A DNA stretch of 38,825 nt, from assembly GCA_018333535.1 (NCBI GenBank), contig JAGXTA010000112.1, positions 1-38,825 of the forward strand. Direction: 5' to 3'. This document shows positions 1-38,825 of this stretch, piece after piece. The notes beneath the pieces are model-generated. The model did not search any database and was not told the DNA's origin. It saw only the letters and a list, made by a program, of their open reading frames with translations. The DNA comes from Deltaproteobacteria bacterium. GTDB taxonomy: Bacteria > Desulfobacterota > BSN033 > UBA1163. How positions within the stretch are numbered: the first letter of the stretch is position 1; each line of letters opens with the position of its first letter. Both the position numbers and the translations under genes were made by a program.

Positions 1-1
1 C

Positions 2-94
2 ACGTGCTTCAACCTGGCTCGGATGATCACGATTCTTGGCGTATCGGGGTTAATCGAAAAACTGATGACTCTTAGAGCCCCCGTCTTGGGATAA
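2..94 (+). CDS. Transposase C-terminal fragment (5' end outside the window)
   Basis: An open frame runs in from the left edge and stops at TAA 92-94. The 30 residues read like the last helix of a DDE transposase (it begins TCFNLARMITILG and ends APVLG). Such ends with a 'CFNLxR' pattern are common in IS5-, IS1182- and ISNCY-like transposases. No start, catalytic residue or inverted repeat is visible, so family assignment is not possible and the call rests on residue pattern only. An IS end is expected within the next 100-150 bases, but I could not define it. Confidence 0.4.
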   Translation, partial: TCFNLARMITILGVSGLIEKLMTLRAPVLG

Positions 95-292
95 TATCCC
101 GAACATGCAGCCGTGTTGGGTGAAAAAGAAGAGAAAAAGCTTTGTCAGTGGGGCTGCTACGACCGTCTATCTCTATTCAGTTTTCAAAGAACGTTTTATA
201 TCGTGATTAGATCAAGTTTGACTTAATCAACCCTCATGCCCTCCCCATTGTGACACAGTCTCTGACGGGGGAGGGTGGGGGTGGGGGTGTGC

Positions 293-718
293 ATGGGAAA
301 AACTTTGATAAACATTTTACTATTCATTATCTTAACCTCTGTCTCCGCTTTGGCCAATGGTGAGCATCTCAAAACTCTGAAACAGGAGACCGATCCAAAG
401 GCGTTTAAGATCTTAAAAGAGAAATCAATTGACCCAAAAACAGGACTGCTTGAGACACTCGATCCGCACCATTTCAAAGGAAAGGCAAGGCAGGCCTATC
501 AGATTGCCAAAGATATACCTGAGGTGCTGGCCCAGGTGCCCTGTTTCTGTGATTGTGATGTCTTTGGCCATGAGAATCTTCTGGACTGCTTCATTGATCA
601 GCACGGTGCAGGGTGAGGAATCTGCCAGGAGGAGGCCCTCCTGACCAAAAAACTCTATGATAAGAAGACTCCCATCGATAAGATCCGGGAGGAGATCATA
701 ATAAAATTCAAGAAGTAA
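293..718 (+). CDS. Exported PCYCGC-type protein, probable selenoprotein (Sec at codon 108)
   Basis: The frame from ATG 293 to TAA 716-718 gives 141 residues if TGA 614-616 is read through. Residues 1-22 form a signal peptide (hydrophobic LINILLFIILTSVSALA). The motif PCFCDCD at 83-89, then GHENLLDCF and HGAG, match the PCYCGC protein family. In that family a Cys-x-x-Cys pair follows the HGA/HAS segment, and then an 'EAL...IR..I' tail. Here the first of those cysteines is replaced by TGA (UGIC), and the tail (ICQEEALL...KIREEI) remains in frame and conserved. A perfect hairpin lies just downstream of the TGA. The role is unknown; an exported thiol/selenol metal-binding or redox function is likely from the cysteines. 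A GTG at 275 is an alternative start, but it adds only low-complexity GVGV residues. The alternative reading is a nonsense mutation (TGC to TGA). Confidence 0.72.
626..643 (+). promoter_or_regulatory. bSECIS-like hairpin downstream of the in-frame TGA
   Basis: CAGGAGG at 626-632 pairs perfectly with CCTCCTG at 637-643 around the tetraloop AGGC. The loop begins 17 nt after the TGA at 614-616 and has G as its second base. Bacterial SECIS elements are known as short stem-loops whose apical loop lies about 16-37 nt after UGA and has a G in the first two loop positions. This hairpin meets each of those points. Its function as a SelB-binding element is inferred. Confidence 0.6.
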
Positions 719-776
719 CTCAGTCCTTCGAAGCTGATTTTACTGATCAGGGCTAAAACTCTGAATTATTAAAAGG

Positions 777-918
777 GTATCACTTTAGGGCTTTGAAAAA
801 AATATCTAATCCCCCTTCATCCCCCTTTGTCAAAAGGGGGAAATCCTTTCTCCTCCCTTTGGCAAAGGGAGGTGGGGAGGGATTTTATGAAGGCCTTGTC
901 AAAGCGCTAAAGTGTTAC
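777..918. mobile_element. Non-autonomous IS66-type element (MITE-like), 142 bp
   Basis: The ends are inverted: GTATCACTTTAGGGCTTTGA at 777-796, and the complement of 899-918 reads GTAACACTTTAGCGCTTTGA (18 of 20 identical). The flanks are TTAAAAGG (769-776) and TTCAAAGG (919-926), 7 of 8 matching. That is the 8-bp target duplication length known for IS66. The same terminal sequence occurs at 38549-38568, at the end of the IS66 element on the right edge. Inside are G-rich/C-rich inverted stretches and no gene. The right flank lies within the ribosome-binding region of the htrA-like gene at 938. Confidence 0.65.
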
Positions 919-937
919 TTCAAAGGGGGATTCGGAA

Positions 938-2008
938 ATGATCTCGAAAAAAATATCAATTATTGTCCTTAGCCTACTCATCAGCCTCTGGAGCACCGTT
1001 GCCTTCTCCATCACTGAAGATGAAAAGAATAATATCGCTGTCTATGAAAAAGCGGCGGATGGGGTCGTCAATGTCACCAGCATTGCGGTGCAGATGGACT
1101 TCTTCTTCAATGCCTTTCCGACCCAGGGTTCAGGCTCCGGTTCCATCATCGATGTAAAAGGTCATATCCTGACCAATCACCATGTGGTAGCCAATGCTCA
1201 GAAATTAGAAGTGACTCTGGCTGATGGGTCGAAGTGGCCTGCCAAATTGATTGGATCCGATCCGGATAATGACCTGGCCGTGATCAAGATAGAGGTCCCA
1301 AAGGAAAATTTGAAGGTTATCCCAATGGGAGATTCAAAGCAATTGAGGATTGGCCAGAAAGTCCTTGCCATTGGGAACCCGTTTGGTTTTCAAAGGACCT
1401 TGACCACAGGAGTGATCAGCTCTCTGGGCCGGACTATCCGCTCCGAGGTAGGAACATTGATGGAAGATATCATCCAGACCGATGCTGCAATTAATCCGGG
1501 CAATTCCGGCGGACCTCTCCTCAACTCCGATGGTGAAATCATCGGGATCAACAGCGCCATCATCAGTCCCTCCGGCGGAAGCGTGGGCATTGGATTTGCT
1601 ATCCCGGTCAACACCGCAAAAAAAGTGATTCCGGAACTGATTTCGAAAGGGTATGTTACCTACCCCTGGATAGGGGCCACCATCCAGCCATTGCTGCCGG
1701 AAATTGCGAAGTTTATGAAAGTGAGCGTTGAACGGGGAGCCATGATCGCAGAGGTGGCCAAGGGAGGTCCAGCTGAAAGGGCGGGTTTAAAAGGAGGCAG
1801 TCAGAGAGTTCAGGTCGGCAATATGATTGTGGTTGTGGGCGGAGATATTGTTGTGAAAGCGGATCAACATGATGTGAAGACACACGATGATTTGATACGA
1901 TATATTCGTGAAAAGAAACCAAATGATGTCATCACACTTAAAGTTCTTCGAAAAGGGAAATTTGAAGACGTGAAGGTCACCCTCGGCGAGAGACCGAGAA
2001 GGAGGTAG
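938..2008 (+). CDS. HtrA/Deg-family serine protease with one PDZ domain
   Basis: A 356-residue periplasmic protease/chaperone that degrades misfolded envelope proteins. Residues 1-23 are a signal peptide. The trypsin-like domain covers about 35-235 and has a full triad: His82 (TNHHVV), Asp112 ([11 protein letters not shown]) and Ser190 (NPGNSGGPL). One PDZ domain covers about 245-350 ([11 protein letters not shown], then AERAGLKGG), so the layout is DegS/HhoB-like rather than the two-PDZ DegP type. ATG 938 follows GGGGA. The next gene starts 4 bp after the stop, so the two are probably co-transcribed. A MITE-like element lies immediately upstream. Confidence 0.92.
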
Positions 2009-2012
2009 TCAG

Positions 2013-2279
2013 ATGGAGAAATTACTTGTTCAATGGGGATGGCGAGATTATGGCATGGGACCGGGCATGATGGAAGGATGGTGGGGAATGGGATGGATCT
2101 TTATGATCGTCTTCTGGGGTCTTGTCGTTTTAGGTATCATCTTTCTCATCCGATGGCTTGTGGGGATGTCAAAAACAGCAAAACCTGAAGAGTCCGCCCT
2201 CGACGTGTTGAAGAAACGATACGCTCGGGGAGAGATCGATAAAGAAGAATTTGAGCAGAAGAAAAAGGATCTTGTGTAA
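2013..2279 (+). CDS. Small membrane protein with C-terminal SHOCT domain
   Basis: An 88-residue protein. A Gly/Met/Trp-rich N-terminus ([15 protein letters not shown]) leads into one membrane helix at about 30-50 ([18 protein letters not shown]). The C-terminal 30 residues ([20 protein letters not shown]) are a typical SHOCT domain. SHOCT domains are small helical modules, often found at the ends of membrane proteins, and their role is not well defined. AAGGAGGTAG precedes the ATG and overlaps the end of the protease gene, indicating coupled translation. Confidence 0.85.
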
Positions 2280-2291
2280 TTTTGCCCTCCG

Positions 2292-3308
2292 ATGAAAGAG
2301 CAATTCCATATTCAATGGCATATCACCAACCTTTGCAATCTTCGGTGCCAGCACTGCTATCAGGAAGATTTCTCGAGGGAGAAGGATCTTGATTGGACAG
2401 GGCTGAAAAGGGTCTCCGATAACCTCCTCACCACAATAAAAGAATGGGATCAAACAGCCTGCATTCATCTCACCGGTGGAGAACCCCTTCTCAAACCCGA
2501 ATTATTCCCCCTCCTACGATACCTTGATCAAAACCCTCTAATAGATGAGTTGGGTATCATCACGAATGGTCTTCTCTTTGATCAAGAGGTGGTGGAGAAA
2601 CTCTCTGTCTTTCCAAAGCTGAAAAAGATCAAGATCTCTCTGGATGGAGCAGATGCAGAGACGAATGACTCAATCCGCCAGGAGGGGGCTTTTAAGAAGG
2701 TTGTACAAAATATTCCTTTGATCAGGAAAGAGAGTTCCTTTGAAATCATTCTGATGTTTACTGTGATGAGAAGAAATTTTAGAAACCTTCCCTCTTTCTT
2801 TAACCTGTCTCAAGATTTAGACGTCCACGGATTCATCATCGAACGATTTATCCCCTGGGGCAGGGGAAGGGAGAGGATGGATGAGGTTCTGAATAAAGAA
2901 GAATGGAGAGAAATGGTAAAAATGCTGTTGGATTTTTTCTCAATTGAAGAGGAGAATCCTTTTCTTCCCTATCAGGCTTTTCAGGTGAGTTTCAATGAGG
3001 GGGAACCAGAACTTTTCGGTGCTCCCTGTGTTATTGGTGTAGATGGCCTTTGCATTATGCCGAATGGAGACGTTTTTCCCTGCCGGAGATTTCCCATCCC
3101 GATTGGAAATCTTTTGGGAACTCCCTTGACGCAGATATGGGACGAATCAGAAACATTGGAGAAGTTGAGAAAGAAAGAAAACCTGAAAGGAAAATGCGGA
3201 AGGTGTCCGATAGCAGATTGCCGGGGTTGCCGTAGCTTAGCCCTTGCCTTAACGGGCGACCCCCTCGCCGAGGATCCCTGCTGCTGGGTATCCAAAAGAG
3301 ATTTCTGA
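2292..3308 (+). CDS. Radical SAM/SPASM-domain protein
   Basis: A 338-residue cytoplasmic iron-sulfur enzyme. CNLRCQHC gives the radical SAM cluster cysteines Cys15, Cys19 and Cys22. TGGEPLL (about 60-66) is the SAM-binding GGE motif. The C-terminal third has the SPASM auxiliary-cluster cysteines (GAPCVIGVDGLC, VFPCRRF, then CGRCPIADCRGC). Relatives modify peptides or tetrapyrroles. There is no precursor peptide or cofactor operon nearby, so the substrate cannot be named. The SHOCT gene ends 12 bp upstream; the Shine-Dalgarno is weak. The last residues (Arg-Asp-Phe) and the stop codon are supplied by the end of a repeat element starting at 3298, so the native C-terminus was probably altered. 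Confidence 0.85.
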   Translation: MKEQFHIQWHITNLCNLRCQHCYQEDFSREKDLDWTGLKRVSDNLLTTIKEWDQTACIHLTGGEPLLKPELFPLLRYLDQNPLIDELGIITNGLLFDQEVVEKLSVFPKLKKIKISLDGADAETNDSIRQEGAFKKVVQNIPLIRKESSFEIILMFTVMRRNFRNLPSFFNLSQDLDVHGFIIERFIPWGRGRERMDEVLNKEEWREMVKMLLDFFSIEEENPFLPYQAFQVSFNEGEPELFGAPCVIGVDGLCIMPNGDVFPCRRFPIPIGNLLGTPLTQIWDESETLEKLRKKENLKGKCGRCPIADCRGCRSLALALTGDPLAEDPCCWVSKRDF

Positions 3309-3448
3309 AAAAGTCCAGAAATCTCTGATTACACCGATTAGAACAGATTACCCAGATTAGAAAGGTATTGATAAACAAATGAAAATCTGTGGAATCTTTT
3401 TTTAAATCTGTGAAATCAGAGAGCGCAATTTAATTTTTCAGAGCTCTC
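3298..3448. repeat. Short interspersed element with terminal inverted repeats, copy 1
   Basis: The left end GAGATTTCTGAAAAA (3298-3312) and the complement of the right end GAGAGCTCTGAAAAA (3434-3448) match at 13 of 15 positions. The left end also forms its own hairpin with CAGAAATCTC. CAAAA occurs on both sides (3293-3297 and 3449-3453), a possible 5-bp target duplication. The interior is built from AATCTGTG- and GATTAC-type units. A second copy is at 4944-5076. Confidence 0.6.
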
Positions 3449-3459
3449 CAAAATTTAAG

Positions 3460-3489
3460 TTGACTTGTCGAGTCAAGATCGAATAAACT
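3460..3489 (+). promoter_or_regulatory. Predicted sigma70-type promoter of the usp gene
   Basis: TTGACT (3460-3465) and TAAACT (3484-3489) are separated by 18 bp and lie 28 bp before the start codon. The -35 box is also half of a perfect inverted repeat, TTGACT-TGTCG-AGTCAA (3460-3476), which could be an operator. Prediction from sequence only. Confidence 0.4.
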
Positions 3490-3517
3490 TAATAAAAAAC
3501 AGAAGGAGGTAAGTGAG

Positions 3518-4021
3518 ATGATTCCCAAGATCAAGAAGATCCTTTATTGCACCGACCTCAGCAAAAACTCTTCCTATGCCTTTCTTTTTGCCATCGATAT
3601 GGCTAAAAAGCATGATGCGAAAATTGTCGTCCTCCATGCCATCGACCCCATTCCCCCTTATGTGGATTTTTATACCGGCCTTACGGATGAGAAGAGGCAG
3701 AAACAGCAGGAAGAAATGGTGAAAGATCTTAAGAAGCACCTCCAGGGGTTTTGCAAAAAGGCAGAAACCCACATCGGTCCTCCTTGCACGGAGTTGGTTT
3801 CCAACATCCTTGTCCTCAACGCTCATCCTCCTGAAGCCATCCTGAAGGCGGCGGATGAAGAAGATTGCGATATGATCGTGCTTGGAACCCATGGGAAGGG
3901 ATTTTTAACGCATGCCTTTATCGGGAGCGTTTCGAAAGCGGTCCTTTATCGAACCCGAAAGCCTATCTTTATCATCCCATTGCCGCCCGAAAAAACTTCT
4001 TTTGACTGGGATGGCATTTGA
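3518..4021 (+). CDS. Universal stress protein (UspA family)
   Basis: A 167-residue single-domain cytoplasmic protein. It begins IKKILYCTDLSKNS, the usual Usp strand 1 with Asp13. The ATP-binding pattern G-x2-G-x9-G-S is present as GTHGKG...FIGS near residues 127-142. Family members bind ATP or act in general stress survival. AGGAGGT lies 7 bp before the ATG. Its neighbour on the other strand (HD protein) is convergent, with 56 bp between. Confidence 0.9.
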   Translation: MIPKIKKILYCTDLSKNSSYAFLFAIDMAKKHDAKIVVLHAIDPIPPYVDFYTGLTDEKRQKQQEEMVKDLKKHLQGFCKKAETHIGPPCTELVSNILVLNAHPPEAILKAADEEDCDMIVLGTHGKGFLTHAFIGSVSKAVLYRTRKPIFIIPLPPEKTSFDWDGI

Positions 4022-4077
4022 TCAACCCGATTGTCTTTAAAGAGTTAAAGGAGGTCAGAAGGGGAAGAGGATTCCAC

Positions 4078-4659
4078 TTAGGAGGGGGTTCCCTTCAGGC
4101 CGATGGATTCGGCGACCTCCTGCATTCCTTTGATCGTATCGTCGATCAATTCGTCCAGCCCGACGTGAAGCATCTCCGCACCTTTTTCGATGATCGACCG
4201 GTCCACGCCAGCAGCAAACCTCTTGTCCTTCCATTTATTCTTTACGGATTTGACCTGGACATCGAGGACACTTTTTGAAGGGCGGATCAAGGCCGTGGTG
4301 ACGACGAGCCCTGTCAGCTCGTCGATGGTGTATAGATACTTTTCCAGATCGGTTTCCGGCATGACCTCGGAACAGATGCCCCATCCATGGGAGACTGCCG
4401 CCCGGATATATTCCTCAGGCCATCCCAGTTCGTTGAGGATCTCCCCAGTTTTTTTGCAATGCTGATCGGGAAACTTTTCGTAGTCGAGATCGTGGATCAA
4501 GCCTATGATTCCCCACTTCTCCTGATCCTCCCCCCGTTTCCGCGCGATGTAGCGCATCACCCCCTCGACTGAATAGGCATGCTTTCGAAGGCCATCGCTC
4601 TCGTTGTATTGATGAAGAAGTTCCAGGGCTTCCTGCCGGGTTGGTATCTTATCTCCCAT
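4078..4659 (-). CDS. HD-domain phosphohydrolase
   Basis: A 193-residue cytoplasmic protein. His27 (RKHAYSVE) and the doublet His56-Asp57 (LIHDLDYEKFPDQH), with a further SHGWG His/Asp-rich segment and YTIDELTG, form the metal-binding pattern of HD hydrolases. Family members hydrolyse phosphate esters of nucleotides; the substrate here is unknown. AGGAGG is seen upstream of the ATG on the minus strand. It stands alone, not in an operon. Confidence 0.85.
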   Translation of the reverse strand: MGDKIPTRQEALELLHQYNESDGLRKHAYSVEGVMRYIARKRGEDQEKWGIIGLIHDLDYEKFPDQHCKKTGEILNELGWPEEYIRAAVSHGWGICSEVMPETDLEKYLYTIDELTGLVVTTALIRPSKSVLDVQVKSVKNKWKDKRFAAGVDRSIIEKGAEMLHVGLDELIDDTIKGMQEVAESIGLKGTPS

Positions 4660-5148
4660 TTTTTATTCCTCCTTAATGAGCCTGTTGTACAAAGCCACTT
4701 TCCGTGCTTCGACAAGCCTGTCCTAAGCGAACCGTTCACCTTTCGAGAACCTCAGGGCGAACGTTTTTTCCGAATGTCCTGAGCAAAGTCGAAGGAAGGG
4801 CTCAGCACGAACGTGAAAAGTCAATGATTTCAACATAAACTCCGTTCACCCTGAGCCTGTCGAAGGGTATTTTTAGCATTTGTGAAACAGGCTCCCATAT
4901 AATCTTTTTTTACCATTTCATTTCCATACCGGTCAAGTAGTATGAGATTTCTGAAAAAGTCCAGAAATCTCTGATTACATAGATAACAAATTTGTGGGAA
5001 ATCAACAAAATCTGTGTAATCCTTTTTTTAAAATCTGTGTAATCAAGAGAGCATATAGTCGTTTTTCAGAGCTCTCTATATAAAACATTGACAGGACCTT
5101 TCTGTTGGGTTATTCGATTAAAAAGTCCATAAAATTGGAGGAGAGCCG
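4660..5148. other. 489-bp intergenic region made of repeats
   Basis: No gene is supported. The left part has several arms of the Asp/Glu-codon-like repeat built on 'TTCGACAAGCCTG', 'CCTCAGGGCGAACG' and 'GTCGAAGG'. One clear unit at 4843-4867, CCGTTCACCCTGAGCCTG followed by TCGAAGG, recurs at 7196-7220. The right part is copy 2 of the element seen at 3298. The last 70 bp carry the leader of the MBL gene with GGAGGAG before its ATG. Confidence 0.7.
4944..5076. repeat. Short interspersed element with terminal inverted repeats, copy 2
   Basis: The left end GAGATTTCTGAAAAA (4944-4958) and right end TTTTTCAGAGCTCTC (5062-5076) are identical to those of the copy at 3298-3448. The interior is shorter by about 18 bp but has the same AATCTGTGTAATC-type units. 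No clear target duplication is visible. Two copies only 1.5 kb apart suggest local spread or use as a transcription end. Confidence 0.6.
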
Positions 5149-5874
5149 ATGCCGAAGATTACCGAGGGTGTCTATTTTATCCCGGGGCAGGACGAGATGA
5201 TGCCGGATTCGCACACATGTGTCATTGGAAAACCATCTTCAATGGACCTTTCCCTCATCGATCCGGGGCTGGTCGGAAAGGGGAATTATAAAATTGATTC
5301 GATCAGAAAACTGGGAATCGAACCGGAAGATATCAAAAGAGTGATCATGACCCATACCCATTTCGATCATATCGGCGCCCTCTCTGAGATTCAGAAGAAA
5401 ATCCCATGGGCCGAACTGTGGATCCATCAGGCCGAAGGCGATCCATTGGAACAGGGGGATGAAAGAACGGTCTATGGCATGGAGATGTTTCAGCAGGTCT
5501 GCCAGATGCAGTATGGAATAAAGAATGGATCCTTCACTTTCAGAGTTAACCGAAAACTTCAAGGAGGAGAGACCCTCAAAATCGGAGGGATGTCGTGGGA
5601 AGTGATCCATATCCCAGGACACTCATTAGGCAGTATCGGCCTCTACTATTCACAAGAGAAAGTTCTTATCCCTGGCGATGTCCTCTATGCCGATCATGCG
5701 ATCGGCCGTTTTGATCTCTTCGGCGCTGATGGAGCGGCGCTCAAGGATTCCTTGAAACGGCTTTCCGAACAGGAGGTAAAAATTCTTCTGCCCGGTCACA
5801 ATCGGGCTGTGACCAAACTACCGGCCGGCTACATCCTTGAAACCTTAAAACAGTGGGAACCTTATCTGGGTTGA
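5149..5874 (+). CDS. MBL-fold metallo-hydrolase
   Basis: A 241-residue cytoplasmic hydrolase of the metallo-beta-lactamase fold. Metal ligands are visible in order: THTHFDH (His69, His71, Asp73, His74), PGHS (His158), PGDVLY (Asp177) and PGHN (His217). The length matches glyoxalase-II/hydrolase-like single-domain members. The substrate is unknown. GGAGGAG precedes the ATG. The gene downstream starts 17 bp after the stop and is probably in the same transcript. Confidence 0.9.
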   Translation: MPKITEGVYFIPGQDEMMPDSHTCVIGKPSSMDLSLIDPGLVGKGNYKIDSIRKLGIEPEDIKRVIMTHTHFDHIGALSEIQKKIPWAELWIHQAEGDPLEQGDERTVYGMEMFQQVCQMQYGIKNGSFTFRVNRKLQGGETLKIGGMSWEVIHIPGHSLGSIGLYYSQEKVLIPGDVLYADHAIGRFDLFGADGAALKDSLKRLSEQEVKILLPGHNRAVTKLPAGYILETLKQWEPYLG

Positions 5875-5891
5875 AAGATCGGAGGTGTTAG

Positions 5892-6881
5892 ATGAAAAAA
5901 ATCGTCTTTACAATTCTGACAGTTCTTTTCATCACGATCAACCTGCCTGCTTATGCGGATCAGGAAGCAAAAGAGATTCTCAAAGCCGTTGTGAAGATAC
6001 GATCAATCATTCCCAAAGAAGCCCATTCAGCAGGGACGCTGGGAACGGAGCGGGAAGGCAATGGCGTGGTCATCGATTCCAATGGCCATATTCTTACGAT
6101 CGGCTACCTCATTATCGAAGCGGAGTCCATCGAAGTCACCCCTCCGGAGGGAAAGCCTGTCAGCGCCACCTTTGTAGGGTACGATCATGCCACGGGGTTC
6201 GGACTCCTGAAGACAGAAGCCCCCCTCAACGTGAAACCGATGAAGATGGGACAATCGTCAAAGGTAAAGGAAGGGGAGCCTGTTCTGATCGCAGGCTTTG
6301 GAGGAGAAGATGCGGTTCAGGCGGCGCGGGTAATCAGCCGGAAGGAATTTACGGGGTACTGGGAATATCTTCTCGAAGAGGCCCTCTATACTGCGCCGGC
6401 TTTTGTCAATTATGGAGGATCCGCGCTGATCGACCGGAACGGCCTGCTCGTTGGCATCGGCTCTCTTTTCAGCCAGGTTGTGATCCCGGGATTCGGCACT
6501 ATTCCCTGTAATATTTCTGTTCCGATCGATCTTCTCCCCCCCATTCTAAATGATCTGATTACGAAGGGCCGTCCCCAAAAAGCTCCAAGGCCCTGGCTCG
6601 GCATTAATGCAGAGGAGGGGCAGGGCCGGGTCTTTATCACACGGGTGACGCCGGGAGGTCCGGCTGAAAAGGGAGGCCTGAAACCCGGAGACCTTGTCCT
6701 GACCGTTAAAGGAAGAGAGATGAGCGGACTGACCGATTTTTATCGAAAGATTTGGGCGCTGGGCAATGCAGGGGTGGAGGTTCCCCTCGCTATCCTTCAG
6801 GGAATCCAGATTCGAGAGATCACCATCCGATCTTCCGACCGTTACCAGTTTCTCACGCTCAAACCGCAGAAGGTCTTATAA
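5892..6881 (+). CDS. HtrA-like protein with degenerate triad plus PDZ domain (pseudo-protease)
   Basis: A 329-residue exported protein: signal peptide 1-22, trypsin-like fold about 30-225, PDZ about 235-310 (RPWLGINAE, AEKGGLKPGD). Aligned by eye to the active paralogue at 938, His becomes Tyr72 (GHILTIGYLI), Asp becomes Gly102 (YDHATGFGLLK) and the nucleophile Ser becomes Gly175 (FVNYGGSAL). The fold motifs around each site are kept. It should therefore bind but not cleave substrates, acting as a chaperone, adaptor or sensor. GGAGG precedes the ATG. It follows the MBL gene at 17 bp. Confidence 0.85.
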   Translation: MKKIVFTILTVLFITINLPAYADQEAKEILKAVVKIRSIIPKEAHSAGTLGTEREGNGVVIDSNGHILTIGYLIIEAESIEVTPPEGKPVSATFVGYDHATGFGLLKTEAPLNVKPMKMGQSSKVKEGEPVLIAGFGGEDAVQAARVISRKEFTGYWEYLLEEALYTAPAFVNYGGSALIDRNGLLVGIGSLFSQVVIPGFGTIPCNISVPIDLLPPILNDLITKGRPQKAPRPWLGINAEEGQGRVFITRVTPGGPAEKGGLKPGDLVLTVKGREMSGLTDFYRKIWALGNAGVEVPLAILQGIQIREITIRSSDRYQFLTLKPQKVL

Positions 6882-6891
6882 AACTTATAAG

Positions 6892-6915
6892 GCTCTCCTA
6901 TGATGTTAGGAGAGC
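6892..6915. terminator. Hairpin between convergent genes
   Basis: GCTCTCCTA (6892-6900) pairs with TAGGAGAGC (6907-6915) around a 6-nt loop. It lies 10 bp after the pseudo-protease stop and overlaps the last codons of the minus-strand gene at 6898. Neither side has a clean T-run, so intrinsic termination is only possible. Confidence 0.3.
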
Positions 6916-7080
6916 GAGAATGGCATGAAGGGTGGCGCTGACCAAAAGGGTCATGCCGCTCTTCTTATGCACCCCGAAAGGCGCCTTGATCCATCGAAGC
7001 CCTGTGCTCAACTGGAAGAGGATAAGCAAGAAGTTGAGAATGCCGAGCATCAGAATAATCGATATTCCTCCGATGTTCAT
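6898..7080 (-). CDS. Small two-helix membrane protein
   Basis: A 60-residue protein with two membrane helices at about 5-27 and 42-59, joined by a basic loop (WIKAPFGVHKKSG). His38 and His52 sit at the loop and second helix and could bind haem, by analogy with small cytochrome-b-like proteins; this is inference. A strong GGAGGG lies 7 bp upstream of the ATG on the minus strand, which is why I accept it despite its size. No family is recognised with confidence. Confidence 0.6.
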   Translation of the reverse strand: MNIGGISIILMLGILNFLLILFQLSTGLRWIKAPFGVHKKSGMTLLVSATLHAILALLTS

Positions 7081-7113
7081 TTCAAAAATCCCTCCTTCCT
7101 ATTCTTGATAGTC

Positions 7114-7240
7114 TCGTAAAAAGTCAATTGCCGGATATCATTCATGCTTCGATCCCGCGTTTCGCGGGACACGAACGTAATATAAACAGGTTACACCGTT
7201 CACCCTGAGCCTGTCGAAGGGAGATGGCGACTTTTTACGA
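7114..7240. repeat. 127-bp element with perfect 12-bp terminal inverted repeats
   Basis: TCGTAAAAAGTC (7114-7125) and GACTTTTTACGA (7229-7240) are exact complements. Inside are a CCCGCG-TTT-CGCGGG type hairpin (7154-7168) and one unit of the 'CGTTCACCCTGAGCCTG' repeat (7196-7220) that also occurs at 4843. No coding capacity. It separates two minus-strand genes and begins 5 bp after the SOR-like stop codon. Confidence 0.6.
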
Positions 7241-7245
7241 AACCA

Positions 7246-7623
7246 TCATTCCTTTACAGAGATCTTTATGGTTGCCGGTCCCATGCTTCCGTGAATATTG
7301 CAATGCGCCTCAGCAGTGACCTCCAGATCTTCAAGGGCTTTTATTGTGATCTCCTTTGTAAAGACCTCTGCCTCAGGTCTCTGGCCTGAAGTAAAATCCC
7401 ACCGGGCGATCTCCTTCTTGTTAGTGATCACCTGTAACGCCTTGGTGTAGTGAATAAAACTGTTCCCTTTGTGCGTGACGGTCACCCGGATCGTTATCTC
7501 CGAGCCTTTTGTAGCGGTCTGGGGAGCCTCAATGGAAGTGGAAGACTTGTTGGCGAGGACAGGTCGGGTATAAAGAGAAATGCCTCCTAATACCATCAGA
7601 CAGCAAAATCTTCTCCTGTTCAT
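7246..7623 (-). CDS. Exported superoxide-reductase/desulfoferrodoxin-like protein
   Basis: A 125-residue protein. The N-terminus MNRRRFCCLMVLGG is a signal sequence, possibly Tat type (RRRF). The rest is an all-beta domain. His51 and His58 (THKGNSFIHY) and Cys108-x-x-His111 (AHCNIHG) match the iron-site pattern of superoxide reductases, where two His and a C-N-x-H motif are ligands. The His-His spacing is 7 rather than the usual 6, and the first His ligand of classical enzymes is not obvious. It may be a divergent SOR or a related sulfur/iron carrier. AGGAGG lies 7 bp before the ATG. Confidence 0.65.
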   Translation of the reverse strand: MNRRRFCCLMVLGGISLYTRPVLANKSSTSIEAPQTATKGSEITIRVTVTHKGNSFIHYTKALQVITNKKEIARWDFTSGQRPEAEVFTKEITIKALEDLEVTAEAHCNIHGSMGPATIKISVKE

Positions 7624-7795
7624 AGAGTGCCTCCTGGTTTGGTTTCCTCTATTATACCATTTTTATCCATCCCCCTTCAAAAAAATGATGACCTAATAAT
7701 AAAAGGATATTGCTCCGGCGAGGAAGTTATGCAATACTTCATCAGAATCCATACATCTTTTGATTGCTATACAGCCACCTTGAAGGGAGGAACCA

Positions 7796-8584
7796 ATGTT
7801 TATCACGGCGAATGGTATCAAGATAAATTATGAGCTTTCCGGGAGAAAAGATGGGGCGGTGGTCATCCTGAGTCACTCCCTCGCGTCCAGTCTGAAGATG
7901 TGGGAGCCTCAGATGGAGATGCTAAGGTCACATTTTCAGGTTGTCCGTTACGATACACGGGGCCATGGCCGAAGCGAGACAACGCCAGCCCCTTACACAT
8001 TGGAACTTTTAGCCGAAGATGCGATCCGTTTGCTCGATGCTTTGAATATTGGGCAGGTCCACTGGGTCGGTCTCTCCATGGGTGGAATGATCGGCCAGGC
8101 CATTGCCTTAAATCACCCCCAGCGGCTTAAAATCCTTGCCCTGTGTGATACAGCCTCCACCATCCCACCAGAGGCACAACCGATATGGGATGAGCGGATC
8201 GAAGGAGTGCTCCGGAAAGGGATGGAGTCCCAATTAGAGACGACGATGGAGCGCTGGTTCACTCCATCCTTTCTCAGCTTGAACTCTCCAATGTTAACCC
8301 TGATTAAAGAGGAATTTTTAGCCACACCGGCAGAAGGTTATATCGGATGTGCAGGAGCGATCCGGCGACTTAATTATCTGAGCCGGCTCAGTGAGATCAA
8401 TCTCCCAACTTTCATCATAGTGGGTGAGGATGATCCCGCAACGCCTGTTTCGGCCTCCAAGGCCATTCATGAACACATTAAAAATTCAAAGCTGGTCATC
8501 CTTCCATCCACACGCCACCTCTCCAATGTGGAACAGGCAGAGGCGTTCAATACCCACCTGTTAAGGTTTTTAAAAGAGGTTTAA
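7796..8584 (+). CDS. Alpha/beta hydrolase, 3-oxoadipate enol-lactonase-like
   Basis: A 262-residue hydrolase. The nucleophile elbow is GLSMGG (Ser94); the acid is Asp213 (GEDDPATP) and the base His241 (TRHLSNVE). RYDTRGHGRS (51-60) and the overall length fit the PcaD branch of the family. No other aromatic-degradation genes are nearby, so the substrate is open. GGGAGGAACC precedes the ATG. It stands alone, with an EamA gene convergent 14 bp downstream. Confidence 0.85.
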   Translation: MFITANGIKINYELSGRKDGAVVILSHSLASSLKMWEPQMEMLRSHFQVVRYDTRGHGRSETTPAPYTLELLAEDAIRLLDALNIGQVHWVGLSMGGMIGQAIALNHPQRLKILALCDTASTIPPEAQPIWDERIEGVLRKGMESQLETTMERWFTPSFLSLNSPMLTLIKEEFLATPAEGYIGCAGAIRRLNYLSRLSEINLPTFIIVGEDDPATPVSASKAIHEHIKNSKLVILPSTRHLSNVEQAEAFNTHLLRFLKEV

Positions 8585-8598
8585 TCCCCCTAAGGAAC

Positions 8599-9528
8599 TT
8601 ATGAACGACGGAGGGCGCCGTGGACTCCGAGGAGGATGAACAATCCTCCGAGGATTTGCTGCGGGAAGACCTTCTCCCCCATCCAGAGATAGTTAAAGAG
8701 GATCGCCCACAAGGGGATGAGGTAGAGATAGACCATGGATCGGGTCACACCCAACTTTTCGATTCCTCCATAGTAAGAGACATGACCGATGATGCCCGGC
8801 AGAAAGATGGCATATCCGAGAGCCCACCAGGATGCTGCTCCAACCTGGTTTAAAGCGACGGGTGTTGCCAAAAAGGGGACGGCCAGCCAGAGAACGAGTG
8901 AGCCGATCATCATGCAATAGCCCATCAGGCGCAATGGGGAATAGATCTTCAGGAGGGGCTTTGACCATACAGACAAGAAGATGGCCGCACAGAAGGCGGC
9001 GATCAAGGAAAGGAGGTCACCTGCGAGGGTATCCGGAGAAAAGTGGAGTCTAACTGTGGGTTTCAGAACGACCAGCATCACACCGAAGAGAGAGATCATC
9101 ATGAAGAGGTATTGTTTCTTTCTGACGGACTCCTTTTCCACCAGATGGACATAGAGCGCGCCCCAGAGAGGAGTGGTCGACAGGATCAGTGCGGAGTTAG
9201 AGGCCGAAGTCAGGTTCAGGCCGACCAACCAGAGGACCTGATAGACCCCGATTCCCAAGAGTCCCACCCAGGCTACCTTCCAAAAATCTTTCTTCTGAAT
9301 CGAAACTCCCTTTTCCCACTTATAAGTGATTGCGAGGACAAAGAGCCCGCAGAGAGTAAAGCGGATGGCCCCAAAGAGGACTGGTGAGAAATCCTGAAAG
9401 GCCGACTTGATGATTCCATAGTTAGCCCCCCAGGTCAACACAACGATGATAAGGAGGAGATGGCCGAGGTTTTGATTTCTTTCAGGCATAGGGGATGATA
9501 AAAACAGTCTCCGAATAAAGAAATTCAT
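8599..9528 (-). CDS. EamA/DMT-family transporter
   Basis: A 309-residue inner-membrane protein with about ten helices in two EamA halves (TWGANYGIIKSAF in the first helix, FIGH-like symmetric half at about 160-300). Members export amino acids or other small metabolites; the substrate is unknown. The frame is open further upstream, but that part is translated intergenic repeat (LTPLFQRG, IPPFGKG). I chose ATG 9528, preceded by GGAGGG on the minus strand. ATG 9489 is an alternative without a Shine-Dalgarno. Confidence 0.85.
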   Translation of the reverse strand: MNFFIRRLFLSSPMPERNQNLGHLLLIIVVLTWGANYGIIKSAFQDFSPVLFGAIRFTLCGLFVLAITYKWEKGVSIQKKDFWKVAWVGLLGIGVYQVLWLVGLNLTSASNSALILSTTPLWGALYVHLVEKESVRKKQYLFMMISLFGVMLVVLKPTVRLHFSPDTLAGDLLSLIAAFCAAIFLSVWSKPLLKIYSPLRLMGYCMMIGSLVLWLAVPFLATPVALNQVGAASWWALGYAIFLPGIIGHVSYYGGIEKLGVTRSMVYLYLIPLWAILFNYLWMGEKVFPQQILGGLFILLGVHGALRRS

Positions 9529-9546
9529 TTTTAAAATCCCTCCTGA

Positions 9547-9596
9547 CCTCCCTTTACCAAAGGGAGGAATTACCCCTCTTTGGAAAAGAGGGGTAA
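9547..9596. repeat. Double hairpin intergenic repeat
   Basis: CCTCCCTTT-ACC-AAAGGGAGG (9547-9567) is followed by TTACCCCTCTT paired with AAGAGGGGTAA (9570-9596). It lies between the flavodoxin gene and the EamA gene on the minus strand and could end the flavodoxin transcript. The first hairpin resembles the CTCCCTTTGGCAAAGGGAGG unit inside the 777-918 element. Confidence 0.5.
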
Positions 9597-9643
9597 GGGG
9601 AGATTTTCTGATGAATATGTCAATTTTAAGACTTTTTATAAAA

Positions 9644-10126
9644 TTAGGAAGCCAACTTCTTGCAGAGTTCAGCCACACGCTTTCCCAATTTACGTCCATT
9701 CTCCGATGCTCTATCATCGGGAGCTCCGACACAAGCCACACCATAGTGACCGGTTGCCTCCATGGGGTCTCCCACGATGATCATTCCATAGATGAGCATA
9801 CACTGGATGATGGAGATCATGGTCGTTTCTTTTCCACCCGAGAGATCTCCCGAGGTGGCAAAAGCGGCTCCAACCTTATTCTCTATCTTCTTTCGGATCC
9901 CCACATATTCATCGAAAATCCGTTTTAAATCCCAGGCCATGGCGCCGAAATAGACCGGAGACCCCGCGATGATGCCGGCCGATTCTAAAAAGTCCTCCTT
10001 GGTCACCTCCTGGGTTGATTTCAAAAATGCCTCAACCCCTGATACCGAATTTACTCCCTCTGCAATCCTCTCTGCCAGTTTACGGGTATTGCCTCCTTTG
10101 GAATAGTAAAGGATTAGAACTTTCAT
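9644..10126 (-). CDS. Flavodoxin-like protein
   Basis: A 160-residue cytoplasmic FMN protein. KVLILYYSKGGNTRKLA at the N-terminus is the FMN-phosphate-binding loop. GSPVYFGAMAWDLK (about 61-74) and FATSGDLSGGKE (about 89-100) are the other flavin-contact segments of the flavodoxin/NADPH-dependent FMN reductase group. It transfers electrons or reduces quinone-type acceptors. The frame extends upstream but AGGAGG lies 6 bp before ATG 10126, so I take that start. Confidence 0.88.
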   Translation of the reverse strand: MKVLILYYSKGGNTRKLAERIAEGVNSVSGVEAFLKSTQEVTKEDFLESAGIIAGSPVYFGAMAWDLKRIFDEYVGIRKKIENKVGAAFATSGDLSGGKETTMISIIQCMLIYGMIIVGDPMEATGHYGVACVGAPDDRASENGRKLGKRVAELCKKLAS

Positions 10127-10264
10127 GGTTTTCCTCCTCATTTTTGTCCACGAATAACACAGCCGAAAGATCTTTGCAAGAAATAGGAAGGGCTTTTCCA
10201 CCCTTAAAATGCGGTGTGTTCCTATTGGTAAAAAAGTCGACTGAATAGTTGTCTTTATACCTTA

Positions 10265-10357
10265 TTGGGTTCTTCCGGAAGTGGGGTTTTCGCGGTAAAT
10301 ATAGGTAATGGCTTCAAGGAATTATTTCCGCCCCGAAGGAGTAAATAGAACTTTCAA
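10265..10357 (-). pseudogene. RelE/ParE-type toxin N-terminal remnant
   Basis: Reading from TTG 10357, the frame gives KVLFTPSGRK, TAA (10322-10324), FLEAITYIYRENP, then TAA (10262-10264). Ignoring the first stop, this matches the N-terminus of RelE/ParE toxins (strand, then an FLEAI..I...NP helix). The rest of the toxin is not recognisable, so it is truncated and broken. Its start overlaps the stop of the antitoxin remnant by 2 bases, as in intact TA operons. Confidence 0.55.
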
Positions 10358-10509
10358 GGTTTTGTCTCTTTCAACAAGGAATCGGCTTCAGTGAGAACGG
10401 CGTCAAGGTCATATCCCTTGCCCGCCTCGATCTCCTTTTCGCCACGGGCAAGAAGGCGCAAAAGTTCCAGTTCATGCTGGGAATGCTCATAAGCTTCCAT
10501 GCTGACCAT
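10354..10509 (-). pseudogene. Phd/YefM-type antitoxin C-terminal remnant
   Basis: A 51-residue frame from ATG 10509 contains AYEHSQHELELLRLLARGEK, then EIEAGKGYDLDAVL. This is the C-terminal half of a Phd/YefM-family antitoxin, the part that wraps the toxin. The N-terminal DNA-binding half is absent; upstream, the neighbouring frame reads KKFAVLNSDGQHGS, which fits a shifted antitoxin 'AVL' strand. A promoter or full start is not evident. Paired with the decayed toxin frame below it. Confidence 0.6.
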
Positions 10510-11147
10510 CACTATTTAGAACCGCAAACTTTTTTAGGAATGACATCTATGAATAGCGTTGGCACAACACCCTAGCGCGAAATCAACATTCATCTTTAGT
10601 TGGTGCATCCTGAATTATACGGCGGGGCCTCCAGATTTCTTCGGGTCTTGGTGTTTCCAACTCCACGGGATAGGTGAAAGTTGCCAGCTCACTTCTTTCA
10701 AAAGAGAGCCCATATGCTACGGAAAGTCGACGCATCCACCGGGCTTGTCCCGCTTCAAGTTCGAGATCACTAGGAACTGGCATTCCAAGCACATCTGGTG
10801 AAATTGCTCGCCGAAACAGCCCCCCTGAAAATGGACGCATAACAGCAACCTTGTAAGGATACTCACAATGCCCGCCCCCGCCGAAGATCACTCTGATCTG
10901 ATCTAGCTGGCTCTTCACTATGAGTTTCTGCTTAGCCCTGGCAAGTGTTTGTTCGGTACCTCGCATCAACTCCTCATGGATTGCGTTTCTGGCTTCCATC
11001 AATGGAGGCTCCACTCCACCACTTTCCTTCCTCTGCCTCCAGGTCTCCAAAGCCTCCCAGTCCGTTCTCCTGAAGGCCGAAGCAGCGCGGCGTTCGATGA
11101 AGCTGGATCCCAGTGGCAGTACATTGCCATGAAGATATTGACATCCG

Positions 11148-12233
11148 CATAAATAATGCAATATAATAGAGACATCCTGAAAGGGGGTGTCTCGATGCGA
11201 CCTAAAGGATCTCCAGCATTGTTGGAAGAACGTAGACATCGTGTGATTACGTTCCTGAAACAGAGGCTTTCGCTTCATGAGATTGGCCGGCGCATCGGTT
11301 GCCATGCGAGCAGCGTGATGCGATGGCGCAACGCCCTGCAATCGGGCGGGCAAAAGGCACTCAAAGCCAAACCGACGCCAGGACGGCCACCCCGACTGAC
11401 CTTGAAACAGAAAAGACAGCTTGTTCATCTCCTGACCCAAGGAGCCATAGCCCATGGATATCGGACGCAGTTGTGGACCACTCAACGGATTGCCGATCTG
11501 ATCGAGCGTCGGTTGGGAGTGAGATATCACCGCAATCACGTGGGCAAACTCCTCCACCAGATCGGTTGGAGCCACCAGAAACCAGAACGCCGGGCCGTGG
11601 AACGCGATGAGGCGGCTATCGAGGCATGGAAACGATCTGTCTGGCCCCGGGTAAAAAAAACGCCGCAAGGCTGGCAGCCCATCTCGTCTTTATCGACGAA
11701 TCGGGCTTCCTCTTGATTCCTTCGGTCCAAAAGACCTGGAGCCCTGTGGGGCAAACTCCTATCCTGGTTCATCGGTATTCTCATGATCGGATCTCGGCCA
11801 TCTCTGGGATCGCCGTCAGCCCGAAATGCTTCCGTTGTACTCTGTACTGTCATCTCTATGAGGACAATATCCATGGTGAAGAAGTGGCGGCGTTCCTACG
11901 TCAGCTTCTGCGACAAATAAGGGGCCATCTGATTGTCTTGCTGGACAATGGGAAGATTCATCGTGGCGACCCGGTCCAGGAGCTTCTTGCCTGCACATCT
12001 CGTTTGCACTTGGAACCCTTTCCGCCTTATGCCCCAGAATTGAACCCGGATGAGGGCGTATGGAATCATCTTAAACGAAAACTGGCCAATGGCCGTCCGG
12101 ATACTCAGACCGAGCTAATGGATGTCTTGGCTGATGAAATCTGCCGCCTTGCTTCTTCTCAGTCACTTTTGCAGGGATGCATCCAGCAGTCTGAGCTCCC
12201 CCCTTTTTTACCTTAAATGTTGCATTATTTATG
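11148..12233 (+). mobile_element. IS630-family insertion sequence
   Basis: CATAAATAATGCAA (11148-11161) and TTGCATTATTTATG (12220-12233) are perfect inverted repeats. IS630 elements duplicate TA, and a TA lies inside each end (11150-11151, 12230-12231), so the real ends may be the inner AATAATGCAA arms. The element is about 1.08 kb, carries one transposase and interrupts the ATPase gene. The inverted repeats are intact, and the transposase is full length apart from the frameshift. Confidence 0.85.
11195..12216 (+). CDS. IS630 transposase, needs -1 ribosomal frameshift
   Basis: The first frame runs from ATG 11195 to 11716: an HTH region (LSLHEIGRRIGCHASSVMRW) and RKxxP-like winged segment with HQIGWSHQKPERRA. 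The second frame carries the DDE core: FIDESGF (first Asp), LLDNGKIHRG (second Asp) and ELNPDEGVWNHLKR (Glu). They join by a -1 slip at the A8 run 11653-11660, giving VKKNAARLAAHLVFIDE and about 340 residues, the family's usual size. IS630 members are known to use such frameshifts. AAGGGGG precedes the ATG. Confidence 0.85.
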
Positions 12234-13182
12234 AGGCGTTCTATAAGTGAGATGTTCACAATTATCGTCTCGCAAAAAAATAAAAACACTTTGGTCTACT
12301 GTCCCAGCCCCAGTATCCGAAAACAAGTAAATTCCAGGACTAGAAACGCGGGAGCGGACAAAACCCTGTACATTGGCGCTAGCCTCGGGGTAGATAAAGC
12401 ATGCATCCTTAACTGTGAGGTCCTCTTTCTTGCTGATCTTGGTCAGTAACCTTTCGACTTCTGCAACATCGACAACCGGATGCCTGTTGAGATCGTCCAT
12501 GAGAACCCATGCCTCAAAAAGAACCTGGTTATACAGTCGATTCACCTCTGGACGTTCGGCATCAGCCACAGGGACAGCGAGATTCACCGCAACATAGTCA
12601 TCCGCACGCATGCCAAAGCTCGGAAGTCGTTGTCTCACCTGTCCCCGGATCTCACCGAAGGCACCAGCCAGGAAATATACAGCACAGTTGCGAACGAATG
12701 CGGCCAATTGATTTACGTCCGATTCCCCGAGGGCATTCCGATATGGATCTAGCACAGGATCATGCCACTGACGTAGAGCGACCTTTTCAAGCGCATGCTT
12801 CAGGTGATACAGTCCGTTCGCGTGATAGTCGGACCCAGGATTTTCGACGTGGCTGAGTTTTCCATTTCTCATCAATAACACACTTGAGATTAGGAAGGGA
12901 TGCTCCATGCGTTCAGATCCAGCGGGCAGGTAAACCCACGCCTTGTTGGTAATTACGTCTCGACATACACACTTGGAATACGCAGTCCCAAAATCAAACC
13001 CGATCTGGACGAAATACGGCTCGCGCTCCGAACTGCTTTTTCGTCCAACCTCAACCTGTGGCACTGAAACCGTTTTCGCCTGTTGCGGAGGAGAATAGGT
13101 AGCTATGTATTTCTCGCTCTTTTTTACAAAGAGCTTTTCCTTAAGTCTCTGAAGAAAACCCTTCCAATTGCTCATGGATTTT

Positions 13183-16100
13183 TCACTGGTTCTGTGTTGC
13201 GGGCGTCCCAATCACCTGGAAGACACCAGCAGCCACGGGCGACTGTTCCATGTCGACCTTGGATTTCTCATTTAGTTCCCGAAGCCGCTGCTCCTTGTTC
13301 TCCTTTGCAGTTCGGAGTAAGCCCTCTGCTGGGCGAATCATTCTATCATCGCCCCTTTTTTGTCGTAAGGTCTCCAGGCGCTGCTCGTGTTCAGTGATGC
13401 GTCGGTCGAAGATGGCCCGGACACGCTGAGTCTTAATTTGGTAGATAGTATCGTTCTCTCCCTGGAACTCCTCCACTGCTAACGAAAACTGCTCTGCCAA
13501 GCTTTCCTCCAATGCATCATGGGCATGGGACAGAGCCTCTCGGTCGCAATCCACATAGTCCCAGTCGCCTCCTTTGCGAAGCAGGTGCTGAATGAAGGCC
13601 TCAGATTCTTCCGGTGGATAGTTCGCACAGTCCGCAAGCGACCGCACTCCATAAGCAAGCCTTTCCTTCGCGTAAAGACCCTTCAGCTTCCAACGCTCGA
13701 TCCTGTAGCAGTAATCACCAGGCTTCAAATCGGGATGGCTGATCCGTACTGCTGACAGGTTAAAAAAACTGTGCGCGCGGTCGTGGTTAACCTTTGTGAT
13801 CCAGCGGATTAACGGAGAGAGATGGTTGATGAAATAGATGCCGGATCGCTGGTTGAGTGGGAGACGTTGCAGCACCTCCCGGCGGAAGGTAATGCTGAAC
13901 TCGCGTTGCCGGAGCGGACGCGCACTCAGAGATCGGTCCCCGCCGATGAAATCCCCCAGCGATGAGCGGGCTTCTTGGATCAGCCGGATTCGGAGGCAGC
14001 CGTCAAAGGGTGTGTTGTGATTGACTTCACAGCCCTGAAATTCTCGCTCAAAGAAATCGGTGAGATAGTCCTCCAGTTCGTCTGGCTGGAGATATCGGCC
14101 TTTCTCCCGGTCCTCCTCGATCTTGTGTTGAACGTAATCAGAAAAGGCGATGAGCACGTCTTCTGATTCTTCGAGCGCCTGGATCTGCAGAAGCCGAGAG
14201 TGAATCACGCGCTCGGTTTGCTCCATTAGGTGCAGTTCCTCCCCTGCCGTCAATTCTTTGCTCAGGAGTTCCACGGTCAGCTGTTGCACCTCTCGGCCAA
14301 TCACGGCTTCGAGGTCTCCGAGACTGTTGGCGAAGCGTTCAAGCTTGGAATGCAGACGATCGTAGAGCCGCTCCTCAATAGTATCCTTGACCTTGAAGTT
14401 GACCACGGAGATACGTTTTGCCTGCTGTCCAACGCGGTCGATGCGTCCGATCCGCTGCTCGACTCGCATGGGGTTCCAGGGTAGGTCGTAATTGGCAAGC
14501 ACCCGGCAGAACTGGAGGTCGATCCCCTCGCTGCCAACCTCGGACGAAAGCAATACCCTGGGGCCACGCGGATCCTTGAACCGGTCGATCTCCTCCCAAC
14601 GTTGTTCGTTCGGCACGCCGCCGTGGATTACGGTTACGCTAACTCCATCTGACATCAAGCGGCGTCTCAGATAACTAAGCGTGGGGCGGTAGTAAGCGAA
14701 GACAATGACCTTCTCGTCAGGCACCACTTCAACGAGCATCCGGCGCAGTTGGTAATACTTGCTGTCATTCTTTTCGAAGTCATAGGCAAGGAGCCGACTA
14801 ATCTCTGACACGCCAAGCTCCTCTTTTTGGTCCTCGTTGAAGAGATCGTCAAAAACTTCTTCGCCCATAGCCTCATCAAACAGGTCCTGGACTTCCCCAA
14901 ACCGCCCATCCCGGATCTCTTGCGCCAGCACCGGCAGGCAGCTCGCGGCACGCAATTGCAGGCCCAGTACCTGAAAAACGTGAAAGGGTCGACTGTCCTG
15001 GCGGCATCTCCGTCGGACGATTCCAAGGATCGCTTTATAGAGGGACATCTCCTCGGAGGAGTACTCAACACTCAGGACCACTGGGTCCCGCATGGGTCGG
15101 TTTTCCTTCACCTGGACTCGCCGGGTTCGGTTCACGTAGCTCCCCAAAAGATTTAGCTTCTCAGCAAGGTCCTGGCATCTTGAAAGCTGCGCTTTGTCAT
15201 CTGGATTGAGTTGTTCAAGTGTTTCAAGAAACTGCCTGAACAGGGGTGACTGGCTGATGAACCGGCTTGAACCCATCCCGACAACGGCCTGCTTTAGGAG
15301 GACCATGTCTATAGGGGTGCGTGCCAAAGCATTTCCTGCCTGTATAGCTGGACGGTTTGCTTGGAGCAATTCCTCGAACATCCCATGTGACTCGAAAAAG
15401 CTCTCATCCACAAGGCGGAGCAGACTGTGGAGATCGGTATTACTATTGTTCACCGGCGTAGCAGAGACACAGAGAACCGAGCTGGCAGCAATCGCCAGGC
15501 TCGCACCGAGATGGAATGTTGCTGTCCCCGGAGTTCTCATATAGTGAGCTTCATCGAAAATTACCATGTCGAAAGGATCATAGCCCAATGACCAGTGACG
15601 CAGCTCGCGCAGGAACGCCGTTTTTTCAGAACCACCAAGTTCCTCCTCTGGATGCTCTTTTAGTAGACGCACCTCGTTTTTTGGAGGACGAAGTCCTGTA
15701 TAAGTGGCTATTAAGATAAAAGGATGTCCAGGCCCATTGGACTTAAGATCGGAGACTTCGCGCTGCAACTCCACGAAATCGACGATTCGCGCGTCAAACA
15801 TAAACTTAGTACGAAGTTCCTCCCGCCACTTCTCGGCTAGGATCTTCGGGCACACCACCAGCAGCCTTTGCGCCTGACGGCGAGCCTGCAGTTCCATCCA
15901 GATCAGGGCAGCCTCTATTGTTTTGCCAAGACCTACCTCGTCCGCGATAATCAGCCGCTCGGTAGGTGAGTTGATGAACTTTAGGACAGGTTTGAATTGA
16001 TAGGGATAAAAATCGATCTGTGCCGCTTCCATCGAGTAGATTACCTCATGGAGCGTACCTTTGAGCTTTTCATATGTGATAAGACGCTGAAGATCCCGGA

Positions 16101-16341
16101 CCTTACCAAAATGCCCTCTTCGCAACTGCTCGACCATTGAGCCTGGAGGCGGTATCGCATCCAGAGAAGACAGCGGACGATAACTGGTTCCGCCACCGGG
16201 ATAAAATAGCTGCACCATAATGTGCGGACCTGCTTTACGCCATTTGCCAGTATATTGGCCTGGCTGGCCGGGATTGTGCCGGTCGATCACCCAATCGCCA
16301 GGTGAAAAAGGAATGTCGCACTTGGTAGGATCAGGACACAT
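13183..16341 (-). CDS. SNF2/RapA-like DNA helicase, defence-island type
   Basis: A 1052-residue superfamily 2 ATPase. Motif I is ADEVGLGKT (Lys140), motif II is DEAH (263-266) and motif III is SATP. The C-terminal helicase half has HGGVPNEQRW, SSEVGSEGIDLQ and QRIGRIDRVGQ (about 555-650). The last 350 residues are charged and coiled-coil-like with no recognised domain. It should translocate on DNA; a nuclease domain is not seen. It follows hsdR by 103 bp and precedes the ATPase by 8 bp. Such helicases occur in DISARM, Dpd and other defence clusters, but the usual partners of those systems are missing. Confidence 0.85.
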   Translation of the reverse strand: MCPDPTKCDIPFSPGDWVIDRHNPGQPGQYTGKWRKAGPHIMVQLFYPGGGTSYRPLSSLDAIPPPGSMVEQLRRGHFGKVRDLQRLITYEKLKGTLHEVIYSMEAAQIDFYPYQFKPVLKFINSPTERLIIADEVGLGKTIEAALIWMELQARRQAQRLLVVCPKILAEKWREELRTKFMFDARIVDFVELQREVSDLKSNGPGHPFILIATYTGLRPPKNEVRLLKEHPEEELGGSEKTAFLRELRHWSLGYDPFDMVIFDEAHYMRTPGTATFHLGASLAIAASSVLCVSATPVNNSNTDLHSLLRLVDESFFESHGMFEELLQANRPAIQAGNALARTPIDMVLLKQAVVGMGSSRFISQSPLFRQFLETLEQLNPDDKAQLSRCQDLAEKLNLLGSYVNRTRRVQVKENRPMRDPVVLSVEYSSEEMSLYKAILGIVRRRCRQDSRPFHVFQVLGLQLRAASCLPVLAQEIRDGRFGEVQDLFDEAMGEEVFDDLFNEDQKEELGVSEISRLLAYDFEKNDSKYYQLRRMLVEVVPDEKVIVFAYYRPTLSYLRRRLMSDGVSVTVIHGGVPNEQRWEEIDRFKDPRGPRVLLSSEVGSEGIDLQFCRVLANYDLPWNPMRVEQRIGRIDRVGQQAKRISVVNFKVKDTIEERLYDRLHSKLERFANSLGDLEAVIGREVQQLTVELLSKELTAGEELHLMEQTERVIHSRLLQIQALEESEDVLIAFSDYVQHKIEEDREKGRYLQPDELEDYLTDFFEREFQGCEVNHNTPFDGCLRIRLIQEARSSLGDFIGGDRSLSARPLRQREFSITFRREVLQRLPLNQRSGIYFINHLSPLIRWITKVNHDRAHSFFNLSAVRISHPDLKPGDYCYRIERWKLKGLYAKERLAYGVRSLADCANYPPEESEAFIQHLLRKGGDWDYVDCDREALSHAHDALEESLAEQFSLAVEEFQGENDTIYQIKTQRVRAIFDRRITEHEQRLETLRQKRGDDRMIRPAEGLLRTAKENKEQRLRELNEKSKVDMEQSPVAAGVFQVIGTPATQNQ

Positions 16342-16444
16342 AATCTCAGCTCAGAATGGATTCGTGATTACTTAGGATTCAGTCCTTTTCTCTAAAAGAA
16401 GCCATGTGTCTCCGAGGACAGATTTGGCTCTACAACTGCCAGCT

Positions 16445-19400
16445 TCATGCATTCACCCATTCTTGTGAAAGCACTTCCGCTTGCTCCAGGACAGTCTGTG
16501 TTGCTTTTTCCTGTTTGTCAGGCGGATAACCGTACTTCCTTAAGATTCGTTTCACAATTACGCGGAGCTGAGCGCGCACATTTTCTCGCATGGTCCAATC
16601 AATCGTCACATTCTTCCGCACCATTGCAACCAGCTCCCGTGCAATAGTACGAAGGATGTTGTCCCTCAGCACTTTCACCGCACTGTCATTTGTCTCCAGT
16701 GCATCATAGAAGGCAAGCTCCTCCTCGGACAAATTTAGCGCTTCGCTCCGTGTGTCCGCCTGCCGCATCTCTTTTGCAAGTGCAATTAATTCCTCTATCA
16801 CCTGTGCGGCCTCGATCGCCCGGTTTTGGTAACGCCGGATCGCCTGTTCCAGCATCTCGGCGAATGATCGAGCCTGGACTACGTTCTTACGCCCGCGAGC
16901 CCTAATCTCTCCAGCAAGGAGCTTTCTGAGAAGCTCTACGGCCAAGTTCCGCTGGGGCATTGAGCGGACCTCAGCAAGGAACTCATCGGAGAGAATCGAA
17001 ATGTCAGGTCTTTTGAGGCCTGCGGCCGAGAAGATGTCAACAACCCCTTCAGGAGCGACAGCCCGGGATACGATCTGCCGGATCGCGTGATCGAGGTCCT
17101 CCTCAGGTTTCATTTCACTTGGTGCTCGTTTTGCCAGTACGGCACGAACAGCCTGGAAGAAGGCTACGTCGTCACGGATGTGTAGAGCTTCTTCATGTGG
17201 AACCGCTAAGGCGAACGCCTGGGATAATTCCTGCACCGCCCGTTGGAAGCGTTCCTTTCCTTCTACCTGTGCAAGGATGTGCTCCTGTGCCGGTGGAAGG
17301 ACTGACACGCGTTCCTCTGGAGAACCGGAAACCCACTTGGACCAGTTAAAGCCGTGGAACAGGCCGCAACAGATTTCATACTTCTCAAGCATGAGCGCAA
17401 CTGCTTCCTCCTGGTCGATTGCAGTCTTCCCGGTTCCTCCGCTCTCGGTGTAAGTGGCGAGAGCCTGTTTGAGTTCGTGTGCCAACCCGAGATAGTCCAC
17501 GACAAGCCCGCCAGGCTTATCGTGGAACACACGATTGACACGGGCGATTGCCTGCATCAGGCCGTGCCCACGCATTGGTTTGTCGACATACATCGTGTGC
17601 AGTGACGGGGCGTCAAAGCCCGTAAGCCACATGTCGCGCACGATCACCATCTTAAGCGGGTCTTTCGGATCACGAAACCGGTTGGCAAGCATCTCGCGGC
17701 GTTGCTTGTTGCGGGCGTGCTGGGCCACTCGCGGGCCTTCCGACGCATTCCCTGTCATGACAATCTTGATTGCTCCTTTGTCGTCGCCTACGTCGTACCA
17801 TGACGGTTGGAGCTTCACAATCTCATCATGTAAATCCATACAGATACGCCGGCTCATACAGACGACTAAGGCTTTTCCTTCCATTGCCTCAAGCCGCTCT
17901 TCGAAGTGCGAGACAATGTCCTGAGCAACAACCTTCAGCCGCTTCTCGGCCCCGACAATTTTCTCAAGCTGTGCCCACTTCGTCTTAAGTTTTTCCTTCC
18001 GCTCGATCTCCTCACCCTCGGTGACTTCCTCAAAATCCGGGTCAATTTTTGGCCTCTGGGACTCATCCAGCTCAAGCTTCGCCAGCCTGCCCTCGTAATA
18101 GATGGGAACCGTCGCTCCATCGTCTACCGCACGCTGGATATCGTAAATGCTGATATAGTCTCCAAACACTGCCCGGGTATTCTTATCCGTAAACTCAATT
18201 GGCGTGCCGGTGAATCCGATAAAGGAGGCTTTCGGCAGCGCATCCCGCATGTGCCGTGCATAGCCGTCAATGAAATCGTACTGACTGCGGTGGGCTTCGT
18301 CGGCGATCACGACAATGTTTCGCCTTTCGGAAAGCGCGGGGAGGTGATCGCCTTTTTCCTCGGGGAGAAACTTCTGAATCGTTGTGAAGATGACACCTCC
18401 AGCTTCAACACGCAGCTTCTCGCGCAAGTCGGTCCGGCTCTCCGCCTGTGCCGGCGGTTGGCGCAATAGTTCCTGGCATCGCGAGAAGGTCCCAAAGAGT
18501 TGATCGTCAAGGTCATTGCGATCTGTGAGAACAACGATGGTCGGGTTCGCCATCTCCGGCTGGCGGATGATGCGGCCAGCATAGAAAGCCATGGTCAGGC
18601 TTTTCCCCGATCCCTGCGTATGCCAGACGACGCCAATCCTTCGATCTCCGGGTTTGCCACCGTGTTCAAGCCTTGTTTCATAACCGCCCGGTGGTTCCGC
18701 AACCCGACGGGCCTCCTCGCGTAATCGCGCAGCGCGCAGAGTTTCCTCCGCCGCTATTTTTACAGCATGGAACTGATGGTAGCCGGCCAATTTCTTGACG
18801 AGCGCACCGCCAGAATCCTCGAATACAATGAAATCGCGAAGCAGATCAAGGAACCGCCGCTTCTCTAAAATCCCTTCCAACACGACCTGCAGCTCGGGCA
18901 AGTGGGGATCGGCCAGCGACTCACCTGAGATCGTCCTCCAGGGTTTGAACCACTCCCGGCCTGCCGTAAGCGTGCCTATGCGTGCTTCCATACCATCGGA
19001 GACGACAAGCATCTCGTTGAAGCTGAAGAGACCTGGCAACTCACTCATGTAAGTCTGAAGCTGTTGAAAGGCTGTCCAGATGGTGGCGTTCTCGTCGGCA
19101 GGGTTCTTGAGTTCGATGAGTGCAAGCGGAAGGCCGTTAATGAATAGCACCACGTCGGGCCGCCGGGTATGTTTGTTTTCGCTAACAGTGAATTGGTTGA
19201 CGGCAAGCCAGTGGTTGTTGTCAGGGTCCTCGAAATCGACAACGCGAGCTTGTGCGCCCGCTATGGTCCCATCAGGACGTTTGTATTCGACCGTCACCCC
19301 ATCAATCAGCAAACGATGGAAGGCCCGGTTGCGCGCCTCCAGTGTCGGCCCTTCAGGCCGGATGATCTTGCGGAATGCATCTTCGAGGGCCTCAGCCGGA

Positions 19401-19591
19401 AGCTGCGGATTGAGGCGTGCGAGCCCCTGACGCAGGCGGTCTCCCAGGAGAACCTGGGAGTAATTACTCCGCTCCGCCCAAAGCTCCCCCGGCGCGATGT
19501 CGGGTCCATGCTTGATCATGTAGCCGAGGCGCTCGAGCCAGGCAAGAGCGGCTTCTTCGATAACAGACTCAGAAAAAGGGTTGTCGCTCAT
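16445..19591 (-). CDS. hsdR: Type I restriction enzyme, R subunit
   Basis: A 1048-residue motor-nuclease that translocates DNA and cuts unmodified molecules. The N-terminal nuclease has Asp146 (RRPDVVLF) and Glu160-x-Lys162 (LIELKNP). The motor has GSGKS (Lys330) and [10 protein letters not shown] (431-440), and GTPIEF/RVNRVF segments further on. The helical C-terminal part (about 850-1048) resembles the domain that docks on HsdM. Its ATG overlaps the upstream HEPN-type gene's stop (ATGA), so translation is coupled. Confidence 0.95.
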
Positions 19592-20235
19592 TCTTGATCC
19601 TCCTCTTCGGTCGCGAGGTTAATTAACCGGCTACCCAAGTCCCGGTAAGCGTCATAATCCACAGCAGAGAGCACCTCACTGACATAATAACTCTGCTCGC
19701 CTACATCTACCATCCCATACTTACGGTCAATTGCTCTGTTATACGCTCCGTCAGGTGGAGGTGGAGACGGAGGCGAACTATCGGTAATGGCCTTCCCTAA
19801 AAGTAAATTGACATCAACGACATCGAAAAGAACCGAGAAGATCCAAATTGCTGCCTCTCGAATAATCTTCAGTACGTTCTTCTCAGGGGTGCCCTTTTGC
19901 CCTCCATGGTATTGCTCATTGCGATGATCGTGCGCCCAGATGATATGGCTTTTTTCAACAGCCCAGGTGAGCCCCCGCGATGCAAGTTCATAATCGAGGA
20001 AGTCCAATTTAGCGTGATAATTATTCAGCCATCTTTCGACATCTGCTCTGGGGTAGGTGCGACCGCTACGCTGAATCGGGTTGAGCGTGAGATACGTAGT
20101 GATGGCCACATCAATCGCGTTGTCAAAGCTTATCAATGCGATTCGCCGATCAAAGTCCTCCCCCTTATTTAGATGCCCCTCGGCATGTACGAGTAACTCA
20201 AAAGGGCCATTCGCCCAAGGCGGCAAAGAATTCAT
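19588..20235 (-). CDS. HEPN-type protein inside the type I R-M operon, candidate RNase
   Basis: A 215-residue, mostly helical cytoplasmic protein with the motif HRNEQYH (Arg105-Asn-x3-His110), fitting the R-(N/D/H)-x-x-x-H signature of HEPN ribonucleases. The flanking helices ([15 protein letters not shown] and [16 protein letters not shown]) fit a HEPN helical bundle. A Ser/Pro linker (about 153-163) leads to a C-terminal tail with tyrosines. ATGA overlaps on both sides join it to hsdS and hsdR. Host-guard RNases such as PrrC sit in R-M operons and cut tRNA when restriction is disabled; a similar role is inferred. It could instead be an accessory DNA-modification factor. Confidence 0.7.
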
Positions 20236-21617
20236 AAATTGGCCTCGGAGATAAAGCGCTCAGCATCCTTCACCCGCAGCTGACCGGAGATGAGTCTGGG
20301 CAATAGAGCGTCCCGCAGGGCAGCGAGGGTGTCGTTGTTGACCTTATTTTGGCACAACCGAAGAAGCAGCGCTGACACTATCTTATCAAATTCGTCCATA
20401 ACTACTCTTGGTGGAATGGGAATCTGGATTGAACGCAGATACGTCACAGGACGTGCGATTGAGGGCACACCGGATGATGAAGTGTTTGCAAGTAGTTTGT
20501 GCTGACCTTCGAGGGAGTTGAAATAAAGTGCAATGAAAGCTGGGCTGACCTGCGACAGGTCACAGCGCATAAAGAACTGGCGCTGTGAAATAACGTACCT
20601 TTCATAACGAGATGTTTTTGGTATAAAGGCGGCTTGGCCTATGTTTCCCGCATGTGTAAAGATAACATCCCCGCGTTGAACTACCGCGTTGGCTAGCCTC
20701 ATCGCGTGCTCTTGGGTAATGAAGTTGAAAGTGTTGTCTTCCATAACAAACCCATTCAGGTGTTGTCCACTGATAATTGGAACGCCCTCAGGGACGAAAG
20801 TTTCGACCTTGATGGACGACCCGAACGGGCCCATTGCAACCCGTTCCGCCACTTCTTCTATTCTCTTGACAGCCCACCCCGCCGGAATCTCTCCCAACTC
20901 TGAATCCTCTAATCTGTCAGGGAAAAGGTCGTAAAGGTGGGCGGGGAGGCCGGGTAGGGTTTGGCCTCTTCCCCAGCGGCTGTTCATCTTAGTCCGAACG
21001 GGGTCGAAATCCACAAACCACGACTTAAAAATCGCCCGTGCAATTGCTTCCAGGGTCTCATTCATCCGCCGGTTTAGCTCAATCTTGTCAACCAACGTGC
21101 CGAGGATGTGAGCAATAGCGCGTTGTTCGGGGAGGGGCGGCAGTGGAATCTCAATCGTACGCAGATACGTCACCGGCTGAGCGATTGATGGAACGCCGAC
21201 CTGAGACGTATTAGCAAGGAGCTTGTGCCTACCCTCAGGTGTATTGAAATAGTAAACGACAAACTCAGGTATTGCACGTTGACGGTTACAGCGCATATAG
21301 AACTGGCGCTGAGAAATGACATAACGTTCGTATTCCGAGCTTTCTGGAATGTACGAAACCTGTCCAATGTTACCAGCGTGCGTGAAAATAATGTCGCCTT
21401 TTTGCACATTAGCGTTCTTAAGGCGATTTGCGTGTTCTGGGCTCAGGAAGTTGAATCCGGATGTCTCATCAAGCCTGAAACCGTGAAGGTGTTGCCCACT
21501 AATGACAGGCACGCCCTGCGCTACAAATGTCTCGACTTTAATCGAAGAACCAAACGGCCCCATCGCGACCCTTTCGGCGACTTCATCGATTGTTGCGGTG
21601 TCCCACTCACCCGCCAT
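20232..21617 (-). CDS. hsdS: Type I restriction enzyme, specificity subunit with two near-identical TRDs
   Basis: A 461-residue DNA-recognition subunit. The two target-recognition domains (about 12-160 and 254-402) both begin VAERVAMGPFGSSIKVETFV and both end in the PSIA.PVTYLR, LPP/IPP pattern. They are roughly 70% identical by eye. The central conserved helix is about 163-215 (LPEQRAIAHILGTLVDKIE) and the second one about 403-450. Each TRD reads half of the split site, so the two halves should be the same or nearly so. AAGGAG lies 8 bp before the ATG; the gene lies 59 bp after the yhcG-like gene. Confidence 0.92.
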   Translation of the reverse strand: MAGEWDTATIDEVAERVAMGPFGSSIKVETFVAQGVPVISGQHLHGFRLDETSGFNFLSPEHANRLKNANVQKGDIIFTHAGNIGQVSYIPESSEYERYVISQRQFYMRCNRQRAIPEFVVYYFNTPEGRHKLLANTSQVGVPSIAQPVTYLRTIEIPLPPLPEQRAIAHILGTLVDKIELNRRMNETLEAIARAIFKSWFVDFDPVRTKMNSRWGRGQTLPGLPAHLYDLFPDRLEDSELGEIPAGWAVKRIEEVAERVAMGPFGSSIKVETFVPEGVPIISGQHLNGFVMEDNTFNFITQEHAMRLANAVVQRGDVIFTHAGNIGQAAFIPKTSRYERYVISQRQFFMRCDLSQVSPAFIALYFNSLEGQHKLLANTSSSGVPSIARPVTYLRSIQIPIPPRVVMDEFDKIVSALLLRLCQNKVNNDTLAALRDALLPRLISGQLRVKDAERFISEANL

Positions 21618-21676
21618 ACCTCAACTCCTTCGGTCTTGCCTCGATAGCATTTTTGATCTCGTCCGTTCCGCTGTGT

Positions 21677-22784
21677 TCACCCATTGCCGACCTCTTTGAC
21701 CTTTTCCTCGAGGAAACGCTGGATTTGCTCTTTCTTGGGGAGTTCGAGTTGGTACTTGGAGACAAACAGTTTGTTGTCCATCCCTGCAAGGGCGTACTCA
21801 ACAAGGACATGGTCTTTCTGGGTGCAGAGCAAAAGGCCAACAGGCGGGTTATCGCCATCGCTCATCATGTTTTTGCGGTACCACGTCACGTAGGTGTTAA
21901 GCTGGCCGAGGTATTCATGTTTGAATTCATCCACCTTTAATTCAACTAAAACATGACACTTAATAACCCGATGGAAGAAAACCAAATCGACAAAGCCATG
22001 GGCTTTACCGATGAGAATACGCTTCTGTCGGGCTTCGAAACAGAATCCGTGGCCCAGCTCCAGGAGAAAGTCTTGAATTTTATCGAGCAGAGCATCTTCG
22101 AGATCGGATTCACCCATGACTTCCTTTGATCTGAGCCCCAAAAATTCGAAAATATACGGATCTCGGATCATAAGCTTGTGCTCGGACCTTTCCGCGGTGG
22201 ATTTGATTAATTCAGCGAGCTTCTTCTTGTTGTGCGAAAGGCCAGACCGCTCGTAATAAAGAGTGGCGATTTGTCTTTTGAGCTCCCGCACCGACCAGTT
22301 GCCCCGGATGCATTCAATTTCGTAGAAGGTGCGTTTGAGGGGATCATCAAGATCAACAATAAGTTCGATGTGACTGTAAGAAAGACGTTGGAGAATGGTC
22401 TTCGGCGGAATCTCCAATTGTGGGGACACTGTCCCCATTTTTTGAAGGCTCACAGTTTCAATGGGTAACTGTTTCTTCAATTGTGCGGACAGTGCCCCCA
22501 CAATCCCCGGATATAGCCGATAAAGGCGCATGTAACGATAAAGCTGGCGGCGATTGCAGTTACTGATGTTCAATCGCAAAAGGCGTTTTGCCAGTTCGCT
22601 CAAAAGTTTGTCACCATATGTGGCACGATCGGCTCCCCGCAGTTCATATTCGGCGATATAGTAGCCGATCATCCAGTTACGAAGCGTCAGGCTGATGTTG
22701 ACCGCTTTTCCGGCTTGAGCCGCAAGATGTTCGTGCACATGCCGAATTGCGGCAACCAATTGGCTGAAATTGAGGGCTTTGTTT

Positions 22785-22795
<11 letters not shown>
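21677..22795 (-). CDS. YhcG/DUF1016-family PD-(D/E)XK nuclease
   Basis: A 372-residue protein. The N-terminal half (about 10-170) is the helical DUF1016 N-domain; the C-terminal half is a nuclease with GFVDLVFF (Asp270) and VLVELK (Glu285, Lys287), plus Glu255 as a further possible ligand. YhcG-type proteins are frequent neighbours of type I R-M systems and their role is unsettled. It overlaps the end of hsdM by 11 bp, so translation is coupled. Confidence 0.85.
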
Positions 22796-24350
<1,555 letters not shown>

Positions 24351-24488
24351 GTTTCACCTCATCTATTTCAAGGAGAATAGAGCACTGAATGAATGGGCAT
24401 CAGGTCTACACTACCCACTATCTCCTCGCCCTTCAATTTTTTTGGAGTCCACCTGTTACCTGAATCACCCTCTCAACAAAGATGCTCT

Positions 24489-24517
24489 AACCTACAAAAA
24501 ATACAGCGAAAAATCAA
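24489..24517 (-). promoter_or_regulatory. Predicted promoter of the hsdM operon
   Basis: On the minus strand TTGATT (24512-24517) and TAGGTT (24489-24494) are 17 bp apart and about 140 bp before the hsdM start. Low-confidence sequence match; the -10 box is only partly consensus. Confidence 0.3.
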
Positions 24518-24689
24518 GATATTTCCTCTTTACTTTTCTTGATTACTAAGGAGTCCATAATTGATCCCGATTTAATCGGGATCAAAATCTCCCCCTGCCT
24601 GTCCGGCAGGCAGGCATTTATTGGAGGCGGAGTCCGTCCCGACTAAATCGGGACGCTACTAAATAAAAGAGGAAGAAATAGAGATTGGG

Positions 24690-24719
24690 TTTACATCTTG
24701 AGATTTCTTTTGTTAGAAT
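24690..24719 (+). promoter_or_regulatory. Predicted promoter of the SDR gene
   Basis: TTTACA (24690-24695) and TAGAAT (24714-24719) are 18 bp apart, 128 bp before the start codon. Both boxes differ from consensus by one base. It lies 5' of a repeat that would sit in the leader. Confidence 0.4.
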
Positions 24720-24847
24720 GGCGTGAGTTAAATGCCTCGGAGTAGTCGCAACCTTCAGGTTGCGTAATGTTAGCGCAGGCTAAAGCCTGCGGCTACCAGG
24801 TTAAATTCATCGATGAAAATTAGATCGAGAGGGAAAAGGAGGGAGAG

Positions 24848-25705
24848 ATGGGAACGACAAAGGGAAAGGTTCTGGTGACGGGGGCGAGCAGTGGGATTGG
24901 TAGGGAGACGGCCATCAGACTGGCTAAAGAGGGTTTTCAGGTGATTGCGGCGGCACGGAGAAAAGAACGCCTCGATGAACTCGCAAAGCAGAATCCGAAT
25001 ATCGTTCCAAAGCCGGTGGACCTTTCTGATTCACAGGCTCTGGATGATTTCTCCAGGGAACTGCTCAATCTTTCAGAGCCTGTGACCGTCCTCATCAATA
25101 ATGCGGGATTCAGCCTCCGGGGAGCCCTCGAGGATGTTTCGCTCTCTGCGGTGAAGAGCCTCTTTGAGGTCAATCTCTTTGCCCTCATTAAGATCACCCA
25201 GGCCTGTCTTCCGGGGATGCGTCGCCTGAGGAAAGGAACGATCGTCAATCTTAGCTCCATCGTGGGAAAGTTTCCTTTTCCCACGAGCGGCCCTTATTCT
25301 GCCACCAAACATGCGGTGGAGGCGATCACCGATGCCCTAAGAATGGAAGTCCGTCCCTTTGGGATTCGAGTGGTGACGATCCGGCCGGGAATGATCGGCA
25401 CTGAATTCAATGAGACAGCCAATCGATTGACAGGAGATCTCCTCTCGAGAACAGATCCCGATTACAAGCCTGTCTATCAGACCTACGGCGCAGGAATGGG
25501 AAAGTTGTTCACGAATGTTTCAATCCCGGGGCCGGAATTGATTGCTGATCTCATTGTCGAAGCTGTGCTCTCCGACTCTCCGGGGGCGGTCTATGCAAAG
25601 GGTCCTTTTGTGAAGGAGCTTTTAGGAGAACGGTTGCGGCTTGATGATGAAGGTTTCTATGATCTGATGATGGAGAAAACAGGGTTGAAAGGGTTGAAGG
25701 TATAA
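24848..25705 (+). CDS. SDR-family oxidoreductase
   Basis: A 285-residue NAD(P)-dependent short-chain dehydrogenase. TGASSGIG (11-18) binds the nucleotide, NNAG (84-87) stabilises the fold and the catalytic residues are Ser137, Tyr150 and Lys154 (PYSATKHA). ARR at 36-38 favours NADP. The C-terminal tail (about 190-285) covers a substrate pocket; substrate unknown. GGAGGGAG precedes the ATG. Confidence 0.9.
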   Translation: MGTTKGKVLVTGASSGIGRETAIRLAKEGFQVIAAARRKERLDELAKQNPNIVPKPVDLSDSQALDDFSRELLNLSEPVTVLINNAGFSLRGALEDVSLSAVKSLFEVNLFALIKITQACLPGMRRLRKGTIVNLSSIVGKFPFPTSGPYSATKHAVEAITDALRMEVRPFGIRVVTIRPGMIGTEFNETANRLTGDLLSRTDPDYKPVYQTYGAGMGKLFTNVSIPGPELIADLIVEAVLSDSPGAVYAKGPFVKELLGERLRLDDEGFYDLMMEKTGLKGLKV

Positions 25706-25759
25706 TTGCTAACCTGGGATAACTGGAATCAAATCCCGCCTTGGCGGGAGAGTTGGAAA

Positions 25760-25899
25760 AATCCGAAATCCGAATATCGAAATCCGAAACAAATTCTAAT
25801 TTTCAAAATTCAAATTGTTTAAACTTATTTGTTTCAAACATTTAACATTTGGTCATTTGAGATTGTTTCGAATTTCGGATTTCGTGCTTCGAATTTAAG
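25760..25899. repeat. AT-rich repeat of the 'AAATCCGAAAT' family
   Basis: It begins AAATCCGAAATCCGAATATC and ends with TTTCGGATTTCGTGCTTCG followed by AATTTAAG. The arms are inverted relative to each other. Related copies are at 32719-32876 and 38465-38548. It lies just downstream of the SDR gene and the livF gene (convergent). Confidence 0.55.
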
Positions 25900-25951
25900 T
25901 CCGCTTGTTCGAGAACAACTTTTTGGCCATTTTATTCGTAAGAGACTACGC

Positions 25952-26656
25952 CTAAATGCCGACGAGGTCTTTAATCTCCGGGCTCTCGAGGAGGGCGGAG
26001 GCAGGGCCTTCTTTGATGAGACGGCCGTTTTTAAGCAGGTAGCCGCGATGGGAGATGGAGAGAGTGAGATGGATTTCCTGTTCGACGATGAAAAGGGTAA
26101 GCCCGTTCTGATTCATCTTTTTCAGTGTGGCAAAGATCTCTTCGATGAACCGGGGCGCAAGGCCGAGAGAAGGTTCATCCAACATCAATAATTTTGGCCT
26201 TCCCATCAACGCCCTTCCGATGGCCAGCATCTGCTGTTCACCGCCGCTCAGTGTTCCTGCTCTCTGATCTTTCCTCTCACTCAATTTGGGAAAGAGGTGA
26301 TAGACCTTTTCAAGACCTTCTTCCATCACCCCCTTTTCTTTCCTCTTCGTGTAACCGCCTAACAAGAGGTTATCGAGGACAGAGAGGGTGGGAAAGATGT
26401 GACGGCCCTGGGGGATATGAATCAAGCCTTTTGATACGATCTGATGGGGGTTGAGATTGGTGATGTCCTCCTCTTCGAAGTAGATTCTTCCCTCGGTCGT
26501 TTCAAGGATTCCTGAGAGGGTGAGGAGCAAGGTCGTCTTCCCAGCCCTGTTGGGACCGATGAGGGCAATGACCTCCCCTCTTTCGATTTCAAGGGAGATC
26601 TCCTTGAGGGCAGGCAGAGGGCCATAGTGGACGGTCAGTTTTTTGATTTTAAGCAT
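25952..26656 (-). CDS. livF: Branched-chain amino-acid ABC transporter ATP-binding protein LivF
   Basis: A 234-residue cytoplasmic ATPase. Walker A is GPNRAGKT (34-41), where the usual second Gly is Arg; the codon is AGG, one base from GGG. The signature is LSGGEQQM and Walker B is LLMLDEPSLGLAP. The 3' end of the liv operon. A 195-bp gap with a repeat separates it from livG, which is unusual for this operon. The Arg may be a true variant or a base error, but ATP binding may be weakened if real. Confidence 0.88.
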   Translation of the reverse strand: MLKIKKLTVHYGPLPALKEISLEIERGEVIALIGPNRAGKTTLLLTLSGILETTEGRIYFEEEDITNLNPHQIVSKGLIHIPQGRHIFPTLSVLDNLLLGGYTKRKEKGVMEEGLEKVYHLFPKLSERKDQRAGTLSGGEQQMLAIGRALMGRPKLLMLDEPSLGLAPRFIEEIFATLKKMNQNGLTLFIVEQEIHLTLSISHRGYLLKNGRLIKEGPASALLESPEIKDLVGI

Positions 26657-26715
26657 TGGCGTTTATTGGTGTTTAGGCTAAGGTTACAAAGTAATAGTTA
26701 AACGGTTATGGGTGA

Positions 26716-26785
26716 CGAAGCTCGTATCGGAGCAGGAAGCTCGAAAAGCGAAGCTCGAACATCCAGCTTCAATATACGAGCTTCG
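26716..26785. repeat. 70-bp inverted-repeat element between livG and livF
   Basis: CGAAGCTCGTAT (26716-26727) and ATACGAGCTTCG (26774-26785) are exact complements, with further GAAGCTCG units inside. It occupies most of the gap between the two ATPase genes and could form a large cruciform or RNA hairpin. Confidence 0.5.
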
Positions 26786-26851
26786 ATAACGACAAACGTC
26801 ATTTTTATTTAGTGATACAAGCATCCTGACCTTTACCTTAACCCAAGCCTT

Positions 26852-27607
26852 TTATCTCCTTGGAGCATATGCCTCGATTACTCCGGGATCTTTTTTCACC
26901 ATATCCGGAGGGCCTTCGGCGAGGAGTTCACCATTGTTTAGCACTGCCACTTCATCCGCAATCTCCATCACCATTCCCATATGGTGCTCGATCAGGAAGA
27001 GGGTGAGGCCGGCTTCCTTAAGACGGGAGAGCGTTTGGGCAAGTTGCTTTGCCTCGGGGTAAGTCAAACCCGCGGCAGGTTCATCGAGAAGGAGAAGGTC
27101 TGGCTTTGCGGCAAGTCCACGGGCGATCTCCAGCCTTCTCTGCTCACCATAGGAGAGCTGAGAGGCGAACCATTTCCATCTTCCGAAGAGTCCTAAAAGT
27201 TCGAGGATCTCCTTCGCCTCTTTGATGGCGATCTCTTCGCTTTTTTTGATCTGTGGGAGATAGAGGCCGGAGGAGAGAAACCCTCCTCTTATTCTCGAGT
27301 GCATTCCGGTCAGAACATTTTCAACGACCGTCATATTTCCGAATATCTGAAGCGTCTGAAATGTTCTTCCCACTCCGAGCCGGGAGATTTCATAGGTCTG
27401 GAGGCCGGTGATGTCCCTTTTCTTAAAGAAGATTTTTCCGGAATCAGGCCTCTCCATGCCGCTGATGAGATGGAAGAGGGTGCTTTTTCCGGCTCCATTG
27501 GGGCCCATCAATCCCTTCACCGTTCCCTTTCGCACCTGAAGTGAGATCCGGTTCAATGCCATGACGCCATCATAATGCTTCACGATCTCTTCAACGCTCA
27601 GAAACAT
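26852..27607 (-). CDS. livG: Branched-chain amino-acid ABC transporter ATP-binding protein LivG
   Basis: A 251-residue ATPase. Walker A GPNGAGKS (36-43), signature LSYGEQRRLEIARGL, Walker B LLLLDEPAAGL, H-loop IEHHMGMVM. TGATG couples its start to the livM stop. Together with LivF it drives the LivH/LivM permease. Confidence 0.92.
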   Translation of the reverse strand: MFLSVEEIVKHYDGVMALNRISLQVRKGTVKGLMGPNGAGKSTLFHLISGMERPDSGKIFFKKRDITGLQTYEISRLGVGRTFQTLQIFGNMTVVENVLTGMHSRIRGGFLSSGLYLPQIKKSEEIAIKEAKEILELLGLFGRWKWFASQLSYGEQRRLEIARGLAAKPDLLLLDEPAAGLTYPEAKQLAQTLSRLKEAGLTLFLIEHHMGMVMEIADEVAVLNNGELLAEGPPDMVKKDPGVIEAYAPRR

Positions 27608-28689
27608 CAGAGCTCCACCTTTTCCCTTCTCCTCTTTCTCCCCCAGTAACTGATCAGGTAGATCAACCTGATTCTCAAACGGGTTCCGATCCCGTCCGGG
27701 AAGAAGATGAGAAGGAGGATTAAAATCACTCCGTAGATGGGGAGGCTGTATTCTTGATAGCGACTGAGTTCGTCAATCAGATAGGTAAGAAAGATGGCTC
27801 CCGCAATGGGACCATAGAGATTTCCCATCCCTCCGAGAATGACCATCATGACGATGAGGACGGAGAGGTTGAGGCTGAAGGTCTCGGGATTTGCAGTGGA
27901 CATCACAGAGGCAAAGAGACTTCCCGCCAACCCGGCAAAGGCCGCACCAATGACAAAGACGCCAAGCTTGATCCGGCTGACATCGATTCCAACGGCAGAG
28001 GCTCCATCCTCGCTTGCGGCCACAGCCAAGAAAGCCCGGCCCATTTTCGATCGAATCAGGTTTTTAGAGAAGAGGACCAGCCCCATCAAAACTCCCCAGA
28101 TGAGATAGTATTGTTTGAGATAGGTGTCGAAGATGAATCCTGCAAAGGAGAAGAATGGGATGTCGAAGATCCCGATCACACCGCCGGTAAGGCGCGGGGA
28201 TTCTCTCACCATGACGAGAAAGATTTCGCCAAAGCCCAGCGTGGCCAGGGCTAGAAAATACCCCTTCAATTTCAGGATGGGTCTTCCGATGAGATAGGCA
28301 AAGAGAAAGGCTGTAAGGGCCGATGCCCAGAAGGCGAGGAAGGAAGGGAGGCCGTACCGGGTGGTGAGAACGGCCGTGGTATAAGCTCCGATTCCGAAGA
28401 AAGCGGCCTGTCCGAGAGAGATCTGTCCGGCATAACCAAGAAAGAGGGTCAGCCCAAGGGCCAGAATCCCATGGATTCCTCCTAGGACCATGATGTGATG
28501 AAAATGCGGGTCTGACCAAATCAAAGGAAGCAACAGGATAGTCAGTAAGTAAAAGAGATCCCTCTTTCTGAATCGGTATTCCCTCCTGTAGTGGAGCTGA
28601 GGGTCGGGAATGATGAGCGATAGAAGCCACAGGGCTCCGGAATAGAGGAGGTCTCTTCTTCTGAATTCTTTATGAACTTGATCTACCAT
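27607..28689 (-). CDS. livM: Branched-chain amino-acid ABC transporter permease LivM
   Basis: A 360-residue inner-membrane permease. GILALGLTLFLGYAGQISLG at about 85-104 is the LivM signature; about ten helices. The N-terminal 60 residues hold a diverged tandem duplication: RRRDLLYSGALWLLSLIIPD, then RKRDLFYLLTILLLPLIWSD, giving an extra N-terminal hydrophobic segment. It overlaps livH by 7 bp. Confidence 0.9.
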   Translation of the reverse strand: MVDQVHKEFRRRDLLYSGALWLLSLIIPDPQLHYRREYRFRKRDLFYLLTILLLPLIWSDPHFHHIMVLGGIHGILALGLTLFLGYAGQISLGQAAFFGIGAYTTAVLTTRYGLPSFLAFWASALTAFLFAYLIGRPILKLKGYFLALATLGFGEIFLVMVRESPRLTGGVIGIFDIPFFSFAGFIFDTYLKQYYLIWGVLMGLVLFSKNLIRSKMGRAFLAVAASEDGASAVGIDVSRIKLGVFVIGAAFAGLAGSLFASVMSTANPETFSLNLSVLIVMMVILGGMGNLYGPIAGAIFLTYLIDELSRYQEYSLPIYGVILILLLIFFPDGIGTRLRIRLIYLISYWGRKRRREKVEL

Positions 28690-29573
28690 CGCCGGCTATC
28701 GATAAAGGGTGAACCTAAGATTCCTTTCGGTCTGATGTAGAGAATGAGAAGCAGAACGATGAAAGCGATTGCATCCTTATAACCCGAGGGGATGAAAGCC
28801 ACACTCAAAGACTCCAGCACTCCGAGGGCAAACCCTCCGAGAATGGCGCCGTTATGCTTTCCCCAGCCCCCTAAGACTGCGGCAATAAATCCCTTCAGTC
28901 CGATGAGGATTCCGGAATGATAACTGACATAGAAGATGGGCGTGATAAAGATTCCTGCCACGGAGCCGATGCCTGCGCTCACACCGAAGGCAAGAAAGAT
29001 CATCAGGTTTCTTGAAATCCCCGTGAGATCAGCCCCCAGTGGGTCGGTTGAACTGGCCTCCATCGCCTTTCCAAGCAGGGTGCGGTGGGAAAGAAGATAG
29101 AGGGAGAATAGTGTCAGAAAGGCGGCCACCAGGACCCAGAGGCTCTGAGGAGAGACGGAGATATTCCCTATCTCAAAGGGCGCTCTGGCAGAGAAGGGAG
29201 GCAGAGCCTTCGGAAGGGTGCCGAAGAGGAGTGCGCTCGCACTGCTCAGAAAGAGAGAGGCTCCAAGAGTGGCCATGAGGAGAATGGGAAGGGAGGCTTT
29301 CCTCAGGGGATAGATGACGAGCAGATGCAGAAGAAAACCGATGATGACGACAATCAGAATGGCGAAAAGGGCTGCCAAGGGATAGGGAAGGTGGATCTTA
29401 TTGAGAAGGAAGAAGGTGATCATTCCCCCTAACATCACAAACTCACCCTGTGCAAAGTTGATGATCTGAGAAGCCCTTGCAATTGTGACAAACCCCAGTC
29501 CAACCAGGGCATAGATGGCCCCGAAGGTGATTCCGGTTGAGAGGAGTTGAGGGAGGATTTGAATTATATCCAT
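28683..29573 (-). CDS. livH: Branched-chain amino-acid ABC transporter permease LivH
   Basis: A 296-residue inner-membrane permease with LivH signatures: YALVGLGFVTIARASQIINF and GFIAAVLGGWGKHNGAILGG. About eight helices. It starts 137 bp after the livK stop, across a terminator hairpin. The Shine-Dalgarno is weak. Confidence 0.92.
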   Translation of the reverse strand: MDIIQILPQLLSTGITFGAIYALVGLGFVTIARASQIINFAQGEFVMLGGMITFFLLNKIHLPYPLAALFAILIVVIIGFLLHLLVIYPLRKASLPILLMATLGASLFLSSASALLFGTLPKALPPFSARAPFEIGNISVSPQSLWVLVAAFLTLFSLYLLSHRTLLGKAMEASSTDPLGADLTGISRNLMIFLAFGVSAGIGSVAGIFITPIFYVSYHSGILIGLKGFIAAVLGGWGKHNGAILGGFALGVLESLSVAFIPSGYKDAIAFIVLLLILYIRPKGILGSPFIDSRRW

Positions 29574-29639
29574 AGGATTTAGTCTTTAGTCAAGTCGTCT
29601 TATCGTCTAATAGTCAAATGGTTATGTCGTCCGTTTCTA

Positions 29640-29674
29640 AAATAAAAGGGTGGAGCCATTGAGAGACTCCACCC
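29640..29674 (-). terminator. Intrinsic terminator/attenuator after livK
   Basis: On the minus strand GGGTGGAG (29667-29674) pairs with CTCCACCC (29648-29655) around an 11-nt loop, followed by TTTTATTTT. It lies between livK and livH and would let the binding protein be made in excess of the permease, as is common for ABC operons. Confidence 0.65.
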
Positions 29675-29710
29675 TCTATATTTATCCCTATTCTCTTCTT
29701 TCTTCAACCT

Positions 29711-30892
29711 TTATTCGGCGCCGGGGAGTTGAATCCTTTTGAACCTTCCTCCTTCGATCCGGACAAAGACCATATCCTTTTTACTCAAACCGTCATGCTC
29801 CGTCGGGCTGAACTGATAAATTCCGTGCGTGCCCTTGAATCCTTTTGTATTTTCGAAAGCATCTCTGAAGCTGGCGCGGGTCACCTTTCCCTTCACGCGC
29901 TTCAATGCATCTTCGATCAGGCCGGTGATGTCATAACCGTAACCGGCGATCTGGTCGGAGGGGGTTCCGTAACGTTCCTTCCAGCGTTTATCAAAGTCGA
30001 TGTTGACAGGCTTAACAGGATCGTTCGCATCGAGCTGATCAAAGACCACGGGTTTGGCGGCAGGAAACTCCACCCCTTCCATAGCCTCTCCGCCGAGAGC
30101 GATGATGAAGCCAAATCCAAAGGCATGGGTTCCGAGCACGGGCGTCTTGATTCCAAGGGCTCGTAAGTTCTTTGTAATGATGGGGCCCGGAGGACCTCCG
30201 GTGCAGGCATAAAAGGCATCGACCTTCTCCTTCTGGATGATGGGTTTCATTTTGGTGAGCTGGGGCGTCATGTCGATGTCAATGGGTTTATGGGTTTCCG
30301 GCGAAATGATCACCTTGATTCCCTTTGCCTCGCCAAAGCTCTTGAAATTCTCGGCCAGACTCTGGGCCAGAGGCCACGCCCCATGGAAGACCAGGACCTT
30401 CTTATATTTTCTGGCTAGAGAAAGATCAACCAGTTTCTGTGAGACGATGATATCGCTCTGGGCGATGTTGAAGGCCCACTGTTGTTTTAAGCCTCGGACC
30501 ATGGGATTGGATGGACAGATGATGAGATTGGTGATCTTCTCCCTTTCAGCAATGGCCCGGGTTGTGGCCTGGAGGTTATCCTCAAAAGGGCCAACGACCA
30601 GGAGGATCTCCTTGTCACGGGTAAACTTGGTCATGTTGGCGGCTGCCCTGCCGACATCGAAGCCGTTATCCTCGAAGACCAGCTCCAGAGGCCGCCCGTT
30701 GATGCCGCCCTTGGCATTGATTTTCTCCACTTCCATCACCATGCCATTTTTCAGGGTCTTGGTGATTTCTGCCCAGGGACCGGTCAGCTCAAGGTTGACT
30801 CCGATCTTATAGGGTGTCTTGGCTGCATGGCCCGGAGAGATCCAGGTCATGGAAATAAAGGCTAAAAAAATGACCCAATACATTTTTTTCAT
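29711..30892 (-). CDS. livK: Branched-chain amino-acid ABC transporter substrate-binding protein
   Basis: A 393-residue periplasmic binding protein. Residues 1-23 are a signal peptide (MYWVIFLAFISMTWISPGHA). The rest is a type-1 periplasmic binding fold (KIGVNLELTGPWAE, then INGRPLELVFEDN). AGGAGG lies 6 bp before the ATG. First gene of the liv operon; could bind branched-chain amino acids or a related acid such as a benzoate-type compound, since such proteins vary. Confidence 0.88.
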   Translation of the reverse strand: MKKMYWVIFLAFISMTWISPGHAAKTPYKIGVNLELTGPWAEITKTLKNGMVMEVEKINAKGGINGRPLELVFEDNGFDVGRAAANMTKFTRDKEILLVVGPFEDNLQATTRAIAEREKITNLIICPSNPMVRGLKQQWAFNIAQSDIIVSQKLVDLSLARKYKKVLVFHGAWPLAQSLAENFKSFGEAKGIKVIISPETHKPIDIDMTPQLTKMKPIIQKEKVDAFYACTGGPPGPIITKNLRALGIKTPVLGTHAFGFGFIIALGGEAMEGVEFPAAKPVVFDQLDANDPVKPVNIDFDKRWKERYGTPSDQIAGYGYDITGLIEDALKRVKGKVTRASFRDAFENTKGFKGTHGIYQFSPTEHDGLSKKDMVFVRIEGGRFKRIQLPGAE

Positions 30893-30911
30893 TGTTTATC
30901 CTCCTATGTAG

Positions 30912-30960
30912 CGCCCCCATTTACTGGGGGCGATTTATGCGTCGGCAATAAATGCCGACG
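30912..30960. repeat. Two adjacent hairpins between asd and livK
   Basis: CGCCCCC paired with GGGGGCG (30912-30932) and CGTCGGCA-ATAAA-TGCCGACG (30940-30960). They lie after the asd stop and before the livK ribosome-binding site, and could end asd transcription or shape the livK leader. No T-run is seen. Confidence 0.45.
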
Positions 30961-30970
30961 TTACGTCCTC

Positions 30971-31993
30971 CTACAGATACTTCTGGATCAGGAGTTCGGC
31001 GATCTGGACGGCATTGAGCGCAGCGCCCTTCCGGATGTTGTCCGAAACGATCCACATATTGATGCCATTAGGAATAGACTCATCCTCACGAATCCTTCCC
31101 ACAAAGGTCTCATCCTTTCCAGCGGCATGGATGGCCAGGGGGTATTCGGATTTCTTCGGGTTATCGACGACAACTACCCCCGGAGCCTTAGAAAGGATCT
31201 CCCTCACCTCATCCGGCGTCAGTTTCTTCTCGGTCTCAATATTGACCGATTCGGAATGGCTATAGAAGACCGGGACCCTCACTGTAGTGGCGGTGATGCG
31301 GATCGAATCGTCTTCCATAATTTTCTTCGTCTCATTGACCATTTTCATCTCTTCCTTGGTGTAACCGTTCTCGAGGAAGACATCGATGTGGGGAAGGCAG
31401 TTGAAAGCGATCTGATGAGGATAGACCTCCCGCTTGATCTCCTGCTGGTTATAGATGGCAAGGACCTGGTTCTCCAGTTCCTTGATGGCCCTCTTTCCTG
31501 TTCCGGAGACCGACTGATAGGTGGAGACGACGACCCGTTTGATCCGGGCCGCATCATGGATGGGTTTCAGCGCCACAACCATCTGGATGGTCGAACAGTT
31601 CGGGTTGGCGATAATATTCTTTTTTGGATACCCGGCGACCGCATGGGCATTGACCTCCGGAACGATCAGGGGAACCTCGGGATCCATGCGGAAGGCGCTG
31701 GTATTGTCGATGACCACACAGCCTGCCTTTCCGGCAATGGGTGCAAACTTCTGGCTGACCGACCCTCCGGGAGAGAAGAGTCCGATATCCATTCCGGCAA
31801 AGGAGTTTTCGTCCATGACCTCAACGATATACTCCCTTCCTTTGAACTCCAGTTTTGTGCCGGCTCCTCTCGTAGAGGCAAGAAGTTTTAACCGGTCAAC
31901 CGGAAAATTTCTCTGCGCGAGGATGGAGATCATCTCATTTCCCACGGCACCGGTAGCTCCCGCCACCGCCACATTGTATTTTTCTTTCTTCAT
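30971..31993 (-). CDS. asd: Aspartate-semialdehyde dehydrogenase
   Basis: A 340-residue enzyme that makes aspartate semialdehyde from aspartyl phosphate, the branch point to lysine, threonine and methionine. VAVAGATGAVGNE (8-20) binds NADP; Cys133 (NPNCSTIQ) is the catalytic thiol. I took ATG 31993 because AGGAACCT precedes it; the frame opens four codons earlier. It follows leuD with 155 bp including a hairpin. Confidence 0.93.
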   Translation of the reverse strand: MKKEKYNVAVAGATGAVGNEMISILAQRNFPVDRLKLLASTRGAGTKLEFKGREYIVEVMDENSFAGMDIGLFSPGGSVSQKFAPIAGKAGCVVIDNTSAFRMDPEVPLIVPEVNAHAVAGYPKKNIIANPNCSTIQMVVALKPIHDAARIKRVVVSTYQSVSGTGKRAIKELENQVLAIYNQQEIKREVYPHQIAFNCLPHIDVFLENGYTKEEMKMVNETKKIMEDDSIRITATTVRVPVFYSHSESVNIETEKKLTPDEVREILSKAPGVVVVDNPKKSEYPLAIHAAGKDETFVGRIREDESIPNGINMWIVSDNIRKGAALNAVQIAELLIQKYL

Positions 31994-32016
31994 AGGTTCC
32001 TCCATCTGTTTATAGA

Positions 32017-32046
32017 AACAGGGATGTTCATTCGAACATCCCTGTT
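32017..32046. terminator. Perfect 13-bp hairpin between leuD and asd
   Basis: AACAGGGATGTTC (32017-32029) pairs with GAACATCCCTGTT (32034-32046) around ATTC. It lies 24 bp upstream of asd. The minus-strand side lacks a long T-run, so it may be a terminator of the leu genes or a repeat. Confidence 0.4.
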
Positions 32047-32148
32047 CTTTAGATACCCCATTGTATCAGTGTATTATAAATAGGGGAAAAGAGGGGTGGT
32101 TGTCAAGAGGTGAGTTTGGTCTTAAGGAAAGGGCGGTTTTTAAGAATT

Positions 32149-32655
32149 CTAATTTCTTTTTCTCTTTAGTCCCTTTTTTCGGAGGTGAGGGATGAGGCCG
32201 CCGTCTTTTAGAAGTTCCTGCATGAAGGGGGGGATGGGTTTTGCGAAAAACTTGCGATTCTGCGTGAGGTCGAAGATCTCGCCCGTGTTGAGGTCGATTC
32301 GAACCCGGTCTCCGTCCTTAATCGCCTCCGAAGCCTCCGGAGATTCGAGGAGGGGGAGACCCAGGTTGAAACTATTGCGGAAAAAGATTCGGGCAAAACT
32401 TTTGGCGATGATACAGGAGATGCCTGCGGCCTTCAGGGCAATAGGGGCATGCTCACGAGAAGAGCCGCAGCCAAAGTTTTTTTCAGCAAGTAAAATGTCA
32501 CCTTCTTTCACCTCCGTTGAAAATTTGGGTCGCTCATCTTCCATCGCGTGCTTGGCCAGTTCCTTTGGATCGGACTGGGTAAGGTAACGGGCGGGGATGA
32601 TGGCGTCTGTGTCAACATCCGAACCGAATTTCCAGATTCTGCCATTTATTTTCAT
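32149..32655 (-). CDS. leuD: 3-isopropylmalate dehydratase small subunit
   Basis: A 168-residue subunit of the leucine-pathway isomerase. GSDVDTDAIIPARYL (11-25), FGCGSSREHAP and FRNSFNLGLPL are the family's typical active-site segments. It partners with LeuC. A 244-bp gap with a repeat separates it from leuC. Confidence 0.93.
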   Translation of the reverse strand: MKINGRIWKFGSDVDTDAIIPARYLTQSDPKELAKHAMEDERPKFSTEVKEGDILLAEKNFGCGSSREHAPIALKAAGISCIIAKSFARIFFRNSFNLGLPLLESPEASEAIKDGDRVRIDLNTGEIFDLTQNRKFFAKPIPPFMQELLKDGGLIPHLRKKGLKRKRN

Positions 32656-32718
32656 CGTGACTGCCTCTTATCCGAAAGTTTCTTGAAAAAGATATTTGAA
32701 AGTTTTGGATTCCTTGCC

Positions 32719-32876
32719 AAATCCGAAATTCGAATATCGTCATGCCAAAGGCAGATCCGCCTCTGGCGGAAAACTCGAAACAAATTCGAATATCAAAATT
32801 CAAAACTTTTTTGTTTGGAAAATTTGTATTTTGAACATTAGTGCTTGTTTCGGATTTTGTGCTTCGAATTTAGGAT
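32719..32876. repeat. AT-rich repeat of the 'AAATCCGAAAT' family, full copy
   Basis: It starts AAATCCGAAATTCGAATATCG (21 bases, arm 1) and ends with the inverted arm TTCGGATTTTGTGCTTCG, AATTTAGG. The internal segment CATGCCAAAGGCAGATCCG with CTCTGGCGG is shared exactly with the copy at 38465. It lies between leuC and leuD. Confidence 0.6.
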
Positions 32877-32899
32877 TTAATCCACAATCTCCTTATTTC

Positions 32900-34186
32900 C
32901 TAAGATCTCTTCTTCACTACCTCCTGAGGATGGCAGATTCTTCCTTTGATGGCACTGGCTGAGGCAACAGCAGGATTGGAAAGATAGACTTCGCTTTCGG
33001 CATGGCCCATTCTTCCATGGAAATTGCGATTCGTCGTAGCCAACGCTCTTTCCCCCGCTGCGAGGACACCCATATAGCCTCCGAGGCAGGGGCCGCAGGT
33101 GGGTGTGCTGATCGCCGCACCTGCCGAAAGAAATATTTCGAAGAGGCCTTCTTTCAAAGCCTGCCGATAAATCTCCTGAGTTGCCGGGATGATGATGAGC
33201 CTCAAAGAGGGAGCGATCTTTTTCCCTTTCAGAATCCTTCCTGCGACTCTTAAGTCGTCGAGATGACCATTCGTGCAGGAACCGATGACCACCTGATCGA
33301 TCTTAATCTTTCCGCATTCCCTGACATCCTTCACATTGGAGGGAATATGAGGAAGGGCCACCTGTGGGTGAAGTTTTGAGATGTCGTATTCCTTCACATT
33401 CGCATAGTGTGCGTCCTGATCACTGCGGTAGATCTTATAATGCCTTTTTGCTCTGGGTTTGATAAATTGAAGGGTGATCTCATCCGGCTCGATGATCCCG
33501 TTCTTTCCGCCAGCCTCGATCGCCATATTGGCCATGGTGAAGCGGCCTGACATGGGAAGTTTCCGTATGGCCTCTCCGCAGAACTCCATGGCCTGGTAGA
33601 GGGCGCCATCCACTCCGATGTCGCCGATGGTTGCAAGAATCAGGTCCTTTCCCGAAACCCAGGGGTTTAATTTCCCATCATAGATGAGTTTGATGCTTTC
33701 CGGTACTTTGAGCCAGAGCCTTCCGGTTGCCATGGCGGCTCCGAGGTCCGTGCTTCCCACACCGGTTGAAAAAGCGCCAAGACCTCCATAGGTGCAGGTA
33801 TGGCTGTCCGCACCGATCACGACCTCTCCCGGAAGGACGAGACCCTTTTCGGGAAGAAGGACATGTTCGATCCCGCACTGCCCGACCTCGAAGTAATGGG
33901 TGAGGCGCTGGGCCTTTGCGAACTCGCGAAGAATTTTGCATTGTTCGGCAGAGGGAATGTCTTTGGCAGGGGTGAAGTGATCGGGAACGAGGACGACCCG
34001 ATTCCGGTTAAAAACTTTCTCCACTCCGATCTCTCTGAAGGCCTGGATGGCAAGGGGCGCGGTAATATCATTGCCAAGGGCGAGGTTGATCCGCACATCG
34101 ATCAGTTCGCCCGGGACGACCGCTTTTTTGCCCGTATGGGCAGCAAGAATCTTTTCCGTGATGGTCATCGGAGCATTCTTTTTCAT
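32900..34186 (-). CDS. leuC: 3-isopropylmalate dehydratase large subunit
   Basis: A 428-residue aconitase-family subunit with a [4Fe-4S] cluster. Cluster cysteines are in VIGSCTNGH and TCGPCLGGYMG; GADSHTCTYGGLG is also typical. It isomerises 2- to 3-isopropylmalate with LeuD. The start is ATG 34186 with AGGTGGG upstream. It follows leuA with 102 bp. Confidence 0.94.
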   Translation of the reverse strand: MKKNAPMTITEKILAAHTGKKAVVPGELIDVRINLALGNDITAPLAIQAFREIGVEKVFNRNRVVLVPDHFTPAKDIPSAEQCKILREFAKAQRLTHYFEVGQCGIEHVLLPEKGLVLPGEVVIGADSHTCTYGGLGAFSTGVGSTDLGAAMATGRLWLKVPESIKLIYDGKLNPWVSGKDLILATIGDIGVDGALYQAMEFCGEAIRKLPMSGRFTMANMAIEAGGKNGIIEPDEITLQFIKPRAKRHYKIYRSDQDAHYANVKEYDISKLHPQVALPHIPSNVKDVRECGKIKIDQVVIGSCTNGHLDDLRVAGRILKGKKIAPSLRLIIIPATQEIYRQALKEGLFEIFLSAGAAISTPTCGPCLGGYMGVLAAGERALATTNRNFHGRMGHAESEVYLSNPAVASASAIKGRICHPQEVVKKRS

Positions 34187-34288
34187 ATCCCACCTATTTT
34201 TGGAAAAAGAATGAAGGTTGAGGCTGAGGTTAAGGTTGAGAAAAATTAAGTGTTTACCCTCACCTAAACCTTAACCTTTTCTTAACGT

Positions 34289-35815
34289 CTACATTCCTAC
34301 CAGTTTCTGCTTTTTGAATTCTATCTTGTTGAGGGCGTTGATGTAGGCCTTGGCGCTGGCCACGATCACATCGGTGTCCGCACCCTGGCCGATGACGGTC
34401 TGGCCTTTCTCCTCCAGCCTGACCGTCACTTCGCCCTGAGCCTCTGTGCCACTGGTGATGGCATTGATGGCAAATTGGAGAAGATGAGACCGGGTTCGGG
34501 TGATCTTTTTGATCGTCTTGAAGGTGGCATCCACAGGGCCATCGCCGAATCCCGCTTCCTGAATCAGTTTCCCATCCACCTCTAACTGGACAGTGGCCGT
34601 GGGCACGGTGACATTTCCTGCGACGACGTTGATGTAGACCAGCTTGAAACGGTGAGGCATCCGGAGAATCTCCTCCACAACGATCGACTCAATATCCTCA
34701 TCAAAGATATCGCGTTTCTTGTCGGCAAGCTGTTTGAATCGCCCAAAGGCCCTTTCAAGATCCGCCTCGGGGAGACGATATCCCAATTCTTTCAACCTTT
34801 CCCTGAAGGCGTGCCTTCCGGAGAGTTTCCCCAGGACGAGAGAGGTTTTTGGAATTCCTACGGACTCCGGCGTCATGATCTCGTAAGTCAGTTTCTCCTT
34901 GAGGATGCCATCCTGATGAATTCCGGATTCGTGGGCAAAGGCGTTTGCCCCGACAACCGCCTTGTTAGGCTGAATCACCATGCCGGTAATCTTCGAAACC
35001 AAACGGCTGGTGGTGTAAATGTGCCTGGGAATGATTCTCGTATGAAAACCGAGCAGGTCCTTCCTCGTTCGGAGAGACATCACCATCTCTTCGAGGGAGG
35101 TATTCCCCGCCCTTTCACCGATTCCATTGATTGTGCACTCGATCTGCCGTGCACCGTTCTGGATGGCCGCAAGAGAGTTTGCAACGGCAAGGCCGAGGTC
35201 GTTATGGCAATGGACACTCAGGGTTACCTTCTCAACTCCCTTCAGCCTCTGCCTCAGGGTTTGGATGAGTTCTCCAAACTCGGAGGGGATGGCATACCCT
35301 ACTGTGTCAGGGATGTTGATCGTGGTGGCCCCGGCCTGGAGGGCTGCATTACAGACAGCAGAGAGAAATTCAACATCACTTCGGGTCGCATCCATAGCTG
35401 AAAATTCGACGTTTGGCGTATAACGTTTTGCCCTTGCAACGGACTGACCGGCAATCCGGATCACTTCCTGCTTCGATATCTTCAACTGATGTTTAAGATG
35501 GATATCCGAAGTCGAGATGAAGGTGTGGAGCAGGGGATATTTGGCTCCCTTGACTGCTTCCCACGCCCGATCGATATCTTTGGAATTTGTTCTGGACAAG
35601 GCAGCCACCTGAGATTGCTTTATCTTTTTTGAGATTTCTTTGACCGCCTCAAAGTCCCCTTCCGAAGAGATGGGAAAACCGGCTTCGATGATATCCACAT
35701 TCAGCTTTTCAAGTTGTTCGGCGATTCTCACCTTTTCAGCCACATTCATCGTGGCGCCAGGGGACTGTTCTCCATCTCTGAGCGTCGTATCAAAGATCTT
35801 AACCAGTTTACTCAT
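34289..35815 (-). CDS. leuA: 2-isopropylmalate synthase
   Basis: A 508-residue first enzyme of leucine synthesis, joining acetyl-CoA and 2-ketoisovalerate. The catalytic TIM barrel has DTTLRDGEQSPGATM (9-23) and HCHNDLGLA; the C-terminal regulatory domain (about 390-508) is complete, so leucine feedback is expected. AAGGAG precedes the ATG. It is the first gene of a leuA-leuC-leuD-asd run. leuB is not in the window. Confidence 0.95.
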   Translation of the reverse strand: MSKLVKIFDTTLRDGEQSPGATMNVAEKVRIAEQLEKLNVDIIEAGFPISSEGDFEAVKEISKKIKQSQVAALSRTNSKDIDRAWEAVKGAKYPLLHTFISTSDIHLKHQLKISKQEVIRIAGQSVARAKRYTPNVEFSAMDATRSDVEFLSAVCNAALQAGATTINIPDTVGYAIPSEFGELIQTLRQRLKGVEKVTLSVHCHNDLGLAVANSLAAIQNGARQIECTINGIGERAGNTSLEEMVMSLRTRKDLLGFHTRIIPRHIYTTSRLVSKITGMVIQPNKAVVGANAFAHESGIHQDGILKEKLTYEIMTPESVGIPKTSLVLGKLSGRHAFRERLKELGYRLPEADLERAFGRFKQLADKKRDIFDEDIESIVVEEILRMPHRFKLVYINVVAGNVTVPTATVQLEVDGKLIQEAGFGDGPVDATFKTIKKITRTRSHLLQFAINAITSGTEAQGEVTVRLEEKGQTVIGQGADTDVIVASAKAYINALNKIEFKKQKLVGM

Positions 35816-35886
35816 TCTTTACTCTCCTTAAATGAACGATAAACGATGGACGATAAACTATGAACAATGAACTTTAAACTCATAAC

Positions 35887-36966
35887 TCATAACTCAAAAA
35901 CTTCCATTACCCTTTTGTAAAATTCTTCCTCCTCCCATATCTTCATTTCGATCCGAAGAGCCAGGAGGGGCAGGGAATCAAGGGGTAACCTTTTTAATTT
36001 TACCATATCCTTCTCCGTTGTCACAATCCAATCTGCCTCTTTAACTTTTCCAAGGATAGAAGTCAAATCCTGAGCGGTGTAGAGATGATGATCTGGGAAA
36101 ATCATCTCTACGGCTACCTCCATTCCGCATTTTCTCAATAATGAAGAGAAGTAAACCGGGTTAGCGATTCCGGAAAGGGCAAGAACTTTCTTTCCTTTAA
36201 AGAGGTGAAGCGGTTCAACCTTCCCGTCGGGATGGATCAATCCCTTAGGTTCGTAATGGCTGTGAAATATTGGGCAAGCAGGATGAATCTCTTTAAGCAT
36301 TATATCGAGTGATTCACATTGCCCCGAATCTGTGACTTTTGTCAGAAGAAAAATATCTGCTCTTTTTAGATGGGATAAGGGTTCCCGCAGGACGCCTCTT
36401 GGGAGGAGATGACCATCGCCGAACCCGACATGCGTATCGATAAGGACGATGTTGAAGTCCCGATAGAGTGGAAGATGCTGAAAACCATCATCGAGCAGGA
36501 ACCCCCGGACGGCGAACCGTTCAAGAACCATCTCTCCGTTTTTGAACCGATCTTTTCCGATAAGAACAGGAATACCTTTGAGGACACTAGCCATGAAAAA
36601 GGGCTCATCGCCTGACTCCTCCGGAGCAAGAAGGATATTCTGGCCGTCGGTCACGAGCGGGCCCGATCCCTTCTTCCCGAGATACCCCCTGCTTAAGATG
36701 GCCGTGGGTATACCTCTCTCCATTAACCCTTTAGCGAGTGCCATTACCAGGGGGGTTTTTCCAGTTCCTCCCACTGTGATATTTCCGACGCTGATGACAG
36801 GCCGGGGGAGTTGTTTTGTTTTGAACAGGCCGAGGGAATAAAGAAATGTCCTCGCCCGAACCGCCCATCCATAGGGGAGAGAAACAAGAAAGAGAGGAGA
36901 GAGGAGAATCTTCTCTCCCAATGATTTGTCTTTTTTATAAAGGATGTGATCGATGCGGTGGTTCAT
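35887..36966 (-). CDS. lpxK: Tetraacyldisaccharide 4'-kinase
   Basis: A 359-residue membrane-associated kinase that phosphorylates the lipid A precursor. Walker A-like VGNITVGGTGKTP (60-72, Lys70) and LLDDGFQHLPLYRD are typical. An N-terminal hydrophobic segment (23-45) anchors it. It lies next to waaA (200 bp), a common pairing for lipid A/Kdo assembly. Confidence 0.93.
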   Translation of the reverse strand: MNHRIDHILYKKDKSLGEKILLSPLFLVSLPYGWAVRARTFLYSLGLFKTKQLPRPVISVGNITVGGTGKTPLVMALAKGLMERGIPTAILSRGYLGKKGSGPLVTDGQNILLAPEESGDEPFFMASVLKGIPVLIGKDRFKNGEMVLERFAVRGFLLDDGFQHLPLYRDFNIVLIDTHVGFGDGHLLPRGVLREPLSHLKRADIFLLTKVTDSGQCESLDIMLKEIHPACPIFHSHYEPKGLIHPDGKVEPLHLFKGKKVLALSGIANPVYFSSLLRKCGMEVAVEMIFPDHHLYTAQDLTSILGKVKEADWIVTTEKDMVKLKRLPLDSLPLLALRIEMKIWEEEEFYKRVMEVFEL

Positions 36967-37016
36967 ATAGTTTCAAATGGAATCTAAAGAAAAAAATATT
37001 TAAACTTTCACAGACC

Positions 37017-37137
37017 TGTCATCCCGAACTCGTTTATTCACATTCGTTCATCACTGCGTGTCAGGATCTGGGATTCAAAAAAAAATGAGATGCCGAAACA
37101 ATACTGAATCAAGTTCAGCACAAGGTTCGGCATGACA
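37017..37137. repeat. 121-bp element with inverted ends between waaA and lpxK
   Basis: TGTCATCCCGAAC (37017-37029) and the complement of GTTCGGCATGACA (37125-37137) match at 12 of 13 bases. The interior is AT-rich with no gene. Such ends are seen in many small interspersed bacterial elements. Confidence 0.5.
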
Positions 37138-37165
37138 ATCTTTTGTTACTTATACGACAATGCGA

Positions 37166-38446
37166 CTATGTGACTAAAAGGGGTTTGATTTTTTCAAAGA
37201 TTCTTTCAGTGGCTCCTCGATGTTTTTGTAGAAATCGATACCCCTTTTCTCCAACCTGATTTCGTGCTCTCTCATCCGAGAGGAGTCGCCTCAATTGAGA
37301 AGAGAGTCCCTCCCTGTCATTTACCAGAATGGCTCCTCCTTCTGCTATCAGACGTCGGGAGATTTCGAGGAAGTTAAACATATACGGCCCGAAGAGGACA
37401 CATTTTTTGAAGAAGAGAGGTTCGAGGGGATTGTGGCCACCGATTGAAACAAGGCTTCCGCCGATGAAGACGATGGTTCCGAGGCTATAAAGCCTCATCA
37501 ATTCGCCCATGGTGTCAAGGAGAATCACATCGGAGATATCGTTTCTACCCTGACCGGAAAGGGATGACCTTCTCTTCCATGAAACGCCTTCGTTTTTTAA
37601 AATCTTTTCCACCTCCTCGAGGCGATCGAGATGGCGCGGGGCAAGGATGAGAATGAGGTGGGGATCGGTCTCTCTCAAGTTTTTGAAAAGCTGGATGAAG
37701 ATCTCCTCCTCTCCCTGATGGGTTGAACCTGCGATGAGGATGGCTTCGTTTCCGAGAAGGCCAAGGGATGCGGATAGTTCAACCGTTGCATCGAGGTTGA
37801 TGGATGGAAAGACTTGATCAAATTTTATGTTGCCTGCCACCTCTGTCCTGTCCGGTGGAACGCCGATCTCGATGATCCGGTTCCGGTCCTCCTCCGTCTG
37901 CATCAGAAAGAGGAAGATGTTATTCAAACATCTTTTAAAAAAAGATTTGAATAGGAGGTATCCCCTGAATGACTTCTCGGAAATCCTACCATTGAAGAGG
38001 ACGACGGGGATTTTCTTTCTGCCGCATAAACGGAGAAGATTGGGCCAGAGTTCTGTCTCTGCAATGAGGAGGAGACGGGGTCTGATTTTTTGAACGGCCC
38101 TTCGTATGGTGAAAGGATGGTCAACGGGGAAAAAGAGTATCCAGTCGGCCTCAGGGATGAGTTTCTTCGCTGTCTCGTTGCCCGTGGAGGTCATCGTGGT
38201 CAGGACAATGTCAACATCAGGTACTTCCTTCTTGATCTTCTTCAGGAGAGGGATAGAACAGAGAACCTCTCCGACGGAAGCGGCATGGATCCAGACCGGG
38301 TTTTTTGAGGAGAGATCCGGAAAGCCACCCAATCGCTCCTTCAAAAGTTTTTGAGGTTGTTTCCCGAGGAGGCTTTGTAGAAAAAGATAGGGGATATGGA
38401 GGATTAAAAAACAGGTCAGAATGACATTATAAAGGAAGTGGATCAT
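37166..38446 (-). CDS. waaA: 3-deoxy-D-manno-octulosonic acid (Kdo) transferase
   Basis: A 426-residue inner-membrane glycosyltransferase (GT-B fold) that adds Kdo to lipid A. N-terminal anchor 1-22, then HAASVGEVLCSIPL (about 55-68) with the catalytic Glu, and IGGSLVSIGGHNPLEP (about 330-345) in the CMP-Kdo site. Followed by lpxK. Shine-Dalgarno weak. Confidence 0.93.
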   Translation of the reverse strand: MIHFLYNVILTCFLILHIPYLFLQSLLGKQPQKLLKERLGGFPDLSSKNPVWIHAASVGEVLCSIPLLKKIKKEVPDVDIVLTTMTSTGNETAKKLIPEADWILFFPVDHPFTIRRAVQKIRPRLLLIAETELWPNLLRLCGRKKIPVVLFNGRISEKSFRGYLLFKSFFKRCLNNIFLFLMQTEEDRNRIIEIGVPPDRTEVAGNIKFDQVFPSINLDATVELSASLGLLGNEAILIAGSTHQGEEEIFIQLFKNLRETDPHLILILAPRHLDRLEEVEKILKNEGVSWKRRSSLSGQGRNDISDVILLDTMGELMRLYSLGTIVFIGGSLVSIGGHNPLEPLFFKKCVLFGPYMFNFLEISRRLIAEGGAILVNDREGLSSQLRRLLSDERARNQVGEKGYRFLQKHRGATERIFEKIKPLLVT

Positions 38447-38464
38447 AAGACCATTGAAATTTAT

Positions 38465-38548
38465 AAATCCGAAATCCGAATATCGTCATGCCAAAGGCAG
38501 ATCCGCCTCTGGCGGAAAACTCGAAATAAATTCAAATATTTAAAATTC
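38465..38548. repeat. 'AAATCCGAAAT' repeat copy truncated by the IS66 element
   Basis: Nearly identical to 32719-32802 over about 80 bp, then cut off at 38548 exactly where the IS66 inverted repeat starts at 38549. The inverted second arm is missing, so the IS inserted into the repeat. Confidence 0.55.
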
Positions 38549-38825
38549 GTATCACTTTAGCTCTTTGAAAAAAGAATAAGCTGGCAATTTAAGATCTCGT
38601 CCGTTGACCGAGCTTTCAATGCCTCTTTTGCGGTAGAGAGGATGATTTCTACCGGGTTGTGACCTTGGAGTTGGGCGGATCGGAACAGGGTCATCAGGAT
38701 CGACTGGGTTTGGGCACCCTGGTCGGACCGATTTTGTTGGGATACCTTTCGGGTGAGGACGGGAGATCTCATCTGTTGCTCCGCATGATTATTATAAGGG
38801 CTCACCCCTTCATACTCCAGAAAGG
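38549..38825. mobile_element. IS66-family insertion sequence, one end (continues beyond the window)
   Basis: The terminal repeat GTATCACTTTAGCTCTTTGA (38549-38568) is followed by the 3' end of a tnpC-type transposase. The last codons of the gene lie inside the repeat, as is seen in compact IS66 elements. The same terminal sequence is found at both ends of the 777-918 element. Confidence 0.7.
38557..38823 (-). CDS. IS66 transposase TnpC, C-terminal part (5' end outside the window)
   Basis: 89 residues of the DDE domain end: YEGVSPYNNHAEQQMRSPV and TQSILMTLFRSAQLQG. The Glu of NNHAEQQMR is the conserved catalytic residue of IS66 transposases. The frame is open to the window edge. The stop TAA (38557-38559) lies in the terminal repeat. 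Confidence 0.85.
   Translation of the reverse strand, partial: FLEYEGVSPYNNHAEQQMRSPVLTRKVSQQNRSDQGAQTQSILMTLFRSAQLQGHNPVEIILSTAKEALKARSTDEILNCQLILFSKS

Follow-up and report, generated by a model that had tools for sequence, protein, structure and literature searches.

OS_HP4 is a catalogued selenoprotein family built on the PF13798 domain. Table 1 of a 2026 review lists it as 'CYCXC family protein (hypothetical protein OS_HP4), PF13798, UxxC', with Zhang and Gladyshev 2007 as the source (PMC13188914), and an earlier review also gives OS_HP4 with a UxxC motif. The 2007 study, as cited in PMC13188914, first predicted OS_HP4 in the Delta 1 symbiont of Olavius algarvensis. Members of the family were seen in Thermodesulfobacteriota-type lineages and in Rokubacteria, NC10, Nitrospirota and Nitrospinota MAGs. 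PF13798 is also the domain of the PCYCGC-motif proteins of the Bacillales, among them AOT13_14730 of Parageobacillus, for which conserved cysteines and a lipobox, and no selenocysteine (Sec), have been described (PMC13068155). In the literature searched, papers naming PCYCGC give no function for it.

The DNA analysed here (the window, 38,825 nucleotides in all) carries a gene of this family. Under the standard code a 113-codon open reading frame at 275-616 stops at a TGA. When this codon is translated as U, positions 293-718 yield 141 residues, with the single internal TGA as residue 108 in the motif U-G-I-C. Ordinary annotation would cut the protein off at residue 107, and would do the same to a second copy in the same genome. 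The features of the locus, including the nearest downstream gene discussed below, are as follows.

293-718, forward strand: CYCXC-family (PF13798 / NF041379) gene, predicted selenoprotein of 141 aa followed by TAA, with a single in-frame TGA read as selenocysteine
293-355, forward strand: probable Sec-pathway signal peptide, MGKTLINILLFIILTSVSALA, with cleavage before NG, recognised by inspection of the sequence as a hydrophobic stretch ending ALA
542-556, forward strand: C-F-C-D-C motif (C84, C86, C88), the CYCGC site of the family, its three cysteines invariant in 50 homologues
614-616, forward strand: TGA codon of predicted Sec108, first position of the UGIC (CxxC) motif, aligned with Cys in the Cys-form homologues
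626-643, forward strand: bSECIS-like hairpin, 7-bp stem CAGGAGG/CCTCCTG and loop AGGC, the loop starting at nucleotide 17 after the TGA
938-2008, forward strand: HtrA/DegP-type serine protease with a PDZ domain, a syntenic neighbour separate from the selenoprotein

The protein scores 115.3 bits against the NCBIfam model NF041379, 'CYCXC family (seleno)protein' (OS_HP4_CYCXC), for which the curated cut-off is 90. Its Pfam match to PF13798 (PCYCGC; 41.1 bits, cut-off 25) covers residues 60-140 and thus runs across the TGA, bearing out the first-pass annotation, which had seen a PCYCGC gene at 293-718 interrupted by a TGA at 614-616. That annotation had also called the product a probable new selenoprotein and knew of no described Sec form of the family. 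The claim of newness fails, because such a form is already described (OS_HP4/CYCXC; NF041379; PMC13188914, Table 1). The copy from the Olavius-associated Delta 1 genome (L128) has a UGA at the column of the window's TGA, with the motif USTC against UGIC in the window; from the organism, the domain and the motif we infer that this copy is the OS_HP4 entry of 2007. The window protein is therefore a new member of a catalogued selenoprotein family, and its Sec form is not new.

Reading of the in-frame TGA

Comparative evidence indicates that the window gene almost certainly encodes a selenoprotein of the CYCXC/OS_HP4 family. The machinery for selenocysteine insertion is present in the genome, where all four of the genes named for checking were found: selA (534 bits), selB (368 bits, cut-off 242), selD (391 bits, cut-off 125), which carries an in-frame TGA of its own, and selC, the tRNA-Sec gene (76.5 bits against a gathering score of 47). 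Exactly one TGA is kept in all 11 close homologues (family f1), ten of them from other genomes of the same family and the eleventh being the second copy, which lies on contig C139 of the window's own genome; sister genomes thus retain the codon. More widely, in 80 homologous loci (L070-L149) fetched from named genomes, the Olavius-associated Delta 1 genome included, the column of residue 108 holds U (TGA) in 34, C in 46 and any other residue in none. In the alignment with Cys-form PF13798 homologues the TGA falls on the first Cys of the CxxC pair, which is the replacement that the first reading had proposed. Purifying selection acts on the 32 codons that follow the TGA (mean dN 0.100, mean dS 0.933), with a mean dN/dS of about 0.11 compared with 0.07 before it, and the frame holds no further stop. 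None of the outcomes named at first as refuting the Sec reading was therefore observed. A tree of the Sec and Cys forms requires a minimum of three changes between the two residues, on an alignment of only 94 columns with long branches.

The second CYCXC selenoprotein gene of this genome (G000, contig C139, L150:394-810, reverse strand) is 88% identical to the window copy and lies downstream of a cysteine synthase gene. It could be a true paralogue, or it could derive from a relative, since contamination of this genome stands at 3.3%. Within the window itself, none of the 62 TGA-interrupted frames, judged by eye only, stood out as a second selenoprotein candidate.

The protein is probably exported, on the strength of its putative signal peptide, whose hydrophobic stretch ends in ALA before NG; export had been part of the original reading as well. 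The AlphaFold2 model places a helix over residues 2-21, in the putative signal peptide region, followed by a low-confidence linker at 20-30, while the mature part is a confident all-helical model with a mean pLDDT of 85.8. The columns that are invariant in 50 homologues include C84, C86, C88, H93, C99, H104, Sec/Cys108 and C111, eight positions of the mature domain that by their chemistry would be able to bind metal or take part in redox reactions.

The hairpin downstream of the TGA

The published bSECIS model calls for a loop of 3-9 nt, a stem of 4-16 bp, a G in the first two loop positions, a spacing of 16-37 nt and a folding energy of at most -7.5 kcal/mol (PMC13188914). The hairpin at 626-643 agrees with it, having a stem of 7 bp, a loop of 4 nt, a G at loop position 2 (and another at position 3), a spacing of 16 nt and an energy of -11.2 kcal/mol for the hairpin alone. 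The 7-bp stem and the loop at 17 nt had been reported correctly in the first-pass annotation, together with a position inside the bSECIS window; its stem start of 12 nt was wrong, as 9 nt separate the TGA from the stem. On comparative evidence, SelB carrying Sec-tRNA most probably reads the UGA at 614-616 as selenocysteine with the help of this hairpin.

Taken by itself the hairpin is only mildly unusual, and its weight lies in its conservation. Among the window's 1536 TGA trinucleotides, 1.3% are followed, under the same rules, by a Watson-Crick stem of 7 bp, and the hairpin is for this reason regarded as supporting and not decisive. Since the fold of 55 nt around it is not significant (z = -0.49), folding energy alone was not counted as evidence, and an Rfam scan of the window gave no match at gathering scores. 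Conservation is more informative. Codons +5 to +8 after the TGA, which read GAG GAG GCC CTC and make up the top of the hairpin, do not differ among the 12 close genes, whereas third positions before and after them vary and mean dS outside these frozen codons is near 1. Where the third base of codon +4 pairs with the first base of codon +9 in the stem, G-C has become A-U in two lineages, silently on both sides, and the pair is broken in the L078 lineage. Across the wider sample, a hairpin of -7.5 kcal/mol or lower under the bSECIS rules was found at 31 of 35 Sec loci and at none of the 46 Cys loci, these sequences being related and hence not independent counts; the four Sec loci that fall short of this energy under the simple model are L078, L079, L097 and L111. 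Two types of SECIS occupy the same position in the gene. In the window clade the loop lies at 17 nt, with stems AGGAGG/CCTCCT, while in the Rokubacteria and Olavius-type Sec loci (L086-L144) it lies at about 23 nt, with stems GAGGCGC/GCGTCTC. The difference between the two suggests that the SECIS was rebuilt during evolution.

These observations bear on two other readings of the TGA. Were it a real stop, the gene would be a truncated pseudogene or would encode a protein of 107 residues; standard translation does end there, and the hairpin is only mildly rare by chance. The frame beyond the TGA is nevertheless under purifying selection and fully conserved in 12 genes, the TGA is fixed across genera and phyla with Cys as the only alternative, and the SECIS hairpin is confined to Sec loci in a setting where the full Sec machinery is present. 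A genuine stop is thus very improbable, and was refuted on these comparative grounds. Even less probable, to the point of being negligible, is a genetic code (4 or 25) that assigns TGA to one of the ordinary amino acids. An open frame with TGA as Trp or Gly would look identical at a single codon, but TGA terminates 10 of the 27 long non-overlapping reading frames in the window, a normal stop usage that rules the reassignment out; moreover, homologues that lack the TGA have only Cys in its column, and both tRNA-Sec and selB are present. Selenocysteine accordingly remains the reading to which the machinery, the conservation of the TGA and the U/C-only column all point, as was originally proposed.

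Gene neighbourhoods and the proposed relation to CcmH

The Sec and Cys forms of the family keep different company. Among the 80 loci, 30 of the 46 with Cys have a ResB-family gene no more than 5 kb away, and none of the 34 with Sec has one. A cytochrome c assembly gene is found near 27 loci, and 26 of these 27 are Cys forms. Among L070-L149 the Cys-form neighbourhoods feature ResB, CcsA and Rnf genes, while those of the window's Sec clade feature cysteine synthase, metal pumps and HtrA. Cysteine synthase stands beside the Sec clade in nine loci, the HtrA gene flanks it in six loci besides the window, and in several Sec-clade loci a copper-type (CopA-type) P-type ATPase or a CusA-type pump lies further upstream. 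In the window's own genome ResB is encoded elsewhere, on contig C105, and CcmH was not found. With such different neighbours beside the Sec and the Cys forms, function may have shifted between them.

The upstream neighbours of the window copy are hidden by a contig break. Just upstream of the selenoprotein gene is a frame at 2-91, TCFNLARMITILGVSGLIEKLMTLRAPVLG, which resembles the end of a transposase. Downstream, at 2013-3308 (forward strand), are genes for a small membrane protein rich in Met and Gly and for a radical SAM/SPASM protein, the best matches of the latter, all below the cut-off, including the haem-synthesis enzymes AhbD and NirJ2; L074 and L076 also have the radical SAM gene close to their selenoprotein gene. 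Further along, at 13183-24350 (reverse strand), the Type I restriction-modification genes HsdR and HsdM sit beside a DrmD-like SNF2 helicase, in what is probably a defence island.

Structure comparison gave a hint of CcmH. Foldseek gave no significant match for the AlphaFold2 model, its best being the N-terminal domain of CcmH (E 2.2). In the VIA comparison two CcmH structures were among the top three matches, that of P. aeruginosa with Z 4.5 and that of E. coli with Z 4.1, values which chance can give for helical domains. The sole match in a sequence search of solved structures, 4wai_A (E 0.48), was discarded. Following this hint, the CYCXC and CcmH profiles were compared directly, with 18 CcmH sequences aligned, and matched over 53 columns with a probability of 82% and an E-value of 1.1e-5. 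With trimmed profiles the real score was 30.2, whereas 200 column shuffles reached at most 19.4 and the reversed profile 15.1. The Pfam CcmH model, PF03918, matched none of 50 family members at E-values up to 10. Furthermore, a protein encoded in G078, a different genome of the same phylum (L182:7557-9062, contig C29), joins three domains: in order, a stretch resembling CcmH that scores slightly under the Pfam cut-off, a DUF1573 domain, which is listed as a selenoprotein family in its own right, and PCYCGC. It is encoded on the same strand as CcmE, CcmF, CcmH, ABC ATPase and CcmC-type genes, which form a System I cytochrome c maturation cluster. On these profile and domain comparisons the CYCXC family is proposed to be distantly CcmH-like, without being filed as CcmH.

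Together, the relation to CcmH, the fusion protein and the neighbourhoods lead us to favour, by inference, an exported selenol-thiol redox protein of the CcmH type. Such a protein would act outside the cytoplasm, its UxxC pair cycling between a reduced state and a selenenylsulfide, with the CxCxC cluster serving as a partner pair or as a soft-metal (copper) site. In the Cys form it would likely handle thiols or haem while cytochrome c matures; for the window's Sec clade, the neighbours point instead to thiol and metal stress. As an explanation of the whole, an exported CYCXC/OS_HP4 selenoprotein with CcmH-like selenol-thiol redox activity appears reasonably likely, while the CcmH-like role of the window protein, taken alone, is put at an even chance.

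The main rival makes Sec108 chiefly a ligand, with the CxCxC cluster and two His, in a site for copper or another soft metal, so that the protein would be a periplasmic metal chaperone or buffer and not a redox enzyme. It draws on the eight invariant Cys/His/Sec positions, on a structural resemblance, weak at Z 3.3, to the lead-binding regulator PbrR691, and on the copper-type P-type ATPase and CusA/CzcA RND pump among the Sec-clade neighbours. These copper genes, however, lie beyond cysteine synthase and are absent from some loci, the Cys forms adjoin ResB/CcsA and Rnf genes and not metal pumps, and the CcmH-like relation and the fusion favour thiol redox. A metal-binding role is on balance rather unlikely. 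For the preferred redox reading, a broader extension can be offered tentatively, as possible and somewhat short of probable: that CYCXC/PCYCGC is a divergent CcmH-type thiol oxidoreductase which serves cytochrome c maturation in its Cys form and has shifted to thiol/copper stress where the residue is Sec. If true, it would provide a first function for a domain of unknown function and for one orphan selenoprotein family.

Comparison with described families

This functional lead may be the only new part of the present analysis; the link to CcmH, the fusion and the split in neighbourhoods supply a functional hypothesis that can be tested, for a family listed so far with no known role. A number of parallels, and some differences, can be drawn with the systems already described. 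With CYCXC/OS_HP4 (NF041379) the window protein shares the PF13798 domain, the UxxC motif and Sec at the column seen in Olavius Delta 1. The window clade differs, however, in its N-terminal extension, which includes the signal peptide, in having CFCDC in place of CYCxC, and in the SECIS loop, which lies at 17 nt, while the Olavius and Rokubacteria types have it at about 23 nt. With the Bacillales PCYCGC-motif lipoproteins, such as AOT13_14730, it has in common the Pfam family, the CxCxC motif, further conserved cysteines and an extracytoplasmic location, yet those proteins carry a lipobox and none was seen in the window protein. The CcmH / NrfF thiol oxidoreductase domain (PF03918) shows a distant profile similarity, with a Cys-rich site followed by a helix and an 'xxG-x-x-x-x-x-I' helix in both, and a CcmH-like stretch is found fused to a PCYCGC domain. 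By contrast with CcmH, CYCXC proteins have no Pfam CcmH match, possess extra Cys and His ligands, and carry Sec or Cys in their C-terminal CxxC.

Follow-up and report, generated by a model that had tools for sequence, protein, structure and literature searches.

What do a large SNF2-type helicase and a chaperone-like ATPase do side by side behind a type I restriction–modification operon, and do they form a defence system in their own right? The question arises from a contig of 38,825 nucleotides from a deltaproteobacterium (JAGXTA010000112.1, assembly GCA_018333535.1), the whole of which is referred to here as the window. An earlier note on this DNA had suggested that the two genes might be a defence module of an undescribed kind, and perhaps an add-on to type I restriction–modification. 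We found no description of an SNF2–Hsp70 pair in the full text of open-licence PMC papers.

Gene content of the locus

The helicase gene occupies positions 13183–16341 on the minus strand and is intact. Its product is, as first described, an SNF2/RapA-like protein of 1052 residues with an SNF2 core and a helicase C domain; it is of the RapA/BrxHII type, and the best PADLOC model is DrmD (PDLC02623, 688 bits). RapA is the nearest solved structure both by sequence and by fold. The long C-terminal part had been thought to hold no known domain, but the sequence match to RapA extends to profile position ~838 and a model of the helicase (pLDDT of 78) aligns with RapA across the whole chain (Foldseek E value of 1.7e-34). 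All eight catalytic positions checked, which lie in Walker A, DEAH and motif VI, are without variation among the 25 copies compared. Comparison with the copy at a related locus (L035) gives a dN/dS of 0.08, indicating that the helicase is under purifying selection on a long branch; the corresponding values are 0.12 for HsdR and 0.24 for the 5′ part of the ATPase gene.

The ATPase gene is adjacent to the helicase gene on the same strand, as reported in the earlier note, although the spacing is 7 bp rather than 8 bp (the helicase stop codon ends at 13183 and the ATPase ATG is at 13175). An Hsp70/actin-fold gene is indeed present, but it is not intact: between 12243 and 11137 it is split by a transposable element on the plus strand (11138–12242). 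The 5′ part (12243–13175, minus strand) carries the phosphate-1, connect-1 and phosphate-2 motifs and scores 370 bits with the ATPase HMM, and the 3′ part (10583–11137, minus strand) carries subdomain II and the adenosine motif GGGG and scores 225 bits. The insert of ~1.1 kb shows a TA duplication and imperfect terminal repeats and has a transposase in two overlapping frames (11156–11716 and 11626–12216), from the motifs of which we take it to be IS630/mariner-like. The window ATPase was identified through the intact copy in L035, which is uninterrupted at the same point and 94% identical (93.9% in amino acids for the 5′ part). The 3′ part has 97% nucleotide identity to L035, and its frame is open with a single stop, at the end. 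Because both parts still match the family HMM and the 3′ part stays open, the insertion looks recent. With the ATPase split in this way the module has probably lost its activity in this genome, to which the helicase alone may still be useful.

The type I operon that the pair was said to follow is complete and lies upstream on the same, minus, strand. It comprises the N6-adenine methyltransferase HsdM (22785–24350; PADLOC MTase_I, 770 bits; Pfam N6_Mtase), the specificity subunit HsdS (20232–21617; PADLOC Specificity_I, 410 bits) and the 1048-residue restriction subunit HsdR (16445–19591; PADLOC REase_I, 1100 bits; Pfam HSDR_N, SWI2_SNF2 and T1RH-like_C). The operon also holds a YhcG/DUF1016 PD-(D/E)XK nuclease (21677–22795, minus strand; PADLOC candidate PDC-S02) and, between HsdS and HsdR, an ORF of 215 residues (19588–20235, minus strand) for which our searches gave neither a family match nor a solved-structure relative; it contains an RNxxxH string that we presume to be of the kind found in HEPN nucleases. 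At the place of YhcG, L035 has a 381-residue gene, 21% identical to the YhcG nuclease, and a 168-residue gene. The synonymous divergence between the window and L035 over 10583–24350 is a mosaic, with values of ~0.12–0.15 in HsdR and the ATPase 5′ part and ~0.5 in the helicase and HsdM, which points to recombination within the island. L035 is 100% identical to L036 over 12,628 bp, and the two bins are labelled Chloroflexi and Deltaproteobacteria; either one contig was binned wrongly or a transfer took place very recently.

Fold of the ATPase

Pfam gave no useful family match for the ATPase, and a search of solved structures by sequence gave a weak result. The fold was assigned by Foldseek and VIA-align. 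A model of the L035 protein made from a 22-sequence alignment (pLDDT of 86, pTM of 0.82) has the nucleotide-binding fold of DnaK (Z of 27.9, r.m.s.d. of 3.2 over 314 residues). The structure alignment, A2, omitted L051, which has a very long N-terminus, and rows from outside the related-locus scan. Residues D64, K71, E267, D290, G400 and G401 are the same in all 29 copies; from the Hsp70/actin motifs we take D64, E267 and D290 to be catalytic and G400/G401 to belong to the glycine-rich adenosine motif. The model and the 29-copy alignment together identify the protein as an Hsp70 nucleotide-binding domain with its catalytic residues. A C-terminal substrate-binding domain (SBD) is absent, as the Hsp70 alignment occupies residues 57–471 of 497 and leaves no room for one. 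The domain scan recognised no nuclease domain in either the helicase or the ATPase.

Recurrence and co-divergence of the pair

A scan of a genome collection gave 34 loci, 29 of which fall in the Hsp70-paired clade by helicase HMM score. Removal of the duplicate L036 leaves 28, and because L045 and L047 end inside the helicase, 26 could be tested for a partner. The same ATPase family lies directly downstream of the helicase in 24 of these 26 (in one it is cut after 98 residues), and the pair is therefore not peculiar to the window. The other two are L060, which has no such ORF, and L053, which has a different Hsp70-like ORF downstream. The order in L053 (L053:3384–5516) is helicase, an ORF of 308 residues and then a more canonical Hsp70-like ORF (a weak match, E value of 1e-4), possibly an independent replacement of the ATPase partner that came with a helper gene. 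The spacing of helicase and ATPase is between −67 and +45 bp except at one locus, where it is 125 bp; in L074 the gene order is swapped. The distance matrices of the two proteins are strongly correlated (Mantel r = 0.889 for 28 pairs; none of 9999 permutations reached this value). The pair is a conserved, co-diverging unit.

The pair also occurs on plasmids. Seven of 128 matching plasmid records were fetched, five of which have an Hsp70-type partner (with the gene order swapped in one) and two an Hsp90-type partner. Intact pairs are found, for instance, on plasmids of Leptolyngbya sp. BL0902 and Shinella sp. PSBB067, and in L037 and L063. Searches that started from the ATPase matched 8 of the 395 genomes searched in the window's phylum, and 4 of 294 in another phylum. 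Among the new genomes reached in this way the helicase is adjacent in three; G093 has fragments only, at a contig end, and in G214 (L195) the ATPase is truncated next to an IS21-like element and the helicase is missing. Broken copies are also seen in L046, where the helicase is in two frames, in L072, where it is in pieces, and in G273 (L071), which holds a remnant. The neighbourhood search that the earlier note had proposed thus finds the pair in many phyla, with and without type I restriction–modification.

This distribution bears on a more ordinary reading, in which the two proteins are a housekeeping pair for transcription or repair, with RapA-like recycling of RNA polymerase aided by a chaperone-like helper, and simply ride in defence islands. 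Such a role would suit the closeness of the helicase to RapA and the lack of a recognised nuclease domain in either protein. It sits poorly with the patchy occurrence of the ATPase among the genomes searched, with the copies on plasmids and viral contigs, with the position of the pair inside restriction operons (see below) and with its frequent inactivation (the window, L046, L072 and G273), and we regard it as unlikely.

Defence systems beside the pair

The surroundings were compared at 33 loci with useful flanks, counting the window and L035 once and including L196–L198. A recognised methylation-based system lies within about three genes of the pair in at least 13 of the 33, a lower bound since the scan covered a part of the neighbours; none was recognised in the other 20. 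Type I restriction–modification adjoins or encloses the pair in the window/L035, L037, L043 and L063. BREX genes are found near it in L038 (PglX, PglZ and BrxA), L047 (the end of PglX, PglZ and BrxL) and L061 (BrxB, BrxC, PglX and PglZ), type II methylases in L045 and L070, a IIG methylase together with a DpdE-like helicase in L058, Hma genes in L072 (HmaB/HmaC) and L044 (HmaA), and a DrmMII methylase in L069. At three loci the pair is inserted into the operon, in the HsdS–HsdR interval in L043 and L063 and in the brxC–pglX interval in L061. What the operons next to or around the pair share is a DNA methyltransferase. When matches to the methylase family PF02384 in 20 other genomes were assigned to loci by contig coordinates, six fell in the fetched loci, against 0.53 expected from 87 matches in 73 Mb (P = 2e-5); this enrichment over genome-wide density includes any general clustering of defence genes.

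The idea of an add-on to type I restriction–modification is too narrow for this range of neighbours. If the pair were a set of accessory subunits dedicated to type I systems, the loci where it adjoins or lies within type I genes would be explained, but not the equally close BREX (L038, L047 and L061), type II (L045 and L070) and IIG (L058) genes, the Hma-like (L072 and L044) and DISARM-like (L069) neighbours or the loci with no recognised system. Among the 33 loci the pair is not tied to type I systems, and we consider this reading improbable.

A family of 413–454 residues with weak matches to Argonaute models (60 bits in L038 and 54 bits in L061) was observed in two BREX-type loci and one DISARM-like island (L038:5568–6809, L061:19313–20677 and L071:8494–9843).

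An Hsp90-type partner in sister helicases

Sister helicases, ~30% identical, have an Hsp90/sacsin-type neighbour instead of the Hsp70-type one. This partner is present in eight of eight loci of the sister clade (L078–L084 and L087), and PADLOC TmtA models match all five of the Hsp90/sacsin-type neighbours scanned; they match neither the window ATPase nor six intact relatives. Within this clade, L084 has an insertion in the Hsp90-type gene, TmtA is split into three ORFs in L083, and the helicase at L081:5605–9168 has an N-terminal Swt1-like HEPN domain (Pfam PF18731).

A first tree of the helicases, with 47 rows, had long branches. The second tree, of 43 rows, leaves out the DpdE of L058, the second helicase of L062, L085, L087, L060 and L053 and adds two DrmD rows. 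In this tree the Hsp70-paired and Hsp90-paired helicases form one clade (support of 100/100), in which the partner need have changed only once. The Hsp90 group has support of 99/97 and the Hsp70 group a modest 86/67. L085, which was near the Hsp90 group in the first tree, has a IIG methylase after the helicase and, like L060, neither an Hsp70-type nor an Hsp90-type partner. When loci on viral contigs were filtered for a helicase HMM score above 350 bits or the presence of a partner gene, six of 80 belonged to the family, one with an Hsp70-type neighbour and five with a TmtA-type neighbour (on the opposite strand in one case). A tblastn search of phage records gave three distant helicases.

Proposed explanation

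Taking these observations together, we lean towards the view that the pair is a horizontally mobile, defence-associated two-gene module, made up of a RapA-type SNF2 dsDNA translocase and a dedicated ATPase consisting only of an Hsp70 nucleotide-binding domain. We infer that the pair has anti-phage activity. Judging by the SNF2 and Hsp70 families, it would combine ATP-driven movement on DNA with a nucleotide-timed switch. Self DNA would be marked through methylation by the host system, and the helicase would load on incoming DNA that lacks the modification, or on proteins attached to such DNA, and then move along the DNA. The Hsp70-type ATPase could be a clamp or a coupling switch, timed by its nucleotide, through which the motor is assembled with either its target or the complex of the neighbouring system. 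Since the module has no recognised nuclease, it would either block phage replication or transcription by translocation or hand the DNA to the effector of the neighbour. This mechanistic part of the explanation is tentative and may well be wrong.

The presence of an Hsp90/sacsin-type (TmtA) ATPase at the same place beside the sister helicases suggests that a chaperone-type conformational ATPase is needed rather than one particular protein. The earlier note had likened the pair to a sensor that couples the state of a DNA motor to assembly, and the swap of an Hsp70-type for an Hsp90-type partner makes such a sensor somewhat more likely. A broader reading is plausible, although we stop short of calling it probable: chaperone-coupled DNA motors may be a class of their own, so far unrecognised, in which one RapA-type lineage has paired with an Hsp70-type or Hsp90-type ATPase and is slotted, as a mobile cassette with an effector or sensor role, into methylation-based immune systems that are unrelated to one another (type I and type II restriction–modification, BREX, Hma and DISARM).

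The strict adjacency and co-divergence of the two genes would also be expected of an abortive-infection pair in which the Hsp70-type ATPase restrains a toxic helicase until phage proteins titrate the ATPase, and chaperone-linked phage sensing has reportedly been seen in a bacterial NLR-like protein. In the window, however, the helicase is intact and conserved (dN/dS of 0.08) although the ATPase is broken, a state that an antidote role for the ATPase would make dangerous (though the insertion may be recent), and L060 keeps the helicase without a partner. We therefore give abortive infection little credence.

If the pair is a translocase–ATPase module of the kind that we propose, an orphan helicase and ATPase that annotation tools wrongly label as part of a DISARM system find an explanation. 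One lineage of defence translocases would then use chaperone-type ATPases of the Hsp70 and the Hsp90 kind interchangeably, and the pair would offer a tractable two-gene system in which to ask how such ATPases sense DNA motors or assemble them on invading DNA.

Comparison with known systems

The helicase resembles DrmD of DISARM class 1 in being an SNF2/RapA-type helicase of ~1050 residues in a methylation-based defence context. In agreement with the earlier note, no DISARM or Dpd partners were found among the eight window proteins scanned (drmA, drmB, drmC and drmMI being absent), and the MZB domain of the DrmB type had no match on the window's contig. A DrmB search of 247 genomes of the window's phylum gave six matches. 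Two of the loci located in this way, L090 and L094, are of class 1 DISARM: each has DrmA, DrmB and a large methylase together with an SNF2 helicase. Their helicases prefer PDLC02621 (1380 and 1117 bits) to PDLC02623 (177 and 193 bits) and fall outside the Hsp70/Hsp90-paired clade in the 43-row tree (100/100); the DrmD label fits the window helicase, but its family is thus not DrmD in the DISARM sense. That the helicase is the DrmD of a class 1 system otherwise absent from the window, as the full-length match to PDLC02623 and the arrangement in G282 (the pair and then a DrmMII-type methylase, with DrmB-type and DrmA-type genes on the opposite strand) might suggest, is very improbable given this separation, the presence of an MZB/DrmB-type match near the pair on the same contig in only two of 21 genomes (the one in L058 looking DruE-like) and the fixed Hsp70-type partner, DISARM having to our knowledge no Hsp70 component.

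According to two papers, the BrxHII helicases of BREX type 3 and the BREX-related and ARMADA helicases are RapA-like, with an N-terminal Tudor-like domain, an SNF2 core and C-terminal α+β domains, and are associated with PglX-type methylases (PMC12839542, PMC12458937). The helicase described here shares the RapA-like architecture and the PglX-type association, but the PADLOC BrxH models reach 219 bits on it compared with 688 bits for the best model. The searched text of PMC12839542 makes no mention of Hsp70, Hsp90, chaperone or heat shock, and that of PMC12458937 no mention of Hsp70, chaperone or Tiamat. Nor does the helicase belong to Hma, as the HmaA model gives 154 bits against 688 bits and the HmaA of L044 lies outside the helicase clade.

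CnuD of CoCoNuT, as portrayed in PMC11090510, likewise places an Hsp70-like nucleotide-binding domain in a restriction-linked operon. It differs in having an SBD and degenerate Walker motifs and in working with McrB/McrC-type proteins, whereas the present ATPase has an invariant active site, no SBD and an SNF2 helicase as its partner. Protein B of the PADLOC candidate PDC-M61 weakly matches the ATPase (E values of 1.8e-6 in the window and 2.3e-9 in L052), but the matches are partial and absent in L055, and the 25 best of 50 helicase matches do not include PDC-M61A.

Tiamat (TmtA), which we take to be a single-gene Hsp90-like defence system, offers another likeness: a chaperone-type ATPase, Hsp90/sacsin-like, stands beside the sister helicases in all of the sister-clade loci and on five viral contigs (L099–L103). 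The partner in the present pair differs in being an Hsp70 nucleotide-binding domain, a fold other than that of the GHKL ATPases. The position of TmtA beside the sister clade suggests that Tiamat may often be one member of a pair, as it would be if the chaperone-coupled class of motors is real, and a helicase partner of Tiamat is worth seeking.
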